Positions 1 through 64,000 of a stretch of 64,000 nt of DNA are shown here, piece by piece. Position numbers and translations under genes: made by a program. The DNA is from Xanthobacteraceae bacterium (GTDB lineage Bacteria; Pseudomonadota; Alphaproteobacteria; Rhizobiales; Xanthobacteraceae): the NCBI GenBank assembly GCA_024508855.1, contig JANINJ010000042.1, forward strand, positions 1 to 64,000, in the 5' to 3' direction. Under the pieces are notes generated by a model that did not search any database, was not told the origin of the DNA, and saw only the letters and a list, made by a program, of their open reading frames with translations. Positions within the stretch are counted from its first letter, which is position 1; each line of letters starts with the position of its first letter.

Positions 1-427
1 CGACGCCTCATGATGCGCCCCTCGCGAACGAGACACAAGGTATATATTCCTATATTGTGGAAATGTCAATCGGCTTCCATGTTGTGCTTAGGGCACCGAT
101 CTAGGCAGAAGCGGGTTCTGCTCCGAACCGAGCGGCCACCACCGCCAAACCCATATTTCCCGTGAGGTTCCCGCGAGCAAAATTGCCTTTGGTAACCTCG
201 CATTAACCATGGCAGGCGCTTGGTTGGAGCCGGGAAAGCACGTCGTTGGCCCTCGTTTTGACACGTTGGCAGGGGATGCAAGGTCCGGCTTTGGACGGGC
301 CCCCCATGTGACACTGCAAGGCTTGGCGTTGATGGACGGCGCTGCATGGCGCGTGAATTGCGGATGCCCGCAAAGGCGCGCGTTCCCGGGATGATTGGGG
401 AATACTTGCGTTGAGAGGATACCGCTT
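1..427. other. Non-coding leader upstream of tolQ
   Basis: I see no convincing gene here. The short open frames on both strands lack ribosome-binding sites and recognisable protein sequence. The first 60 bases include an AT-rich patch (around 40-57) that differs from the GC-rich surroundings. In many proteobacteria ybgC, a thioesterase gene, lies directly before tolQ. No such gene is visible, so the tol operon promoter probably lies in this interval. I could not place it by motif. Confidence 0.5.
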
Positions 428-1141
428 ATGAATCCGGCCGACGTGGCACAGTCAGCCTTGCCGCTGGCGTCCTCCGACGTTTCGCTGATCGCACTTTTCC
501 TGCAGGCTCACTGGATCGTGAAAACGGTCATGCTGGGACTGCTGGCCTGTTCCGTCTGGGTCTGGGCGATCGCGATCGACAAGATCCTGCTGTACGGGCG
601 CACCAAGCGGGCCATGGACCGGTTCGAACAGGCCTTCTGGTCGGGCGAGTCGATCGAGGAATTATATCGCACGCTGTCGACCCGGCCGACGCAATCGATG
701 GCCGCCTGTTTCGTCGCCGCGATGCGCGAATGGAAACGCTCGTTCGAAAGCCAGGCGCGTTCCTTCGCCGGATTGCAGATGCGTATCGAAAAAGTGATGA
801 ACGTCTCGATCTCGCGCGAGATCGAGCGATTGGAGCGGCGGCTGCTGGTGCTGGCGACGGTTGGCTCCGCGGGGCCGTTCGTCGGCCTGTTCGGCACCGT
901 CTGGGGCATCATGTCGAGCTTCCAGTCGATCGCCGCGTCGAAGAACACCTCGCTCGCCGTAGTGGCGCCGGGTATCGCGGAGGCGCTGTTCGCCACCGCA
1001 ATCGGCCTTATCGCCGCCATTCCCGCGACCATTTTCTATAACAAATTCACGTCAGAAGTGAATCGGCAGGCGCAGCGCCTGGAGGGATTTGCCGACGAAT
1101 TTTCCGCGATCCTGTCGCGCCAGATCGATGAGCGCGCGTAG
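428..1141 (+). CDS. tolQ: TolQ, proton-channel subunit of the Tol-Pal complex
   Basis: Inner-membrane subunit that, with TolR, uses the proton gradient to drive TolA and so supports outer-membrane constriction and integrity. The 237-residue product has the MotA/TolQ/ExbB layout: one membrane segment at about 30-50, a cytoplasmic loop, then two segments at about 137-160 and 178-198 with the family sequence [15 protein letters not shown] chose the ATG at 428. A TTG at 395 would add 11 residues that do not look like a TolQ N-terminus. It is the first gene of tolQRAB, with 39 bases before tolR. Confidence 0.95.
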
Positions 1142-1180
1142 TGATCCGCATTCCAACATTCGCTTTGTGAGATTTGATTC

Positions 1181-1633
1181 ATGGCGATGAACATGGCCGG
1201 AGCATCGGGAGGCGGCGGACGCGGCCGGCGTCGGCGCGCTGCTCCGATGGCAGAGATCAACGTGACGCCGATGGTCGACGTCATGCTGGTGTTGCTGATC
1301 ATCTTCATGGTGTCGGCGCCGTTGTTGACGGTGGGCGTACCGCTCGATCTGCCGCAGACCCAGGCTAAGAGCCTCGATCAGGACAAGAACCCGCTGACGC
1401 TTTCAGTGAATCTGAAAGGGCAGGTGTTCCTCAACGATACCGAGATTGCGATCGACGAACTGGTGCCGAAGCTGAAGGCGATCACCGAGGCGCGTGCGGG
1501 CCTCGACGAACGCATTTTCGTGCGCGGCGACAAGAAGGTCGATTACGGCACCGTCATGAAGGTGATGGGACGCCTGTCGGCGGCCGGCTTCAGGCGGGTC
1601 GCGCTGGTGACCGAGGTGGAGCAAGGAAGCTGA
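1181..1633 (+). CDS. tolR: TolR, ExbD/TolR-family inner-membrane protein
   Basis: Single-span partner of TolQ. The 150-residue protein has a Gly/Arg-rich cytoplasmic tail (1-22), the conserved INVTPMVDVMLVLLIIFMV membrane segment, and a periplasmic ExbD domain. Asp33 sits at the position of the proton-conducting aspartate of the family (Asp23 in E. coli). The gene ends one base before the GTG start of tolA, which implies co-translation. The start is the ATG at 1181; further ATGs at 1187 and 1193 are possible but would only trim the basic tail. Confidence 0.95.
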   Translation: MAMNMAGASGGGGRGRRRRAAPMAEINVTPMVDVMLVLLIIFMVSAPLLTVGVPLDLPQTQAKSLDQDKNPLTLSVNLKGQVFLNDTEIAIDELVPKLKAITEARAGLDERIFVRGDKKVDYGTVMKVMGRLSAAGFRRVALVTEVEQGS

Positions 1634-1634
1634 G

Positions 1635-2579
1635 GTGAAAGTCGACAAGACACTCGCCGCGTCTGTTGCCCTGCACGTTCTCGTGATCGGGTGGGGGCTG
1701 GTGTCGTTCTCGGCGCGCTCGCTCGAGGCGCCGCCGCCCGAGTCGATGCCGGTCGATATCATCTCGGCCGATCAATTGTCGAAGATCACCGCCGGCAGCA
1801 AGAACGGCGAGAAGGACAAGCCGAAGCCGCTGGTCGAGAAGGTCGCGGAAGCCAAGCCGGTGGACGACACGTCCGGCAAGGTGACCGAAAAGCCGGAAGT
1901 GAAGACCGAGGCCGCGCCCGAACCGCCGCCGAAGCCGGTCGAAAAGCCCGTCGAGAAAAAGCCCGACCCGCCGAAGCCGGTGGTCGAGCACAAGCCGAAG
2001 GACGAGCCCAAGCCGATCGAAAAGAAGCCCGATCCGCCGAAGGTCGATCCGATCGCGGAAGCGCTGAAGAAAGACGAATCCAAGAAGCCGAAGCCAAAGC
2101 CGCAGGCCAAGGCGGCTCCGCCGAAACCGCCGGAGCCGAAGCGCGAGCGTGTTTTCGACGAGTCGAAAATCGCAGCGCTGCTCGACAAGCGCGATCCGAC
2201 GCGCCATGCCGCAACCGGCGAAAGCCTGAATTCCACGGCATCGCTCGGTGCGTCGCGCGGGACGGCCAAGACGCTGTCGCAATCCGAACTGGATGCGTTG
2301 CGCGCGCGCCTGACCAAGCTGTGGAATGTCCAGGCCGGACTCGAGAAGCCCGAAGAGCTGATCGTCGACATCCGTATCCGCCTGACGCCGGACAAGCGTC
2401 TCGCCGCGCCGCCGGAAATCGTTTCTCATGGATCGTCGCCGCGCTATCGCGCTGCGGCGGATGCCGCCATGCGCGCCGTATTGCAGGCCCAGCCCTACGA
2501 CATGCTGCAGCCCCAAACTTACGATCAGTGGAAAGACATGATCGTGACATTCGATCCGCGTCAGATGTTCAATGGCTGA
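1635..2579 (+). CDS. tolA: TolA, envelope-spanning protein
   Basis: Links the TolQR motor to Pal and TolB at the outer membrane. The 314-residue sequence has the three TolA parts. An N-terminal membrane helix lies at about 8-26. A Pro/Lys/Glu-rich extended domain (about 50-175) is full of KPxxKP and PPKP repeats. A C-terminal globular domain (about 205-314) has the TonB-like ending. It starts with GTG immediately after tolR, with the tolR end AAGGAAGCTGAG serving as ribosome site. The linker is proline-rich, unlike the alanine-lysine helix of E. coli TolA. The assignment rests on gene order and architecture. Confidence 0.9.
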   Translation: MKVDKTLAASVALHVLVIGWGLVSFSARSLEAPPPESMPVDIISADQLSKITAGSKNGEKDKPKPLVEKVAEAKPVDDTSGKVTEKPEVKTEAAPEPPPKPVEKPVEKKPDPPKPVVEHKPKDEPKPIEKKPDPPKVDPIAEALKKDESKKPKPKPQAKAAPPKPPEPKRERVFDESKIAALLDKRDPTRHAATGESLNSTASLGASRGTAKTLSQSELDALRARLTKLWNVQAGLEKPEELIVDIRIRLTPDKRLAAPPEIVSHGSSPRYRAAADAAMRAVLQAQPYDMLQPQTYDQWKDMIVTFDPRQMFNG

Positions 2580-2612
2580 TGTTTTACCGATACCTTTGAA
2601 AATGAGCGAGCA

Positions 2613-3965
2613 ATGCCCGTAATGCCGTCCTCACGTTTCCCCTTCGCACTGAATCGCCGCCATGCCTTGCTCGGCGGCGCGGGCGTTGCCGCCGGTCTGC
2701 TGTTGCCGTCGCTGGCGAGCGCGCAAACGCGGCTGCAGGTTACAGAGGGCAATGTCGCGCCGCTGCCGATCGCCATTCCGAATTTCGTGCCGGGCACGCC
2801 CGGCGACAACGAGGTGAGCGCCGGCGTTGCGCAGGTCATCACCAATAATTTGCGGCGCAGCGGCCTGTTCGCACCGATCGATCAGGCGGCCTTCATCGAG
2901 AAGATCAACAACATCGACGTCCCGCCGCAATTCGCCAACTGGAAGAGCATCAACGCGCAGGCGCTGGTGACCGGCCGCATGACGAAGCAGGGCGACGGCC
3001 GGTTGAAAGCGGAATTCCGGCTGTGGGACGTCGCCGCGGGCCAGCAACTCACCGGCCAGCAGTATTTCACCTCGCCGGAATACTGGCGTCGCATCGCGCA
3101 TATCATCTCCGACCAGATCTACGAGCGTCTGACCGGCGAGAAGGGCTACTTCGACAGCCGCGTGGTTTTCGTCGACGAAAGCGGTCCGGCGCAGCACCGC
3201 GTCAAGCGGCTGGCGCTGATGGATCAGGACGGCGCCAACGTGCGCTACCTGACGCGCGGCGCCGACCTCGTGCTGACGCCGCGGTTCTCGCCGTCGACGC
3301 AGGAAATCACCTATATGGAATTCGGCCAGGGCGATCCGCGCGTCTATCTGTTCAACATCGAGACCGGTCAGCGCGAGATCGTCGGCAACTTCCCCGGCAT
3401 GTCGTTCGCGCCGCGCTTTTCGCCGGATGGCCAGCGCATCATCATGAGCCTGCAGCAGGGTGGCAATTCTAATCTCTATGTCATGGACCTGCGCTCGAAG
3501 TCGACCACGCGACTTACCGATACGCCGGCCATCGACACCTCGCCGTCCTATGCGCCGGATGGCGGCCGCATCTGCTTCGAATCCGATCGCGGCGGCAAGC
3601 CGCAGATCTACATCATGCCGGCCGGCGGCGGCGGCGCGCAGCGCATCTCGTTCGGTGACGGAAGCTATTCGACGCCGGTGTGGTCGCCGCGCGGCGACTA
3701 CATCGCCTTCACCAAGCAGGGCGGCGGCCAATTCGCCATCGGCATCATGAAGCCCGACGGCTCCGGCGAGCGCATCCTGACGTCGGGATTCCACAATGAA
3801 GGACCGACCTTCGCGCCGAACGGCCGCGTCGTGATGTTCTTCCGCGATCCGGGCGGCAACAGCGGTCCTTCGCTGTTCACGGTCGATATCTCGGGACGCA
3901 ACGAGCAGAAGGTGCCGACGCCGGGATTCGCGTCCGATCCGGCCTGGTCGCCGCTGTTGTCGTAA
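2613..3965 (+). CDS. tolB: TolB, periplasmic beta-propeller of Tol-Pal
   Basis: Periplasmic protein that binds Pal and the TolA C-terminus. The 450-residue product has an N-terminal alpha/beta domain (about 40-170) followed by WD40-like PD40 propeller repeats, seen as recurring [16 protein letters not shown] and WSPRGDYI motifs. The leader (1-37) contains NRRHALLGG followed by a hydrophobic stretch and ASAQ. This resembles a twin-arginine signal rather than a plain Sec signal. It lies 33 bases after tolA. The next gene begins 185 bases downstream and is not pal, which is unusual. Confidence 0.95.
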
Positions 3966-4150
3966 ACGAATGGTTAACCGGTTCAACTACGGCGTGCAGA
4001 GTACGATCGCGACGAACCCTATCGGGTTGAAATAGTGTTCGTATCTCCATGTTTCGATGAACTCGCCAACGTATTGGTAACGATATTCCCTCAGAAAGAC
4101 TTCATCTGCGCACGGTAAAATTTGCTCCGAACAGGACCTGCGCGCTCCGG

Positions 4151-6481
4151 ATGCAGTTGATAGATCAAAATAAATCTCTGGATCAGACCATGTCGCCGAC
4201 GATCTACGCGGCGCTGGTCGATTCGTTGTTCCAGAATCCTGCACCGATGTTTGCGGGCGCGGTGACGGCTGCGATCGCTGCCGTCCTGACCGCCGTGAAG
4301 ACCGGCGATCAATTCCTGTGGCCTTGTGCGCTGCTGTTGATCGCGATCGGTGCGATACGCACGCTGGATATGCGCAAGTACAGCCAGCGCACGTCGCCGC
4401 TGACGGCGGACGAAGCGGCGCGCTGGGAAGTTCGCTATCAGATCGGTGCGATGCTTTATGCGGTCGCGCTGGGCATCTGGTGCATCGTCGCGCTGCTCGG
4501 CAGCGACGATCCGGTTGCGCACATGATCTGTACGTCGGTGACGCTCGGCTATATGGCGGCCGGCGCGGGGCGTACGTATGGAAGGCCGTGGATCTTTCAT
4601 CTCCAGATATTGCTGGCCTGCGGATCGTTGTCCGTGGCGCTGACGTTGCACGGCAATTTCTATTACATCTGTCTGGCATTCCTGAACGTGCTGTTCTTCA
4701 TCGGCCTGAAGCACATCACGACGAGCTTGCAGAAGATTTTCGTGCGCGCACTGATCGCGCGCGAGCGCGAGGCGGCGATTGCCGGCCAGTTCGACACCGC
4801 CTTGAACAACATGCCGCACGGTTTGTGCATGTTCGCGGCGGATGGCCGTCTCGCCGTCATGAATAACCGCTTCAGCGAGATGATGGGGTTGTATGGCGAC
4901 TTCGTTCGCCGCCGCGCCCATGCCCTCGAAATCGTCACCGGCTGCGTCAGCACCGGCGGGGTGTCGGAATCCAGCGCCAAGCTCATCCTCTCGGAAATCG
5001 AAAACGCGAAGGCCGGCGAAATCGTCTCGGTCAGCCCGAGCCTGACCGACGGCCGTGCGATGTCCTGGACGTTCCAGCCGATGGCGGACGGCGGCAGCGT
5101 CGTGCTGGTCGAGGACATCACCGAGCGGCGCAACGCCGAGGCGAAGATCACGCATCTGGCGCGATACGATGAACTGACGGGCCTGCCCAATCGCGTCAAT
5201 TTCCGCGATGAGATCGAGCGGCTGCTGGCGGCTTCCCGCGGATCGACATTGTCGTCCGCGCTGCATTTCATCGATCTCGATCAGTTCAAGCAGGTCAACG
5301 ATACGCTGGGCCATCCATGCGGCGACCGGCTGTTGTGCATGGTTGCCGACCGCTTACGCGAAATGTTGCGGCCGGACGATTTCATCGCACGGTTCGGCGG
5401 CGATGAGTTCGTCGTGTTCCAGCAGAACATCGATTCCAACGAAGACGCGGCCAGCCTGGCGCGCCGGATCGTCGATCGGCTGAGCGAGCGTTACGAGATC
5501 GACCGTCATCTGGTGGAGATCGGCGCCAGCATCGGCATTGCGATGACATGGCCGGGTGTGAGCGCGGACGTGCTGCTCAAGAACGCGGACATGGCGCTCT
5601 ATCGTGCCAAGGCCGACGGACGCGGCACCTTCTGCTTCTTCCACGAGGAAATGGCGCAGACCGTGGAAGCGCGGCGCATCCTCGAACTGGATTTGCGGCG
5701 GGCGCTCGCCAACGAGGAATTCGAGCTGTTCTATCAGCCGCTGGTCAATCTCAAGTCCGGCCGGATCACGACCTGCGAGGCGCTGCTGCGCTGGAATCAT
5801 CCGGAGCGCGGTACCGTATCTCCGGTCGATATCATCCCGGTCGCGGAGGATATGGGCCTGATCATCGACCTCGGCCGCTGGATCCTGCGCAAGGCGTGCA
5901 TGGAATGTATGAAGTGGCCTGCTGGCGTCAGTGTGGCGGTGAACTTCTCGTCGCAGCAATTCCATCAGCGCGATGTGTTGAGCGAAGTGCGCTACGCGCT
6001 CGAAGTATCCGGATTGCCGGCGCACCGGCTTGAAATCGAAATCACCGAGTCCTCGCTGTTGCGCAATACGCAGTGGACGCACGATGCCCTGGCGCAACTG
6101 AAGGCCGCGGGCGTGCGAATTTCGCTGGACGATTTCGGCACCGGCTATTCGAGCCTGAGCTATCTCCACAACTTCCCGCTCAACAAGGTGAAGATCGATC
6201 GCTCCTTCCTGGAGGGCATCGATACCGATCGGCCGCTGACGCTGCTGCGTGGCGTCGCGCGGTTGAGTGCCGATCTCGGCATGTCGGTGGTGGTCGAAGG
6301 CATCGAGACCAACGAGCAGCTTGAACTCATCAGCGCCGACGGCACGGTGACCGAGGCGCAGGGTTATCTCTTCAGCCGGCCCGTACCGGCCGCGCGCGTC
6401 CGCCAGTTGCTCGACGCTTCCCATGGGCGTCGCCTGCCTGAAGGTAACCTGCTGACGCTGCCATCGCGATCGATGGCGTAA
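4151..6481 (+). CDS. Membrane-bound GGDEF-EAL cyclic-di-GMP enzyme
   Basis: Likely makes and/or breaks down the second messenger cyclic-di-GMP. The 776-residue protein has a hydrophobic N-terminal region of several membrane helices (about 25-185), a PAS-like domain (about 215-330), then GGDEF and EAL domains. The GGDEF motif at about 416 is intact and preceded by RPDD at the inhibitory-site position. The EAL domain keeps EALLRW (about 542), NFSSQQF, EITESSLL, DDFGTGYSSLSYL, KIDRSF and VVEGIET, so both active sites look competent. Position between tolB and pal suggests signalling linked to the envelope or division, but that is inference. The ligand of the sensor part is unknown. Confidence 0.92.
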   Translation: MQLIDQNKSLDQTMSPTIYAALVDSLFQNPAPMFAGAVTAAIAAVLTAVKTGDQFLWPCALLLIAIGAIRTLDMRKYSQRTSPLTADEAARWEVRYQIGAMLYAVALGIWCIVALLGSDDPVAHMICTSVTLGYMAAGAGRTYGRPWIFHLQILLACGSLSVALTLHGNFYYICLAFLNVLFFIGLKHITTSLQKIFVRALIAREREAAIAGQFDTALNNMPHGLCMFAADGRLAVMNNRFSEMMGLYGDFVRRRAHALEIVTGCVSTGGVSESSAKLILSEIENAKAGEIVSVSPSLTDGRAMSWTFQPMADGGSVVLVEDITERRNAEAKITHLARYDELTGLPNRVNFRDEIERLLAASRGSTLSSALHFIDLDQFKQVNDTLGHPCGDRLLCMVADRLREMLRPDDFIARFGGDEFVVFQQNIDSNEDAASLARRIVDRLSERYEIDRHLVEIGASIGIAMTWPGVSADVLLKNADMALYRAKADGRGTFCFFHEEMAQTVEARRILELDLRRALANEEFELFYQPLVNLKSGRITTCEALLRWNHPERGTVSPVDIIPVAEDMGLIIDLGRWILRKACMECMKWPAGVSVAVNFSSQQFHQRDVLSEVRYALEVSGLPAHRLEIEITESSLLRNTQWTHDALAQLKAAGVRISLDDFGTGYSSLSYLHNFPLNKVKIDRSFLEGIDTDRPLTLLRGVARLSADLGMSVVVEGIETNEQLELISADGTVTEAQGYLFSRPVPAARVRQLLDASHGRRLPEGNLLTLPSRSMA

Positions 6482-6624
6482 TTTTCCATCCCTAATCTAT
6501 CGGTCCGGCCGCCTCATTTCAGCCGTGGAAGTTAACCTTACCACCGCGATACCTTTGCACTTGATTTAAGAAAGCATTAACTTTTAACGATCAGTGCGTA
6601 TGCGTGACGGCTAAGGAGGCCCGA

Positions 6625-7368
6625 ATGAGTCCGGCTCTACAAACAAAAAGCCGTCCCTTTGAACGCGGCATAGAGCTTCTCGACAGAGTGGACTATCGTT
6701 TGGCGGAAACCGAGGCCGATAAGGAGGCCATATACCGGTTGCGCTATCGCGCCTACCTCAATGAAGGGGCGATTGAGCCGAATTCCGAGCGGATGGTCAC
6801 CGATCGCTTCGACGAGATGAAGAACTCGTGGGTGTTCGGCGTCTACATCGACGGCGGGCTTGCGAGTTCCATCCGCATCAGCGTGGCCACCCCCGCTTTC
6901 CCAACCTCTCCATCGGTCGACGTGTTTTCGGATATCCTCGGACCGGAGCTCGAACGGGGCATGACGATCGTCGATCCGACGCGCTTCGTCGCCGATCCGG
7001 CGCGCGCGAGCGGATTTCCGGAACTTCCGTATGTAACCGTTCGGTTGGGATACGTGGCGTGCGGATATTTCAACGCTGATATCGGACTGGCCACGGTTCG
7101 CGCCGAACACCGGGCGTTCTATCGTCGGGTTTTCCTGCAGGAATCCTGGTGTGAGCCACGAATATTCCCGGGATTGCTCAAGCCGGTCGGGCTGATGGCC
7201 GCACGGTATCGCACGACCCGCGAAGGCGTATTCCAGCGCTTCCCCTATATGCGCTCGAGCTATTTCGAGCGGCGCATGTTGTTCGAGCGCAATCCGGGGC
7301 GGGAAGTGCCGGTCCCGGCTCTGGCCGATTGCATGTCGGATCGTCCCTCGATCGTTCCGCGTTCCTGA
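6625..7368 (+). CDS. N-acyl amino acid synthase-like GNAT protein (FeeM type)
   Basis: Resembles the FeeM / exosortase-associated acyltransferase family, related to LuxI-type autoinducer synthases. These join an acyl chain from acyl carrier protein to an amino acid or similar amine. The 247-residue product has the family N-terminus (IYRLRYRAYLNEGAIEPN), an acidic DRFDEMKNSWVFGVY segment, the SSIRISV strand with its arginine, and the GNAT-like core TIVDPTRFVAD. The start is the ATG at 6625 because AAGGAGG lies five bases upstream; a GTG at 6604 would put that site inside the gene. Substrate is unknown. It follows the c-di-GMP enzyme by 143 bases. Confidence 0.75.
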   Translation: MSPALQTKSRPFERGIELLDRVDYRLAETEADKEAIYRLRYRAYLNEGAIEPNSERMVTDRFDEMKNSWVFGVYIDGGLASSIRISVATPAFPTSPSVDVFSDILGPELERGMTIVDPTRFVADPARASGFPELPYVTVRLGYVACGYFNADIGLATVRAEHRAFYRRVFLQESWCEPRIFPGLLKPVGLMAARYRTTREGVFQRFPYMRSSYFERRMLFERNPGREVPVPALADCMSDRPSIVPRS

Positions 7369-7626
7369 CCAAGCCTTTAACATCGCGACCGTATTGATTT
7401 GATCGGAACCACGGTTTCACGGATCTGCTCCGTGGACTGTGGCTTTTCGCGCTGCATTCACCGTCACGCCACATTTGCAACCCATTAACTATCCCGGCTG
7501 GTTTTCCCGGATTGTGGGCATTTGACCGGGTTCGGCAACATCTCATCAAGGTTGACGGAACGTTCGCTTAACCAACGCCCTGTAGACCGGGTCATCATAT
7601 GAATCGTGAGCGTGGAGGCTCCGGGA

Positions 7627-8121
7627 ATGAGACATCAAATGCGAATCCTCCAGGGATTGAAGCTGGCTGCGGTGCTCGTTGTGGCGCTGTCGATGGGGGC
7701 CTGCGCCAACAAGAACGGCATGGGTGCCGATGGCGCCATGGCCGGGGCCGCCACACCGGGCAGCCAACAGGATTTCGTGGTCAATGTCGGCGACCGGGTC
7801 TTCTTTGAAAGCGACCAGACGGATCTGACCCCGCAAGCGATCGCGACGCTTGAAAAGCAGGTTCAGTGGCTGCAGACCTACAACCGCTATTCCTTCACCA
7901 TCGAAGGTCACGCCGACGAACGCGGCACCCGCGAATACAATATCGCGCTGGGTGCGCGGCGTGCACAGTCGGTTCGTTCGTTCTTCATCTCGCGCGGCAT
8001 CCCCGCGCAGCGCATGCGGACGATCTCCTACGGCAAGGAACGGCCGGTGGCGGTGTGTAACGACATTTCGTGCTGGTCGCAGAACCGGCGCGCGGTCACC
8101 GTCCTCAACGCCAGTTCCTGA
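7627..8121 (+). CDS. pal: Pal, peptidoglycan-associated lipoprotein
   Basis: Outer-membrane lipoprotein that anchors the outer membrane to peptidoglycan and is the target of TolAB. The 164-residue precursor has a lipobox LSMGAC with Cys26 as the lipidated residue, a short linker, and an OmpA-like domain with the meso-diaminopimelate-binding signature GHADERGTREYN...GARRAQSV. I place the start at ATG 7627, with GGAGG eight bases upstream. An in-frame ATG at 7639 also works. A strong terminator follows at once. It is separated from tolB by 3.66 kb. Confidence 0.95.
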   Translation: MRHQMRILQGLKLAAVLVVALSMGACANKNGMGADGAMAGAATPGSQQDFVVNVGDRVFFESDQTDLTPQAIATLEKQVQWLQTYNRYSFTIEGHADERGTREYNIALGARRAQSVRSFFISRGIPAQRMRTISYGKERPVAVCNDISCWSQNRRAVTVLNASS

Positions 8122-8144
8122 CGGGACGGATGATCCGGAATTCG

Positions 8145-8173
8145 CCGGCGCCCTAGGGCGCCGGTTTTGTTTT
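8145..8173 (+). terminator. Rho-independent terminator after pal
   Basis: A perfect stem CCGGCGCCC / GGGCGCCGG with a two-base loop (TA) is followed by TTTTGTTTT. It begins 24 bases after the pal stop and should end the upstream transcript, leaving cpoB to its own promoter. Confidence 0.85.
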
Positions 8174-8352
8174 GAGCGATAGGAAACGAAACGCTCGGCA
8201 TGCCGGTCGACGCATCTTCGACAAGTGATCCGGCTCGGTTCAATTCCGTGCCAGAATGGCGCCGAATGCTTTGCTCCAGTCACATTTTTGGCGTACTCCA
8301 GCATTCATGGTGACGCGCCTCCAGAGTGGCGCAACTTCTTCGACAGGCGAAA

Positions 8353-9381
8353 ATGTCAGTCAGATTTTCCACGACCGCGCTTGCCAGCCTCGCGCGGATC
8401 ACCGTGATGGCGACGGCCATTGCGGCCGCGTTTCCGGCGATGGCTCAACAGCAGTATGGCGATGATTCCGATCCGTCGATGCGGGTCGAGCAACTGGAAA
8501 ACCAGTTGCGCCAGCTGACCGGCCAGAACGAAGAGCTGCAGCATCGCAACCAGGTGCTCGAGCAGCAGCTTCGCCAGCTTCAGGGTGGAGCGCCGGCCGG
8601 TCAGGCCGCGGCACCCGCGCAGCCGGCGCCGCCGAGCAATCAGGCCTATGGTCAGCCGCAGCGGCCCCCGGCCTACGAGCGGCCGCAGCCGACCTACGAC
8701 CAGCGGCCTGTCTATAACGACCAGCAGCCGGCACCGATCGTGCAGGAGCCGGCCCAGGCGCAGTCGCAGGGCCGCGGCGATGCTTTCGACCCCAACCGCA
8801 ACCCGAACGCACCGGGCGTGCCCCGCGCACTCGGCGGCGGTCAGTTGCCGATGCGGGAAGGATCGATCGGGGCTCCCGGCGGTCGCGACGCCGGCCAGCC
8901 GCTCAATCTCTCGAACGTTGGCGGAGCGGGGCAGCCGGGCGGCGCGATGCCTCCGGCCAGTGGAGACTCGGGAGCGCTCACCACGGCGCCGCCGTCGCAA
9001 ACGCCGAAAGACGAATTCGATCTCGGCATCGGCTACATGCAGCGCAAGGACTACGCGCTCGCCGAAGAGACCATGCGTAACTTCGCTCGCCGTTATCCCA
9101 ACGATCCGCAAGTCGCGGATTCGCAATATTGGCTGGGCGAGAGTTTCTTCCAGCGGCAGAAATATCGCGAGGCCGCCGAAGCCTTCCTGGCGGTGACGTC
9201 GAAGTACGACACGTCGGCAAAGGCGCCGGATGCCTTGCTGCGGCTTGGGCAGTCGCTTGCTGCGTTGAAGGAAAAGGAAGCGGCGTGCGCAGCGCTGGGC
9301 GAAGTCGCCCGCAAATATCCGCGGGCCTCGCGTGGCGTCAAGCAGGCGGTCGATCGCGAGCAAAAGCGGGTGAAGTGCTGA
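8353..9381 (+). CDS. cpoB: CpoB/YbgF, Tol-Pal-associated periplasmic protein
   Basis: Periplasmic coordinator of Tol-Pal function with septal peptidoglycan synthesis. The 342-residue product has a signal peptide ending AMA (cleavage after about residue 31), then a short coiled coil (MRVEQLENQLRQL..., about 39-75) that trimerises in homologues. A long Pro/Gln/Gly-rich linker (about 80-220) follows, and a C-terminal TPR domain (about 225-340, DEFDLGIGYMQRKDYALAEE, PDALLRLGQSLAAL). I prefer ATG 8353 to the GTG at 8326 because the signal peptide then starts normally. The linker is longer than in E. coli. Confidence 0.92.
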   Translation: MSVRFSTTALASLARITVMATAIAAAFPAMAQQQYGDDSDPSMRVEQLENQLRQLTGQNEELQHRNQVLEQQLRQLQGGAPAGQAAAPAQPAPPSNQAYGQPQRPPAYERPQPTYDQRPVYNDQQPAPIVQEPAQAQSQGRGDAFDPNRNPNAPGVPRALGGGQLPMREGSIGAPGGRDAGQPLNLSNVGGAGQPGGAMPPASGDSGALTTAPPSQTPKDEFDLGIGYMQRKDYALAEETMRNFARRYPNDPQVADSQYWLGESFFQRQKYREAAEAFLAVTSKYDTSAKAPDALLRLGQSLAALKEKEAACAALGEVARKYPRASRGVKQAVDREQKRVKC

Positions 9382-9411
9382 GCCTTCGGTGCTTCCCACT
9401 TTTCGGGATCA

Positions 9412-9522
9412 TGCTCTAGAGCGTTTTCAAGCGAAGTGGATGCCGGTTCGCGTGAAGAAAACGCGTCACATCAAAATCATAGAGCCCCGGTTCTGATTCC
9501 ATCAGAACCGGAAAGGCTCTAG
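9412..9522. repeat. Palindromic intergenic repeat
   Basis: Contains GCTCTAGAGC, a GTTTTC...GAAAAC arm pair, and a nested hairpin in which AGAGCC and GGCTCT flank CCGGTTCTGAT and ATCAGAACCGG. The CAAAGTGGATGCCGG core recurs in part near 58106. Such elements are common between genes in Bradyrhizobium relatives. It also separates cpoB from tilS and could act as a terminator. Confidence 0.7.
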
Positions 9523-9584
9523 GATGCTTCGAGTGGTTTGCGACGGGATTTTCACCGTGCCCGTAAGCCAGCTTTCGAAAGATC

Positions 9585-10637
9585 ATGGCTGACGAGGATC
9601 ATTCACCGATCTCGGCGCAGGACGCCAAAAATTTATTCGCCGACTGCCGGACTGCTCCCGCGATCATCCTGGCGGTGTCGGGCGGCCCGGATTCGGTCGC
9701 CATGATGTGGCTGGCGGCCCGCTGGCGGCGGTCATTGAAGCGCGGGCCGCGTCTCGTTGCGATCACCGTCGACCACGGCTTGCGCAAGGAAGCCGCGCGT
9801 GAGGCGAGCGAGGTCAAAAAGCTGGCGAAGACGCTCGCGATCGAACACCAGACGCTGCGCTGGCGCGGCACCAAGCCCACGACGGGAGTGCCGGCCGCCG
9901 CGCGCGACGCACGATATCGGCTGCTGACGCGGGCCGCGCGGACCCACGGCGCCACGCACATCCTCACCGCTCACACCCGCGACGACCAGGCCGAGACCTT
10001 TCTGATGCGTCTGTCCCGGGGCAGCGGACTGGCCGGGCTGGGGGCGATGGCCCGGTTGTCGCCGCGCGATGGGTTCGTGCTGGCCCGTCCGTTGCTCGAC
10101 GTCCCCAAGGGACGGCTGCTGGCGACGCTGGACAAGGCGAAGATTGGGTTTGCCGACGATCCGACCAATCGGGATCGCAGCTTCACGCGCCCGCGCTTCA
10201 GGGCGCTGATGCCCGCACTCGCGGCGGAAGGATGCGACGCGCGCAATCTGGCGCGGCTGGCCACGCGGCTGGCGCGCGCCAACGCGTCGCTGGAGATCAT
10301 GGCGGACGGGGCCGAGCGATTTCTCGCTGCGCGGGACGGAAGCGCGGCGCCGTCGTCGGTCACGGCGGCAGATTTCGATGCGCGGGCCTTCATCGGCCTG
10401 CCGGATGAAATCCGCGTACGGCTGCTGATGCGGGCCGTGAACAGGATCGGCCACGAAGGGCCGGCAGAGTTCGGCAAGGTCGAGGTGCTTGTGGCTGCGC
10501 TCGATACCGTGGTTCGTAACGGCGCTGCATCTGGCCGGGCGAGCTTCAAACAGACCCTCGCCGGAGCGCTGGTCGCGGTGGCGAAAGGGCGGATTTCCAT
10601 CGCGCCGGCGCCGCCGCGCCGCAAGCGCCGCGGCTAA
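9585..10637 (+). CDS. tilS: TilS, tRNA(Ile)-lysidine synthetase
   Basis: ATP-dependent enzyme that converts C34 of the CAU-anticodon tRNA-Ile to lysidine so that it reads AUA. The 350-residue protein carries the PP-loop SGGPDS at residues 32-37, followed by VDHGLR and the AHTRDDQAETFLMRLSRGSG region typical of TilS. The C-terminal part is shorter than in E. coli TilS, as is common in alphaproteobacteria. Start is ATG 9585. It sits in the usual order cpoB-tilS-ftsH, with about 200 bases holding a repeat upstream. Confidence 0.95.
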   Translation: MADEDHSPISAQDAKNLFADCRTAPAIILAVSGGPDSVAMMWLAARWRRSLKRGPRLVAITVDHGLRKEAAREASEVKKLAKTLAIEHQTLRWRGTKPTTGVPAAARDARYRLLTRAARTHGATHILTAHTRDDQAETFLMRLSRGSGLAGLGAMARLSPRDGFVLARPLLDVPKGRLLATLDKAKIGFADDPTNRDRSFTRPRFRALMPALAAEGCDARNLARLATRLARANASLEIMADGAERFLAARDGSAAPSSVTAADFDARAFIGLPDEIRVRLLMRAVNRIGHEGPAEFGKVEVLVAALDTVVRNGAASGRASFKQTLAGALVAVAKGRISIAPAPPRRKRRG

Positions 10638-10849
10638 CCGCGGGCTGCGATGCGCAAAGGGATCGAAATCCCGCTTAACGGATGGCTAAAACCCTTATAA
10701 GACTGCCATGATTTAAGCCGGAATAGCAGTCAACATGCGTTAAATAGTCCCGACAGGTTCCCTTGGCAGGGGGCGGGGCGACACCTAGATTACATCCAAG
10801 CCGTCCAAGGATATCAGGTCGCGTTCCGCGCGATCACGAAGGAACCTCG

Positions 10850-12772
<1,923 letters not shown>

Positions 12773-12792
12773 GCAAGGCATCATTCAAATTC

Positions 12793-12820
12793 AAAACGCG
12801 GCAGCGATGCCGCGTTTTTT
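12793..12820 (+). terminator. Rho-independent terminator after ftsH
   Basis: AAAACGCGGC and GCCGCGTTTT form a ten-base-pair stem with a six-base loop, running into a T tract (TTTTTTATT). Confidence 0.85.
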
Positions 12821-12977
12821 ATTGCCCGTTGCTGGAGAGGGCTTTGCATAGCCCTTATGAGCCTGCGTCGCTTGACGCGAGGGCGTCCGACCCGGCACGC
12901 ATGATTTGGCGCGTTTCATCGCGCGAACCAGTGCCCACCTTGCTCGAAACGCTTGGGTTGGCCATGCGAGCCTTGTC

Positions 12978-13724
12978 ATGACTGCACCGAAACTCATCAA
13001 GGCGCCGGCCTATTGGTCGCGCGCCGCCATCGTCCCCGGCATCGTTGCGATCGGGCCGATGCTGCCGGGGACTCTGGCATTCGGCATGGCCTTCGGCGCG
13101 CTCTGCGCGCAGAAGCATTTCTCGCTGGCCGAGGTCGAAGTGATGATGGCTTTCGTCTATGGCGGGCTGTCGCAATTCGTCGCCGTGCAGTCCTGGCCGG
13201 ACCATCTCACGGTGTCGTCCATCGCTACGCTGGCACTGCTGACGCTGACGGTGAACATCCGCTTCTCGCTGATGAGCGCTTCGCTGCGGCCATGGTTCGG
13301 TACGTTGCCGCGATGGCAGGCCTATCCGCCGATGCTGCTGGTGACGGATGGCGGCTGGCTCGCGGCCACGCGCTATCGCGATCATGGCGGCGCCGACGCG
13401 TGGTTTTTTGTCGGCGGCGCGCTCGTGTTGTACCTGGTCTGGCTGGTCGCGGCGGTCCCCGGCTATCTGCTGGCGGAGCAACTGGCCGATCCGAAAAAGT
13501 ATGGCGTCGATCTGGCGATGCCGGCGTTCTATGCAGCGATGCTGGTGCCGGCCTGGAAAGGATTTCGTCCGGCGATCCCGTGGGTGATCGCGGGCGCCGT
13601 TGCTCTGGTCGTGCACTGGCTGGTGCCGGGCTGGTGGTTCATCATCGTCGGCGCGCTGTCCGGCGCAGTGAGCGCCGGCTTGATGGAGCCGCCCGCGCCA
13701 AAGCACGGTCATGCGCATGACTGA
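12978..13724 (+). CDS. azlC: AzlC-family branched-chain amino-acid exporter, large subunit
   Basis: Large subunit of an AzlCD-type exporter, which moves branched-chain or related amino acids out across the inner membrane. The 248-residue product is hydrophobic, with the family opening PGIVAIGPMLPGTLAFGMAFGAL, the repeated FVYGGLSQF signature, and TVNIRFSLMSASLRPW. I favour ATG 12978. A more distant start at 12906 would add 24 residues of no clear membrane character. It overlaps azlD by 14 bases, the normal arrangement for this pair. Confidence 0.85.
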   Translation: MTAPKLIKAPAYWSRAAIVPGIVAIGPMLPGTLAFGMAFGALCAQKHFSLAEVEVMMAFVYGGLSQFVAVQSWPDHLTVSSIATLALLTLTVNIRFSLMSASLRPWFGTLPRWQAYPPMLLVTDGGWLAATRYRDHGGADAWFFVGGALVLYLVWLVAAVPGYLLAEQLADPKKYGVDLAMPAFYAAMLVPAWKGFRPAIPWVIAGAVALVVHWLVPGWWFIIVGALSGAVSAGLMEPPAPKHGHAHD

Positions 13725-14034
13725 GATGCTGCGCTCCGATGTGATGGTTGCCTTCGCGGTGATGACCGCGGTGACGGTTCTCGCCCGGCTCGGCGGGTAC
13801 TGGCTGATGGGCTACGTCAACGTCACGCCGCGCGTGCGCCGGATGCTCGACGCACTGCCGGGGTCGATCATCGTCGCGGCGGCGTTGCCGGTCGCGGTCA
13901 ACGGTGGCCCGGTGGTGATGTTTGCAATTGTCGCTGCCATCGCCGTCACGATCATTTTCCGGAACGACTTCATCGCCGTGATTACCGGCATGGTGGTGGC
14001 CGCGCTCGCCCGCGCTGCCGGCTTCGGTATTTAG
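13711..14034 (+). CDS. azlD: AzlD-family exporter small subunit
   Basis: Small partner of AzlC. The 107-residue protein has about four hydrophobic segments and the family pattern of TRLGGYWLM-like and PGSIIVAAALP stretches. The coding region overlaps the end of azlC by 14 bases, so the two are probably translated together. The start could be ATG 13711, 13717 or 13726; I give the longest. Confidence 0.85.
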   Translation: MRMTEMLRSDVMVAFAVMTAVTVLARLGGYWLMGYVNVTPRVRRMLDALPGSIIVAAALPVAVNGGPVVMFAIVAAIAVTIIFRNDFIAVITGMVVAALARAAGFGI

Positions 14035-14277
14035 GCGCCGCGCAAGTTCGGAAGCCGCGTCTTTCGCGCTGATAGTGTCAGGCTGTGAATCGGCCTGCCA
14101 AGTCAACGAACATCGCGCAGGGAATCAAAGGCTTGCCAGAGGCTCTGAATTGTTGTTCAGTCCTTCCGGCAGCGACGGGGGACACGTCGCTGCAATCGGT
14201 TTCAAAAACCAATGAAGACGCGTGCCGCCCGAACCCGTCGTTCGGGAAATGGCACGTCAGGGAGATATCTGGCGTCG

Positions 14278-14952
14278 ATGGTCTACCGGCGGACTCAGCA
14301 AGTCGTAAAACGTTTGGCTGCGCGGCGCAGCGCAATCCTTGCAGCGGCGCGCGATGCTGCGGCCGATGGCGGCATGGGTGCCGTGCAGATCGCTCCTGTG
14401 GCGACACGCGCCAATGTGGCGGCCGGTACGGTGTACCGCTACTTCCCGTCGAAAGCGGATCTGATCTCGGAACTGATCGCCGAAGTCTCGCGCGACAAAC
14501 TCGTCGCCATCCGCCGCGCGGCAGATGCCGCGCCGGGACCGTCGTCGGCACTGGCCGCAGCCGTCACCACCGTTGCGGTACATATCGCCTCGCACCGCAA
14601 GCTGGCCTGGGGCATCCTGGCCGAGCCGGTGGACGTCGATGTCACTGCGTCGAGGATCGCGAGCCGCCGCGAGATTGCTGCGGAGATCGAATTACGCATT
14701 TCGGCGGCGGTCCGCGCCGGGCATCTGCCGGCGCAGGACACCGCACTGGCTGCCACCGCGCTATTAGGCGCGCTTCACGAGTCGCTGGTCGGACCGCTGG
14801 CGCCGGACAATCTGGAAGATCCGATCAAGTTGCGCGATGCGGTTCAAACCACCACGCTACTGGCCCTGCGAGCCGTCGGCGTGATGGATGCGCGTGCGCG
14901 CGGTCTCGTGGTGCAGGCTGTCTTGCCGGCGACGATAACCGCGCGTGCTTGA
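14278..14952 (+). CDS. TetR-family transcriptional regulator
   Basis: A DNA-binding repressor-type protein of 224 residues from ATG 14278. The N-terminus holds a TetR helix-turn-helix (about 18-65: AILAAARDAAADGG...VATRANVAAGTVYRYFPSKADLISEL). The C-terminal ligand-binding half is alpha-helical and not distinctive. An ATG at 14212 would add a 22-residue basic tail and cannot be excluded. The target is unknown. The AzlCD genes lie 240 bases upstream on the same strand and are the nearest candidates, but nothing in the sequence proves regulation. Confidence 0.85.
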   Translation: MVYRRTQQVVKRLAARRSAILAAARDAAADGGMGAVQIAPVATRANVAAGTVYRYFPSKADLISELIAEVSRDKLVAIRRAADAAPGPSSALAAAVTTVAVHIASHRKLAWGILAEPVDVDVTASRIASRREIAAEIELRISAAVRAGHLPAQDTALAATALLGALHESLVGPLAPDNLEDPIKLRDAVQTTTLLALRAVGVMDARARGLVVQAVLPATITARA

Positions 14953-14960
14953 GACAAGCG

Positions 14961-15359
14961 CTACTTGCTCTTGATCTTGCCGTCCTTGTCGAACTGGGAG
15001 ATGAACGCCCAGAGGTTGTCGACTTCCGACTCCTTGGTGATGCCGGCGAATGCCATCTTGGTCCCGGGAATCTTCGCCTTCGGACCCTTGATGTATTCCT
15101 TGAATTCCTTCTCGTTCCAGGTGATGCCGGAATTCTTGTTGGCGTCGGAATAGGAATAGCCCTCGACCGTTCCTGATTTGCGCCCGTCCAGGCCATTGAG
15201 CTCCGGGCCGACCTTGTTCTTCGCGCCTTCGCCGATGGAATGGCAGGCCATGCACTTGTTGAACGAGGTCTTGCCGGCGGCGATGTCTTGTGCGCTTGCA
15301 GCGTGAGAGGAAACCGCGAAGGCGGCAGCGATCAGGAGGCTGACGGTCAGTTTTTTCAT
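14961..15359 (-). CDS. Soluble class I cytochrome c (c2 / c550 type)
   Basis: Periplasmic electron carrier. The 132-residue precursor starts MKKLTV, has a signal peptide to about residue 23 (ASA), and binds haem at CMACH (36-40). GPELNGLDGRKSG follows, with a probable axial methionine in GTKMAFAG. The order and length match cytochrome c2/c550. I set the start at 15359; a frame extending to 15464 has no signal-peptide logic. Convergent with the TetR gene (stops eight bases apart). Partners are not indicated by neighbours. Confidence 0.9.
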   Translation of the reverse strand: MKKLTVSLLIAAAFAVSSHAASAQDIAAGKTSFNKCMACHSIGEGAKNKVGPELNGLDGRKSGTVEGYSYSDANKNSGITWNEKEFKEYIKGPKAKIPGTKMAFAGITKESEVDNLWAFISQFDKDGKIKSK

Positions 15360-15606
15360 CGGATGCTCGTGCTGGTTTTGAGTGTACCCCAAGTGTTTTT
15401 CGCACAAGCGCGGCGGCCTGCACAAGGACGCTAAAGGACTAGATGATGGTGGGCTCGCCAGCAAACCGGTGCATGTGCGAAGAGGCCGAAGCCGTTGGCC
15501 GATTGCGGCTTTGGTGGTCTACACAAAGGGTTCAAGACGTGGTTGTGTGCGCTAAAATGATAGTGGTTGGCGCGGACGCCGCCAAAACCGCAGGAGAGCC
15601 TTGCCG

Positions 15607-17100
15607 ATGACGATTATGATGCCTGCTGCGGACGAAGCAGTGCTTCAGCGCAAGGACGGTATTGTCGCTGCACTGCGTCAAATCGTGCCGGGAGAGGGCG
15701 TGATCTCCAGCGCTGCGGAGATGCTGCCCTATGAATCCGATGGCCTGACCGCCTATCGCCAGCCGCCGATGGTGGTGGTGCTTCCGGATACCACCGAGCA
15801 GGTCTCGCAGGTGCTGCGATATTGCCATGACAACGGCATCAAGGTGGTACCGCGCGGATCGGGCACGTCGCTGTCGGGAGGCGCATTGCCGCTGGCGGAT
15901 GCGGTGTTGCTGGGACTCGGCAAGTTCAAACGCATCCGCGAGATCGATTTCGAGAACCGCGCCGTGGTGACCGAGCCTGGCGTCACCAACCTCGCTATCA
16001 GTCAGGCGGTCGCGCATGCCGGGTTCTATTATGCGCCGGATCCGTCCTCGCAGATCGCCTGCTCGATCGGCGGCAATATTGCGGAGAATTCCGGCGGCGT
16101 GCATTGCCTGAAATACGGCATGACCACCAACAACGTGCTTGGCTGCGAAATCGTCCTCATCACCGGAGAAATCCTGCGGATCGGCGGCAAGACTGCCGAG
16201 AGCGCCGGCTACGACCTGATGGGAATCATCACCGGCTCCGAGGGGCTGCTCGGTGTCGTCACCGAAATCACCGTGCGGATTTTGCAGAAGCCGGAAACGG
16301 CGCGGGCCCTGATGATCGGTTTTCCCGAAGTCGAGGCCGCGGGCGAATGCGTTGCCAAGGTGATCGGCGCCGGCATCATTCCGGGCGGCATGGAGATGAT
16401 GGACAAGCCTGCGATCCACGCGGCAGAGGCCTTCGTCCATGCCGGTTATCCGCTCGACGTCGAAGCGCTGCTGATCGTCGAACTGGACGGCCCGAGCGTG
16501 GAGGTCGATGAACTGATCAAGCGCGTGGAGGCGATCGCGCTCGGCTGCGGATCGACGACGTGTCAGATTTCGACCTCGGAGCAGGAGAGGGCGCTGTTCT
16601 GGGCTGGACGCAAGGCGGCGTTTCCGGCGGTCGGGCGGATCTCGCCGGACTATCTCTGCATGGACGGCACCATTCCGCGCGGCCAGCTGCCGCTGGTGCT
16701 GAGGCGGATGCAGGAGATGTCGGCGAAGCACAATCTGCGGGTCGCCAACGTATTTCATGCCGGCGACGGCAACCTGCATCCCTTGATCCTGTACGATGCC
16801 AATCAGCCCGGCGAGATCGAGCGTGCCGAGGCCTTCGGTGCGGATATTCTCAAGTTGTGCGTGGAAGTCGGCGGCGTGCTGACCGGCGAGCACGGCGTCG
16901 GGATCGAGAAGCGCGACCTGATGCCGGAGATGTTCAGCGACATCGACCTCGCCCAGCAGCAGCGGTTGAAATGCGCGTTCGATACGCAGGGACTGCTCAA
17001 TCCGGGCAAGGTCTTCCCGACGCTGCATCGCTGCGCCGAACTGGGCAGGATGCATGTCCACGGCGGCAAGCTGGCATTCCCCGAACTCCCCCGGTTTTGA
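15607..17100 (+). CDS. glcD: GlcD, FAD-binding subunit of glycolate oxidase
   Basis: Catalytic flavin subunit that oxidises glycolate (or D-lactate) to the keto acid. The 497-residue protein has the FAD_binding_4 motif PRGSGTSLSGGALP, the SIGGNIAENSGGVHCLKYGMT segment, and the C-terminal oxidase end HAGDGNLHPLILY ... GEHGVGIEKRDLM. The start is uncertain between TTG 15601, five bases after AGGAG, and ATG 15607. It is the first gene of glcDEF and is divergent from the cytochrome c gene. Confidence 0.93.
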   Translation: MTIMMPAADEAVLQRKDGIVAALRQIVPGEGVISSAAEMLPYESDGLTAYRQPPMVVVLPDTTEQVSQVLRYCHDNGIKVVPRGSGTSLSGGALPLADAVLLGLGKFKRIREIDFENRAVVTEPGVTNLAISQAVAHAGFYYAPDPSSQIACSIGGNIAENSGGVHCLKYGMTTNNVLGCEIVLITGEILRIGGKTAESAGYDLMGIITGSEGLLGVVTEITVRILQKPETARALMIGFPEVEAAGECVAKVIGAGIIPGGMEMMDKPAIHAAEAFVHAGYPLDVEALLIVELDGPSVEVDELIKRVEAIALGCGSTTCQISTSEQERALFWAGRKAAFPAVGRISPDYLCMDGTIPRGQLPLVLRRMQEMSAKHNLRVANVFHAGDGNLHPLILYDANQPGEIERAEAFGADILKLCVEVGGVLTGEHGVGIEKRDLMPEMFSDIDLAQQQRLKCAFDTQGLLNPGKVFPTLHRCAELGRMHVHGGKLAFPELPRF

Positions 17101-17112
17101 GCAGGCGATTAC

Positions 17113-18354
17113 GTGGACATTCTCAAGGTACGTGACGCGGCGGACGTCGAGCAGGTGGTGCGCGCGGCGCTCGCCAACGAACAGCCGCTGGAAATCATCG
17201 GTCATGGCAGCAAGCGTCAGATCGGGCAGCCGACGGCGACCAACGCGGTGCTGGATCTGTCCGCGCTGAATGCGGTGACATCCTACGAGCCGAACGAACT
17301 GATCATCACGGTCGGCGCGGGCGCGCCGCTGGCCGACGTGCTGTCGCTGATCGATTCGAAGAACCAGCACTTCGCATTCGAGCCGATGAATCCGGCGGCG
17401 CTGCTCGGGTCGGGAAGCGACGCCGGAACGATCGGCGGCATGCTGGCGGCAGGGCTCGCGGGACCGCGCCGCATCAAGGATGGCGGCGCACGGGACCACC
17501 TGCTCGGAGCGCATGCGGTGTCGGGTTTCGGCGACAGCTTCAAGACCGGCGGGCGGGTGGTGAAGAACGTCACCGGCTATGACCTCTGCAAGCTTCTGTC
17601 GGGCTCATGGGGCACGCTTGCCGTGATGACCGAGGTGACGATCAAGGTGATGCCCCGGCCCGAATGCCAGCGCACGCTGGTGCTGCGCGGCCTCGACGAT
17701 ATCGAAGCGGTACGTGCGATGACGGCTGCGCTCGGCTCGCCGTTCGACGTGTCGGGCGTGGCGCATGTGCCGGCCTCGTCGCTTCGCGCGTCCGGCGGTG
17801 CGCTGGCCGCACTCGGCGCGCCGCAGACCGCGCTGACGCTGTTCCGGCTGGAAGGGATCACGGCCTCGGCCGAACATCGCGCCGTCTCGCTGACGAAGAT
17901 GCTGGCCGCGTTCGGTGCGGCGGAGACCGTGTCCGACGATTTGTCGGCACCGCTTTGGCAGGCGGTCCGCGACGTGTCGCCGCTCGCTGCGGCGGGTCGG
18001 CTCGGTGCCTGGCCGGTCTGGCGCATCGTCTGTCCGCCGGCGGCGGGCGGCAGGTTCGGTCAGGCGCTGGCGCATGAGACCGGAGGCGAGGTGCTCTACG
18101 ATTGGGGCGGCGGCCTGATCTGGGCGGCGCTGCCGCCGGCGCCCGATGCCCATGCCGCGCTGGTGCGCCAACGCGTCGAGGCGGTCGGCGGTCATGCCAC
18201 GCTGATCCGTGGCAGCGAAGCGATACGGCAGAGCATCGACGTCTTCCAGCCGCAACAGAGCGGCGTCGCGGCGCTGGCCCGGCGCGTCAAGAACAGCTTC
18301 GATCCGAAACACATTCTCAATCGCGGACGGATGATGCGCGAGGCCGCGACATGA
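17113..18354 (+). CDS. glcE: GlcE, FAD-binding subunit of glycolate oxidase
   Basis: Second flavoprotein-like subunit of glycolate oxidase. The 413-residue product starts with GTG 12 bases after glcD. It has a shorter FAD_binding_4 domain (EIIGHGSKRQIGQP, GTIGGMLAAGLAGPRR, GGRVVKNVTGYDLCKLLSGSWG) and ends in the FNPxHILNxGRM-type motif SFDPKHILNRGRM. The stop overlaps the glcF start in ATGA, indicating translational coupling. All three subunits are needed for activity in E. coli. Confidence 0.92.
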   Translation: MDILKVRDAADVEQVVRAALANEQPLEIIGHGSKRQIGQPTATNAVLDLSALNAVTSYEPNELIITVGAGAPLADVLSLIDSKNQHFAFEPMNPAALLGSGSDAGTIGGMLAAGLAGPRRIKDGGARDHLLGAHAVSGFGDSFKTGGRVVKNVTGYDLCKLLSGSWGTLAVMTEVTIKVMPRPECQRTLVLRGLDDIEAVRAMTAALGSPFDVSGVAHVPASSLRASGGALAALGAPQTALTLFRLEGITASAEHRAVSLTKMLAAFGAAETVSDDLSAPLWQAVRDVSPLAAAGRLGAWPVWRIVCPPAAGGRFGQALAHETGGEVLYDWGGGLIWAALPPAPDAHAALVRQRVEAVGGHATLIRGSEAIRQSIDVFQPQQSGVAALARRVKNSFDPKHILNRGRMMREAAT

Positions 18355-19667
18355 AGACCGAATTCAGCCTGACTCAACTCGCCGATCCCGATATTGCCGA
18401 GGCGGACAAGATCCTGCGGGCCTGCGTCCATTGCGGATTTTGCACGGCGACGTGCCCGACCTACGTGCTCCTGGGAGACGAACTCGATAGCCCGCGCGGT
18501 CGAATCTATCTCATCAAGCAGATGCTGGAGAAGGACCAGCCGCCGACGCAGGAGGTCGTGAAGCATATCGACCGCTGCCTGTCGTGCCTGGCCTGCATGA
18601 CCACCTGTCCGTCCGGGGTCAACTACATGCATCTGGTCGATCAGGCTCGGGTCAGGATCGAGCGCGACTATACCCGGCCGGCCGCCGAGCGCCTGCTGCG
18701 TACGGTGTTGGCGTGGGTGCTGCCACGGCCGGGCCTGTTCCGCATCAGCATGACGCTGGCCCGATTCGGACGGCCGTTGCTGGCCCTGTTGCCGACGGAC
18801 AAGCCGGGGGCGACGACGCCAAGCCTGTCACGCCGGCTGCGCGCCATGTTGTCGTTGGCGCCGAGCAGTCTGCCGCCTGCAGGGCCGCGCGGCGGCACGG
18901 TGTTCCCCGCGGTGGGGACGCGCCGCGCGCGCGTCGCGTTGCTGCAGGGCTGCGCGCAACAGGTGCTGGCGCCGCGCATCAACGATGCGGCGATTCGTTT
19001 TCTGACCCGCCACGGCGTCGAGGTGGTGCTGGTGGCCGACGAGCAATGCTGTGGCGCGCTGACGCACCATCTCGGCCGCGACGACGACGCGCTGGCGCGC
19101 GCCCGCGGCAACGTTACGGCATGGAACAAGGAGGCCGAAGCGCGCGGTCTCGACGCCATCCTGATGACGACTTCCGGCTGCGGCACAGTCATAAAAGACT
19201 ACGGCTACATGCTGCGCGAAGACCGTCAATACGCTGCACCGGCGGCCCGGATTTCGAAGCTCGCGATGGACGTCACCGAATACATCACCGGTCTTGAATT
19301 GCCGGCACCGGAGCGGCGAAGCGAACTCGTCGTCGCCTATCACTCGGCCTGTTCACTACAGCATGGACAGAAAATAACGCAGCTTCCGAAAGATTTGCTT
19401 TCCAAGAATGGATTCGTGGTCAAAGATATCCCGGAGAGTCATTTGTGTTGTGGCTCGGCGGGGACATACAACATCCTCCAGCCTGATATCGCGACCAAGC
19501 TGCGTGACCGGAAGGTCGCCAACATCGCGACGGTCGAGCCGGAGATGATCGCAGCGGGCAATATCGGTTGCATGGTGCAGATTGCCAGCGGCACGTCGGT
19601 CCCAGTGGCGCACACGATTGAACTTCTCGATTGGGCAACGGGCGGTCCCCGGCCAGGGTCAAGCTGA
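18351..19667 (+). CDS. glcF: GlcF, iron-sulphur subunit of glycolate oxidase
   Basis: Electron-transfer subunit of glycolate oxidase. The 438-residue protein has two 4Fe-4S ferredoxin motifs near the N-terminus, CVHCGFCTATCP and CLSCLACMTTCP. Two CCG (heterodisulfide-reductase-like) modules follow, seen as GCAQQ...EQCCGAL and HSACSLQH...HLCCGSAG. It starts at the ATG overlapping the glcE stop. No glc regulator or malate synthase gene lies in the window. Confidence 0.95.
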   Translation: MKTEFSLTQLADPDIAEADKILRACVHCGFCTATCPTYVLLGDELDSPRGRIYLIKQMLEKDQPPTQEVVKHIDRCLSCLACMTTCPSGVNYMHLVDQARVRIERDYTRPAAERLLRTVLAWVLPRPGLFRISMTLARFGRPLLALLPTDKPGATTPSLSRRLRAMLSLAPSSLPPAGPRGGTVFPAVGTRRARVALLQGCAQQVLAPRINDAAIRFLTRHGVEVVLVADEQCCGALTHHLGRDDDALARARGNVTAWNKEAEARGLDAILMTTSGCGTVIKDYGYMLREDRQYAAPAARISKLAMDVTEYITGLELPAPERRSELVVAYHSACSLQHGQKITQLPKDLLSKNGFVVKDIPESHLCCGSAGTYNILQPDIATKLRDRKVANIATVEPEMIAAGNIGCMVQIASGTSVPVAHTIELLDWATGGPRPGSS

Positions 19668-19846
19668 TCGAGCGGGCGGCCTGTGTAGAAGCGGATTGCG
19701 TGACGTGTGTTCGGCGAAGATGGATGCCGGTGTTGCAATGAGGATGTCCGCAAGTTTTCGTTCGAGAGGATGTTCTCACGGTTAAACCGGATCTGTTGAG
19801 CCGGAAACGTCTGCTGCATCAAGTCGACGGCAACAGGAGAACGGCG

Positions 19847-20239
19847 ATGGCGAAGGCCAAGAAAGCGAAGAAATCGAAAGCCAAGAGCTCCAAGAAGAAG
19901 GCTCTGAAGTCCAAGAAGTCGGCGAAGAAAACCTCGAAGAAGGCCGCCAAGAAGTCGGCCAAGAAATCAGCGAAGAAATCAGCCAAGAAGTCGGCGAAGA
20001 AAAAGTCGGCCAAGAAGGCCGGTCGCAAGGCCGCCAAGAAGGCTACGAAAAAGGCCGCCGCGAAAAAATCTGCCCCCAAGAAATCGGCGAAGAAATCGAG
20101 TGCCAGGCGCAAGCGTGCTGCACCTCCGGCCGCACCCGCTCCGGCGCCTGTCCCGGCTCCTGCTCCCGCGACAGAGGCGCCTGAGGGAAGTGAGCCCTCG
20201 GGTGGTCCGGGCGGCTTGGGCTTCGCAGCAAACAGCTGA
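19847..20239 (+). CDS. Histone H1-like lysine-rich protein
   Basis: A 130-residue protein whose first 90 residues are almost only Lys, Ala and Ser, in repeated KKSAKK / KKAAKK units. An Ala-Pro run and a short GSEPSGGPGGLGFAANS tail follow. This composition matches bacterial histone H1-like proteins (AlgP/Hc1-type), which bind DNA or other polyanions without sequence specificity. The start is ATG 19847, with AGGAGA seven bases upstream. It stands alone with its own terminator. The repetitive stretch is prone to copy-number change. A role in nucleoid compaction is inference from composition. Confidence 0.8.
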   Translation: MAKAKKAKKSKAKSSKKKALKSKKSAKKTSKKAAKKSAKKSAKKSAKKSAKKKSAKKAGRKAAKKATKKAAAKKSAPKKSAKKSSARRKRAAPPAAPAPAPVPAPAPATEAPEGSEPSGGPGGLGFAANS

Positions 20240-20264
20240 CGCGTCAGGCATTCCGAACGTCATT

Positions 20265-20301
20265 GAAAGGCCGCGACGGTTTCGTCGCGGCCTTTCTTTA
20301 T
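20265..20301 (+). terminator. Rho-independent terminator after the H1-like gene
   Basis: A 13-base-pair stem (GAAAGGCCGCGAC / GTCGCGGCCTTTC) with loop GGTTTC is followed by TTTATTT. It lies 26 bases after the stop codon. Confidence 0.9.
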
Positions 20302-20613
20302 TTCTACGCCCGCTTGAGGCCGGTGGTGATTGAGTCGCCACGGGACAGCGCGCTGACGTCGCCGGACGTCGCGACCGGAAGCGTTTTGGGCGCGGACGAA
20401 GCCGTGGCGGCTTCGCCACCCTGTGCAAACTGTTGTTTGCAAGCAACATCCGCATACCGATTTCGAGCGCGGTGACCCGGTTGCCTAAGAAGGCAGCAAC
20501 TGCTTGCCTTTGTTGCTTTCCGCTGAATGAAACCCGTCTCAGATTATCGACCACGGCAAACAAATTCGTGGCTGGCCCCGGGCATGGGCTGAATTAATCT
20601 GATGGGGATCATC
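20302..20613. other. Intergenic region before the porin gene
   Basis: About 310 bases with no supported gene. It should hold the promoter of the porin gene. I found no clear operator or RNA structure beyond the terminator at its left edge. Confidence 0.4.
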
Positions 20614-21552
20614 GTGAAGAACCTTATTCTCTCCTCCGTAGCGTTACTCGCGATCGGTGCAACCTCGGCGATGGCGGCCGATATGCCGGTCAAGGCTTAT
20701 ACCAAGGCGCCTCCGGTCGTGGCTTTCGACCCGTGGGATGTCGCTTTCGGTGCAGCGATCACCAACAACTACGTCTTCCGCGGCGTCACGCAGTCGAATC
20801 GCGAAGCTTCGGTCAACGCCTATTTCGAACCGCGCTACAACATCAATAAGGACCTGCAGCTCTACGTCGGCGTCGCCGGCAACAGCATCTCGTTCACGAA
20901 TCGAGCGGCCGCCGAGGTCGACGTCTACGGCGGTATCCGCCCGACCTTCGGTCCGGTCGCATTCGACTTCGGTGTCTGGGGCTATCTGTATCCCGGCGGG
21001 CAGTGCATCGACGGTAACGCCGGCGGCGTTGCTGCAGGCCTGTGTCCGTTGGGCGCTGCGATCCTTCCCAACGGGAACTTCATGAAGGCTGACGTCAGCT
21101 TCTACGAGTTCTACGGCAAGGTGACTTACACCTTCAACGACAACTTCTCGCTGGGCGCCAACGTGTTCTACAGCCCGAACTTCCTCAATTCGGGTGCGGA
21201 CGGAACGTATGCGTCGATCGTCGGCAAGGTGACGGCGCCGACCGACTGGTTCGGCTCTAGCGGCGTGGGGGCGTATCTGTCGGGTGAATTCGGCCGTCAG
21301 TGGCTGGGCACCTCGGACGCGTTCTACGGCAACGTGAAGTTCGCCGACTACAACACGTGGAACGTCGGCATCGGCTTCACCTACAAGGTGTTCACGCTGG
21401 ACTTCCGCTATTCCGACACCAACCTGTCGAAGGCGGATTGTAACCTCTTCACCAGCGATTTCACCGCGACGGCGGCCGGCTCGAAGTGGTGCGGTGCGGC
21501 TGGCATCGTCAAGCTGTCGGCTGACCTGACCGCGATGTCGAACCTGAAGTAA
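20614..21552 (+). CDS. TorF-family putative outer-membrane porin
   Basis: A beta-barrel outer-membrane protein of about 312 residues. It begins with a signal peptide (KNLILSSVALLAIGATSAMA, cleavage before ADMPVKAY). The mature part alternates polar and aromatic residues and contains the family start AFGAAITNNYVFRGVTQSN, resembling the Gcw_chp/TorF group. I prefer GTG 20614 because GGGGA lies five bases upstream; ATG 20602 would add MGII. Four cysteines, in GQCID, GLCPL, DCNLF and KWCGA, are unusual for a porin and might form disulphides. The substrate is unknown. A shared terminator separates it from the convergent ABC gene. Confidence 0.82.
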   Translation: MKNLILSSVALLAIGATSAMAADMPVKAYTKAPPVVAFDPWDVAFGAAITNNYVFRGVTQSNREASVNAYFEPRYNINKDLQLYVGVAGNSISFTNRAAAEVDVYGGIRPTFGPVAFDFGVWGYLYPGGQCIDGNAGGVAAGLCPLGAAILPNGNFMKADVSFYEFYGKVTYTFNDNFSLGANVFYSPNFLNSGADGTYASIVGKVTAPTDWFGSSGVGAYLSGEFGRQWLGTSDAFYGNVKFADYNTWNVGIGFTYKVFTLDFRYSDTNLSKADCNLFTSDFTATAAGSKWCGAAGIVKLSADLTAMSNLK

Positions 21553-21571
21553 GCTTCGGCTGATCCATCGA

Positions 21572-21604
21572 AAAAGGGCGGCAGAGTGATCTGCCGCCCT
21601 TTTG
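21572..21604. terminator. Bidirectional terminator between the porin and ABC transporter genes
   Basis: AAAAGGGCGGCAG and CTGCCGCCCTTTT form a 13-base-pair stem with a six-base loop. Because the stem carries A and T runs on its flanks it can serve both convergent genes. Confidence 0.88.
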
Positions 21605-21651
21605 CTTGTCTACGGATCGTTGGAGCTTGCGCGGCGTTACTGCCGGCTTCC

Positions 21652-23379
21652 CTACAATTGGTAGGTGCCGGCGGTCGCACCGGCAGACGTCAGCGTCACT
21701 TCCTTCTGATGGAAAGCGGTGAGGGTGCCACGATGGCCGATCGACACGATGGTCGTCGAAGGCAATCTCTCCACCAGCAGGCCATAGAGCTTGGCCTCTG
21801 AAGGTTCGTCGAGCGACGCGGTCGCTTCATCGAGGAAGAGATATTGCGGTGCGTGCAGGAGCGCGCGGGCGATGCCGAGACGCTGCTGTTCGCCAAGCGA
21901 CAGCATGCGGTTCCAGTGCGCGTCCTCATCGAGCCGTTCGACCATCGCCGGCAATCCCACCGCGGTGAGCACGTCGCGCAACCGGTCGGCACTGAAGGAA
22001 TCGGCTTTCGACGGATAGGCAATGGCGCCGCTCAGCGATCCGACCGGGAAGTACGGTCGCTGCGGCAGCATCATCAGCGTTGCATTGGCCGGGACAGTGA
22101 TCGAGCCGCTGCCGAACGGCCAGATCCCGGCGATCGCCCGGAACAGCGTCGACTTGCCGGAGCCTGACGGGCCTTTGAGCAAGGTGCGCTCGCCGCTTTT
22201 GAACGAGAAGCTGTTCGCCGTGAGCAGGGGCTCTCCATTCGGCAGGCGTACCAGCAGATCGGCGAGCGCGATGTCGGATCCAGCCGACGACGGCGACACC
22301 TTGATCAGGTCGTCGCGATGGCGGAAGGCATCGGCATTTGCCATCGCTGCCTCGAACCCCTCGAGCCGCATCACGATGGAGCGCCACATCGCCAACTGCC
22401 GATAGGCCGATACGAAGAACGACAGCGCACCCTGCACGCTGGAAAACGCCGAGGCGGTTTGCATCATGCCGCCGAGCTGAATTTTTTGGGCGAAATAGGC
22501 GGGGGCCACTAGAATGAAGGGAAAGACAACGGAGGCTTGCGAATAGCTGGCCGTCAGCGCCGTCACCTTCTTGGTGCGGATCATGATGGCCATCCAGTTG
22601 CTGATGACATCACCGAACCGCGCAAGCAGTCGCTCGCGCTCGGCGGTCTCACCATGCAGCAGCGCGACCTGCTCGGCATTCTCGCGCGTCCGCACCAGAT
22701 TGAAACGAAAATCCGCTTCGTATTGCTGCTGGCGGAAGTCGAGACCGACCAGCGGTTTGCCGACCAAATGCGTCAGTACCGTTCCGACGACCGCATAGAT
22801 CAGCGCGCCCCAGACCAGATAGCCGGGAATATCGTATTGCACGCCGAACACATGCAGGGGTGCGGCGGTCGACAGTCCCCACAGGATGACCACGAACGAG
22901 CCCAGGGTAACGACGGAGTTCAGAAAACCGATGCCGATGTTGAGCGTTTGGTCGACAAACAACTTCACGTCGTCGGCGATACGCTGGTCGGGGTTGTCGG
23001 CGGCATCGCCGAGCAATTGCATCCGGTAGTGATTGGCGTCGTGCAGCCAGCCCTCGAGATAGCGGCGGGTCATCCAGGTCCGCCAGCGAATCTGCAGCCA
23101 CTGGTTCAGGTAAAGCTGATAGACCGCCAGCGCGATATAGATCGCGGCAATAACCGAGAAGTACTTCAACTCGTAGACGAAGACGTCCCAGTTGCGTTCC
23201 TGCAGGGCGTTGTAGAAGCGGCTATTCCACTGGTTCAGCAGAACGTTGATCGCAACCGTCGCCAGTTCGATTCCGACAACTGCTGCGAGCATTACGAGGC
23301 CGGCGAGCCTGTCTTCGGAGCGAAAGTACGGCGCGGAAATCCGCCAGACCGTCGCAAGTGTCTTGCCGAGATTCTTCAC
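21652..23379 (-). CDS. ABC transporter with fused membrane and ATPase domains (SbmA/BacA-like, YddA type)
   Basis: A 575-residue half-transporter of the ABC_membrane_2 group. The N-terminal part has several membrane helices and the family sequence NQWNSRFYNALQERNW, followed by RWRTWMTRRYLEGWL and DNPDQRIADD, all hallmarks of SbmA/BacA and YddA proteins. The C-terminal ATPase has Walker A GPSGSGKST, signature LSLGEQQRLGIARALL and Walker B YLFLDEATASLDE. Unlike BacA itself it carries its own ATPase, so it resembles YddA and the long BacA-related proteins of rhizobia. The substrate is unknown; peptides or very-long-chain lipids are known for relatives. Confidence 0.88.
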   Translation of the reverse strand: MKNLGKTLATVWRISAPYFRSEDRLAGLVMLAAVVGIELATVAINVLLNQWNSRFYNALQERNWDVFVYELKYFSVIAAIYIALAVYQLYLNQWLQIRWRTWMTRRYLEGWLHDANHYRMQLLGDAADNPDQRIADDVKLFVDQTLNIGIGFLNSVVTLGSFVVILWGLSTAAPLHVFGVQYDIPGYLVWGALIYAVVGTVLTHLVGKPLVGLDFRQQQYEADFRFNLVRTRENAEQVALLHGETAERERLLARFGDVISNWMAIMIRTKKVTALTASYSQASVVFPFILVAPAYFAQKIQLGGMMQTASAFSSVQGALSFFVSAYRQLAMWRSIVMRLEGFEAAMANADAFRHRDDLIKVSPSSAGSDIALADLLVRLPNGEPLLTANSFSFKSGERTLLKGPSGSGKSTLFRAIAGIWPFGSGSITVPANATLMMLPQRPYFPVGSLSGAIAYPSKADSFSADRLRDVLTAVGLPAMVERLDEDAHWNRMLSLGEQQRLGIARALLHAPQYLFLDEATASLDEPSEAKLYGLLVERLPSTTIVSIGHRGTLTAFHQKEVTLTSAGATAGTYQL

Positions 23380-23683
23380 AATAAATTATCTCCGACGAAG
23401 ATGTTGATTTGTTTGTGGAATTTTGGACGAGGCTGGGGCGCTTAGATGAATTCCGCGACGAATCGTCATAGCGTTCACTTGTCGCAGAACTGTGTTTGCT
23501 CCTAGCATAGGTATTTGGGAACGGAACATCCGCCGGTTCCCGAACGCCGGGGGTGAGCGTTATCTGGACGGATGCCGGAGCGCAATCTCCCACAAATCAA
23601 CAAGCCGTTAGGCCATCGCGAAGGCGTTGGATCGAACGGGATCCTGGCAGCAAATGCCGGGGGCTCTGGGGGAGCACCAAGCG
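23380..23683. other. Divergent intergenic region, ABC transporter and lactate permease
   Basis: About 300 bases between divergent genes, expected to contain both promoters. It includes an AT-rich patch near 23380-23420 on the ABC side. I saw no further recognisable element. Confidence 0.4.
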
Positions 23684-25348
23684 ATGTGGGATCAACATTA
23701 TAATCCGTTGAATAACGCCGCGTTGTCGACGATAGCCGCGGCGATACCGGTCATCACCCTTCTGGTGCTGATCGCAAGCGGCAAGGTCAAAGCGCATATC
23801 GCGGCGATCGTTGCGTTGATCGTAGCCAATCTGATCGCAATCTTCATCTTCACGATGCCGGCCGGCATGTCGATCCGGGCCTCGTTGCTCGGTGTCGTTA
23901 CCGGTTTCTTCCCGATCGGCTGGATCGTGCTCAACGTTATCTTCATGTACCAGCTCACGGTGGCGTCCGGGCGTTTCGATACGCTGCAGCGGGCCGTCGG
24001 CGGCGTGACGACCGATCGGCGACTGCAGTTGCTGCTGATCGCATTTTCGTTCGGCGCCTTCTTCGAGGGTGCCTCGGGCTTCGGCACACCGGTGGCGATC
24101 ACCGGCGCGATCCTGATCGGCCTCGGCTTCTCGCCGCTGGCCGCATCCGGCCTGTCGTTGATCGCGAACACGGCGCCCGTGGCTTACGGCGCGCTGGGAA
24201 CGCCGATCCAGGGCCTGGCCTCGGTGACGGGGATCGACCCGTATCTATTGGGCGCGATGGTCGGTCGTCAGTTGCCGATCTTCTCGCTGATCGTCCCGTT
24301 CTGGGTGATCTGGGCGTTTGCCGGCTGGAAGGGGATGAAGGAAATCTGGCCTGCGATTCTCGTGACCGGTGTGTCGTTCGCGATCCCGCAGTTCCTGATC
24401 TCGAACTACATCAACCCGTGGATCGTCGATATCGGCGCATCGCTGATCTCGATGGCCTGCCTGATCGGCTTCCTGAAAATCTGGCAGCCGAAGACCTTGT
24501 GGACGTCGCCTGCATTGCGCAGTCACGACATCTCTGCCGATCTCGCCAAGCCCGACCGCAGCACGACCATGCCGAAGCTGACCTCGGCCGAGATATGGTC
24601 GTCGCTGGTGCCGTGGATCATCGTCTGCGCCGTGCTGCTGATCTGGGGCACCGGCTGGTTCAAGAGTGCGGTCAATCCGATCTTCACCTGGAACTACGCC
24701 GTTCCCGATCTGCACAACATGATCAACAAGGTGGCTCCGATCGTCGCCAAGCCGACGCCGGAAAGCGCGGTGTTCTCGTTCCAGTACCTGTCGTTCACGG
24801 GTACCGGCATGTTGATCGCGGCAATCATCGCAGGCTTCGTGATGGGCTTCTCGCCCGGCAAGATCATTGCGGTCTATGGCCGTACGCTGAAGATCTGCGC
24901 GGTGTCGTTGATCACGATCTCGGCCATGCTCGCGATCGGGACGCTGACCCGTCTGTCCGGGATCGATGCGACGCTGGGTCTTGCCTTCGCCACCACCGGC
25001 GTCCTCTACCCGTTCTTCGGAACGCTGCTCGGATGGCTCGGCGTGGCGCTGACCGGATCGGACACCGCATCCAACGTGCTGTTCGGCAACCTGCAGAAGA
25101 TCACCTCACAGCAACTCGGCCTGTCGCCGATCCTGATGGGCGCCGCCAACTCGTCCGGCGGCGTCATGGGCAAGATGATCGATGCGCAGTCCATCGTCGT
25201 CGCCTCGACGGCAACTAACTGGTACGGTCACGAAGGCAGCATTCTGCGCTTCGTGTTTAAGCATTCGATCACGCTGGCCTGCTTGGTCGGCCTGTTCGTG
25301 ATGCTGCAGGCTTACGTCTATCCGTTCACCTTGATGGTCGTGAAATAG
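23684..25348 (+). CDS. L-lactate permease (LctP family)
   Basis: Proton-coupled importer of lactate and probably glycolate. The 554-residue protein has about a dozen membrane segments and the LctP signatures FFEGASGFGTPVAITGAIL, PVAYGALGTPI, and GVALTGSDTASNVLFGNLQ with SSGGVMGKMIDAQSI near the C-terminus. The start is ATG 23684 (MWDQHYNPLNNAALST), which matches the usual N-terminus. The frame continues upstream to 23627. Close relatives also carry glycolate, so a link with glcDEF four kilobases away is possible. A terminator follows. Confidence 0.92.
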   Translation: MWDQHYNPLNNAALSTIAAAIPVITLLVLIASGKVKAHIAAIVALIVANLIAIFIFTMPAGMSIRASLLGVVTGFFPIGWIVLNVIFMYQLTVASGRFDTLQRAVGGVTTDRRLQLLLIAFSFGAFFEGASGFGTPVAITGAILIGLGFSPLAASGLSLIANTAPVAYGALGTPIQGLASVTGIDPYLLGAMVGRQLPIFSLIVPFWVIWAFAGWKGMKEIWPAILVTGVSFAIPQFLISNYINPWIVDIGASLISMACLIGFLKIWQPKTLWTSPALRSHDISADLAKPDRSTTMPKLTSAEIWSSLVPWIIVCAVLLIWGTGWFKSAVNPIFTWNYAVPDLHNMINKVAPIVAKPTPESAVFSFQYLSFTGTGMLIAAIIAGFVMGFSPGKIIAVYGRTLKICAVSLITISAMLAIGTLTRLSGIDATLGLAFATTGVLYPFFGTLLGWLGVALTGSDTASNVLFGNLQKITSQQLGLSPILMGAANSSGGVMGKMIDAQSIVVASTATNWYGHEGSILRFVFKHSITLACLVGLFVMLQAYVYPFTLMVVK

Positions 25349-25366
25349 ACGAGTTCAAATCGGCAC

Positions 25367-25402
25367 AAAATCCCCGCGACGAAAGTCGCGGGGATTTCTT
25401 TT
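25367..25402 (+). terminator. Rho-independent terminator after lactate permease
   Basis: AAAATCCCCGCGAC, loop GAAA, then GTCGCGGGGATTT followed by CTTTTG. The stable tetraloop and T-rich end make this a strong site. Confidence 0.88.
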
Positions 25403-25497
25403 GAAAGAGGCCGAATTGTTCGATCCCGATCCGGTGTCCGCCATATTTCGCGGGCAAGGCGATGGATGAGAACAATTCGTATCGATAGAGAGATGGA

Positions 25498-25908
25498 ATG
25501 ATTACTTCATGCCTGACGCGCGCCCTCGTCGCGACTGCACTGCTTTGCGTGGGATTTGGTCAGACGATCGTCAGCGCCGCCGAGGAATTTCCATTCGGTC
25601 TCGAGATAACGCTGGATGCCGCGCCCAAGCCGGGATCGAGACGCATTCCGAACCTCGAGATCGGCGACCGCGGCGAAGTCCGGCTTGAGCTTTGGTGCAA
25701 AGGCGGCGCAGGGCAGTTTTCGGTAGCGGGCAACACGGTCGTATTCGTCGCCGGGGCAATGCAGGAGCGAAGCTGCACGCCGGAACAGGTCCAGGCCGAC
25801 GATGAACTGCTCGCCGCCTTGGGGGCCGCGACCAACTGGACGCGCCGTGGCGACTTCGTCACGTTTACCGGACCGACGACATTGCGGTTTCACATTAACT
25901 CGAATTGA
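25498..25908 (+). CDS. Small secreted META-like protein
   Basis: A 136-residue protein with a signal peptide (MITSCLTRALVATALLCVGF..., cleavage near SAAEE) and a mature domain of about 108 residues. The mature pattern (LELWCKGGAGQFSVAGNTVVF, a Cys in ERSCTPEQ, then LLAALGAATNWTRRGDFVTFTG...LRFH) resembles META/HslJ domains found in small envelope proteins. Two cysteines (in LWCKG and ERSC) could form a disulphide. No operon partner is visible. Function is unknown and the domain call is tentative. Confidence 0.6.
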   Translation: MITSCLTRALVATALLCVGFGQTIVSAAEEFPFGLEITLDAAPKPGSRRIPNLEIGDRGEVRLELWCKGGAGQFSVAGNTVVFVAGAMQERSCTPEQVQADDELLAALGAATNWTRRGDFVTFTGPTTLRFHINSN

Positions 25909-25941
25909 GCGGTGGCAACCGGTCGAGGTTTACGAAGCGCT

Positions 25942-27387
25942 CTAGCTGTCAGCCAGAATCATGTCGGCGCATGCGCCGCCAGCCTCGATCGCACCCGTAT
26001 AGCCGCCAAGCCCCGCATAGGCTGACGCCAGATACACTCCGGTCACCGGCGTGCGCGGAGAGCGCGCAGGGCCGGGAGCGAAGCCATAGACCGAGCCGTT
26101 CGGTGCGTTGAGATATTGCTGCACCGAGAGCGCCGTGTTGAACGACGTCGCGATGACGGCTTTCGCGAGCCCCGGGTAGTGACCATCGAGATACGCGATG
26201 AGCGCTGCCTGCCAGCGGCCGCGCTTCTCGCGATAGTCGTCCGGCGAGACCTGATCCCAGTTCGATACGCGATCCGTTCCGACGACCGACAGCACGAACG
26301 GCGGCGCTGGAATGGCCGAGGGGATTGCGGCGTAGTCGACGATGGCGAGCGGCGGCATGCGCCCGGCTGGCTCGGTACCCATCAGCCGGGTGCCCTGTGC
26401 ATAGTCGGCCAGCGTCGTCATCCAGTCCGGCAGCAGTTGCGTCGAATAATGCGAGACGCCGAATTCGCGCGGCGGCTTGGCGAGGCCGAGCGTCAGCGCA
26501 AACAACGAGATCGACGGTTGCTGTTCCGCACAGGCTTTCGTCAGCAGACCGGCATCCAGGGCAGGGAGCATCTCCGACAGCACAGCGGGCGCGGCGTTGC
26601 TGACGACGCACCGGCAGGCAACGACCTGCGGATCGCTGCCGTCGCGCGCGGTATGGGTGACGCTCCCGGCGCGACCATCGGCATCGACGGCGACGTGGCT
26701 TGCAACTCGCCGCAACAGGACCTGTCCGCCTGCCGCCCGGATCGCGCGTGCCAGCGCGCTCGAAAGCCGTTGCGATCCGCCTTCGACAAAACGCCCGCCG
26801 CTCAAAAGATAGCTGCCTTGTGCCCCGGCAAATACGTTCCACGGCAGGGTCGCCGGGTCGTCATGGTAGTAGGAGAGGTTGGCGGCGAGCGCGCACTTGA
26901 TGGCTTCGTGGTCGCCAAAGGTCCGATCGAACTTGTCGGCCAGTGATAGTGCCGGCGCAGCTTTATCCTTGCCGGCCGCGATGCGCTCCATCTCCGTGAG
27001 AATTTGTTCGATGCCGGCGCGGCATTCCGGGAAATGCTGGGTCAGCGCGTGCCGGGCGCCGTCGAAATTGTCGGGAAGTACCAATGGCGCGCGCAGCGGC
27101 CCGCCGCGCACTTCGTAAAAGGCATCGGCGGGAATCCATTTCACCGCATCGAGCACGCCGGCGCGCTCGAGAACCTGGTGCTTGGGGTCGCGCGGGTCTT
27201 GCGGATTGCTGGTTTCGTGCAGCGAGCCTTCGACAAACAGGTCGCCGACCTTGTAGCTCGACGCCGCGCCGCCGACCGAGTTGCTGCGCTCGATGACCAG
27301 TACCTTGCGGCCGGATCGCGCGAGAATTGCCGCAGCGGTGAGCCCGCCAAGGCCCGCGCCGATCACCACCACGTCGAAACCCGTCAT
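25942..27387 (-). CDS. FAD-dependent oxidoreductase of the phytoene desaturase / carotenoid isomerase type
   Basis: A 481-residue flavoprotein with an N-terminal dinucleotide-binding fold DVVVIGAGLGGLTAAAILARSG (about 4-25), the IERSNSVGGAASS segment, and the C-terminal amine-oxidase/CrtI-like ending GVYLASAYAGLGGYTGAIEAG. The start is ATG 27387, giving MTGFDVVVIGAG. A frame extending to 27534 would place coding sequence inside the neighbour. No carotenoid genes are nearby, so the substrate is open. It follows the secreted-protein gene by 10 bases and is probably co-transcribed. Confidence 0.8.
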   Translation of the reverse strand: MTGFDVVVIGAGLGGLTAAAILARSGRKVLVIERSNSVGGAASSYKVGDLFVEGSLHETSNPQDPRDPKHQVLERAGVLDAVKWIPADAFYEVRGGPLRAPLVLPDNFDGARHALTQHFPECRAGIEQILTEMERIAAGKDKAAPALSLADKFDRTFGDHEAIKCALAANLSYYHDDPATLPWNVFAGAQGSYLLSGGRFVEGGSQRLSSALARAIRAAGGQVLLRRVASHVAVDADGRAGSVTHTARDGSDPQVVACRCVVSNAAPAVLSEMLPALDAGLLTKACAEQQPSISLFALTLGLAKPPREFGVSHYSTQLLPDWMTTLADYAQGTRLMGTEPAGRMPPLAIVDYAAIPSAIPAPPFVLSVVGTDRVSNWDQVSPDDYREKRGRWQAALIAYLDGHYPGLAKAVIATSFNTALSVQQYLNAPNGSVYGFAPGPARSPRTPVTGVYLASAYAGLGGYTGAIEAGGACADMILADS

Positions 27388-27397
27388 CTCAGCGAGA

Positions 27398-28591
27398 CTA
27401 CTTCCATACGGATTTATCGAGATCCCAGCGCTGTCCCTCGAGTTCCTTGGCCAGCGCATCGACGATTCCGTAGTCGTCGCTCTGATCGCTCTCGTCATCG
27501 TCGGCGGAGTTGTCGACCAGCTTGAGTTTCTCACCGGCCGACTCGTCGGCGGTCGTAATCGACGGGCTGCCGACCCACACGATCAGATAATCCGACGAGG
27601 CCGGCTTGTCCGCCGCGACCAGTGCGCTGACCTCGATGACGTCGGTCAATCCGAGCGCCGGAAACGTATCGCTCGGCCGCTCGAGGACAAGCGTCAGCTT
27701 GCCGGTCTCGTTGCTCCACTGCGACGACGCAAGCTTTGCAGACAGTGCGTTCGCAACCACGGATCCGATCGTTGCGGTCAGCTTGTCCCGGTTCAGATTG
27801 GCGCCATCGCGCCATCCGGATGCGGCGAAGCGGATCGTACGCTCCATGTCGACGAGGCCGCTGGTCCAGCCGGCGCTGACCACGCCCGGAAGCGATTTCG
27901 CCTTGGCGACGAGGGCTGCGGCACGATCCGGCGCTACGCTGAGGTTGATGGTCGTCTGGCCGCTGCGCAGCGCGTCGCAGGGGACCGTCAGGCTGCCGAG
28001 GCTGACTTCGACGTCCTGGGTTTTCAGGAATTTGAGGAAGTCTTCGGCGCTATCCAGCTTCACTTTCACCGCGACGGCTTCCGGCGAGACCTCCGTGAAA
28101 TCCTTCGGCGCGACAGAGATGCCGTCGTCACTTGTCTGGGTTTCCAGAAATTCCTTCTCGCTGAGGTCGGAATTGTCGCTGGAAACCACGTTGGTCACGG
28201 TCTGGCCGACGCGAATCTGGCCCTTGAACTCGACGGTGTCGCCCGTCGGTTTGCGTGTCAGGTTGACCGAGACCGGCAGTTTGTCGCCGATGCTTTGCGT
28301 GGTGCCGGTCATGTTCTGGCCGTTGACGGCGAGGTTTGCGACGAAGCGATCCTTGCGATCGGAGCCTTTCGCGGCGGGATAACAGACATCGAGCACCGCA
28401 GAGGTGACGGTCTTGCCTTGATAGGTTTCCTTCAGCACCACATCGGCATTGCCGTCCATCAATCCGTCGATCGAGGTGAAGTAGCGGACTTCGTTGCCGG
28501 GGGCGGGAAGCTTCGCCGGGTTTTTCTGGGCAAAGGCCGATTCGGAAGAGGCGGCAAGCAGACCGATCAGGCCGACAACAAGTGCGCGCAT
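27398..28591 (-). CDS. Unrecognised secreted protein, 397 residues
   Basis: I do not recognise this family. The sequence starts with a signal peptide (MRALVVGLIGLLAASSESAFA, then QKNPAK) and is otherwise soluble and acidic, rich in Ser, Thr, Asp and Val, suggesting a beta-rich periplasmic protein. Two cysteines (in DVCYPAAK and VPCDALRS) could pair. The C-terminus has an acidic stretch DNSADDDESDQSDDYG. It lies 10 bases before the flavoprotein gene on the same strand, so the two may form a small operon. No function can be inferred from sequence. Confidence 0.75.
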   Translation of the reverse strand: MRALVVGLIGLLAASSESAFAQKNPAKLPAPGNEVRYFTSIDGLMDGNADVVLKETYQGKTVTSAVLDVCYPAAKGSDRKDRFVANLAVNGQNMTGTTQSIGDKLPVSVNLTRKPTGDTVEFKGQIRVGQTVTNVVSSDNSDLSEKEFLETQTSDDGISVAPKDFTEVSPEAVAVKVKLDSAEDFLKFLKTQDVEVSLGSLTVPCDALRSGQTTINLSVAPDRAAALVAKAKSLPGVVSAGWTSGLVDMERTIRFAASGWRDGANLNRDKLTATIGSVVANALSAKLASSQWSNETGKLTLVLERPSDTFPALGLTDVIEVSALVAADKPASSDYLIVWVGSPSITTADESAGEKLKLVDNSADDDESDQSDDYGIVDALAKELEGQRWDLDKSVWK

Positions 28592-28699
28592 TGGAGTTTT
28601 CTCAACGATGTAGCAGCGTCATGTCGTTTCGATAACGGTTGCAAAGGTCCGATACCGCGCCCCGCGATCCGGAGCAGGATCGAGGAAGCAGAAACGAGG

Positions 28700-28734
28700 T
28701 TCAAAAGCAAGAAGGCCGCCCAAAGGCGGCCTTC
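28700..28734 (-). terminator. Rho-independent terminator after groEL
   Basis: Read on the minus strand, GAAGGCCGCC, loop TTTG, GGCGGCCTTC, then TTGCTTTT. It begins about 30 bases past the groEL stop. Confidence 0.88.
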
Positions 28735-28763
28735 TGATGATCGAGCGTCGTGACGGGAAGGAA

Positions 28764-30545
<1,782 letters not shown>

Positions 30546-30554
30546 GGTTTTGGC

Positions 30555-30851
30555 TCAGCCCACCACGCCCATGATGTCCGACTCCTTCATGATCAGGAGG
30601 TCTTCACCATCGAGCTTGATCTCGGTGCCGGACCACTTGCCGAACAGCACGCGGTCGCCGGCCTTGATGTCCATCGGGATCAGCTTGCCGGCTTCGTCGC
30701 GGCCACCGGGGCCGACAGCGACGACCTGGCCCTCGGACGGCTTTTCCTTGGCGCTGTCCGGGATGATGATGCCGCCCTTGGTTTTTTCCTCGGCGTCGAT
30801 GCGTTTCACCACGACACGGTCATGCAGTGGACGAAATTTGGTTTTAGCCAT
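30555..30851 (-). CDS. groS: GroES, 10-kDa co-chaperonin
   Basis: Heptameric lid of GroEL. The 98-residue protein begins [18 protein letters not shown] and contains the mobile-loop region [18 protein letters not shown] and the C-terminal [12 protein letters not shown]. The start is ATG 30851. The open frame runs 14 codons further upstream but those residues are not GroES-like. It is the first gene of groESL. A CIRCE-like operator lies about 90 bases upstream. Confidence 0.97.
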
Positions 30852-30940
30852 GACGTTCCTTTGGGGTTGGGTTACGATCTGAATCGCTGGCAATTACGAA
30901 TGCCGCTGGAGGGTCGGAAACCGCCGGGCCGGCAGGTTCT

Positions 30941-30967
30941 TTGGCAATCGCAAGGCCAGAGTGCCAA
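30941..30967 (-). promoter_or_regulatory. CIRCE-like HrcA operator of groESL
   Basis: TTGGCAATC, nine bases, GAGTGCCAA. The arms pair at eight of nine positions and match the CIRCE consensus TTAGCACTC-N9-GAGTGCTAA closely, with exact nine-base spacing. The site lies 90-116 bases before the groES start, where HrcA would block transcription until heat shock. Confidence 0.82.
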
Positions 30968-31163
30968 TCTCGCGCCCGGAAATATGGGTTGGCGCCGATC
31001 CTGTCAAGCAAGGGCTTAAGGCGTTGGTGAGGCGAATCACGCATGGTCCGGAAACCAAGTCGGGGCGGCAGCGTAATTGACTATATGCCGTCGGTCCGGC
31101 AGGACTGGCGCGCTTGCCTGCAGGATGATGCGTGCGGACGGAAATCTTCTCTCGGGGGATTCA

Positions 31164-31694
31164 ATGATTGAAACACAAGTGCGTCCTGGACGCCTCATTT
31201 CGCGTCGTGGGCGCATGCTGCTCAATGTCGGGGCGGTTTCGCTTCTGACCGTGTTCCTGGCGGGTTGCGAGACGTTCGGCACGTCGCAGCCACCGCCGAT
31301 TCAGGAACCCGCAGTTGCACCGGAGATTCCCCCGACGATTCGCCCGAACGAACTCGTCGGCCGTTGGGGCCTGGCATCCTATCAAAATCCGAACGACCGG
31401 GCCCGTACCGAGGCCGCGGCACGCGGCCAGTGCAAGAACCCCTACGTGATTGGTGCCGGGGCGAATGGCGGCGTCATCATGCATCTGGCCGACGAGGCCA
31501 CGCCACAGGAACTGCGTGTCAAGGGCAGCCAGAGCGGCAAGAATTACATCGGGCCGGAAGGTCCTCCCGGCGGCGAAAAGGATCGCGAGATCATCTCGTT
31601 CGACGGCAAGACGCTGGTGACGCGTTTCGTCGACAAGGATGCCGGAACCCGTTACGGCAACATGGTCTATGTCCGGTGCGGTCCTCGCGCATGA
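31164..31694 (+). CDS. Predicted lipoprotein, 176 residues
   Basis: Probable outer- or inner-membrane lipoprotein of unknown function. The sequence has a basic N-terminus, a hydrophobic stretch and a lipobox FLAGC (Cys35), then a Pro-rich linker (QPPPIQEPAVAPEIPP) and a compact domain starting ELVGRWGLASYQNPNDRARTEAAARGQCKNPY. The latter resembles small secreted domains that bind ligands, but I cannot name it. GGGGGA lies just upstream of ATG 31164. An internal ATG at 31215 (residue 18) would give a more usual lipoprotein leader. Confidence 0.75.
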   Translation: MIETQVRPGRLISRRGRMLLNVGAVSLLTVFLAGCETFGTSQPPPIQEPAVAPEIPPTIRPNELVGRWGLASYQNPNDRARTEAAARGQCKNPYVIGAGANGGVIMHLADEATPQELRVKGSQSGKNYIGPEGPPGGEKDREIISFDGKTLVTRFVDKDAGTRYGNMVYVRCGPRA

Positions 31695-31732
31695 TACAAG
31701 GGGCTCCGCCTCGTTCGTGAAACCACGATCTG

Positions 31733-32941
31733 ATGGATAAACTGCGCGATCTTGTGCTGGGGCCCGAGCGCGCAGTCCTCGTCCTGTCTTTTACGGAAAT
31801 CCTGTCCTGGGGGATTTTGATCTATCCTCCGGTGCTGACCGTACCGCACATCGCCGCCGACCACGGCTGGTCGCTGGCGTTCTGCATGGGCGGTCTCTCT
31901 ATCGGGCTGATCGTCTCCGGAATCCTGTCGCCTACGGCCTGCGGTCTGATCGACCGTCATGGCGGCAACAGCGTGATGTCGCTCGGCGCGATTGCCGGCG
32001 CGGTGGGCCTCGTGGGCATCGCGTTCGCTGACCGGCAACCCGTTTATCTCGCCTGCTGGCTATTGGTCGGCGCCGGCATGTCGTCGACGCTGTACGATCC
32101 GGCCTTCACGACGCTGACGCGGATATTCGGCGCCTCGGCCCGGCGGCAGATCACCTTCGTGACCTTCGCCGGCGGCTTCGCCTCGACGGTCGGCTGGCCC
32201 GCGACCCATTTCCTGGTCGAATATTTGGGCTGGCGCGGCGCTTATCTGACGTTCGCTGCGGTATTGATCCTTGTCGTTGCGCCGCTGCATGCCTTTGCGC
32301 TGCCGCGTGCCGTCTTTACTGCTCCGGCGCCGGTGACGACCAGCACGGCGCCGGTCGAACAAAATTATCTTCTGCCTCGGGGCACTCCGTTCCTGCTGCT
32401 GACCGCGGGTTTCGCGCTGCACGCCTTTCTGCTCTCGGGGGTGACGTCGAACCTGCTGGCGGTACTCGAGCGCGGCGGCATTGCCGCCGGCACGGTGGTC
32501 GCGATCGGCGCGCTGTTCGGCCCGGCACAGGTGCTGGCGCGCTTGGCGGACTTCACATTCGCCGGCCGCACCAGCCCGCTATGGGTGGCGCGTGCTGCGG
32601 TCACGACCATCGTGATCGCCTTCACGATGCTTGCGATCCTCGGCATATCGCCCGTCGTCGCGGCGATCTTCGCGATGATGTTCGGCGCTGCCAACGGCGT
32701 CATGACCATTGCGCGCGGGGCGCTGCCGCTGGTGCTGTTCGGACCGGTTGGCTATGGCCGCGTCATTGGCCGCGTGGCGCGGCCGGCGCTGTTCCTGCAG
32801 GCGCTTGCGCCGTTCGCCGTGGCGTCCGCGGTGGAGAACCTGTCCAATCGGACGGTGCTGGAAATCGCGGCGATTGGCAGCCTGGTAGCGCTGACGTGCT
32901 TCATCGCAATCCGGCCGCCCAATACTGCGGCGCGGGTTTAG
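31733..32941 (+). CDS. MFS transporter
   Basis: A 402-residue inner-membrane carrier of the major facilitator superfamily with about 12 hydrophobic segments. It shows an MFS-like loop after the second helix (CGLIDRHGGNSVMSLGAIAGAVG) and RQITFVTFAGGFASTVGWP in the first half. Substrate is unknown. Its stop codon overlaps the stop of cheZ on the other strand, so no terminator fits between them. It starts 38 bases after the lipoprotein gene and may be in the same transcript. Confidence 0.85.
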   Translation: MDKLRDLVLGPERAVLVLSFTEILSWGILIYPPVLTVPHIAADHGWSLAFCMGGLSIGLIVSGILSPTACGLIDRHGGNSVMSLGAIAGAVGLVGIAFADRQPVYLACWLLVGAGMSSTLYDPAFTTLTRIFGASARRQITFVTFAGGFASTVGWPATHFLVEYLGWRGAYLTFAAVLILVVAPLHAFALPRAVFTAPAPVTTSTAPVEQNYLLPRGTPFLLLTAGFALHAFLLSGVTSNLLAVLERGGIAAGTVVAIGALFGPAQVLARLADFTFAGRTSPLWVARAAVTTIVIAFTMLAILGISPVVAAIFAMMFGAANGVMTIARGALPLVLFGPVGYGRVIGRVARPALFLQALAPFAVASAVENLSNRTVLEIAAIGSLVALTCFIAIRPPNTAARV

Positions 32942-33702
32942 CCGAACATCGCGTCGATGTCGTCCTGCGAAGCGTGGCCGACCTCACCGTCGGCCTTGGG
33001 GCCGTTGAGCAGGCGCGCGTCGCCGACCCGGTCGTCGATCACCGCAGGCGCATGCGCCTTGATGGCGTCGACGCCGCCCCAGATGTCCATCATGACGTTG
33101 ATATGGTGTTCGATGAACTTCATCGTGTTCATCACCTTGCTGATGCGCTGGCCGGTGAGGTCCTGGAAATTGCACGCCTCGAAAATCGCGACGACGCGTT
33201 CCTGGATATCCTCGCGCAGCAGGCGCTGCTGGTCCGGCGAGGTGACCTTGGCCATGGCGCTGGCCGATTGATCGATGGCTTCGGCCGCCTCGAGAATCTG
33301 CTGCGTCGCTTCCTCGGTGCCGCCGACGACAGCGCCGAGTTCGCCGGTGACCTTCGCCATTTCAGCGCCGTTGAACGATTTGCCGTGCAGAACGGCGATT
33401 TCCTGCTTGGTGCGATTGATCGCGTCATGGATGAGGTCGAGTTCGATTTTGAGCTTCTCACATTGTTCGATCTGCGCGCGGTAGGTTTGCAGCAAGACCT
33501 GTGTATCGGCGACTTGCTGCGATGCGACTTCGGTCACGCTGCCTGGTATGGCGCGCGCCGGAGCGGCCATCTGTTCGCGGATCGCCCGAAGCTCGGTCAT
33601 GATCTCGCGATGCATCGGATTCGCGTCGCTACCGGTTTCCTCGGTCGGCGCGTTGCCGAAAACGATATCCTCAATGCGAAAACGCTTGCGCTGAACAACC
33701 AT
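32938..33702 (-). CDS. cheZ: CheZ-family CheY-phosphate phosphatase
   Basis: Likely removes phosphate from CheY or a related response regulator. The 254-residue, mainly helical protein has FQDLTGQRISKVM, preserving the Asp and Gln that correspond to the catalytic Asp143 and Gln147 of E. coli CheZ. It ends in SQDDIDAMFG, in the place of the CheY-binding tail. The start is ATG 33702, with GGGGGA just upstream; a GTG at 33714 is less likely. No other chemotaxis gene is present, so it is an orphan copy here. Confidence 0.88.
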   Translation of the reverse strand: MVVQRKRFRIEDIVFGNAPTEETGSDANPMHREIMTELRAIREQMAAPARAIPGSVTEVASQQVADTQVLLQTYRAQIEQCEKLKIELDLIHDAINRTKQEIAVLHGKSFNGAEMAKVTGELGAVVGGTEEATQQILEAAEAIDQSASAMAKVTSPDQQRLLREDIQERVVAIFEACNFQDLTGQRISKVMNTMKFIEHHINVMMDIWGGVDAIKAHAPAVIDDRVGDARLLNGPKADGEVGHASQDDIDAMFG

Positions 33703-34079
33703 CGAATCCCCCAACCCTTTGGCGAGGTTCTAGCGGAAGGCCTTTAACAGCCGGTTCACGTCGGGAACTCTGGCAGCGCATTCGCTCACACACCGACGGT
33801 TAACCATCGCGGACTTGCATTCATCGAAAATAAACGCTGACGAGCGGAATTCGCGCCAGTTGGCGATGTGGTGAATCGAAACGGCGGTTCCGTTTACCAA
33901 ACCGATGCGGTTTTGATCTTAATTCGATCCTGTGCAAACCGCTGCTGGCGTGAACGCCGCATTGCCGTATCCGGCATCGCGGGTGGTGTCGCGCGGCCGA
34001 TGAGGCAGGCGATCTTGGGCGACGGTGGCCCGCGATGGCTGAGGGGCGCGTCCACGACGAAACAGTGCAGAGTACGTCG
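33703..34079. other. Divergent intergenic region, cheZ and L,D-transpeptidase
   Basis: About 375 bases with no supported gene. It should hold promoters for both flanking genes. A small inverted repeat AAACGGCGG...CCGTTT lies near 33880-33896. The patch from about 33885 to 33930 is AT-richer than its surroundings, a plausible promoter area for the transpeptidase gene. Confidence 0.4.
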
Positions 34080-34895
34080 ATGTTCAAGAAATTTTCACTA
34101 GTGGTTCTTGTCGGGGCGTCGAGCCTCGCTTTCGGTGTTTCCACTGCTGCGGCAGTGGAAGTTGTGATTCCCGTCGCCCCACGGGCGGTCGTCCATGCCG
34201 ACCAATCAAGGCCTGCGCCGACGCGGGTCGCCTATGCCCAGCGTCCGAATATGGGCGGCGGCTTTATCGAATTCCTGTTCAGCGGCGAGGAGCCTCGGCC
34301 CCAGCAGCGCTACCCGGTTCAACAGACCTATCAGCCGCAACAGGGTTATGCTCCGGACTCGCGTCAACCCGCGATGTACCAGCAGCAGGAGATGTATCGG
34401 CAACAGGACATGGGCCGGGCCGCATCAATCGATCCTGCGCATCCCGCCTTCGATCCGAAATACGAAAAGCAACTCGTCGAATATCACGGCAAGGAGCGGG
34501 CGGGGACGATCGTCGTCGATACGCCGAACAAGTTTCTCTATCTTGTGCAAGGCGACGGCACCGCGCTGCGATACGGCATCGGCGTCGGACGTCCCGGTTT
34601 CGCATGGTCCGGGGTGAAGACGGTCTCGGCCAAGAAGGAGTGGCCGGACTGGACGCCGCCGGCGGAGATGCTGGCGCGGCGGCCCGACCTGCCGCGGCAT
34701 ATGGAAGGCGGTCCGGAAAATCCGCTTGGCGCGCGCGCGATGTATCTCGGCTCGTCACTGTATCGCATCCACGGCTCCAATGAGCCCTGGACCATCGGCA
34801 CCAACGTATCGTCGGGCTGCATTCGGATGCGCAACGAAGATGTCATCGATCTTTACGACCGCGTCCGTGTCGGCGCTCGGGTCGTCGTTATCTGA
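34080..34895 (+). CDS. L,D-transpeptidase (YkuD/ErfK type)
   Basis: Periplasmic enzyme that forms 3-3 peptidoglycan cross-links or attaches proteins to the wall. The 271-residue precursor has a signal peptide (MFKKFSLVVLVGASSLAFGVSTAAA). A Gln/Pro-rich linker (about 65-115) follows, then a YkuD domain from about 135 (AGTIVVDTPNKFLYLVQGDG). The catalytic signature is intact, with His231 in RIHGSNEPWT and Cys247 in SSGCIRM. The start is ATG 34080. A bidirectional terminator follows. Confidence 0.93.
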   Translation: MFKKFSLVVLVGASSLAFGVSTAAAVEVVIPVAPRAVVHADQSRPAPTRVAYAQRPNMGGGFIEFLFSGEEPRPQQRYPVQQTYQPQQGYAPDSRQPAMYQQQEMYRQQDMGRAASIDPAHPAFDPKYEKQLVEYHGKERAGTIVVDTPNKFLYLVQGDGTALRYGIGVGRPGFAWSGVKTVSAKKEWPDWTPPAEMLARRPDLPRHMEGGPENPLGARAMYLGSSLYRIHGSNEPWTIGTNVSSGCIRMRNEDVIDLYDRVRVGARVVVI

Positions 34896-34914
34896 TTTCC
34901 TTCTCGCCCAAATA

Positions 34915-34943
34915 AAACGGCCGCCCTTTGGCGGCCGTTTGCT
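34915..34943. terminator. Bidirectional terminator between L,D-transpeptidase and DUF2076 genes
   Basis: AAACGGCCGCC and GGCGGCCGTTT form an 11-base-pair stem with a four-base loop (CTTT). A and T tracts on either side suit both converging genes. Confidence 0.85.
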
Positions 34944-34964
34944 TATGAGATATCGGAATCGCGC

Positions 34965-35762
34965 TTACGCGTAATCGCTGTCGCCGCCATCGTCGAAATC
35001 ATCCGATTCATCGTCGGCGAAATCGTCCTCGTCGTCCTGGTCTTGATCCTGGTCCTGATCGGCATCGGCTTGTGCCTGATCGAACTGGCTGGAGCGATCT
35101 CCGTCACTCCGATTACTCGATCCAACGTCGTTCACGCCGGCATCGCGCGCCAGACTGCCGCCGGATTGATCCGAACTCCAGGGATTGCCGCCGCCGCTGC
35201 GCCCTCCGGCAAAAGCACCGCCATCGCCAAAGCCCTGATGGCCGCCGCCCATCATCGAGCGGATACTGTTGAGCAGCAACGAACCGCCGACCGCCCCGGC
35301 TGCGGCTGCTGCGGCCGTACCAAGAAACGACCCACCACCGCCGCCGCCTTGCTGCATCGGGGGAGGCGCACCGTATTGATCTTGCGGCCCGCCCTGCTGG
35401 CCGAGCACCTGACCGGTATTCCAGGCCGGACGTCCGGATGACGGCGGCGGTGGCACATTCGGTACCGAGCCGCGCGACTGACCCTGGCCGAACATCGAGC
35501 CGCGCATCGAATCGAGGAAGCTGCCTTGCTGATTCTGCTCCGGCGCCGCGCCGGCGCTCTCCAGTTCCTGGATATGTGCATTGGCGCGCTTCAACGCTTC
35601 GTCCTGCACCAACACGGTCTGCACCAGTGCATAGGCAGCGTTGGGTGCGCGTTGCCATTCCTGCGCAATTGCGGCTTCGGCCTGCGGGTCGCGCGTTGCG
35701 GATTCGACGCGGGCCAGCCGGTCGAAAAGCTCCTCGATCATCTGGCGTTCTTGCGATGTCAT
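34965..35762 (-). CDS. DUF2076 family protein
   Basis: A 265-residue protein of unknown role. The N-terminal helix-rich block (MTSQERQMIEELFDRLARVE, about 1-80) is the DUF2076 signature. The middle is Gly/Pro/Gln-rich with a hydrophobic stretch GTAAAAAAGAVGGSLLLNS (about 150-170). The C-terminal 50 residues are almost all acidic (DQDQDQDDEDD...). Homologues are predicted periplasmic or membrane-associated. The start is ATG 35762, with GGGAGA six bases upstream; an in-frame extension to 35942 lacks homologous character. Confidence 0.85.
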   Translation of the reverse strand: MTSQERQMIEELFDRLARVESATRDPQAEAAIAQEWQRAPNAAYALVQTVLVQDEALKRANAHIQELESAGAAPEQNQQGSFLDSMRGSMFGQGQSRGSVPNVPPPPSSGRPAWNTGQVLGQQGGPQDQYGAPPPMQQGGGGGGSFLGTAAAAAAGAVGGSLLLNSIRSMMGGGHQGFGDGGAFAGGRSGGGNPWSSDQSGGSLARDAGVNDVGSSNRSDGDRSSQFDQAQADADQDQDQDQDDEDDFADDESDDFDDGGDSDYA

Positions 35763-35886
35763 GGCGTTCTCCCAATGCGAGATGTGGGAAATGTAGGGGC
35801 GCTTTGTGTCGCAATAAGTGCGCCTGTGAAATAAATTTGGGGGCGGTTGGGCCGGATTACTTTTCCGCAATGTGACAAGCCAAGTA

Positions 35887-36732
35887 TCAACGCAATGCCA
35901 CGCGGCACTTCTCCAGCAGGGCGGGAAAGGCATCGCCCGCAAGGTAGGCGTATTCGCGTTCGCGCTGATCGGTCAGCGGATCGAGGCTCACCAGAATGTC
36001 GTCGACGAATCCGGGGTGGCACATCACCAGACCGCCATCGGGCAGGCCGTCGAGAAACGACTGCATCAACGCGCCGAACTCGGGCTGGGTCGTAAAATCG
36101 TAAGCGCCCGCGAAGCCCGGATTGAACGCGACATTGGCGCGCGTGGCCTTGCGGCGAAATTGCCGGCTTAGCGCGTCCAGTATGAAAGCCTTGGATGTGC
36201 CGAGGCCCTGCAGGAGCGATTGGTTGCGGCCGCACTGACGCACCCACGCGTCCGGCGCGTGGCCTTTGACCGCCGCGAGAAAGGCATCGCGCACCTGCGG
36301 AAACACCTGCACATGCTGATGGCCGTCGACATAATCCGGCGGGCGCCCCATCAGTGCGGTGAAGGCGGAGATTTGCGCGGCGAGTTCATCGTGGATGATG
36401 TCGCGATCCAGCCGTCGCATCAGGCTGGTTCGCAGCATTTTCGCAAGCGGCAGGAACAGGCCGCCATCGAGCGGGCGGAAGTGCATCGTCAGCGGATGAA
36501 ACGGCGCGGTGAGCACAGCGTGCAGGCCGATTGCGCATCGCGGATTTGCCGCCGCGGCGGATTTCAACGCGTCGATTTCGTCGCGCCCGATGGCCGGTCC
36601 GATTACCATCACCGAAGTCGCGTTGATGCGTTGACGTTCGATCAGTTGGCGGATGCCGCGATTGACGCCGGGGCTGATACCGTAGTCGTCGGCACACAGC
36701 CAAATCCGGCGCAGAGGAGTTGCGTCGGTCAT
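35887..36732 (-). CDS. ChbG/HpnK-family carbohydrate deacetylase
   Basis: Member of the YdjC-like metal-dependent deacetylases, which remove N-acetyl groups from sugars (ChbG) or act in hopanoid synthesis (HpnK). The 281-residue product has the metal-site motifs CADDYG (start), GLHAVL and DGHQHVQVFP, and a late CHPGFVDD. The start ATG overlaps the glycosyltransferase stop as ATGA, so the two are translationally coupled. The likely substrate is therefore the lipid-linked sugar made by that partner, but this is inference. No hopanoid genes are in view. Confidence 0.85.
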   Translation of the reverse strand: MTDATPLRRIWLCADDYGISPGVNRGIRQLIERQRINATSVMVIGPAIGRDEIDALKSAAAANPRCAIGLHAVLTAPFHPLTMHFRPLDGGLFLPLAKMLRTSLMRRLDRDIIHDELAAQISAFTALMGRPPDYVDGHQHVQVFPQVRDAFLAAVKGHAPDAWVRQCGRNQSLLQGLGTSKAFILDALSRQFRRKATRANVAFNPGFAGAYDFTTQPEFGALMQSFLDGLPDGGLVMCHPGFVDDILVSLDPLTDQREREYAYLAGDAFPALLEKCRVALR

Positions 36733-37775
36733 TCGGCGGCGGTCCGCTCGCCGTCGTTCGCGTTGTCGCCCGTTCGGATGCGCTTCACGTCGTGCTCGGC
36801 GACGAAATAGATCGGGCGCGCTTTCAGCTCGGAGAGAATCTTGCCGATATATTCGCCCATCACGCCGATCATGATGAGCTGAACCCCGCCGATCGTCATC
36901 ATGCCGACCACCAGCGACGGATAACCCGGAACGCTTTCACCTCTTACCCACGTCTCCCACAAGATCGAAAGACCGAACAGGAAAGCGCCGAACGCCAGCA
37001 GGAGACCGAGCAAACTGGCGAAGCGCAGCGGCGCCACGGAGAACGAGGTCAGTCCTTCGATCGACAATCCAAGCAGGCGCGCGGCGCTGAACGTTGTGAC
37101 GCCATGCGCTCGCGGCGCCGGTTCGTAATCGACGCGCAACTGGCGAAAGCCGATCCAGCTTGCGAGTCCCTTGAAGAAGCGATTGCGCTCGGGCATCTGC
37201 CGCAACGCGGCTGCTGCGCGCGGCGACAGCAGGCGGAAGTCGCCGGCATCTTCTGGAAGCTTCTGCCGCGCGCCCCAATTCACCAGCGCGTAGAAAACAT
37301 GCACCGCGACGCGGCGCAGGGGCGACTCGTTGTCGCGATTGGCCTTGGCAGTGAAGACGACATCGTAACCGTCGTCGATCCAGTGGCCGACCAGTTTTTC
37401 GACCAGGTCCGGCGAATGCTGGCCGTCGCCATCCATGAACAGGATCGCGCCGTGTCCGGCATGGTCGAGGCCGGCCATCAGGGCCGCTTCCTTGCCGAAG
37501 TTGCGCGACAACGAGATGACCTGGACGTCGAGCGACGTTGCCGGCAAATTGCGCGCGATGCTCAGCGTCGCGTCGGCGCTGCCGTCGTCGATGTAGACCA
37601 CCTCGCAGGAGAGGCCGAAGCGTGTCTTGAGGGTATCTGCGAGTTCGGCCAGGCGCTCGTGCAGCCGGGTCAGGCCCGCCGCCTCGTTGTACAGCGGCAC
37701 GACGACCGACAGTTCGCGCGACGCGACATTGTTCGCGTGAGCGGACCCGCTTGTCGTTTCCCTGGTCAGCGCCAT
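36729..37775 (-). CDS. Polyprenyl-phosphate glycosyltransferase, GT2 (ArnC/GtrB-like)
   Basis: Transfers a sugar to a polyprenyl phosphate on the inner membrane. The 348-residue protein has a GT-A domain (LSVVVPLYNEA, YIDDGSADAT, the metal site MDGDGQH, and RNRFFKGLASWIGF). Two membrane helices (about 240-262 and 280-302) and the family end GEYIGKILSELKARPIYFV follow. It resembles GtrB, ArnC and dolichyl-phosphate mannose synthase-like enzymes. Start ATG 37775 is chosen; the frame continues to 37841. Coupled to the deacetylase. Confidence 0.87.
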   Translation of the reverse strand: MALTRETTSGSAHANNVASRELSVVVPLYNEAAGLTRLHERLAELADTLKTRFGLSCEVVYIDDGSADATLSIARNLPATSLDVQVISLSRNFGKEAALMAGLDHAGHGAILFMDGDGQHSPDLVEKLVGHWIDDGYDVVFTAKANRDNESPLRRVAVHVFYALVNWGARQKLPEDAGDFRLLSPRAAAALRQMPERNRFFKGLASWIGFRQLRVDYEPAPRAHGVTTFSAARLLGLSIEGLTSFSVAPLRFASLLGLLLAFGAFLFGLSILWETWVRGESVPGYPSLVVGMMTIGGVQLIMIGVMGEYIGKILSELKARPIYFVAEHDVKRIRTGDNANDGERTAAE

Positions 37776-37856
37776 CGATCTGCTTTCCGAAGCATGGACG
37801 TGCACAATAGATAATATGAGGCCTGCGCGGCGTTTCAGCAATGACCGCTGCGGTTG

Positions 37857-38846
37857 CTAGTGAACATCCTGTCGCGGCAGGAACGCTTCGAGCTTGGCGA
37901 ATAGCGGATTTTCGCGATCCAGCACGTAGTCCAGCGATGCTACCGATACCGTGTCTGCGCCATGATCGCGCAGGAAACTTCCGAGCGCGTAGATCTGCGC
38001 TGGCGGGCAATGCAGCGTCAGCATTCCCGACGAGGTGGGGCCGCCAAACGGCGACACCACGCCGAAGCGATTGTGGGCTTCCGCCAGCAGTTTTGCATCG
38101 CAGCCGCCGAAGCGCGTGCGCACTTCCTTGTATTTGCTGGCGCGGGCGCGGGCGGCGATATGGTCGAGGATGACGCGTGCAGTCTCGCGCGCTTCGCCCG
38201 ACCAGTCGGCGCTGCGCGAAGCGACGAGGTTGGCCTGGCTGCGCAGCATCACGCCGTCGTCGAGCACCTTGAGACCGTTGGCCGCGAGCGTCGCACCGGT
38301 GGTGGTGATGTCGACGATCATCTCGGCGGTGCCGACCGCGGGCGCGCCCTCGGTGGCGCCGGCGCTTTCGACGATACGATAGTCGACAACGCCGTGCTGC
38401 GCGAAGAAGTTGCGCGTCAGGTTGATGTATTTGGTTGCGATCCGCATGCGCCGATTGTGTTGCGCGCGAAATTCTGTGGTGACGTCGTCGAGATCCGCCA
38501 TGGTGCGGACATCGATCCAGGCCTGCGGCACGGCGACGACGACATTGGCATGGCCGAAGCCGAGCGCTTCGATCAGCACGACGCGCTTGTCGGCATCGTG
38601 AATGTTTTCGCGGATCAGGTCTTCGCCGGTGATGCCGAGATGCACGGCGCCGCGCGCCAGATTGGCGGCGATTTCACTCGCGGAAAGATACGCGATCTCG
38701 ACATTGTCGAGACCTGCGATGGTGCCGCGATAGTCGCGCGCGCCGCCGGCCTTGGACAGCACCAGTCCGGCGCGGGCGAAGAACGCCTCGGCATTTTCCT
38801 GCAGTCGGCCCTTGGACGGAACGGCGAGAACGAAGGGTGACGTCAT
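37857..38846 (-). CDS. hisG: HisG, ATP phosphoribosyltransferase (long form)
   Basis: First enzyme of histidine synthesis, joining ATP and PRPP. The 329-residue protein starts [20 protein letters not shown], has [11 protein letters not shown] and the PRPP-site pattern [22 protein letters not shown]. It then extends about 90 residues beyond the catalytic core ([12 protein letters not shown]... to [16 protein letters not shown]), the position of the regulatory ACT-like domain in long-form HisG. It overlaps hisZ by four bases. Short HisG enzymes need HisZ, so the presence of both features is notable. An open frame joining it to upstream sequence is a shadow of hisZ. Confidence 0.93.
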
Positions 38847-40018
38847 GATGCGCTCGCTTGCGATTTCGCTGTGGCGGAGCCGTGTCCGTTTTGTGTCAGC
38901 GTTTCCACCCAGATCGAGAAGCCGACGGCGGGAATCGGGGCCGGCGCGCCGAGCTGGGTCATCAGCCCGTCGTAGCGTCCGCCGCCGACCAGCGGGTCGT
39001 CGCCGTTGCCTTTGCGATGAAGTTCGAATTCGAAGCCGGTGTAGTAATCGACGCCGCGGCCGAACGAGGTCGAAAAGCGGGTCGCTCCGAGATCGATGCC
39101 GCGCGCGGCCATGAATCCGATGCGGCTTTCGAACTGATCGACCGCCGCGTTGATGTCGACCTTGGCGTCGGCGGCCAGCGCGCGCAGTTGGCGCAGCGAT
39201 TCCTCGGGCGTGCCGGCGATGGCGAGGAAACGATTGATCAGTTGCAGCGCGTCGCGCGGCAACGCGCCGCCCTGCAGCGTCGATTGTTCGAGGAAGCGGT
39301 CGGCGATTTCCGCCACCGTGCGTCCGCCGACATTGGTGGTGCCGGCAATCGACATCAGGTCGGTGACCAGCGCCAACGCGGCCTTGCGGTCGGACCCGGC
39401 GAGCGCCGCGAGCACGCCCTGATATTCGTTGCGGGTCGGCTCGTTCTCCAGCGTCAGCCGGGCGATGTCCTGCGCGAGGCTGATCTTGCGGTTGAAGTCC
39501 TTGATGAGGCGGCGGCGCCAGACCGGATAGAGGTTGAGCGCGTCGATCAAGGCGATGAACAGCGCCACATCCCCGGTGCGGATTTCCACGCCGTCGATAC
39601 CGAAGGCGGCGGTGGCCTCGATGCCGAGCGCCAGCATCTCGGCATCGGCGGCGGCGCGGTCCTGCCGGCCGAAGGATTCGATGCCGGCCTGAAGAAACTC
39701 GCTGGGCTTGCCGCCGCGATAGCGGAAGACGGGGCCGAGGTAGCAGAAGCCGGCCGGCTTGCCGTTGCGGTTCGAGGCGAGGTAGTCGCGCGCCACCGGA
39801 ATGGTCAGGTCCGGACGCAGGCACAGTTCTTCGCCGCCGGCATCGGTGGTGAGGTAGAGGCTTCTGCGGATGTCTTCGCCGGAGAGATCGAGGAACGGCT
39901 CGGCCGGCTGCAGGATCGGCGGCTCGGCGCGGACATAGCCGGCCTCGGCGAACGACGACAGCAGCGCCGCCGCCCAGGCGGCGGTTCCGGTCGCGCGAGG
40001 GGCGGCGGTCTGGCTCAT
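38843..40018 (-). CDS. hisZ: HisZ, regulatory subunit of ATP phosphoribosyltransferase
   Basis: Paralogue of histidyl-tRNA synthetase that forms a complex with HisG and gives it histidine feedback. The 391-residue product has the class II motif-like [60 protein letters not shown], and a C-terminal [16 protein letters not shown]. It lacks the anticodon-binding domain of a true HisS. The start is ATG 40018. A TTG at 40024 would add two residues. The stop overlaps the hisG start. Confidence 0.92.
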
Positions 40019-40243
40019 GTGCAATCGTCCACGACAGTTCGAACAACCGGTGGAAATCCGTCGGAAACCGGCGGATACGCCCCACAGGAAGGTCTAGTTC
40101 ATTGAAATAAAACGTCTTTCGGCGGCAAAGCGGCTGGGCCCACCGCACCGAACGTCATTTGCCGCAGCCCTTAGCATGCCGGGAGCGGAGTTTCGACCTC
40201 GATCCGACAAGTGGCTTAATGCAAATTGCAGTCCGGCTGCAAC

Positions 40244-41002
40244 CTATGCGGGCAATGAGCCAGAATTCCAGTCGCCGAGGGTCGCCTGGATCAGGGCCAG
40301 TGCCGCCACGGCCGCAGTATCCGCCCGCAGGATGCGAGGCCCGAGCGACAGCCGCAGGATGTTCGGCTGGCGGAGCAGGGTGGCGCGCTCCTCGTCGGCG
40401 AAGCCGCCCTCCGGGCCGATCAGGACGTCGATACCGTTCGTGGCTTTCACACCGGTCAGCGACGTCACGGGAGGCGCAAGGTCGGCCGCTTCATCGCAGA
40501 ACACCAGCAGCCGATCCGGGGAGCGTGCACCGAGATAACGATCCAGCGCCAGCGGTTCGTTGACTGCGGCGATGCCGAGAATGCCGCACTGCTCGGCGGC
40601 CTCGATGGCGTTGGCACGCATCCGCTCGACATTGACCCGGCTGACCTGGGTATGTCGCGTCAACACCGGCTGCAGCGTCGCGGCGCCCATTTCGACGGCC
40701 TTCTGCACCATGTAGTCGAGCCGCGCGTGCTTCAGCGGCGCAAACGCATAAGTGAGATCGGGCAGGCGATCCTGCGGCCGCGTCTGGTGCAGGATGACCA
40801 GATGATCCGGCCGCTTGCCGCCGCCGATCGCGGCGCGCCATTCGCCGTCGCGGCCGTTGAATACGAGGATCGGACTGCCCGCCGTCAACCGCAGCACGTT
40901 GCCGAGATAATTGGCCTGCGCGCGATCCAGCGGCACCCGGGCGTCGGCGGCGAAGGCGGCATCGACAAACAATCTTGGACTACGGAAATCGGCAAGCGGC
41001 AT
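40244..41002 (-). CDS. rsmE: RsmE, 16S rRNA m3U1498 methyltransferase
   Basis: Methylates N3 of U1498 in 16S rRNA. The 252-residue protein has an N-terminal PUA-like domain (YLGNVLRLTAGSPILVFNGRDGEW). A SPOUT-fold C-terminal part follows with EMGAATLQPVLTRHTQ, AAEQCG, and the SAM-binding knot IGPEGGFADEERATL ... SLGPRILRADTAAVAAL. The start is ATG 41002. It is divergent from the next gene and 225 bases upstream of hisZ on the same strand. Confidence 0.94.
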   Translation of the reverse strand: MPLADFRSPRLFVDAAFAADARVPLDRAQANYLGNVLRLTAGSPILVFNGRDGEWRAAIGGGKRPDHLVILHQTRPQDRLPDLTYAFAPLKHARLDYMVQKAVEMGAATLQPVLTRHTQVSRVNVERMRANAIEAAEQCGILGIAAVNEPLALDRYLGARSPDRLLVFCDEAADLAPPVTSLTGVKATNGIDVLIGPEGGFADEERATLLRQPNILRLSLGPRILRADTAAVAALALIQATLGDWNSGSLPA

Positions 41003-41196
41003 CAAAGAGGTTCCCTGCGAAGCCGCTTTTTAACCCAAGGGATGACAATTGCCAGTTTGCCGCAGCGGCGCGCCGCGCTGCCGCCCTAATCGGCGGGTTG
41101 TTAAGTGGGAGCGGGAATCGTAAAAGGTTCGAAACCGCAAATCGCTAAGTAGATTGAGAACCTTGGGAACCGTCGGGCTTTGCCGGAGGAGAACCT

Positions 41197-41949
41197 GTGA
41201 TTATTCGAAGCTTGTTCGTGCCGCTGACTGCAGCCGCCGTGATCGCGCTGGCCGGCCACGCCGTCGCACAGGGCGCCTTTCCCGCACCGTTGCCGTCAGG
41301 AGTTGCGGCGCCTGCGCAAAGCAATTCGCCTTTTCCGCCGGTGAATAATAGCGGCGGCGTCAAGAACGATCCGGCCTTTCCGCCGGTCAATGCGTCGACG
41401 CGCAGCGACCCGGCCTTCCCGCCCGTCAATGGCGGGGCCCCGCAGGCGTCGTTCGGCAATCCCGGCGCATTTCCGTCCAACGGCGCCGCGCCGATCGGCG
41501 GATTCGGCGGCGCACCGCAGGGCGGTCCGCCGCCCGGTGGCGAGGAATGCATGAACGGCTTCATGCCGCTGCGCAAGGAAGCCGAGCGGCGCGGCAACCT
41601 GATCAAGGCCGCCAGCGATCGCCATGCGCCGCCTGCGGAAGCCTGTAAGCTGATCGGCAATTTCTCGCAGGCCGAAGTGAAGATGATCAAGTACGTTTCG
41701 TCGCATGCGCAGAAGTGCGGTATCCCGCAGCAGATTCACGATCAGCTCGCGGCAGGCCACAAGAACACCGAGAAACTGCTCAAGCAGGTCTGCGGCATCG
41801 CGCAGCAGCAGGCGCAACAGCCGCGCGGCCCGGCAGGTCCGAGCCTCAGCGAAGCGCTGGGATCGGCGGCCGTGTTGCCGGAGGCCACCAAGACCAAGCG
41901 GGGCGGCAGTACCTTCGATACGCTCAGCGGCAACGTGCTGACGCGATAA
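41197..41949 (+). CDS. Secreted protein with FPPVN repeats
   Basis: A 250-residue protein I cannot name. It has a signal peptide (MIIRSLFVPLTAAAVIALAGHAVA) followed by a Pro/Ala/Gly-rich region with three FPPVN repeats (SPFPPVN, PAFPPVN, PAFPPVN) at about 45-80. A conserved-looking helical domain (about 112-205) with four cysteines (ECMNG, ACKLIG, KCGIP, VCGIA) follows, then a short disordered tail. It starts with GTG after GGAGGA. The cysteine spacing suggests two disulphides in a periplasmic or outer-membrane-facing protein. Confidence 0.72.
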   Translation: MIIRSLFVPLTAAAVIALAGHAVAQGAFPAPLPSGVAAPAQSNSPFPPVNNSGGVKNDPAFPPVNASTRSDPAFPPVNGGAPQASFGNPGAFPSNGAAPIGGFGGAPQGGPPPGGEECMNGFMPLRKEAERRGNLIKAASDRHAPPAEACKLIGNFSQAEVKMIKYVSSHAQKCGIPQQIHDQLAAGHKNTEKLLKQVCGIAQQQAQQPRGPAGPSLSEALGSAAVLPEATKTKRGGSTFDTLSGNVLTR

Positions 41950-42020
41950 TCGCGTTGCGCGCTTGCCTGATCCGGCATTCGTGAGGATGTTGCGATCGGA
42001 CCCAACAGGATGACCTCGCC

Positions 42021-42968
42021 ATGACCGGCGCCGAGACCGGCATTGCTGCCCGCGTCGCCGACGCTACCGACAACTGGGTCGATACGCGCGCGCCGCTATG
42101 GATGCGGCCATATCTGCGCCTGACGCGGCTGGATCGGCCGATCGGCTCGTGGCTGCTGTTGATGCCATGCTGGTGGTCGGCGGCACTGGCCGCGGGCGTG
42201 GCTCATGACCTGCGTCAGTTGCCGATGGTCGTGGTGCTGTTCTTCATCGGCGCGTTCGTCATGCGCGGCGCAGGCTGCACCTGGAACGACATCACCGATC
42301 GCGATCTCGACGCGCAGGTCGAGCGCACGCGGTCGCGTCCGATTCCGGCAGGGCAGGTGACGGTGACGCAGGCGGCGATCTTCCTCGTCGTGCAGGGGCT
42401 GATCGGATTGCTGGTGCTGCTGCAGTTCAACGGTTTCGCGGTGGCGATGGGCGTGACTTCGCTGGTCACCGTCGTAGTCTATCCCTTCATGAAGCGCGTG
42501 ACCTACTGGCCGCAGGTATTTCTCGGCCTCGCCTTTTCGTGGGGCGCGCTGATGGGCTTCGCGGTGATCCTCGGGCGGATCGATGCGGCCGCGCTGGTGC
42601 TCTATGCCGGGTCGATCTCATGGGTGATCGGCTACGACACGATCTATGCGCATCAGGACAGCGAAGACGATGCGCTGGTCGGCATCAAGTCCACCGCGCT
42701 GCTGTTCGGCGAACGGACCAAGCAGGCGTTGTGGATCTTCTACAGCATCGCGGTGGTGCTGATCGGATTGGCTCTGTGGCTCGCCGACGCGGGATGGTTC
42801 GCCGCGCTCGGGCTCGCAGCCTTCGCCGCGCATCTGGTGTGGCAGATCAGGCGGCTGGATATTTCCGATCCCGCGTTGTGCCTGCGCGTGTTCAAGTCCA
42901 ATCGCGATGCGGGACTGCTGTTATTCGCGGGGCTGGTCGCGGACGCCATGCTGCGGACGATGGGGTAG
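42021..42968 (+). CDS. ubiA: UbiA, 4-hydroxybenzoate polyprenyltransferase
   Basis: Inner-membrane enzyme that prenylates 4-hydroxybenzoate in ubiquinone synthesis. The 315-residue protein has multiple membrane helices and both Asp-rich motifs: NDITDRDLDAQVERTRSRPI and GYDTIYAHQDSEDDALVGIKSTAL. The N-terminal RLTRLDRPIGSWLLLMPCWW matches UbiA. The start is ATG 42021. It stands alone between a secreted-protein gene and a repeat-rich spacer. Confidence 0.94.
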   Translation: MTGAETGIAARVADATDNWVDTRAPLWMRPYLRLTRLDRPIGSWLLLMPCWWSAALAAGVAHDLRQLPMVVVLFFIGAFVMRGAGCTWNDITDRDLDAQVERTRSRPIPAGQVTVTQAAIFLVVQGLIGLLVLLQFNGFAVAMGVTSLVTVVVYPFMKRVTYWPQVFLGLAFSWGALMGFAVILGRIDAAALVLYAGSISWVIGYDTIYAHQDSEDDALVGIKSTALLFGERTKQALWIFYSIAVVLIGLALWLADAGWFAALGLAAFAAHLVWQIRRLDISDPALCLRVFKSNRDAGLLLFAGLVADAMLRTMG

Positions 42969-43042
42969 GGCCGCGCGCTCGCCGTCATCCTGAGAAACGG
43001 ACCGGAAATTTCGCTTTTGGACGAATCTGCAACACGGGAAAC

Positions 43043-43198
43043 GTCATACTCCGCGAAAGCGGAGTATCCAGTACTCCATAGCAGATCGAAATTTCTCATG
43101 CGCCGGCGCGGAATACTGGATCGTCCGCCGGAGCCTGTCATCGGGCCGGCGAAGCCGGACCCGTTGGCGGACGATGACGCCCCATTTCCGCTCAGACA
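43043..43198. repeat. Composite palindromic repeat
   Basis: Contains the hairpin TACTCCGCGAAAGCGGAGTA, a second ATACTGGATCGTCCGCC arm, and an inner GGGCCGGCGAAGCCGGACCC hairpin closed by GGCGGACGATGACG. The ends (CGTCAT... / ...ATGACG) are inverted. It is non-coding. Confidence 0.65.
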
Positions 43199-43238
43199 TT
43201 CGGGACGACGGTTGATGTATGCTGCATCTGCAACGCGT

Positions 43239-43323
43239 CGTCATGGCCGGATTTATTCCGGCCGTCCACGTTCTTTCGATCGAAACAAAGACGTGGATGC
43301 CCGCGACAAGCGCGGGCATGACG
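43239..43323. repeat. Palindromic repeat, CGTCATG family, copy 1
   Basis: An 85-base element. CGTCATGGCCGG...CCGGCC runs into TCCACGT; after a short spacer ACGTGGATGCCCGCG...CGCGGGCATGACG closes it. Outer arms, the central CCACGT / ACGTGG arms and each inner hairpin are complementary. The same family recurs at about 57447, 60431 and 61558. Confidence 0.75.
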
Positions 43324-43392
43324 CGTGTGTTGATGGGATGGTTCTCTTGATACATCGCTGTCCCTGCCTGCGCAGGGACGACCGCCAGTAAT

Positions 43393-43914
43393 TCAATCCC
43401 GCGCGATGATCTCGTATTCGTCGCGATGAACGCTGGCGCTGTCGAGTGAGTTGCCGCGGCGCCGGCGCACCAGGAATTTCGGGCGGCGATGGCTGACGGC
43501 ATTGTGCCGGCGGCGGCGCGGCGAGGGCACGCGCGTGTCGTCGTCGAGTTGCGGCAGCGCGAACGTGTCGCTCCACAATTGCCACGTCTCGTCGATGGTG
43601 TCGGCGCTCGAAAGTTCGCAGAGCGGGATCGATAGCGATGGATCGCGATGCATCAGCACCAGCATTCGCGCGTCGTCGGACTGGCGGATGGCGATGCCGA
43701 GAAAATCGCTGACGCGGACATTGATAGCCATCTGCATGCCGCGCACGGCGCGCCGCAGGACGACGTGTTCGCGAGACAATTCGATGTGCCGGATCCCGCC
43801 GTCGGCGCGCACGTCATGCGCTTCGAAGCTGACGGGCAGTGAGTGGGGGTCGAGCCGCAAGGCACGGCTCGACCCGACGGGATTGATCCCGCCTGTTGCT
43901 GTTTGACGCCTCAA
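43393..43914 (-). CDS. DUF6101 family protein
   Basis: A 173-residue protein of unknown function. The opening MRRQTATGGINPVGSSRALRLDPHSLPVSF and the VVLRRAVRGMQMAINVRVSDFLGIAIR segment match the DUF6101 group found in Bradyrhizobium relatives. The C-terminal 45 residues are very basic (PSPRRRRHNAVSHRRPKFLVRRRR), suggesting contact with nucleic acid or anionic lipid. It probably starts at TTG 43914 with GGGGAG nine bases upstream; no ATG fits better. It is single, next to repeats. Confidence 0.72.
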   Translation of the reverse strand: MRRQTATGGINPVGSSRALRLDPHSLPVSFEAHDVRADGGIRHIELSREHVVLRRAVRGMQMAINVRVSDFLGIAIRQSDDARMLVLMHRDPSLSIPLCELSSADTIDETWQLWSDTFALPQLDDDTRVPSPRRRRHNAVSHRRPKFLVRRRRGNSLDSASVHRDEYEIIARD

Positions 43915-44188
43915 GATCTTATCTCCCCGCCGGGATTATGTTCCCGGTCGATGCGTGAGACCTTGCCAGACCGGCGTCCGGATTCGCTTAAGAAGGCTGG
44001 TTAATCGAAAGTCACTTGCCCTGCTTTCGCTGGCATGATTGACAAGACGTTGGCTCGAATGATTGACGAGTCGTTGCCCGATCCGTGAAATTTTGCTGTT
44101 CCGGCCGCTCCGGAATGCTTGAAGTCCGCGTAAAACAAGCACATCTGATGATTGTCAGCTATTGCATTCAAGCTTTGGGATTTTGTTC

Positions 44189-45589
44189 GTGAACTCTTCA
44201 CCAAAAGTGTCGTCATCCGGTTCGACCAAATCCGCCAACGCCGACCTGCTCGATCAATCCGCACTCAGTGAACTGGCCCAACGTCTCGTCGATGCGGCCA
44301 AGCGCGCCGGCGCCGATGCGGCGGACGCGGTTGCGGTGCGCGGCGTGTCGCAAGGCGTCGAAGTGCGCGACGGCAAGGTCGAGGAGTCTGAGCGTTCGGA
44401 AGGCGACGATGTCGGCTTGCGCGTATTCGTCGGCAAGCGGCAAGCGGTGGTTTCCACCAACGATGTCGGCGGCGACAATGTCGCGCGGCTTGCGGAGCGC
44501 GCGGTGGCGATGGCGCGGGTCGCGCCCGACGATGAATATGTCGGCCTTGCCGATCCGTCTCTGCTGTCGCGCGACTTTCCCAATCTCGATCTGCTCGATC
44601 CGGCGATGCCGTCGACCACCGAACTGGAGCGGCGTGCGCTCGAGGCGGAAGCCGCGGCGCTGGAGGTGAAGGGCATCACCAAGTCCGGCGGCGCGTCGGC
44701 GTCGACCGGCATCGGCGGCATGGTGCTGGTGACGTCGACCGGTTTCCACGGCGCGTATCTGCGCTCGAGCCAGGGCATCTCGGCCACCGCCATCTCCGGC
44801 GAAGGCACCGGCATGGAGCGCGATTATGATTTCACCTCGGCGCTGCACGGCGCCGATCTAGAATCTGCGGCGCGCATCGGACGGCGCGCCGGCGAGCGCG
44901 CGGTTGCGCGCGCCAATCCGCGCAAGGCCGCGACCTGCAAGGCGCCGGTGATCTTCGATCCGCGCGTCTCCGGTTCGCTGGTCGGCCATCTGGTCGGCGC
45001 GGCGAACGGCGCATCGATCGCGCGCAAGACCAGTTTCCTGAAAGATCGTCTCGGCCAGCAACTGTTCGACAAGAGCATCCGTATCATCGACGATCCGCTG
45101 CGCGTGCGCGGTCTGCGATCGCAATCCTTCGATGCCGAGGGCGTCGCCACGAAGAAGCTCGCCATCGTCGACGAAGGCGTGCTGACATCGTGGCTCTTGG
45201 ATTCCGCGACCGCACGAGAACTCGGGCTCGTCACCACGGGTCACGCGCATCGCGGCGTGTCGTCGTCGCCATCGCCCGGCGCCTACAATCTGCATATGGA
45301 AGCGGGCGACGTGACGCCCGCGGAATTGATGGCGGATATCAAGGAAGGCTTTTACGTCACCGACCTGATCGGCTCCGGCGTCAACGGCGTCACCGGCGAT
45401 TACAGCCGTGGCGCGTCCGGATTCTGGATCGAGAACGGCAAGCTCACTTATGCGGTCAGCGAAATGACCATCGCCGGGCATCTGCTGGAGATATTCAAGT
45501 CGCTGCGCGTCGCCAACGATCTCGAATTCCGCTACGGCGTCAATGCGCCGACGGCGCGCATCGAAGGACTGACGATTGCCGGACGCTGA
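44189..45589 (+). CDS. pmbA: TldD/PmbA-family metallopeptidase
   Basis: Belongs to the TldD/PmbA metalloprotease group. In E. coli the TldD-TldE(PmbA) pair completes microcin B17 and degrades CcdA. This 466-residue product has the family N-terminus with EVRDGKVEESERSEGDDVGLRVFVGKRQAVVSTND and the C-terminal GLVTTGHAHRGVSSSPSPGAYNLHMEAGD ... NGVTGDYSRGASGFWIENG. It lacks the HExxxH of TldD, as expected for the PmbA partner. The start is uncertain: GTG 44189 or TTG 44162. It overlaps the next gene by 14 bases. Confidence 0.87.
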   Translation: MNSSPKVSSSGSTKSANADLLDQSALSELAQRLVDAAKRAGADAADAVAVRGVSQGVEVRDGKVEESERSEGDDVGLRVFVGKRQAVVSTNDVGGDNVARLAERAVAMARVAPDDEYVGLADPSLLSRDFPNLDLLDPAMPSTTELERRALEAEAAALEVKGITKSGGASASTGIGGMVLVTSTGFHGAYLRSSQGISATAISGEGTGMERDYDFTSALHGADLESAARIGRRAGERAVARANPRKAATCKAPVIFDPRVSGSLVGHLVGAANGASIARKTSFLKDRLGQQLFDKSIRIIDDPLRVRGLRSQSFDAEGVATKKLAIVDEGVLTSWLLDSATARELGLVTTGHAHRGVSSSPSPGAYNLHMEAGDVTPAELMADIKEGFYVTDLIGSGVNGVTGDYSRGASGFWIENGKLTYAVSEMTIAGHLLEIFKSLRVANDLEFRYGVNAPTARIEGLTIAGR

Positions 45590-46391
45590 CGCTTCGCTCA
45601 CTCACGACAGTTCGGCGCGCGACCGCGATCTGCTGGCGGCGACGGTGCGCGAGGCGGGCGCGCTCGCACTCTCCATGTTCCGCACCGAACTGAAGACCTG
45701 GACCAAGGGCGCGTCATCGCCGGTGTCCGAAGCCGACATGGCCGTCAACGATCTGATCGAGCGCGGTTTGCGGCAGGCGACGCCGGACTATGGATGGCTC
45801 TCGGAAGAAAGCGCCGACGATACGGTGCGGCTGGCAAAGCGGCGCGTGTGGATCGTCGATCCGATCGACGGCACGCGCAGCTATCTTGCTGGCCGCGACG
45901 ACTGGTGTGTCAGCGCCGCGCTGGTTGAAGACGGCGCGCCGGTACTCGCGGCGGTATTTGCACCGGTGAGCAACGAATTTTTCTTTGCAGCGCGGGGCGG
46001 CGGCGCGACGCTCAACGATGCGACAATTCGCGCAACTGCCGGAATCGATCTGGATTTTCCGCGCATTGCCGGGCCGAAGCCGATCGTCGAGCGGTTGGGC
46101 ATGCCGCCCGACGGTGTGGCGATCCATCCGCGAATCGGCTCGCTGGCATTGCGGTTGTGCCGGATCGGCGACGGCAAGCTGGACGTCGCCTTCGCCGGCG
46201 GCCAGAGCCGCGACTGGGATATCGCCGCGGCGGATTTGATCGTGTACGAAGCGGGTGGTAGAATGACGATGCTCTCGGGGGAGCCGATCGGCTATAACCG
46301 CCCGGAGGTAACTCACGGGGTGCTGGTGGCCGCGGGGCGCGATCGTCACAAGCACATTATCGAGCATTTTCGTCATCGCCCGCTCTATTGA
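45576..46391 (+). CDS. CysQ-like bisphosphate nucleotidase / inositol monophosphatase family
   Basis: Metal- and phosphate-binding phosphatase of 271 residues, probably acting on 3'-phosphoadenosine 5'-phosphate or an inositol phosphate. Key motifs: SEADMAVND, GWLSEES, WIVDPIDGTRSY (metal site) and SRDWDIAAADLIVYEAGG. It starts at TTG 45576 within the end of pmbA, so it is translationally linked. Similar genes beside the LPS genes are usual in this group. The exact substrate cannot be told from sequence; CysQ and HisN-type assignments are both possible. Confidence 0.8.
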   Translation: MPDADASLTHDSSARDRDLLAATVREAGALALSMFRTELKTWTKGASSPVSEADMAVNDLIERGLRQATPDYGWLSEESADDTVRLAKRRVWIVDPIDGTRSYLAGRDDWCVSAALVEDGAPVLAAVFAPVSNEFFFAARGGGATLNDATIRATAGIDLDFPRIAGPKPIVERLGMPPDGVAIHPRIGSLALRLCRIGDGKLDVAFAGGQSRDWDIAAADLIVYEAGGRMTMLSGEPIGYNRPEVTHGVLVAAGRDRHKHIIEHFRHRPLY

Positions 46392-46471
46392 GTGCGGACG
46401 GCTGCGATCTTCGATCTTGCGTTGATTGCTCGCGATTCGTGCGCTCGCGATTCTTGTAGGAAATTTGATTG

Positions 46472-46720
46472 ATGACCGACCATGCGCAGCAGTTGCTCCA
46501 TCTCGTCTTTGGAGGCGAACTGACTGATCTCGAACACGTCACGTTCAAGGATCTCGACAAGCTCGATATCGTCGGCGTCTATCCGAATTACGCGACCGCC
46601 CACGCGGCGTGGAAGGCCAAGGCGCAGCAAACGGTGGATAACGCGCATATGCGTTATTTCATCGTCCACCTGCATCGCCTGCTCGATCCGGGCCAGACAG
46701 ACGCAAAGCCCGCCCGTTGA
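46472..46720 (+). CDS. DUF4170 family small protein
   Basis: An 82-residue soluble protein with the family core KLDIVGVYPNYATAHAAWKAKAQQTVDNAHMRYFIVHLHRLL. Function is unknown. It is conserved beside lysophospholipid-acyltransferase-like and Kdo-transferase genes in alphaproteobacteria. The start is ATG 46472 with AGGA upstream. The stop overlaps the TTG start of the DUF374 gene by four bases, so it is probably made in proportion to that enzyme. Confidence 0.82.
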   Translation: MTDHAQQLLHLVFGGELTDLEHVTFKDLDKLDIVGVYPNYATAHAAWKAKAQQTVDNAHMRYFIVHLHRLLDPGQTDAKPAR

Positions 46721-47433
46721 GAAGACTGTTCCGTAAATTCACGCGCTCGGTGTGGCTGCAGCGTGTCGTCGGCGTGCTGGCCGCCGAATACCTGCGCTTT
46801 GTCTGGCTGACCAACCGCTTCACCTTCGAGCCGGCGGAGGTCTACGAGATCGTCGAGCCGGAGATGCCGTTCATCCTGGCGTTCTGGCACGGCCAGCATT
46901 TCATGACGCCGTTCATCCGCAAGGACCAGTATCGCGGCAAGGTGCTGATCTCGCGGCATCGCGACGGCGAGATCAACGCCATCGCCGCCGAGCGGCTGAA
47001 GATCGGCACGGTACGCGGCTCCGGCGACCACGGTTCGGCATTCCACCGCAAGGGCGGCGTCGGCGCCTTCAAGGAAATGCTGCGGGCGCTCGAAGACAAC
47101 TATAACATGGCGCTGACCGCCGACGTGCCGAAGCGCTCGCGGGTGGCCGGACTCGGGATTATCATGCTGGCACGCGAGTCGGGCCGGCCGATCATGCCGT
47201 TTGCCATGGCGACCAGCCGGTTCGTGCGGTTGAAGAACTGGGATCGCACCACGATCAACCTGCCGTTCGGTCGTGGCATTCTGGTTGGAGGCGACATCAT
47301 CCGGGTTCCGCCGGATGCGGATGCGAAGACGATGGAAGCGTTGCGTGCGCAACTGGAGGCGACCCTGAACGACGCCACGCGTCGCGCCTATATCGCGCTC
47401 GGGCGTCCCGGCGAGGACGGCCATGTCGGCTGA
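46717..47433 (+). CDS. DUF374 lysophospholipid acyltransferase-like protein
   Basis: A 238-residue membrane-associated protein. The DUF374 core is evident: FILAFWHGQHFMTPFIRK, LISRHRDGEINAIAAERL, TVRGSGDHG, and ALTADVPKRSRVAGLGIIMLARESGRPIMP. The H-x-Q and D-G-E patterns correspond to acyltransferase motifs. The position before waaA and lpxK points to modification of lipid A or its precursor. It starts at TTG 46717 overlapping the DUF4170 stop and ends 11 bases inside waaA. The acyl donor and target are unknown. Confidence 0.85.
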   Translation: MRRLFRKFTRSVWLQRVVGVLAAEYLRFVWLTNRFTFEPAEVYEIVEPEMPFILAFWHGQHFMTPFIRKDQYRGKVLISRHRDGEINAIAAERLKIGTVRGSGDHGSAFHRKGGVGAFKEMLRALEDNYNMALTADVPKRSRVAGLGIIMLARESGRPIMPFAMATSRFVRLKNWDRTTINLPFGRGILVGGDIIRVPPDADAKTMEALRAQLEATLNDATRRAYIALGRPGEDGHVG

Positions 47434-48730
47434 CGCATTGCCGATGACGTTGCGCGCGTACCGCACGCTGGCGGCGGTGGCATCGCCGCTCGCAGGCGTG
47501 CTGTCGGGACGGCGGCTGAAGCAGGGCAAGGAAGACGCGGCACGGGTCGACGAGCGGCGCGGCATCAGCAAACGGCCGCGCCCCGATGGGCCGCTAGTGT
47601 GGATTCACGGCGCCAGCGTCGGCGAGGTGCTGGCGGCGGCGGCGCTGATCGAGCGGCTGCGTGCGCTCAAGTTCAGCGTGCTGGTCACGTCCGGCACCGT
47701 CACTTCGGCGGAAATCGTCGCCAAGCGGTTCACGCCCGATATCATCCATCAATACATTCCCTACGACGCGCCGAAATTCGTTGGACGGTTTCTCGATCAC
47801 TGGCGGCCGAGCCTGGCGCTGTTCGTCGAATCCGATCTGTGGCCGAACCTGATCCTGTCGTCGGCGGCGCGGCGTCTGCCGATGGTGCTGATCAACGGCC
47901 GGATGTCGCCGCGCTCGTTTCCGCGCTGGCAGCGCGCCTCCCAGACTATCGGAGCGCTGCTCGGCCGGTTCGATCTCTGCCTCGCGCAATCGCAGACCGA
48001 TGCCGAACGCTTCGCCGCGCTCGGCAGCGAGAACGTCGTGGTCACCGGCAATCTCAAGCTCGATGTGCTGGCACCGCCCGCGGACAGTGCCCGGCTCGAC
48101 CGGCTGCTGGCGCTGACGCGCGGCCGTCAGGTCGTGGTCGCCGCGTCCACCCATCCGGGCGAGGAGGAAATCCTGATCGCGGCGCATCAGGAACTCGCGC
48201 GGCATGTGCCGGGGTTGCTGACCGTGATCGTGCCGCGGCATCCCGATCGCGGCGAAGCCATCGCCCGTCTCGTGGCGGCATCGGGGGTCGAAGTCGCGCT
48301 GCGTTCGCATGAGGATCTGCCGGGCGCGCGGACCGGCATCTATGTTGCCGACACGATGGGCGAGCTGGGACTGTTCTATCGGCTCGCGCCGATCGTCTTC
48401 ATGGGCGGATCGCTGGTGCCGCATGGCGGCCAGAACCCGATCGAGGCCGCGAAGCTCGGCGCGGCGATCGTGCATGGTCCGCACGTGTTCAATTTCACCG
48501 ACGTCTACGGCGCGCTGGATCGCGCCGGCGGCGCGCGGGTCGCGGACAATCAGGAGGCGCTGGTCCGGCAGCTCGGGCAGCTGCTGCTCGATCCGGACGC
48601 GCAGCAACAGGCCATCACCACGGCGGAACACGTGGTCGATCAACTCGGCGGCGCGCTGGAGCGCACCCTGCATGCGTTGCGGCCCTATCTGTTGCAGATG
48701 CGGCTGGAACTCGGGGCTGCCGATGCATGA
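47423..48730 (+). CDS. waaA: WaaA (KdtA), Kdo transferase
   Basis: Adds 3-deoxy-D-manno-octulosonic acid (Kdo) to lipid A precursor on the inner membrane. The 435-residue protein has the family start (YRTLAAVASPLAGVLSGRRLKQGKE), the GT-B region WIHGASVGEVLAAAALIERL, the ESDLWPNLI acceptor motif, and FMGGSLVPHGGQNPIEAAKLG in the donor-binding half. It overlaps the DUF374 gene by 11 bases and lpxK by 8, giving a coupled LPS operon. Confidence 0.95.
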   Translation: MSADALPMTLRAYRTLAAVASPLAGVLSGRRLKQGKEDAARVDERRGISKRPRPDGPLVWIHGASVGEVLAAAALIERLRALKFSVLVTSGTVTSAEIVAKRFTPDIIHQYIPYDAPKFVGRFLDHWRPSLALFVESDLWPNLILSSAARRLPMVLINGRMSPRSFPRWQRASQTIGALLGRFDLCLAQSQTDAERFAALGSENVVVTGNLKLDVLAPPADSARLDRLLALTRGRQVVVAASTHPGEEEILIAAHQELARHVPGLLTVIVPRHPDRGEAIARLVAASGVEVALRSHEDLPGARTGIYVADTMGELGLFYRLAPIVFMGGSLVPHGGQNPIEAAKLGAAIVHGPHVFNFTDVYGALDRAGGARVADNQEALVRQLGQLLLDPDAQQQAITTAEHVVDQLGGALERTLHALRPYLLQMRLELGAADA

Positions 48731-49733
48731 GCCTGCCTTCTGGCACCGGCCATCATCGCTGACATCACGACTGCTGACGCCCATCGCCGTGCTCTATGGC
48801 GCCATCGCCTCGCAACGGATGCAAAAGCCGGGTGCCGATGCCGGCATTCCGGTGATCTGCGTCGGCAATTATCACGTCGGCGGCGCCGGTAAGACGCCGA
48901 CCGTACTGGCGCTGGTGCATCTCCTGCGCGAACTGGGCGAGCGGCCTTGTGTGCTGAGCCGCGGCTATGGCGGGCGCTTGCACGGTCCGTTGCATGTCGA
49001 TGCGCATGGCCATGCCGCCGCCGATGTCGGCGACGAGCCGCTGATGATGGCGCGGCATGTGCCGGTGGTGGTGTCGCGCGACCGGGTCGCCGGTGCGGCC
49101 ATGGCCAAAAGCGATGAGGCTAGCGTCATCGTGATGGACGACGGATTTCAGAACCCGGCACTGCGCAAGGACGTTTCCATGATCGTCGTCGACGCGCATC
49201 GCGGTCTCGGCAACGGCCGTGTGTTTCCCGCCGGCCCGTTGCGCGCGCCGCTGCCGCCGCAACTGGCACGCACCGATGCGCTGATCGTGATCGGCGAGGG
49301 AAGTGCGGCGGATTCCCTTGCGAGCACCGTTGCCGCGCGTGGCGGATTGGTTCTCCGCGCCCGGGTATATCCCGACGGCGGTGCGGTTGCGGCGCTGCGC
49401 GGACAACGTGTGCTCGCTTTTGCCGGGATCGGCGATCCGGCGCGCTTTTTCCGCACGTTGCGCGAAAGCGGCATCGATGTCGCCGCCACACGGACGTTCC
49501 CCGATCACCACGCCTATACGCGCGAGGACGTCGCGGCGCTGCTGGCCGATGCAAAGCGCGAGGCGCTCGTTCTGGTCACCACGGAAAAGGATATGGCACG
49601 GTTGCGCAGCAACGCCGATCTCGCGCCTCAGGTGCGGGACATCGTCCAGTTCCCGGTGACGTTGCGTTTCGAGGACGAGCCGGCGCTGCGGCAATTTGTG
49701 GTCGAGCGGCTGCGCAAGGCGCGGGGAACGTAA
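48723..49733 (+). CDS. lpxK: LpxK, tetraacyldisaccharide 4'-kinase
   Basis: Phosphorylates the 4' position of the lipid A disaccharide. The 336-residue protein starts MHEPAFWHRPSSLTSRLLTPIA. It has the P-loop VGNYHVGGAGKTPTV, the SRGYGGR motif, DEPLMMARHVPVVVSRDR and MDDGFQNPALRKD, all LpxK signatures. Start ATG 48723 lies eight bases inside waaA. A longer open frame upstream is a shadow of waaA. Confidence 0.95.
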   Translation: MHEPAFWHRPSSLTSRLLTPIAVLYGAIASQRMQKPGADAGIPVICVGNYHVGGAGKTPTVLALVHLLRELGERPCVLSRGYGGRLHGPLHVDAHGHAAADVGDEPLMMARHVPVVVSRDRVAGAAMAKSDEASVIVMDDGFQNPALRKDVSMIVVDAHRGLGNGRVFPAGPLRAPLPPQLARTDALIVIGEGSAADSLASTVAARGGLVLRARVYPDGGAVAALRGQRVLAFAGIGDPARFFRTLRESGIDVAATRTFPDHHAYTREDVAALLADAKREALVLVTTEKDMARLRSNADLAPQVRDIVQFPVTLRFEDEPALRQFVVERLRKARGT

Positions 49734-49749
49734 GGTGCGATTTGTGGCG

Positions 49750-49785
49750 GCGTCATGCCCGCGCTTGTCGCGGGTATCCACGCCT
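49750..49785. repeat. Half copy of the CGTCATG palindromic repeat
   Basis: CGTCATGCCCGCG...CGCGGGTATCCACG matches one arm of the repeat family seen at 43239, 57447, 60431 and 61558. The second arm is absent, so it looks truncated. It lies between the convergent lpxK and DUF2093 genes. Confidence 0.6.
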
Positions 49786-49809
49786 TACATTGAGTTGATT
49801 TAGGAGGGC

Positions 49810-50037
49810 TTAGCCCGCCGTCTTCAGCGCATTCGGGAAATGCCGCTGCAGCACCGCCTCGGGCGTCAAATAGGCTTCCTGCAGATCGACGCTCCAGTAT
49901 TTCAACTCGTCGAGCGGGATCTGGCTGCCGGTGACGGCGCAGCGCACATAGGCTCCCGGCGTGATGACGCGGAAATCGCCGTCGAGATATTGCAGTTGCG
50001 CCTCGCCGTGGCTCGACGGCCCGAATTTGTTCAGCAC
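49810..50037 (-). CDS. DUF2093 family small protein
   Basis: A 75-residue protein of unknown function: MLNKFGPSSHGEAQLQYLDG...GAYVRCAVTGSQIPLDELKYWSVDLQEAY. This matches the DUF2093 family of alphaproteobacteria. One cysteine is present. It starts with GTG 50037, with AAGGAG seven bases upstream. Convergent with lpxK and divergent from the hydrolase-like gene. Confidence 0.82.
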   Translation of the reverse strand: MLNKFGPSSHGEAQLQYLDGDFRVITPGAYVRCAVTGSQIPLDELKYWSVDLQEAYLTPEAVLQRHFPNALKTAG

Positions 50038-50210
50038 GGTCTGTCTCCTTGCGGTCCCGCCGCGCGGCGGGTCTCAAATCCAAGATTTCACTAGCACAGA
50101 TAGGGCTGTGTAGTCCCCCGGTAAACCACCCATTTGTGATGATCAGCCGGCGTTGCTGCATGGTAGCTTCGCGAAACGGGACGATGCGACGCCAGCTACC
50201 GGATTACTTC

Positions 50211-51047
50211 ATGCGTGCCTTTTCCGGTTTCATTTTCGCGGCTCTGCTGATGGCGACGCCGGCGATTGCCGCGCCGTCGGCCCCGGAACGCGTCGACATT
50301 CCGCGGCCGAGCGGCGCCTTGCACGCACTGCTTTACAAGCCGGACGGCAACGGCCCGTTTCCCACAGTGATCGCGCTGCACGATTGCAGCGGATTGACCG
50401 GACACGACGGCCGGCTGCTGCCGCGCTATCACGACTGGATGGGACAATTGCTGAAGGGGGGCAACGCGGTCCTGTTCCCCGATAGCTACGGATCGCGCAA
50501 CGTCGGTGCGCAATGCCACGCGAAGGAACGCAAGGTGCTGGCGCGGCGCGAACGCGTTGCCGACGTGCTCACGTCGCGGCAGTGGCTGCTGGAACAGCCG
50601 TGGGTATCGCGCGAGCATATCGGGCTGGTCGGCTGGGCCAACGGCGCAAGCGCGTTGCTATGGGCGGTGCGGCCGCAACTGGCACCGCATATGCTGTCGC
50701 CGGATTTCCGTTCCGCCGTCGCGTTCTATCCGGATTGCCGGATGTCGGCGCGGCTGGGCTGGAGCACGCGGGTGCCGACGCTGCTGATGATCGGCGCCAA
50801 GGATGAAACCAGTTCACCGGCCGCATGTCGCGAGATGATCGAGGATGCGCGCGGCCGCAGCGCGCTGGCCCGCATCGTGGTCTATCCCGGCGCCGACCAT
50901 GCGTTCGATCATCCGAACGATCCACGCCATGCGCTGGCGGCGGCGCCGGGCGCAGCGTTGCCCGCTTCTGCGCGCGCGGCGCGGACTTGGGACCACGAAG
51001 CGCACGCCAATTCAGAGAAACGCTTGATGGAATGGCTGGCGCGATGA
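50211..51047 (+). CDS. Secreted dienelactone hydrolase-like protein, nucleophile replaced by Ala
   Basis: A 278-residue alpha/beta-hydrolase of the dienelactone hydrolase family with a signal peptide (MRAFSGFIFAALLMATPAIA). The fold is clear from VIALHDCSGLTG, LFPDSYGSRN, VGWANGASALLW, LLMIGAKDETSS and YPGADHAFDHP. The nucleophile elbow reads G-W-A-N-G, with Ala where Ser or Cys is expected. The Asp and His of the triad are kept. It may therefore be non-catalytic. The start could also be ATG 50184. Function unknown. Confidence 0.78.
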   Translation: MRAFSGFIFAALLMATPAIAAPSAPERVDIPRPSGALHALLYKPDGNGPFPTVIALHDCSGLTGHDGRLLPRYHDWMGQLLKGGNAVLFPDSYGSRNVGAQCHAKERKVLARRERVADVLTSRQWLLEQPWVSREHIGLVGWANGASALLWAVRPQLAPHMLSPDFRSAVAFYPDCRMSARLGWSTRVPTLLMIGAKDETSSPAACREMIEDARGRSALARIVVYPGADHAFDHPNDPRHALAAAPGAALPASARAARTWDHEAHANSEKRLMEWLAR

Positions 51048-51083
51048 CCGATCCGCGGCGTTGCCGCGCATCGATCGAGCGCA

Positions 51084-53246
51084 TCAGTGTCCCATGCCGG
51101 GCATCACGACACCGTTGTAGATGTCGGGATTGGGCTCGCCGTCCACGATCAGCATTCCCGCCAGCCCGCGTTCCGCGCGCGCGAGGGCGTGATCGACAAT
51201 GGTGTAGTTGCCCGGCACTTCGAGCTTGAACTCCGTAATCACCGCGCCGCCCGGCGGCACCGTCACGGTCTGGATGCCCTGCAGCGGCGGGCTCAGTACG
51301 CCGCCGAGATTGTAGACCCGGTCGAACATCTCGCCGATGACATGGAATGCCGAGGTGAAGTTGGGGCCGCCGACGCCGAAATACATCCGCACGGTTTCGC
51401 CGACCTTGGCATGCAGCGGATGCAGCTTGGTGATGGCGCCGACCGAGCCGTTGAAGACGAAATATTCCGGCCGCTCATTGAGCAGTTTCTCGACGCTGAA
51501 CTCCTGGCTGCCGTGCTGGCCGTAGGGCGCATCGGTGTAGATCTCGCCCTGCATGATATAGAACTCATGATCGACCGGCGGCAGGCCGCCCTCCGGTTCG
51601 ACCAGGATCATGCCGTACATGCCGTTCGCGATGTGTTCGGCGACCATCGGCGTGGCGCAGTGATAGACGTAGAGGCCCGGGATCAGCGCCTTGAACGTCA
51701 TCGATTTTTCCTTGCCGGGATCGACCTGCAAGGCGGCGGCGCCGCCTCCGGGGCCGGTTGCAGCGTGGAAGTCGACCGAATGGATCATGTTGCTGTCGGC
51801 CGAATTCTTCAGATGCACATCCACGGTGTCGCCGACGCGCACGCGCACGAACGGGCCCGGCACCTTGCCGTTGAAGGTCCAGTAGCCGAACGTGGTGCCT
51901 TCCGCGAGGCGGCCTTCCATCTCGACCGTGAACAAATCGAGCCGCACCGTCTTGGGATCGCGCTTTCCGATCGGCGGCGGCAGGTCGGCAGGATCGCGCG
52001 AGATATCGGCCTCGACCACGGTCTGCGGCGCCGGCGTCGATGTCACCAAAAACTGCCCCTCCATGCCGGCGAGCCGGTGGCCGGGAACATCGCAGTAGTA
52101 GAGAAAGTCGCCGGCCTTGGTGGCGCGGAATACGATGCTGGTGCTGGCGCCCTTGCTGATGACGCGTGGCGACCGTGCATCCTGATCGGGAAAGACGATG
52201 TCGTGCTCGGTGCCTTCGCCGTTGATGAGCGTGATCTGCACGACCTGGCCTTCGACGGCGGTGAGGATCGGATTGGCCTTGCCATCGATCGTGCCGCCGA
52301 CGCCGAGGAACACCATCTTTCCATCCGCGATGCCCGAGCGCAGCGTGTACTTGGCGTCGGAGAGATATGCCACTGCCGGGCGCGCCGCGTTCTGCTGCGT
52401 CGAAGGCGCAGCAGCAGCCGGCCCAGGCGCCGGATTTGCTGCAGCGGCGGGTGCCGCGGCAGCCGCGGGCGCGCCGGCGCCGGACGAGGCGAGGAAGGCG
52501 ATCACGTCGGTGCGCTCGTCGTTGGTCTTCAGTCCCGGGAACGGCATCTTGTTGCCGGGCACGACCTTCTGCGGATCGAGCAGATAGGTATCGAGTTTCT
52601 CCGGCGTCCAGGTGATGCCGCTCTGCTTCATCGCCGGCGAGAAACTGTAGTTGGCGACTTCGCCCGCCTTGCTTCCGATAATGCCGGCAAGGCTCGGCCC
52701 CAGCATGTTCTTGCCCGGCTGGACCGAATGACAGGCCTGACATTTCTTGAACACCTGCCGGCCGTGCGCGACATCGCCTTCGACGCTGGCCATTTTCGTT
52801 GCAGGAGCAGCGGCGGGCGTTGCAGCCGGAGCCGCCTTGGGTGCGGGGGCCTGCGCCTGGGTTTGCGCCATCTGCATTGTATGAGCGTGGGCGGGCGGAG
52901 GCGCGGCCTTCGCCGTCGCATCGTTTGCAGCGGGCGGCGTTGACGATGGCTTCGCGGCTGCCGGTGCCGCGGGCTCGGCTTTCGCAGCCGGTTGCGGCGT
53001 CGGCGCGGCGTGCATCGCCATTTTCGTGTGGTCCGCGGCCTTTGTCGTGTCGGCAGTCTTGGGTTGCTCCTTCGCGGTCGCGGCCGGTGACGGTTCGGCC
53101 CTCGCGCTGGCTTCCGATTGCGTGGCCGGTGCAGTTGGCTGGCCTTGCGACCACGCTGCATATCCGGCGAGACCGAGGAGGAGGGCCACGCCCACCGTTC
53201 CCGGAAGCCAGTTCTTCAAGCTCGAGCGATCAGAATCGGAAGCCAT
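51084..53246 (-). CDS. nirK: Copper nitrite reductase with N-terminal cytochrome c and cupredoxin domains
   Basis: Reduces nitrite to nitric oxide in the periplasm. The 720-residue protein has five parts. A membrane anchor or signal (about 12-32) leads into an Ala/Pro/Lys-rich linker (33-150). A class I cytochrome c (about 155-250) has CQACH at 168-172 and Met in GNKMPFPG. A cupredoxin domain (about 300-400) has type 1 copper ligands His in TEHDIVF and Cys, His, Met in YYCDVPGHRLAGMEG. The NirK core (about 415-715) keeps every ligand: MIHSVDFH, YHCATPMVAEHIANGM (His529, Cys530), FHVIGE and VDHALA. An FNR-like site lies about 60 bases upstream. All three redox modules look functional. Confidence 0.92.
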   Translation of the reverse strand: MASDSDRSSLKNWLPGTVGVALLLGLAGYAAWSQGQPTAPATQSEASARAEPSPAATAKEQPKTADTTKAADHTKMAMHAAPTPQPAAKAEPAAPAAAKPSSTPPAANDATAKAAPPPAHAHTMQMAQTQAQAPAPKAAPAATPAAAPATKMASVEGDVAHGRQVFKKCQACHSVQPGKNMLGPSLAGIIGSKAGEVANYSFSPAMKQSGITWTPEKLDTYLLDPQKVVPGNKMPFPGLKTNDERTDVIAFLASSGAGAPAAAAAPAAAANPAPGPAAAAPSTQQNAARPAVAYLSDAKYTLRSGIADGKMVFLGVGGTIDGKANPILTAVEGQVVQITLINGEGTEHDIVFPDQDARSPRVISKGASTSIVFRATKAGDFLYYCDVPGHRLAGMEGQFLVTSTPAPQTVVEADISRDPADLPPPIGKRDPKTVRLDLFTVEMEGRLAEGTTFGYWTFNGKVPGPFVRVRVGDTVDVHLKNSADSNMIHSVDFHAATGPGGGAAALQVDPGKEKSMTFKALIPGLYVYHCATPMVAEHIANGMYGMILVEPEGGLPPVDHEFYIMQGEIYTDAPYGQHGSQEFSVEKLLNERPEYFVFNGSVGAITKLHPLHAKVGETVRMYFGVGGPNFTSAFHVIGEMFDRVYNLGGVLSPPLQGIQTVTVPPGGAVITEFKLEVPGNYTIVDHALARAERGLAGMLIVDGEPNPDIYNGVVMPGMGH

Positions 53247-53305
53247 TTGCGCACCTGCACAGTTGCGGTCGACGACGATTCGCGTCCGGCCGGAAGGCCG
53301 CGCGA

Positions 53306-53319
53306 TTGACGCGGCTCAG
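53306..53319 (-). promoter_or_regulatory. FNR/NnrR-like operator upstream of nirK
   Basis: On the plus strand TTGA-CGCGGC-TCAG, differing from the TTGA-N6-TCAA consensus by one base. Its centre is about 66 bases before the nirK start, a plausible distance for activation by an NnrR- or FixK-type regulator. Short motif, so chance is possible. Confidence 0.45.
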
Positions 53320-53394
53320 CGTGCCGCGACTAACCTGACTCTATGGGTTTTCGCCTGATTCAGGTTTGCGCCCGAACAACGTCGCCGGGTGCGT

Positions 53395-55002
53395 TTAAAA
53401 TAAATTGCCCTGATCGGCAGGCTTGGTGGCGCGCTTCGGTGCAGGTTTCGTGCGCTCGGACGCCGAGGATGACGTTGGTGTGACGCGGTCGCCGTCGGCG
53501 GTCGCGGCGACGCGGCCGTCGGCGAATTCCAGCGTCAGGTGTGCGCCGGATGCAACGGACTCCGCCGTGCGAAGGGCATGGCCCTGCTCGTCGCGCACCA
53601 GCGCGAAGCCGCGCGTCAGCACGCTCTTGTAGGAGAGCGCCGACAGCAATTGTCCGGAATGCGCAATGCGCGCGTCGTGGCGCTGGATCAGGGTCACCAG
53701 CGCGCGCCGCGCGCGCTCGGCGAGGCGTAGCGTGCGCTCATGGTCGCGTGCGATCTGGTTGCGTTGCGCCTGCGCGTTGGCGAGCTTGGACGCCTGCAGG
53801 CGAATGGCCAGCCCGCTGAAGCGTTCGCGGCGATGGCGCAGCACCACCTGCGTGCCACGCATCAACCGCGCGCCGGTGGCGCCGACGGTCTGCTTGGCAT
53901 GCGCGACCTGCGCCCGCAGCACCTGCAGGGTGAGGCCGCCGCTTACTTGCGTGAAGCGGCGATGATGCGCCTGGGTGTTGGCTTTCAGCGCGCGCGGCAA
54001 TCCCGTCGTCGCCGCATCAAGCCGCTGGCGCGGGATCGCCAGCACGTCGCCGGCGGACGGCAGCGCGCGGACCAGACCGCGCAGTTCGTTGCGGCGATGA
54101 TCCTGTTCGCGCTGCCAGCACAGCATGGCGCGGCGCGCGAAGCCCGTGATCTCGACGAATAGTTCGGCACGCACCGGCACCGCCATCTCGGCGGCGGCGG
54201 TCGGCGTCGGCGCGCGTTTGTCGGAGACGAAATCGATCAGCGTGATGTCGGTCTCGTGACCGACCGCCGAAATCAGCGGGATCATGCTTTCCGCCGCGGC
54301 ACGCACCACGATCTCCTCGTTGAACGACCACAGGTCTTCCAGCGAGCCGCCGCCGCGCGCGACGATCAGCAGGTCGGGCCGCGGAATCTTGCCGCCTTCC
54401 TCCAGCGCATTGAAGCCGTGGATCGCGGCGGCGATCTGCTCCGCCGAGCCTTCGCCCTGCACGCGCACCGGCCACACCAGCACGTGACGCGGAAAACGGT
54501 CCTCGAGCCGGTGCAGGATGTCGCGGATCACCGCGCCGGTGGGCGAGGTGACGACACCGATCACTTCCGGCAGGTAAGGCAGAAGCTGCTTGCGCGCTTC
54601 GTCGAACAGGCCTTCGGCGGCCAGTTTCTTCTTGCGCTCCTCCATCAAGGCCATCAGCGCGCCGACGCCGGCGGGCTCCAGCGCCTCGATGACGATCTGG
54701 TACTTCGACGAGCCGGGATAGGTGGTCAGCTTGCCGGTGGCGATGACCTCGAGGCCTTCCTGCGGCCGGAAGCGCATGCGGCCGTGCACGCCCTTCCAGA
54801 TCACCGCCTCGATCTTCGCGGACTGGTCCTTCAGCGCGAAATAGCAGTGGCCGGAGGAATGCGGCCCGCGAAAGCCGGAAATCTCGCCGCGCACCCGCAC
54901 ATGGCCGTAGGCGTCCTCCACCGTCCGCTTGAGCGCGGAGGAGAGTTCTGAAACGGTGAATTCGGGCGAATTCGGCAATACTTGTGCGGAGCTTGTGGCC
55001 AT
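53395..55002 (-). CDS. xseA: XseA, exodeoxyribonuclease VII large subunit
   Basis: Large subunit of exonuclease VII, which degrades single-stranded DNA. The 535-residue protein has an N-terminal OB-fold ([46 protein letters not shown]), then [13 protein letters not shown]-type and [20 protein letters not shown] motifs. A coiled-coil region and the conserved C-terminal [18 protein letters not shown] follow. A lysine/proline-rich tail ends the protein. xseB is not in the window. It is divergent from purD. Confidence 0.94.
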
Positions 55003-55083
55003 CTGGTTCCGGTCTGTTGCGTGTTCGCATTACCATGCTAAACCGCTTCGAAACCACCGAAAATCCCGGATTGGCCGTTATTC

Positions 55084-56364
55084 ATGAACATTCTTGTGCT
55101 GGGCTCTGGCGGCCGCGAACATGCGCTGTGCTGGAAAATCGCGGCGTCGCCGCTCGTCACCAAATTGTGGTGCGCGCCGGGCAACGCCGGCATCGCGCAG
55201 GACGCCGAATGCGTCGCGCTCGACGTCACCGACCATGCGGCGGTGATCTCGTTCTGCCGCGCCAATAAGATGGATCTGGTGGTGGTCGGTCCCGATGCGC
55301 TGATCGCAGCGGGGATCGTCGACGATCTCACCGCGGCGGGCTTCAAGACGTTCGGTCCCACGAAGGCGGCGGGGCGGCTGGAGAGTTCGAAAAGTTTCAC
55401 CAAGCAGCTTTGCCGCGACAATAATATTCCGACCGCCGCCTACGCGCATTTCACCGATGCGGAGCAGGCGAAGGCCTATATCCGCGAACAGGGCGCGCCG
55501 ATCGTGGTCAAGGCCGACGGGCTTGCGGCCGGCAAGGGCGTCGTCGTCGCGATGACGCTTCAGGAGGCGCTCGACGCCGTCGACATGATGTTCGGCGGCG
55601 GGTTCGGCGAGGCCGGCGCGGAAGTCGTGGTCGAGGAGTTCATGCAGGGCGAGGAGGCCTCGTTCTTCGCGCTGTGCGATGGCGATCATGCGCTGCCGCT
55701 GGCGACCGCGCAGGATCACAAGCGCGCCTACGACGGCGACAAGGGCCCGAACACCGGCGGCATGGGCGCGTACTCGCCCGCGCCGGTGATGACCGATGCG
55801 ATGAACGCGCGTGTCATGAACGAGATGGTGATGCCGACGCTGCGCGCGCTGAAGGCGATGGGGACGCCGTACAAGGGCGTGCTCTATGCCGGCGTGATGA
55901 TCACCGCACAGGGGCCGAAGCTGGTCGAATATAATGCGCGTTTCGGCGATCCGGAATGCCAGGTGCTGATGATCCGCATGATGTCGGATATCGTGCCTGC
56001 GTTGCTTGCATCGGTGGACGGCCAGTTGCAGCACTTCGATCTGCGCTGGTATCCCGAACCCACGCTCACCGTCATCATGGCGACCAAGGGCTATCCGGGC
56101 GATTACGGCAAAGGCTCGCGCATCGAGGGACTGCAAGACGCCGCGAAAGTCGAGGGCGTCGAAATCTTCCACGCCGGAACCAAGCGCGTCGATGGCTATA
56201 TCGTCGCCAATGGCGGCCGTGTGTTGAACGTCTGTGCGTCGGGCAAGACGGTGAAGGAAGCGCAGGCGCGCGCCTATCAAGCCGTCGATCGCATCAACTG
56301 GCCGGAAGGTTTTTGCCGGCGCGATATCGGCTGGCAGGCGGTGAAGCGGGAACAGACGACGTAA
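55084..56364 (+). CDS. purD: PurD, phosphoribosylamine-glycine ligase
   Basis: Second step of purine synthesis. The 426-residue ATP-grasp enzyme starts [18 protein letters not shown] and contains [57 protein letters not shown] and [14 protein letters not shown]. The start is ATG 55084. It is divergent from xseA and followed by a palindromic repeat. Confidence 0.97.
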
Positions 56365-56369
56365 TTTCA

Positions 56370-56497
56370 CGTCGTCCCCGCGAAGGCGGGGACCCATACG
56401 CCGTGTCGTGGATGGTTAGAAAAAGTCGTTTATTGTTGCCTTCTTGATCCACAACGAAGTCCAGGGGTTATGGGTCCCCGCCTGCGCGGGGACGACG
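56370..56497. repeat. Inverted-repeat element after purD
   Basis: Two arms, CGTCGTCCCCGCG...CGGGGACCCATA and TATGGGTCCCCGCC...GCGGGGACGACG, lie about 70 bases apart and are nearly complementary. Each arm also folds on itself (GTCCCCGC / GCGGGGAC). It probably ends purD transcription. Confidence 0.7.
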
Positions 56498-56513
56498 AAG
56501 GAGATTGTAATCG

Positions 56514-57419
56514 ATGCCCGATCTCGCCGACCTGTTTCCCGGTTACAAATCCGAATGGATCAATACGCGCTCCGGCCGCATCTTTGCGCGGATCGGCGGC
56601 AACGGGCCGCCGCTGCTGTTGCTGCACGGCTTTTCCGAAACCCACGTGATGTGGCATCGCGTGGCGCCGCAACTGGCGGAACGCTTCACGGTGATTATCG
56701 CCGATCTGCCGGGCTATGGCTGGTCCGACATGCCGGAGAGCGACGAGCAGCACACGCCCTACGCCAAGCGCGCGATGGCGAAGACGCTGGTGGAGGCGAT
56801 GGAGCAACTCGGCCATGTGCATTTCGCGCTCGCCGGGCACGATCGCGGCGGCCGCGTCAGCTATCGCCTTGCGCTCGATCATCCGGGGCGGCTGTCGAAA
56901 CTTGCGGTGCTCGATATCCTGCCGACCTATGATTACTGGGAGCGGATGGACTGGCGCTATGCGCTGAAGATCTATCACTGGACGTTTCTGGCGCAGCCCA
57001 ATCCGCTGCCGGAAACGCTGATCCTCGGCAGCCCGGATTTTTTCCTCAAGCAGAAGATGGCGAGCCAGACGAAATCGAAGACGCTCGACGCCATCGACCG
57101 GCACGCGCTGGAGCATTATCTCGCGCCGTTCCGCGATCCTTCGCGCGTGCATGCGATGTGCGAGGACTATCGCGCGGGCGCGGGTGCCGACTACACGTAT
57201 GACAAGGCGGATCACGACGCCGGCAACAAGATCACCATTCCGCTGCTGGCGCTGTGGGGCGACGTCGGCATCGCGACGGCTGCGGCGACGCCGCTCGACA
57301 CCTGGAAGACCTGGGCCACCGATGTGCGCGGCATGCCGATCGACAGCGGGCACTTTCTTTGCGAGGAAAATCCTGACGCGACGGCCAAGGCGCTGCTGGA
57401 GTTTTTCAGCGCCCAATGA
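56514..57419 (+). CDS. Haloacetate (fluoroacetate) dehalogenase
   Basis: Alpha/beta-hydrolase that removes halide from haloacetates. The 301-residue protein matches the R. palustris fluoroacetate dehalogenase as I remember it, at the same residue numbers. Nucleophile Asp110 and carboxylate-binding Arg111 and Arg114 are in GHDRGGR. Asp134 is in VLDILP. The halide pocket is His155, Trp156 (KIYHWTF) and Tyr219 (EDYRAGA). The catalytic base is His280 (DSGHFLC). The oxyanion region is [10 protein letters not shown]. This set makes defluorination plausible. It is a single gene flanked by repeats on both sides. Confidence 0.92.
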
Positions 57420-57446
57420 CGCTGAGAGGCGGAGTGCTTCAGTATT

Positions 57447-57537
57447 CGTCATGGCCGGATTTATTCCGGCCATCCACGTCTTTTTTGGCCGCGGCGTCGT
57501 TAATACGTGGATGGCCGGGACAAGCCCGGCCATGACG
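57447..57537. repeat. Palindromic repeat, CGTCATG family, copy 2
   Basis: CGTCATGGCCGGATTTATTCCGGCCATCCACGTC... closed by TACGTGGATGGCCGGGACAAGCCCGGCCATGACG; the outer ends and inner hairpins are complementary. It lies between the convergent dehalogenase and tadA genes. The family was described under copy 1. Confidence 0.75.
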
Positions 57538-57601
57538 AGTGGTAGACGAGGGGACAATCTGACTAACGGGATTTTGCGTGATGTTCTGAGTACATGACCC
57601 G

Positions 57602-58048
57602 TCACCGCCGCGCCTTGAAAAACTCCCGCAACATCGCCGCCGCCTTGTTCTCGCCGACCGAGGGATAGACGTCCGGCGCGTGGTGGCAGGTGGGCGAGGC
57701 GAAGAAGCGCACGCCGGAATCCACCGCGCCGCCCTTGGGGTCGGCCGCGCCGTAATACAGCCGCCGGATCCGCGCGAACGAGATCGCGGCCGCGCACATG
57801 GTGCAGGGCTCCAGCGTAACGTAGAGGTCGCAGTCGATCAGGCGCTCGCTGTCGAGGCGGCGGGCGGCCTCGCGCAGCGCCAGGATTTCGGCATGCGCGG
57901 TGGGGTCGCGGTCGGTCAGGGTGCGGTTGCCGGCGCGGGCGATCACCGCATTGTCACGGACGATGACGCAGCCGATCGGCACTTCGCCGGCTTTTTCGGC
58001 GTTCTCGGCCTGTTCCAGCGCCAGATCCATGAAAGATGCTGCGGTCAT
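57602..58048 (-). CDS. tadA: TadA, tRNA adenosine deaminase
   Basis: Makes inosine at the wobble base of tRNA-Arg. The 148-residue protein has the zinc-site motifs HAEILALREAARR (His, Glu) and PCTMCAAAISFARIRRLYYG (two Cys), the standard TadA pattern. The C-terminus is slightly shorter than E. coli TadA. Start ATG 58048. It is divergent from the pseudouridine synthase gene, with a partial repeat between them. Confidence 0.95.
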   Translation of the reverse strand: MTAASFMDLALEQAENAEKAGEVPIGCVIVRDNAVIARAGNRTLTDRDPTAHAEILALREAARRLDSERLIDCDLYVTLEPCTMCAAAISFARIRRLYYGAADPKGGAVDSGVRFFASPTCHHAPDVYPSVGENKAAAMLREFFKARR

Positions 58049-58090
58049 ACCCCGTTTCTCGCCTCGTTTCTCGCAAAGAACTCTGTTATG

Positions 58091-58139
58091 AGAGCGCCTT
58101 CAGCAAAGTGGATGCCGGTTTTTGCTTGAGAAAGCGCCC
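58091..58139. repeat. Partial palindromic repeat
   Basis: GAGCGCCTTC...AAGTGGATGCCGG...GAGAAAGCGCCC shares the central AAGTGGATGCCGG with the element at 9412. It is a shorter form lacking the second hairpin. Confidence 0.5.
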
Positions 58140-58211
58140 TGGAACGGGGGTGCGCAAACCCGCCCACATCGCTCCACCTGCGATTTCGACGCACACCTGA
58201 CGAGAGCATTC

Positions 58212-60395
58212 ATGCCCCGCGACAACGACAAAAACAACGCCCCACCGCGCGGCCGGCGTGACAGACAGACCGGCGGCAAGGGCCGCAGCGGCGCGCCGCG
58301 CGGGCCCGACAAGAAATTCGCCAAGCGCGCAGCCGGCGGCAAGCCGGACGGCGAACGGCGCGCCTATGCCGGCAAGTCCGACGGCGCCAAATCCTTCGGC
58401 AAGAAACCCTATGCCGGCAAGCGCGACGGGGACGCCCCGCGCCGCGATTACGGGGATGCCCCGCGACGTGACTATGGGGACGCTCCGCGTCCGGCGCGCT
58501 TCAACCGTGACGATCGACCCGCCCGCAGCGGCGACCGGCCGGATCGTGGGCCGCGGAAGGATTTTCGGCCGCGCGAGGATCGTGGCGGCGAGAAGCGCTC
58601 CTACACGCCGCGCGGCGAGCGCCCGGCCTACGCTAAACGGGACGATCGCGCACCGCGCGGAGATCGTGGCGATGCCCGCCCGGCTGGACGGTTCGCGGAC
58701 AAGAAATTCGGTGACAAGAAATTCGGCGAGAAGCGGCCCTATACGCCGCGCGGCGAAGGCTTTCGCAAGGATGGACCGCGCAAGGAGTTCGGCGGGCGGG
58801 ACGGCGACCGTCCGCAACGCGAAAGGCCCTATGGCGACCGTCCGCAAGGCGAGCGAAAATTTTCGCGCGGCGCGCCGGATCGCGGCCCGCGAAGGGAATT
58901 CGGTGATCGCCCGGATCGGGGCGCAGAGAAGCCGTGGCAGAAGCGCGACGCAGGTGCGCGCGATTCACGCCCGCCGCGCGACGGCGCCCGCAAATTCGAC
59001 AAGCCGCGCTTCGACCGTTCACGTGACGGAGGCGACGAACGTCCGCGTTTCTCGCGCTCCCGCGACGACCGTCCGGATCGTGGCGCACGGAGCTTCGACA
59101 AGCCGAAGTTCGACCGTCCGCGGGGCGACCGACCCAAATTCGATCGTCCGCGGGAAGATCGCGAGGATCGCCCGAAGTTCAGCCGCCCGCGCGAAGCCCG
59201 ATCGGAGACACGATCGGAGACCTGGCAGGAACATCCGCGCAGCGAACGCCGCGACGATCGGTTTTCTGACCGGCCGCGCCGCGACAACGAGGACGACAGC
59301 AAGATCTTTGCCAAGCGCCCGGCGTTCGGCGGCCGTGGGGCCTATCGCGAGCGCGCGCTCAATCCCGACAAGCGGATGTCGCGGCCGGAGCCGCGCCCGA
59401 AGAAAGCCGGCGAGCGTATTGCCAAGCTGATGTCGCGCGCGGGCCTCGCCTCGCGGCGCGATGCCGAGGAATGGGTGACGCAGGGCCGCGTCACCGTCAA
59501 CGGCCGCGTCATCAATTCGCCGGCGCTCGACGTGACCGAGAACGATGTGGTGATGGTGGACGGCAAGCCGTTGCCGGAGCGCGAGCGCACGCGGCTGTTC
59601 ATGTATCACAAGCCGCGCGGGCTGATGACCACGCATTCCGACCCGGAAGGGCGGCCGACGGTGTTCGATCATCTGCCGGAAGGCCTGCCGCGCCTCATCA
59701 GCGTCGGCCGGCTCGATTTCAACACCGAAGGCCTGCTGCTACTGACCAATGACGGTGGCTTGGCGCGCGTGCTGGAATTGCCGGACACCGGCTGGCTGCG
59801 GCGCTATCGCGTCCGCGCGCACGGCACCGTGACGCAGGCGCAACTCGACACGCTGCGCGACGGCGTCGAAGTCGACGGCGTCAAGTACGGCCCGATCGAA
59901 GCGACACTGGAGCACGACAGCAGCGCCAACGTCTGGATCGTGATCGCGATCCGCGAGGGCAAGAACCGCGAGGTGCGCAACATCCTCGGTCATCTCGGCC
60001 TCGAGGTGAACCGCCTGATCCGCGTCTCCTATGGCCCGTTCCAGTTGGGCGAGATCGCCGAAGGCGAAGTCGACGAGGTCAAGACCCGCGTGCTGCGTGA
60101 GCAGCTCGGCGACAAGATCGCGGCGCTGGCCGGCGCGGAGTTCGCGCGCACAGTCGAACTGGATGCAGGTCCGAAACTCGGCCGTGATGGCACGCCGTTG
60201 CGCCCGAAGAAAAGCAAGGAACGGCCGAAGCGTTCCAAGATCGAGGATCGCAAGGGCCGCAGCGTCGTCGTGCAACGCACCGGCAGCGATGAGGCCCGTG
60301 CACGCAACGAGGCCGAGGCCAGCGGTTTCGGCCCGCCGCGCCGCCCCAAGCGCGGCTATCACGGCAAGCGCGATCTCAAGCCGCGGGATGAGTAA
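58212..60395 (+). CDS. RsuA/RluB-family pseudouridine synthase with long charged N-terminal extension
   Basis: Makes pseudouridine in rRNA, probably the 23S site of RluB. The 727-residue product is far longer than usual (about 290-400). Residues 1 to about 390 are Arg/Asp/Gly/Lys/Pro-rich and disordered, with short repeats such as RRDYGDAPRRDYGDAP, KKFGDKKFGEK and RPKFDRPR. An S4 domain follows (GERIAKLMSRAGLASRRDAEEW, about 400-450), then a catalytic domain with GRLDFNTEGLLLLTNDGG, where Asp502 is the expected nucleophile. The C-terminus is again basic. The start is ATG 58212. The extension likely binds RNA or condenses, but this is inference. Confidence 0.88.
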   Translation: MPRDNDKNNAPPRGRRDRQTGGKGRSGAPRGPDKKFAKRAAGGKPDGERRAYAGKSDGAKSFGKKPYAGKRDGDAPRRDYGDAPRRDYGDAPRPARFNRDDRPARSGDRPDRGPRKDFRPREDRGGEKRSYTPRGERPAYAKRDDRAPRGDRGDARPAGRFADKKFGDKKFGEKRPYTPRGEGFRKDGPRKEFGGRDGDRPQRERPYGDRPQGERKFSRGAPDRGPRREFGDRPDRGAEKPWQKRDAGARDSRPPRDGARKFDKPRFDRSRDGGDERPRFSRSRDDRPDRGARSFDKPKFDRPRGDRPKFDRPREDREDRPKFSRPREARSETRSETWQEHPRSERRDDRFSDRPRRDNEDDSKIFAKRPAFGGRGAYRERALNPDKRMSRPEPRPKKAGERIAKLMSRAGLASRRDAEEWVTQGRVTVNGRVINSPALDVTENDVVMVDGKPLPERERTRLFMYHKPRGLMTTHSDPEGRPTVFDHLPEGLPRLISVGRLDFNTEGLLLLTNDGGLARVLELPDTGWLRRYRVRAHGTVTQAQLDTLRDGVEVDGVKYGPIEATLEHDSSANVWIVIAIREGKNREVRNILGHLGLEVNRLIRVSYGPFQLGEIAEGEVDEVKTRVLREQLGDKIAALAGAEFARTVELDAGPKLGRDGTPLRPKKSKERPKRSKIEDRKGRSVVVQRTGSDEARARNEAEASGFGPPRRPKRGYHGKRDLKPRDE

Positions 60396-60430
60396 ACGGG
60401 TCGCAATGAAAATGCTCCGTCCGATCATTC

Positions 60431-60519
60431 CGTCATGGCCGGGCTTGTCCCGGCCATCCACGTCTTTCTTGCTGCAAGACAGTAAGGACGTGGATGCCCG
60501 GCATAAAGCCGGGCATGAC
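60431..60519. repeat. Palindromic repeat, CGTCATG family, copy 3
   Basis: CGTCATGGCCGGGCTTGTCCCGGCCATCCACGTC... closed by GGACGTGGATGCCCGGC...GCCGGGCATGACA. One terminal base departs from the perfect palindrome. It lies between the RluB-like gene and rsmD. Confidence 0.75.
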
Positions 60520-60545
60520 AAAATTACAGTTGGCGGTGCGTTCTG

Positions 60546-61106
60546 ATGCGTGTCGTTGGCGGCCGGCTGAAGGGGCGCAACATCGCCGCGCCGTCGTCGC
60601 GCGATATTCGTCCGACGGCGGATCGGCTGCGCGAGTCGGTGTTCAACATTCTGCTCCATGCCTATGACGATCCGATCGAGGGCGCGCGCGTGCTCGATCT
60701 GTTTGCCGGCACTGGCGCGCTCGGCATCGAGGCGGTGTCGCGCGGCGCGGCTTTCACGCTGTTCGTCGACAACGGCGCCGAGGCGCGGGCGCTGTTGCGC
60801 AACAATGTCGAGGCGCTGGGGCTTGGCGGCGTGACAAAAGTCTATCGCCGCGATGCGACGAATCTCGGCCCCGCGCATCCGGTCGAGCCGTTCGCGCTGG
60901 TGTTTCTCGATCCGCCTTACGGCAGGGGCCTCGCTGAAAAGGCGCTGGCCTCGCTGCACAGCGGCGGATGGCTGACGCCGGGTGCGTTGCTGGTGGTCGA
61001 GGAAGCGAAAGCCGCAAACGTTGCCGCGCCGGAGGGTTTCGATGAACTTGAACGCCGCGCTTACGACGACACCGAGTTCGTGTTTCTTCGCGCAACAGCA
61101 TCATAA
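60546..61106 (+). CDS. rsmD: RsmD, 16S rRNA m2G966 methyltransferase
   Basis: Methylates N2 of G966 in 16S rRNA. The 186-residue protein starts MRVVGGRLKGRNIAAPSSRDIRPTADRLRES and has the SAM-binding motif VLDLFAGTGALGIEAVSRGA and catalytic-site LVFLDPPYGRGL. Two synthetic steps of rRNA modification (the RluB-like enzyme and RsmD) are next to each other, with only a repeat between. Confidence 0.95.
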   Translation: MRVVGGRLKGRNIAAPSSRDIRPTADRLRESVFNILLHAYDDPIEGARVLDLFAGTGALGIEAVSRGAAFTLFVDNGAEARALLRNNVEALGLGGVTKVYRRDATNLGPAHPVEPFALVFLDPPYGRGLAEKALASLHSGGWLTPGALLVVEEAKAANVAAPEGFDELERRAYDDTEFVFLRATAS

Positions 61107-61135
61107 CGACGAAGCAAAACAGGGAGAGAAGCAAG

Positions 61136-61531
61136 ATGGCCGACGCAAAGCCGCAAATTACCTGGGATCACGTTCATATCCGCACGCCAGATCCCGAAGC
61201 CACCGCGCAGTGGTTCGCCGAGATGCTCGGCGGTGAAATCGTCCGCACGCCGGCACGGCTCGATGTGAAGCTCGGCGGCGCCAGTATTTTCCTCGCGCCG
61301 GTGACGGCCGGCGATGGCGTCAACGCGCCGCCGGTGACGCCCTATCAGGGGCTCGATCACTTCGGGCTCGCGGTGAAGGATATCGACGACGTCGCGGCGC
61401 AACTGAAGGCCAAGGGCGTCGAGTTCACGCAAGATGTTCACGACATCCGCCCCGGGGTGCGCATCTGTTTCATCCGCGGGCCGCAGGGCATTTCCATCGA
61501 GTTGCTGGAGCGCGACGCGAAGTACAAGTGA
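61136..61531 (+). CDS. VOC (glyoxalase/bleomycin-resistance) family protein
   Basis: A 131-residue single-domain VOC protein. The two betaalphabetabetabeta modules are visible: HVHIRTPDPEATAQWFAEMLGGEIV...LGGASIFLAP and GLDHFGLAVKDIDDVAAQLKAKGVEF...CFIRGPQGISIELLERD. His and Glu positions that bind metal in glyoxalase-type members are present (HVHIR, LDHFG, IELLE). Substrate is unknown. The start is ATG 61136, 29 bases after rsmD. Confidence 0.85.
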   Translation: MADAKPQITWDHVHIRTPDPEATAQWFAEMLGGEIVRTPARLDVKLGGASIFLAPVTAGDGVNAPPVTPYQGLDHFGLAVKDIDDVAAQLKAKGVEFTQDVHDIRPGVRICFIRGPQGISIELLERDAKYK

Positions 61532-61557
61532 GCGTGAAGGTGTCCGCAGTTATTACC

Positions 61558-61644
61558 CGTCATGGCCGGGCTTGTCCCGGGCATCCACGTCTTTGAAGAC
61601 GTAGCTTTAAGACGTGGATGCCCGGCACAAGGCCAGGCATGACG
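61558..61644. repeat. Palindromic repeat, CGTCATG family, copy 4
   Basis: CGTCATGGCCGGGCTTGTCCCGGGCATCCACGTC, spacer, then GACGTGGATGCCCGGCACAAGGCCAGGCATGACG. It lies between the convergent VOC and mutL genes. Small mismatches in the inner hairpins show decay relative to copies 1-3. Confidence 0.75.
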
Positions 61645-61670
61645 AGAATTCTGGTGTTTGCCGCAACGCC

Positions 61671-63479
61671 TCACCGCCGCCCGAACAGCTTCTCGATATC
61701 CGACAGCTTTAGTTCGACATAGGTCGGGCGGCCGTGGTTGCACTGACCGGAATTCGGCGTGTCTTCCATCTCGCGCAATAGCGCGTTCATTTCCTCGGGC
61801 TTGAGGATGCGGCCCGCGCGCACCGAGCCATGGCAAGCCATGGTGGCAGCGACATGCAGCAGCCGCCGCTCCAGCGGCAGCGCCTCGTCCCATTCGGCCA
61901 TATGTTCGGCGAGATCGCGCAGCAGCGCGGCGGCGTTGGTCTTGCCGAGCAGCGACGGCGTTTCGCGCACTGCGACCGCGCCTGGACCGAAGGATTCGAT
62001 CGCCAGCCCGAACGTCTCCAGCTCGGCGGCGCGTGCGATCAGCTTCTCCACGGTGGCTTCGTCGAGTTCGACGATCTCGGGGATCAGCAGGATCTGCCGC
62101 TGCACGCCGTTTTGCGCCAGCGACGCCTTCAGGCGTTCGTAGACGATGCGTTCATGCGCGGCATGCTGATCCACCACGACGAGGCCGTCGCGGGTCTGCG
62201 AGACGATATAGGTCTCGTGGATCTGCGTGCGCGCGGCGCCGAGCGGACGGTCGAGCAGGTCCGGCGCCGGTGCGGATTCGAAACGCACATCGGCGGTCGG
62301 CATGCCGACGTCGAACGCCGATTGATCGCGCTCGGCAAAGGCGGTCGCCGCCGAGCCGTACGACGGCGCGGTGCTTGCAGGATAGGCCGGCGAGCGCCGC
62401 CAGTCCCAGTTGCCCGGTCGCGGCGAGAAGGCCGGGCGGAACGACGAGATCACTGCGCCGTCGACATTCGCGGCAGTGCGCCGGCCTTCGCGCGCCAGAC
62501 CGTCCTTGAGCGCATGGACGATCAGCGCGCGTACAAGGCCGGCATTGCGGAAACGCACTTCCGTCTTGGCAGGATGCACGTTGGCGTCGACCTCCTGCGG
62601 ATCGAGCGTCACGAACAGCGCCACGATGGGATGGCGGTCGCGCGGCAGATAGTCCGAGTAGGCGGCGCGCACCGCGCCGAGGATCAGCTTGTCGCGCACC
62701 GGACGGCCGTTGACGAACAGATATTGTCCGAGCGCATTGGCGCGCGTCAGCGACGGCGCGGCGGCGAAGCCTTCGACGACGACGCCCTCGCGTTCGCTGC
62801 GCACATCGATCGCGGCGTTGCGAAAATCCGCGCCGAGAATGTCGCCGAGCCGCGCCAGCCGTCCGGGCGCGCCGGGCAGTGCCGCCGCCCAGGTCACCGG
62901 CGCGCGTTCCTCGCCGGCCAGTGTGAACGCAACGTCGGGCCGCGCCATCGCGAGGCGGCGCACCACCTCGCGGATCGCCTCCGCTTCGGTGCGATCGGTC
63001 TTGAGGAATTTCAGCCGCGCCGGGGTCGCGTAAAACAGGTCGCTGACTTCGACACGGGTGCCTTGCGTCAGCGCGGCAGGAACGATGGCGGACTTGGCGC
63101 CGCCTTCGACGCTGAGCGACCATGCATGCGGTTCGCTGGCGTGGCGGGTGGTGATGCCGAGCTTCGCCACCGCGCCGATCGAGGGCAGCGCTTCGCCGCG
63201 AAACCCCAGCGTGCGGATCCGCAGCAGGTCCTCGTCGTCGAGTTTCGAGGTGGCGTGGCGATCCGCCGCCAGCGCGAGGTCGGCGTGGGTCATGCCGCCG
63301 CCATTGTCGGTGATTCCGATGCGCCGCCGTCCGCCGCCGTCGGTGAAGATGTCGATGCGGCTGGCGCCGGCATCGATGGCGTTCTCCACCAGTTCCTTGA
63401 CCACGCTGGCCGGCCGCTCCACCACCTCGCCGGCGGCGATGCGGTTGACGACGGTTTCTGGCAGTTGGCGGACGGGCAT
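61671..63479 (-). CDS. mutL: MutL, DNA mismatch repair protein with endonuclease motif
   Basis: Links mismatch recognition to strand removal. The 602-residue protein has an N-terminal GHKL ATPase (VVKELVENAIDAGAS, ITDNGGGM, LGFRGEALPSI), a linker, and a C-terminal domain with the metal-binding endonuclease motif DQHA-x2-E-x4-E (DQHAAHERIVYE) and late ACHGSVRAG and CNHGRPTY motifs. It should therefore nick DNA itself, unlike E. coli MutL. I set the start at ATG 63479 (MPVRQLPETVV); an extension to 63533 lacks conservation. Confidence 0.96.
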   Translation of the reverse strand: MPVRQLPETVVNRIAAGEVVERPASVVKELVENAIDAGASRIDIFTDGGGRRRIGITDNGGGMTHADLALAADRHATSKLDDEDLLRIRTLGFRGEALPSIGAVAKLGITTRHASEPHAWSLSVEGGAKSAIVPAALTQGTRVEVSDLFYATPARLKFLKTDRTEAEAIREVVRRLAMARPDVAFTLAGEERAPVTWAAALPGAPGRLARLGDILGADFRNAAIDVRSEREGVVVEGFAAAPSLTRANALGQYLFVNGRPVRDKLILGAVRAAYSDYLPRDRHPIVALFVTLDPQEVDANVHPAKTEVRFRNAGLVRALIVHALKDGLAREGRRTAANVDGAVISSFRPAFSPRPGNWDWRRSPAYPASTAPSYGSAATAFAERDQSAFDVGMPTADVRFESAPAPDLLDRPLGAARTQIHETYIVSQTRDGLVVVDQHAAHERIVYERLKASLAQNGVQRQILLIPEIVELDEATVEKLIARAAELETFGLAIESFGPGAVAVRETPSLLGKTNAAALLRDLAEHMAEWDEALPLERRLLHVAATMACHGSVRAGRILKPEEMNALLREMEDTPNSGQCNHGRPTYVELKLSDIEKLFGRR

Positions 63480-63739
63480 GCGCGGTCGGTTCCGGATACG
63501 ATTCGAAAGCCCGGGCATTCTAGAGGCTGCCACGCCAATTGCATGCAGCTAATCCGGACCGGGTCCTCAATCGAAGCCGGAACCTGGGAATATCCTGTTG
63601 AAGCGCTGGGATTCGCACGGCGGCGACCGCCTGCGGACGGTGGGAAATTTAATCCGACACGGTTCGCGAGGAACCGTTGTGAGCGCCGGTCAGCCGGTAT
63701 ATCGTTTAGAAAAGCTATAAAGAGACTGGAGGAAACGCC

Positions 63740-64000
63740 ATGTGCAGCCTGTTCGCTCACCAGCCTCAGCGCGACTACGAATCGCAGACGCGCTCGCTCC
63801 GCATCGGAGGGCACTGCACCTCGATCCGGCTGGAGATGTCGTTCTGGGATACGCTGGAAGAGATCGCCGCCAAGGAGGAGATGACGCTCGCGAAATTCCT
63901 CGGCAAGCTCTACCAGGAAGTGCTCGACCATCATGGCGAGGTCAACAACTTCGCGTCGCTGCTGCGCTGCTCGTGCCTGATCTACCGGTCGCGCGCCGCT
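63740..64000 (+). CDS. Ribbon-helix-helix domain protein, cut off by the window edge
   Basis: Starts at ATG 63740 with GGAGG seven bases upstream and runs open to the last base, so the C-terminus is outside the window (87 codons seen). The sequence fits the RHH_4 type: TRSLRIGGHCTSIRLEMSFWDTLEEIAAKEEMTLAKFLGKLYQEVLDHH...NNFASLLRCSCL. Such proteins are small DNA-binding or putative regulatory proteins common in alphaproteobacteria. No toxin partner is visible on this side. Confidence 0.82.
   Translation, partial: MCSLFAHQPQRDYESQTRSLRIGGHCTSIRLEMSFWDTLEEIAAKEEMTLAKFLGKLYQEVLDHHGEVNNFASLLRCSCLIYRSRAA

Follow-up and report, generated by a model that had tools for sequence, protein, structure and literature searches.

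Introduction

The four-domain copper nitrite reductase (NirK) of Bradyrhizobium sp. ORS 375, here BrNiR, whose core is the structure 6the, is the subject of a primary paper by Sasaki et al. (FEBS J 2021, doi 10.1111/febs.15324), in which tethering reportedly lowers the activity. In enzymes of this type, a cytochrome c and a cupredoxin are both tethered N-terminally to the two-domain core (PMC8301774), and the title of PDB entry 6the announces the core of the "four-domain heme-cupredoxin-Cu nitrite reductase from Bradyrhizobium sp. ORS 375". According to PMC7775769, hosts of a four-domain NirK, ORS 375 among them, also have a second, two-domain NirK. Other fused NirKs combine these modules differently. 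HdNiR of Hyphomicrobium denitrificans (PDB 2dv6, 6tfd, and 6tfo) has the cupredoxin and core in the same order but no haem domain. In RpNiR (Ralstonia pickettii) and PhNiR (Pseudoalteromonas), a haem c domain shares the chain with NirK but is located at the C-terminal end, with no extra N-terminal cupredoxin.

Here, we analyzed a stretch of 64,000 nucleotides (the window) from contig JANINJ010000042.1 of the Xanthobacteraceae bacterium assembly GCA_024508855.1, which encodes a NirK with both N-terminal additions. A sequence-only reading of this DNA had cautioned that four-domain forms may be known in Bradyrhizobium, and the caution was justified (PMC8301774; title of PDB 6the): the architecture is already known from BrNiR, with which the window protein shares all four domains, and the window protein adds a member.

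Results

Domain architecture and metal ligands

The gene is a single open frame of 720 amino acids on the minus strand of the window (51084–53246), with its ATG at 53246 and its stop codon ending at 51084 (Table 1). The start codon is backed by three relatives (L003, L004, and L005) with near-identical first residues. From the N-terminus, the chain comprises a hydrophobic segment, an Ala/Pro linker, a c-type cytochrome, a second linker, a type 1 copper cupredoxin, and the NirK core. The best Pfam stretches are Cytochrom_C at residues 159–254, Cupredoxin_1 at 327–389, Copper-bind at 359–401, and Cu-oxidase_3 (multicopper oxidase domain, NirK) at 451–552, while the NCBIfam profile TIGR02376 (Cu_nitrite_red) matches residues 414–715 with 346.7 bits, above its curated cut-off of 296.3. 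Among NCBIfam haem profiles, that of the c550 CycA (NF043008) fits the fused cytochrome best, although its 89.0 bits are far under the cut-off of 240. The hydrophobic segment, whose 19-residue hydropathy mean of 1.50 at residue 14 is moderate and below that of most relatives, may be a membrane anchor or a cleaved signal peptide.

Table 1. Features of the nirK gene and its upstream region in the window
Feature	Positions	Strand	Extent or evidence
Four-domain NirK CDS	51084..53246	-	720 aa
Hydrophobic N-terminal segment, residues 14-32 (putative anchor or signal)	53151..53207	-	hydropathy 1.50 over 19 residues
First linker, residues 33-158 (126 residues)	52773..53150	-	69% A/P/T/K
His/Met island HAHTMQM, residues 120-126	52869..52889	-	His clustering across relatives' linkers
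Cytochrome c domain, residues 159-254, CQACH and Met234	52485..52772	-	profiles, alignment
Second linker, about residues 255-293	52368..52484	-	alignment
Tyr294, possible gatekeeper	52365..52367	-	tyrosine in 34/34; register from alignments to 2dv6 and 6tfd
Type 1 copper cupredoxin, residues 294-404	52035..52367	-	profiles, structure matches, alignment
NirK core (T1Cu and T2Cu), residues 413-715	51102..52010	-	profile, alignment
TTG-N8-CAA (FNR/FixK/NnrR-like) site TTGTTCGGGCGCAA	53366..53379	-	120-133 bases before ATG

The putative haem c ligands are Cys169, Cys172, His173, and Met234. The cupredoxin carries His348, Cys385, His390, and Met395 for its type 1 copper, the core carries His489, Cys530, His538, and Met543 for the second type 1 copper (T1Cu) and His494, His529, and His686 for the type 2 copper (T2Cu), and the catalytic residues are Asp492, His635, and Ile637; the role of each residue is presumed here from NirK and cupredoxin numbering. 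All 18 haem, copper, and catalytic positions are invariant across the 30 four-domain rows of an alignment (A1) that includes 30 of the 34 four-domain sequences (those other than L021, L026, L029, and L039) and 7 of the 10 three-domain rows, and all seven three-domain rows share the 14 that serve copper binding or catalysis.

The sequence-only reading had thus been right about a single 720-residue chain with haem, cupredoxin, and NirK parts, about its domain content and order, and about its full set of haem and copper ligands. In the domain search that it had proposed, cytochrome c, cupredoxin, and NirK profiles all match and no domain is absent; the minus strand is an addition of the present analysis.

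Comparison with solved nitrite reductases

The window protein has 253 of 314 core residues identical to 6the of BrNiR, a kinship that is measured on the core. HdNiR, at 62–64% identity over cupredoxin plus core in Foldseek alignments, lacks the haem domain that is present here. The cores of RpNiR and PhNiR are about 47–48% identical, and their haem lies at the opposite end of the chain; in the window protein, the matched NirK core leaves just 8 residues to the C-terminus, which is no room for a C-terminal cytochrome c of the RpNiR kind. Instead, a cytochrome c and a cupredoxin both precede the NirK core in one chain, as in BrNiR, with what appear to be intact ligand sets for one haem c, two type 1 coppers, and one type 2 copper. 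Among the 60 listed of 278 matched solved chains, none joins this N-terminal haem domain to NirK. We read the gene product as a four-domain copper nitrite reductase of the BrNiR kind that works in the periplasm and is probably tethered to the membrane, and give this explanation as a whole a probability of roughly 0.9.

Distribution and phylogeny of the four-domain form

A scan of a genome collection returned 66 loci, 33 of which encode a haem motif, a cupredoxin, and NirK in a single frame (L011 starts and L039 stops at a contig edge, and L025 and L026 are near-copies). These 33 loci come from both isolates and metagenome-assembled genomes (MAGs). All those with a genus or family name are alphaproteobacterial (Bradyrhizobium, Afipia, Pseudolabrys, Rhodoplanes, Microvirga, Methyloceanibacter, and Xanthobacteraceae), and three are named no further than Pseudomonadota or Proteobacteria. 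Among the matches listed for 99 other sampled genomes of the family, eight genomes place their NirK match within a frame of 685–820 codons, and all eight of these frames also contain a c550 match; with the genome of the window included, the counts become 9 of 100 and 9 of 9.

These counts bear on whether the fusion could be an assembly or sequencing artefact that joined separate genes. Ala/Pro-rich linkers are the type of sequence in which such a suspicion could arise, and nothing was found in its favor: with all three parts in one frame at 33 other public loci from isolates and MAGs, and the same fusion in eight further sampled genomes, a sequencing error is ruled out for practical purposes and the chance of an artefact is negligible.

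In a core tree of 61 rows (the 66 loci minus L031, L039, L062, L063, L067, and L068, plus the window), from which the ORS 375 sequence is absent, all 33 four-domain rows, the window included, form one clade with support of 100/99; the fusion therefore arose once within this sample. The nearest three-domain rows are from Salinisphaera and join weakly (82/34).

A Marinagarivorans MAG locus (L040) matched both haem and NirK parts and was considered as an unfused forerunner. It was rejected, as the haem match lies in its own protein, which carries two haem motifs, neighbors a NorB-like protein, and was read as NorC and not as a c550 next to NirK; L040 (5944–10008) is a three-domain cupredoxin-NirK near norC- and norB-like genes, the NorB and NorC names being assigned by eye. 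Two Bacteroidetes NirKs with a C-terminal cytochrome c motif (L058 and L066) are sisters in the tree. A four-domain relative on a MAG contig (L031, 4882–6635) has a matched stretch that is not a single open frame, and in two genomes of the same genus as one another (G001 contig C52 and G048 contig C468), nirK is split over two overlapping frames by a frame break or an error.

A conserved tyrosine ahead of the cupredoxin

Tyr294, at the start of the cupredoxin, is a tyrosine in all 34 four-domain sequences, while the preceding linker is unconserved. Since the four-domain sequences are all at least 69% alike to the window protein in A1, this invariance is modest evidence when taken alone. Among the seven three-domain rows in which the segment was found (L043 and L054 gave no match), a tyrosine occupies the corresponding place in L041 alone; L040, which was outside the scan, has a proline there. 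According to PMC7201279, the peptide that leads into the cupredoxin of HdNiR from strain 1NES1 carries a histidine, His27, that extends to the catalytic copper, where it anchors nitrite. In our alignment register, His27 falls on Leu295 of the window protein, and Tyr294 lies one residue earlier. In Ralstonia NirK, a conserved tyrosine of the tether controls access to the catalytic copper site (PMC13324648). As the Ralstonia residue controls this same site, a gate is an attractive reading of Tyr294, and by this analogy Tyr294 is a possible gatekeeper of the catalytic copper; the duller reading is simple packing where the cupredoxin begins.

A histidine island in the first linker

Two histidines within three residues occur in the first linker of 24 of 30 members (the 34 four-domain sequences other than L011, L021, L026, and L027), whereas 2000 shuffling trials averaged 3.9 such linkers and never exceeded 10. 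After thinning to 14 rows below 85% identity, 10 retain the pattern against 1.35 expected, and none of 2000 shuffles reached as high; thinning to below 75% identity leaves three rows, too few for judgment. The six linkers without the pattern are those of L008, L013, L014, L015, L034, and L039, with L014 having no histidine at all. Taken by itself, the first linker of the window protein shows unexceptional clustering (shuffles as high in a fraction of 0.52 for His and 0.13 for His plus Met). The second linker contains a histidine in 4 of 34 sequences. A copper role for the His/Met island is only an analogy with His/Met-rich metallochaperones such as Neisseria AccA, whose His/Met-rich extension binds Cu(II) and, per a section heading of PMC13006917, is not essential there.

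Upstream site and gene neighborhood

The upstream site (Table 1) follows the pattern TTG-N8-CAA, which we take to be an FNR/FixK/NnrR-type motif. In the window as a whole, this pattern is at chance level (9 matches vs 9.37 expected), and the site therefore counts only through its relatives. There, the box is present upstream of 18 of 31 related loci and missing in 13, against 1.14 expected from single-base shuffles, a count that rests on script-chosen starts in loci related to one another, with the window counted apart and two of the 33 loci having less than 200 bases upstream. Expression is thus probably under an oxygen- or NO-responsive regulator of the CRP/FNR family. Elsewhere in the window, the plus-strand sequence TTGTTCGAGCGCAA at 7279–7292 is one base off the nirK upstream site; sites of its CGCAA type number 2 in the window against 3.26 expected.

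On the same strand, xseA adjoins nirK in the window. Within flanks of at most 6 kb, many of them shorter, xseA is present in 3 of the 33 related loci (L006, L007, and L016), and the neighborhood is therefore not generally kept. A 171-aa frame on the minus strand (50569–51084), which overlaps the nirK stop codon, was considered as an operon partner and rejected as probably not a gene, because neither Pfam nor NCBIfam has a match for it and a dienelactone-hydrolase gene occupies the opposite strand.

Denitrification genes in the genome

The window belongs to a 5.16 Mb draft genome of 107 contigs (99.89% complete) with one NirK locus. The accompanying two-domain NirK, which is a trait of the first described hosts and not of the enzyme, is absent from it, unlike in ORS 375; among the matches listed, a further NirK match, in a short frame and with 530–541 bits, occurs in six of nine four-domain genomes. 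Profiles for NapA, NarG, NnrS, and globin gave no match in the window genome, and the sole NosZ match reached 20.3 bits against a cut-off of 625. NO reductase (Nor) was looked for with PF00115 and with a single cNorB query. PF00115 has four matches in the window genome, which by their best NCBIfam profiles are two aa3, one bo3, and one cbb3 oxidase, with no Nor type among them; the cNorB query found nothing, and it is a weak test as it was also blank in seven of the eight other four-domain genomes. The window enzyme looks like the sole dedicated denitrification-chain enzyme among those sought in this genome.

All three sampled congeners have NnrS and a second, two-domain-type NirK (the latter among the matches listed), and two of them (G072 and G093) have NarG and NosZ, while G040 has neither. 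Within the set of genes sought, the remainder of the pathway was thus probably lost from the window lineage or never present in it. Across the eight other four-domain genomes, NarG occurs in six (G072, G093, G034, G036, G007, and G038) and NosZ is above the cut-off in four; G056 has NapA pieces below the cut-off, and G040 alone lacks NarG, NosZ, and NapA, so the four-domain class mostly goes together with denitrification genes.

As the rest of the pathway is missing from the window genome, the chain might serve mainly NO signaling or nitrite detoxification and not respiration. The lack of NarG, NapA, and NnrS, the NosZ score far below its cut-off, and the lack of a Nor-like protein among the four PF00115 matches are all in line with such a role, and Nor is absent in many NirK organisms of other clades (PMC10999283). 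Yet even an organism with only part of the pathway can use nitrite respiration to form NO, and NarG and NosZ accompany the four-domain class in six and four of eight genomes, respectively. We consider a signaling or detoxifying role a tentative second choice, deserving attention but not our expectation.

In five of the other genomes (G036, G007, G072, G093, and G038), the gene for a PF00115 protein of 578–589 aa is closely preceded by a short stretch that matches the CuA-like C-terminal part of NosZ. This protein is possibly a ba3-type oxidase or an NO reductase, and none of the four proteins matched by PF00115 in the window genome is of this sort.

Discussion

For the four-domain nitrite reductase that we favor, electrons would arrive from the periplasmic cytochrome pool at the haem and/or the cupredoxin, and would then pass through the core T1Cu to the T2Cu, where nitrite would be reduced to NO. 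Cytochrome c550 is normally reduced by the bc1 complex. A c550-like haem makes sense as a donor module, since the title of a cited reference calls cytochrome c550 the physiological redox partner of NirK in Bradyrhizobium japonicum. Bradyrhizobium CycA is a separate protein, whereas the haem domain of the window protein is fused. The window also encodes a CycA of its own (14970–15359, minus strand; 240.6 and 239.6 bits, at the NF043008 cut-off), 36 kb from nirK and 43% identical to the fused haem domain over 97 aa, and this protein, encoded on the same contig, is a likely soluble donor.

The sequence-only reading had further claimed an unbroken electron wire inside the chain that starts at quinol oxidation and ends at the core T1Cu; a fast wire of this kind, through the tethered haem and cupredoxin, would free the enzyme from soluble donors. 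As stated, this claim is unsupported. Every redox centre does sit in one chain, and, according to PMC7201279, C-terminally fused NirKs bring the haem to about 10 Å and the cupredoxin copper to about 14 Å from the core T1Cu, and pulse radiolysis of HdNiR shows electrons reaching the tethered copper first. The same paper, however, places the tethered T1Cu of HdNiR, the nearest solved relative with an N-terminal cupredoxin, about 24 Å from the core T1Cu, which its authors describe as possibly too far for effective transfer. Moreover, two long and poorly conserved linkers (126 and about 40–45 residues) do not suggest a fixed geometry, and the title of a publication on the ORS 375 enzyme speaks of regulation. 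A fast internal wire is therefore unlikely in our judgment.

In the enzyme as we read it, the tethered copper would probably lie far from the core T1Cu, as in HdNiR, and transfer would go through a moving domain, through a neighboring subunit, or slowly; with such a distance, the tether is more likely to set or limit the rate than to serve as a rigid wire. An AlphaFold model of residues 158–720 was weak (mean pLDDT 73.3, pTM 0.53): its first 25 residues, including the haem motif, are below a pLDDT of 50, the placement of haem and cupredoxin is too weak to use, and the cupredoxin/core placement mismatched that of HdNiR (rmsd 16–17 Å over 411–422 columns), so the HdNiR-like geometry is drawn from sequence identity alone.

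A more speculative extension, which we think quite improbable when all its parts are taken together, would make the whole front end a regulatory device. Tyr294 would plug the catalytic copper site as Tyr323 of the tether does in Ralstonia NirK, a convergent solution reached from the other terminus, and would be released according to the redox state of the haem or the cupredoxin; the His-x-His/Met island would load or sense copper, and the resulting throttle would meter NO release in a genome with a lone NirK and without the NO reductase and NO-response genes sought. Literature searches on the four-domain class, aimed at subjects other than the tyrosine, returned passages with no mention of a linker tyrosine or a His island, and we do not claim that either is unpublished. 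Three points may be new: the lone-NirK genome setting, the linker tyrosine, and the His-x-His-like island.

Taken together, the fusion is confirmed and is ordinary for its class, its genomic setting is mildly unusual, and it offers two testable linker features. If the observations on Tyr294 and the His-x-His pattern hold, mutating these residues would be a specific and inexpensive way to ask why a tether at the N-terminus alters NirK activity. Furthermore, a host that has the four-domain enzyme alone would allow its physiological role to be tested without a two-domain copy.
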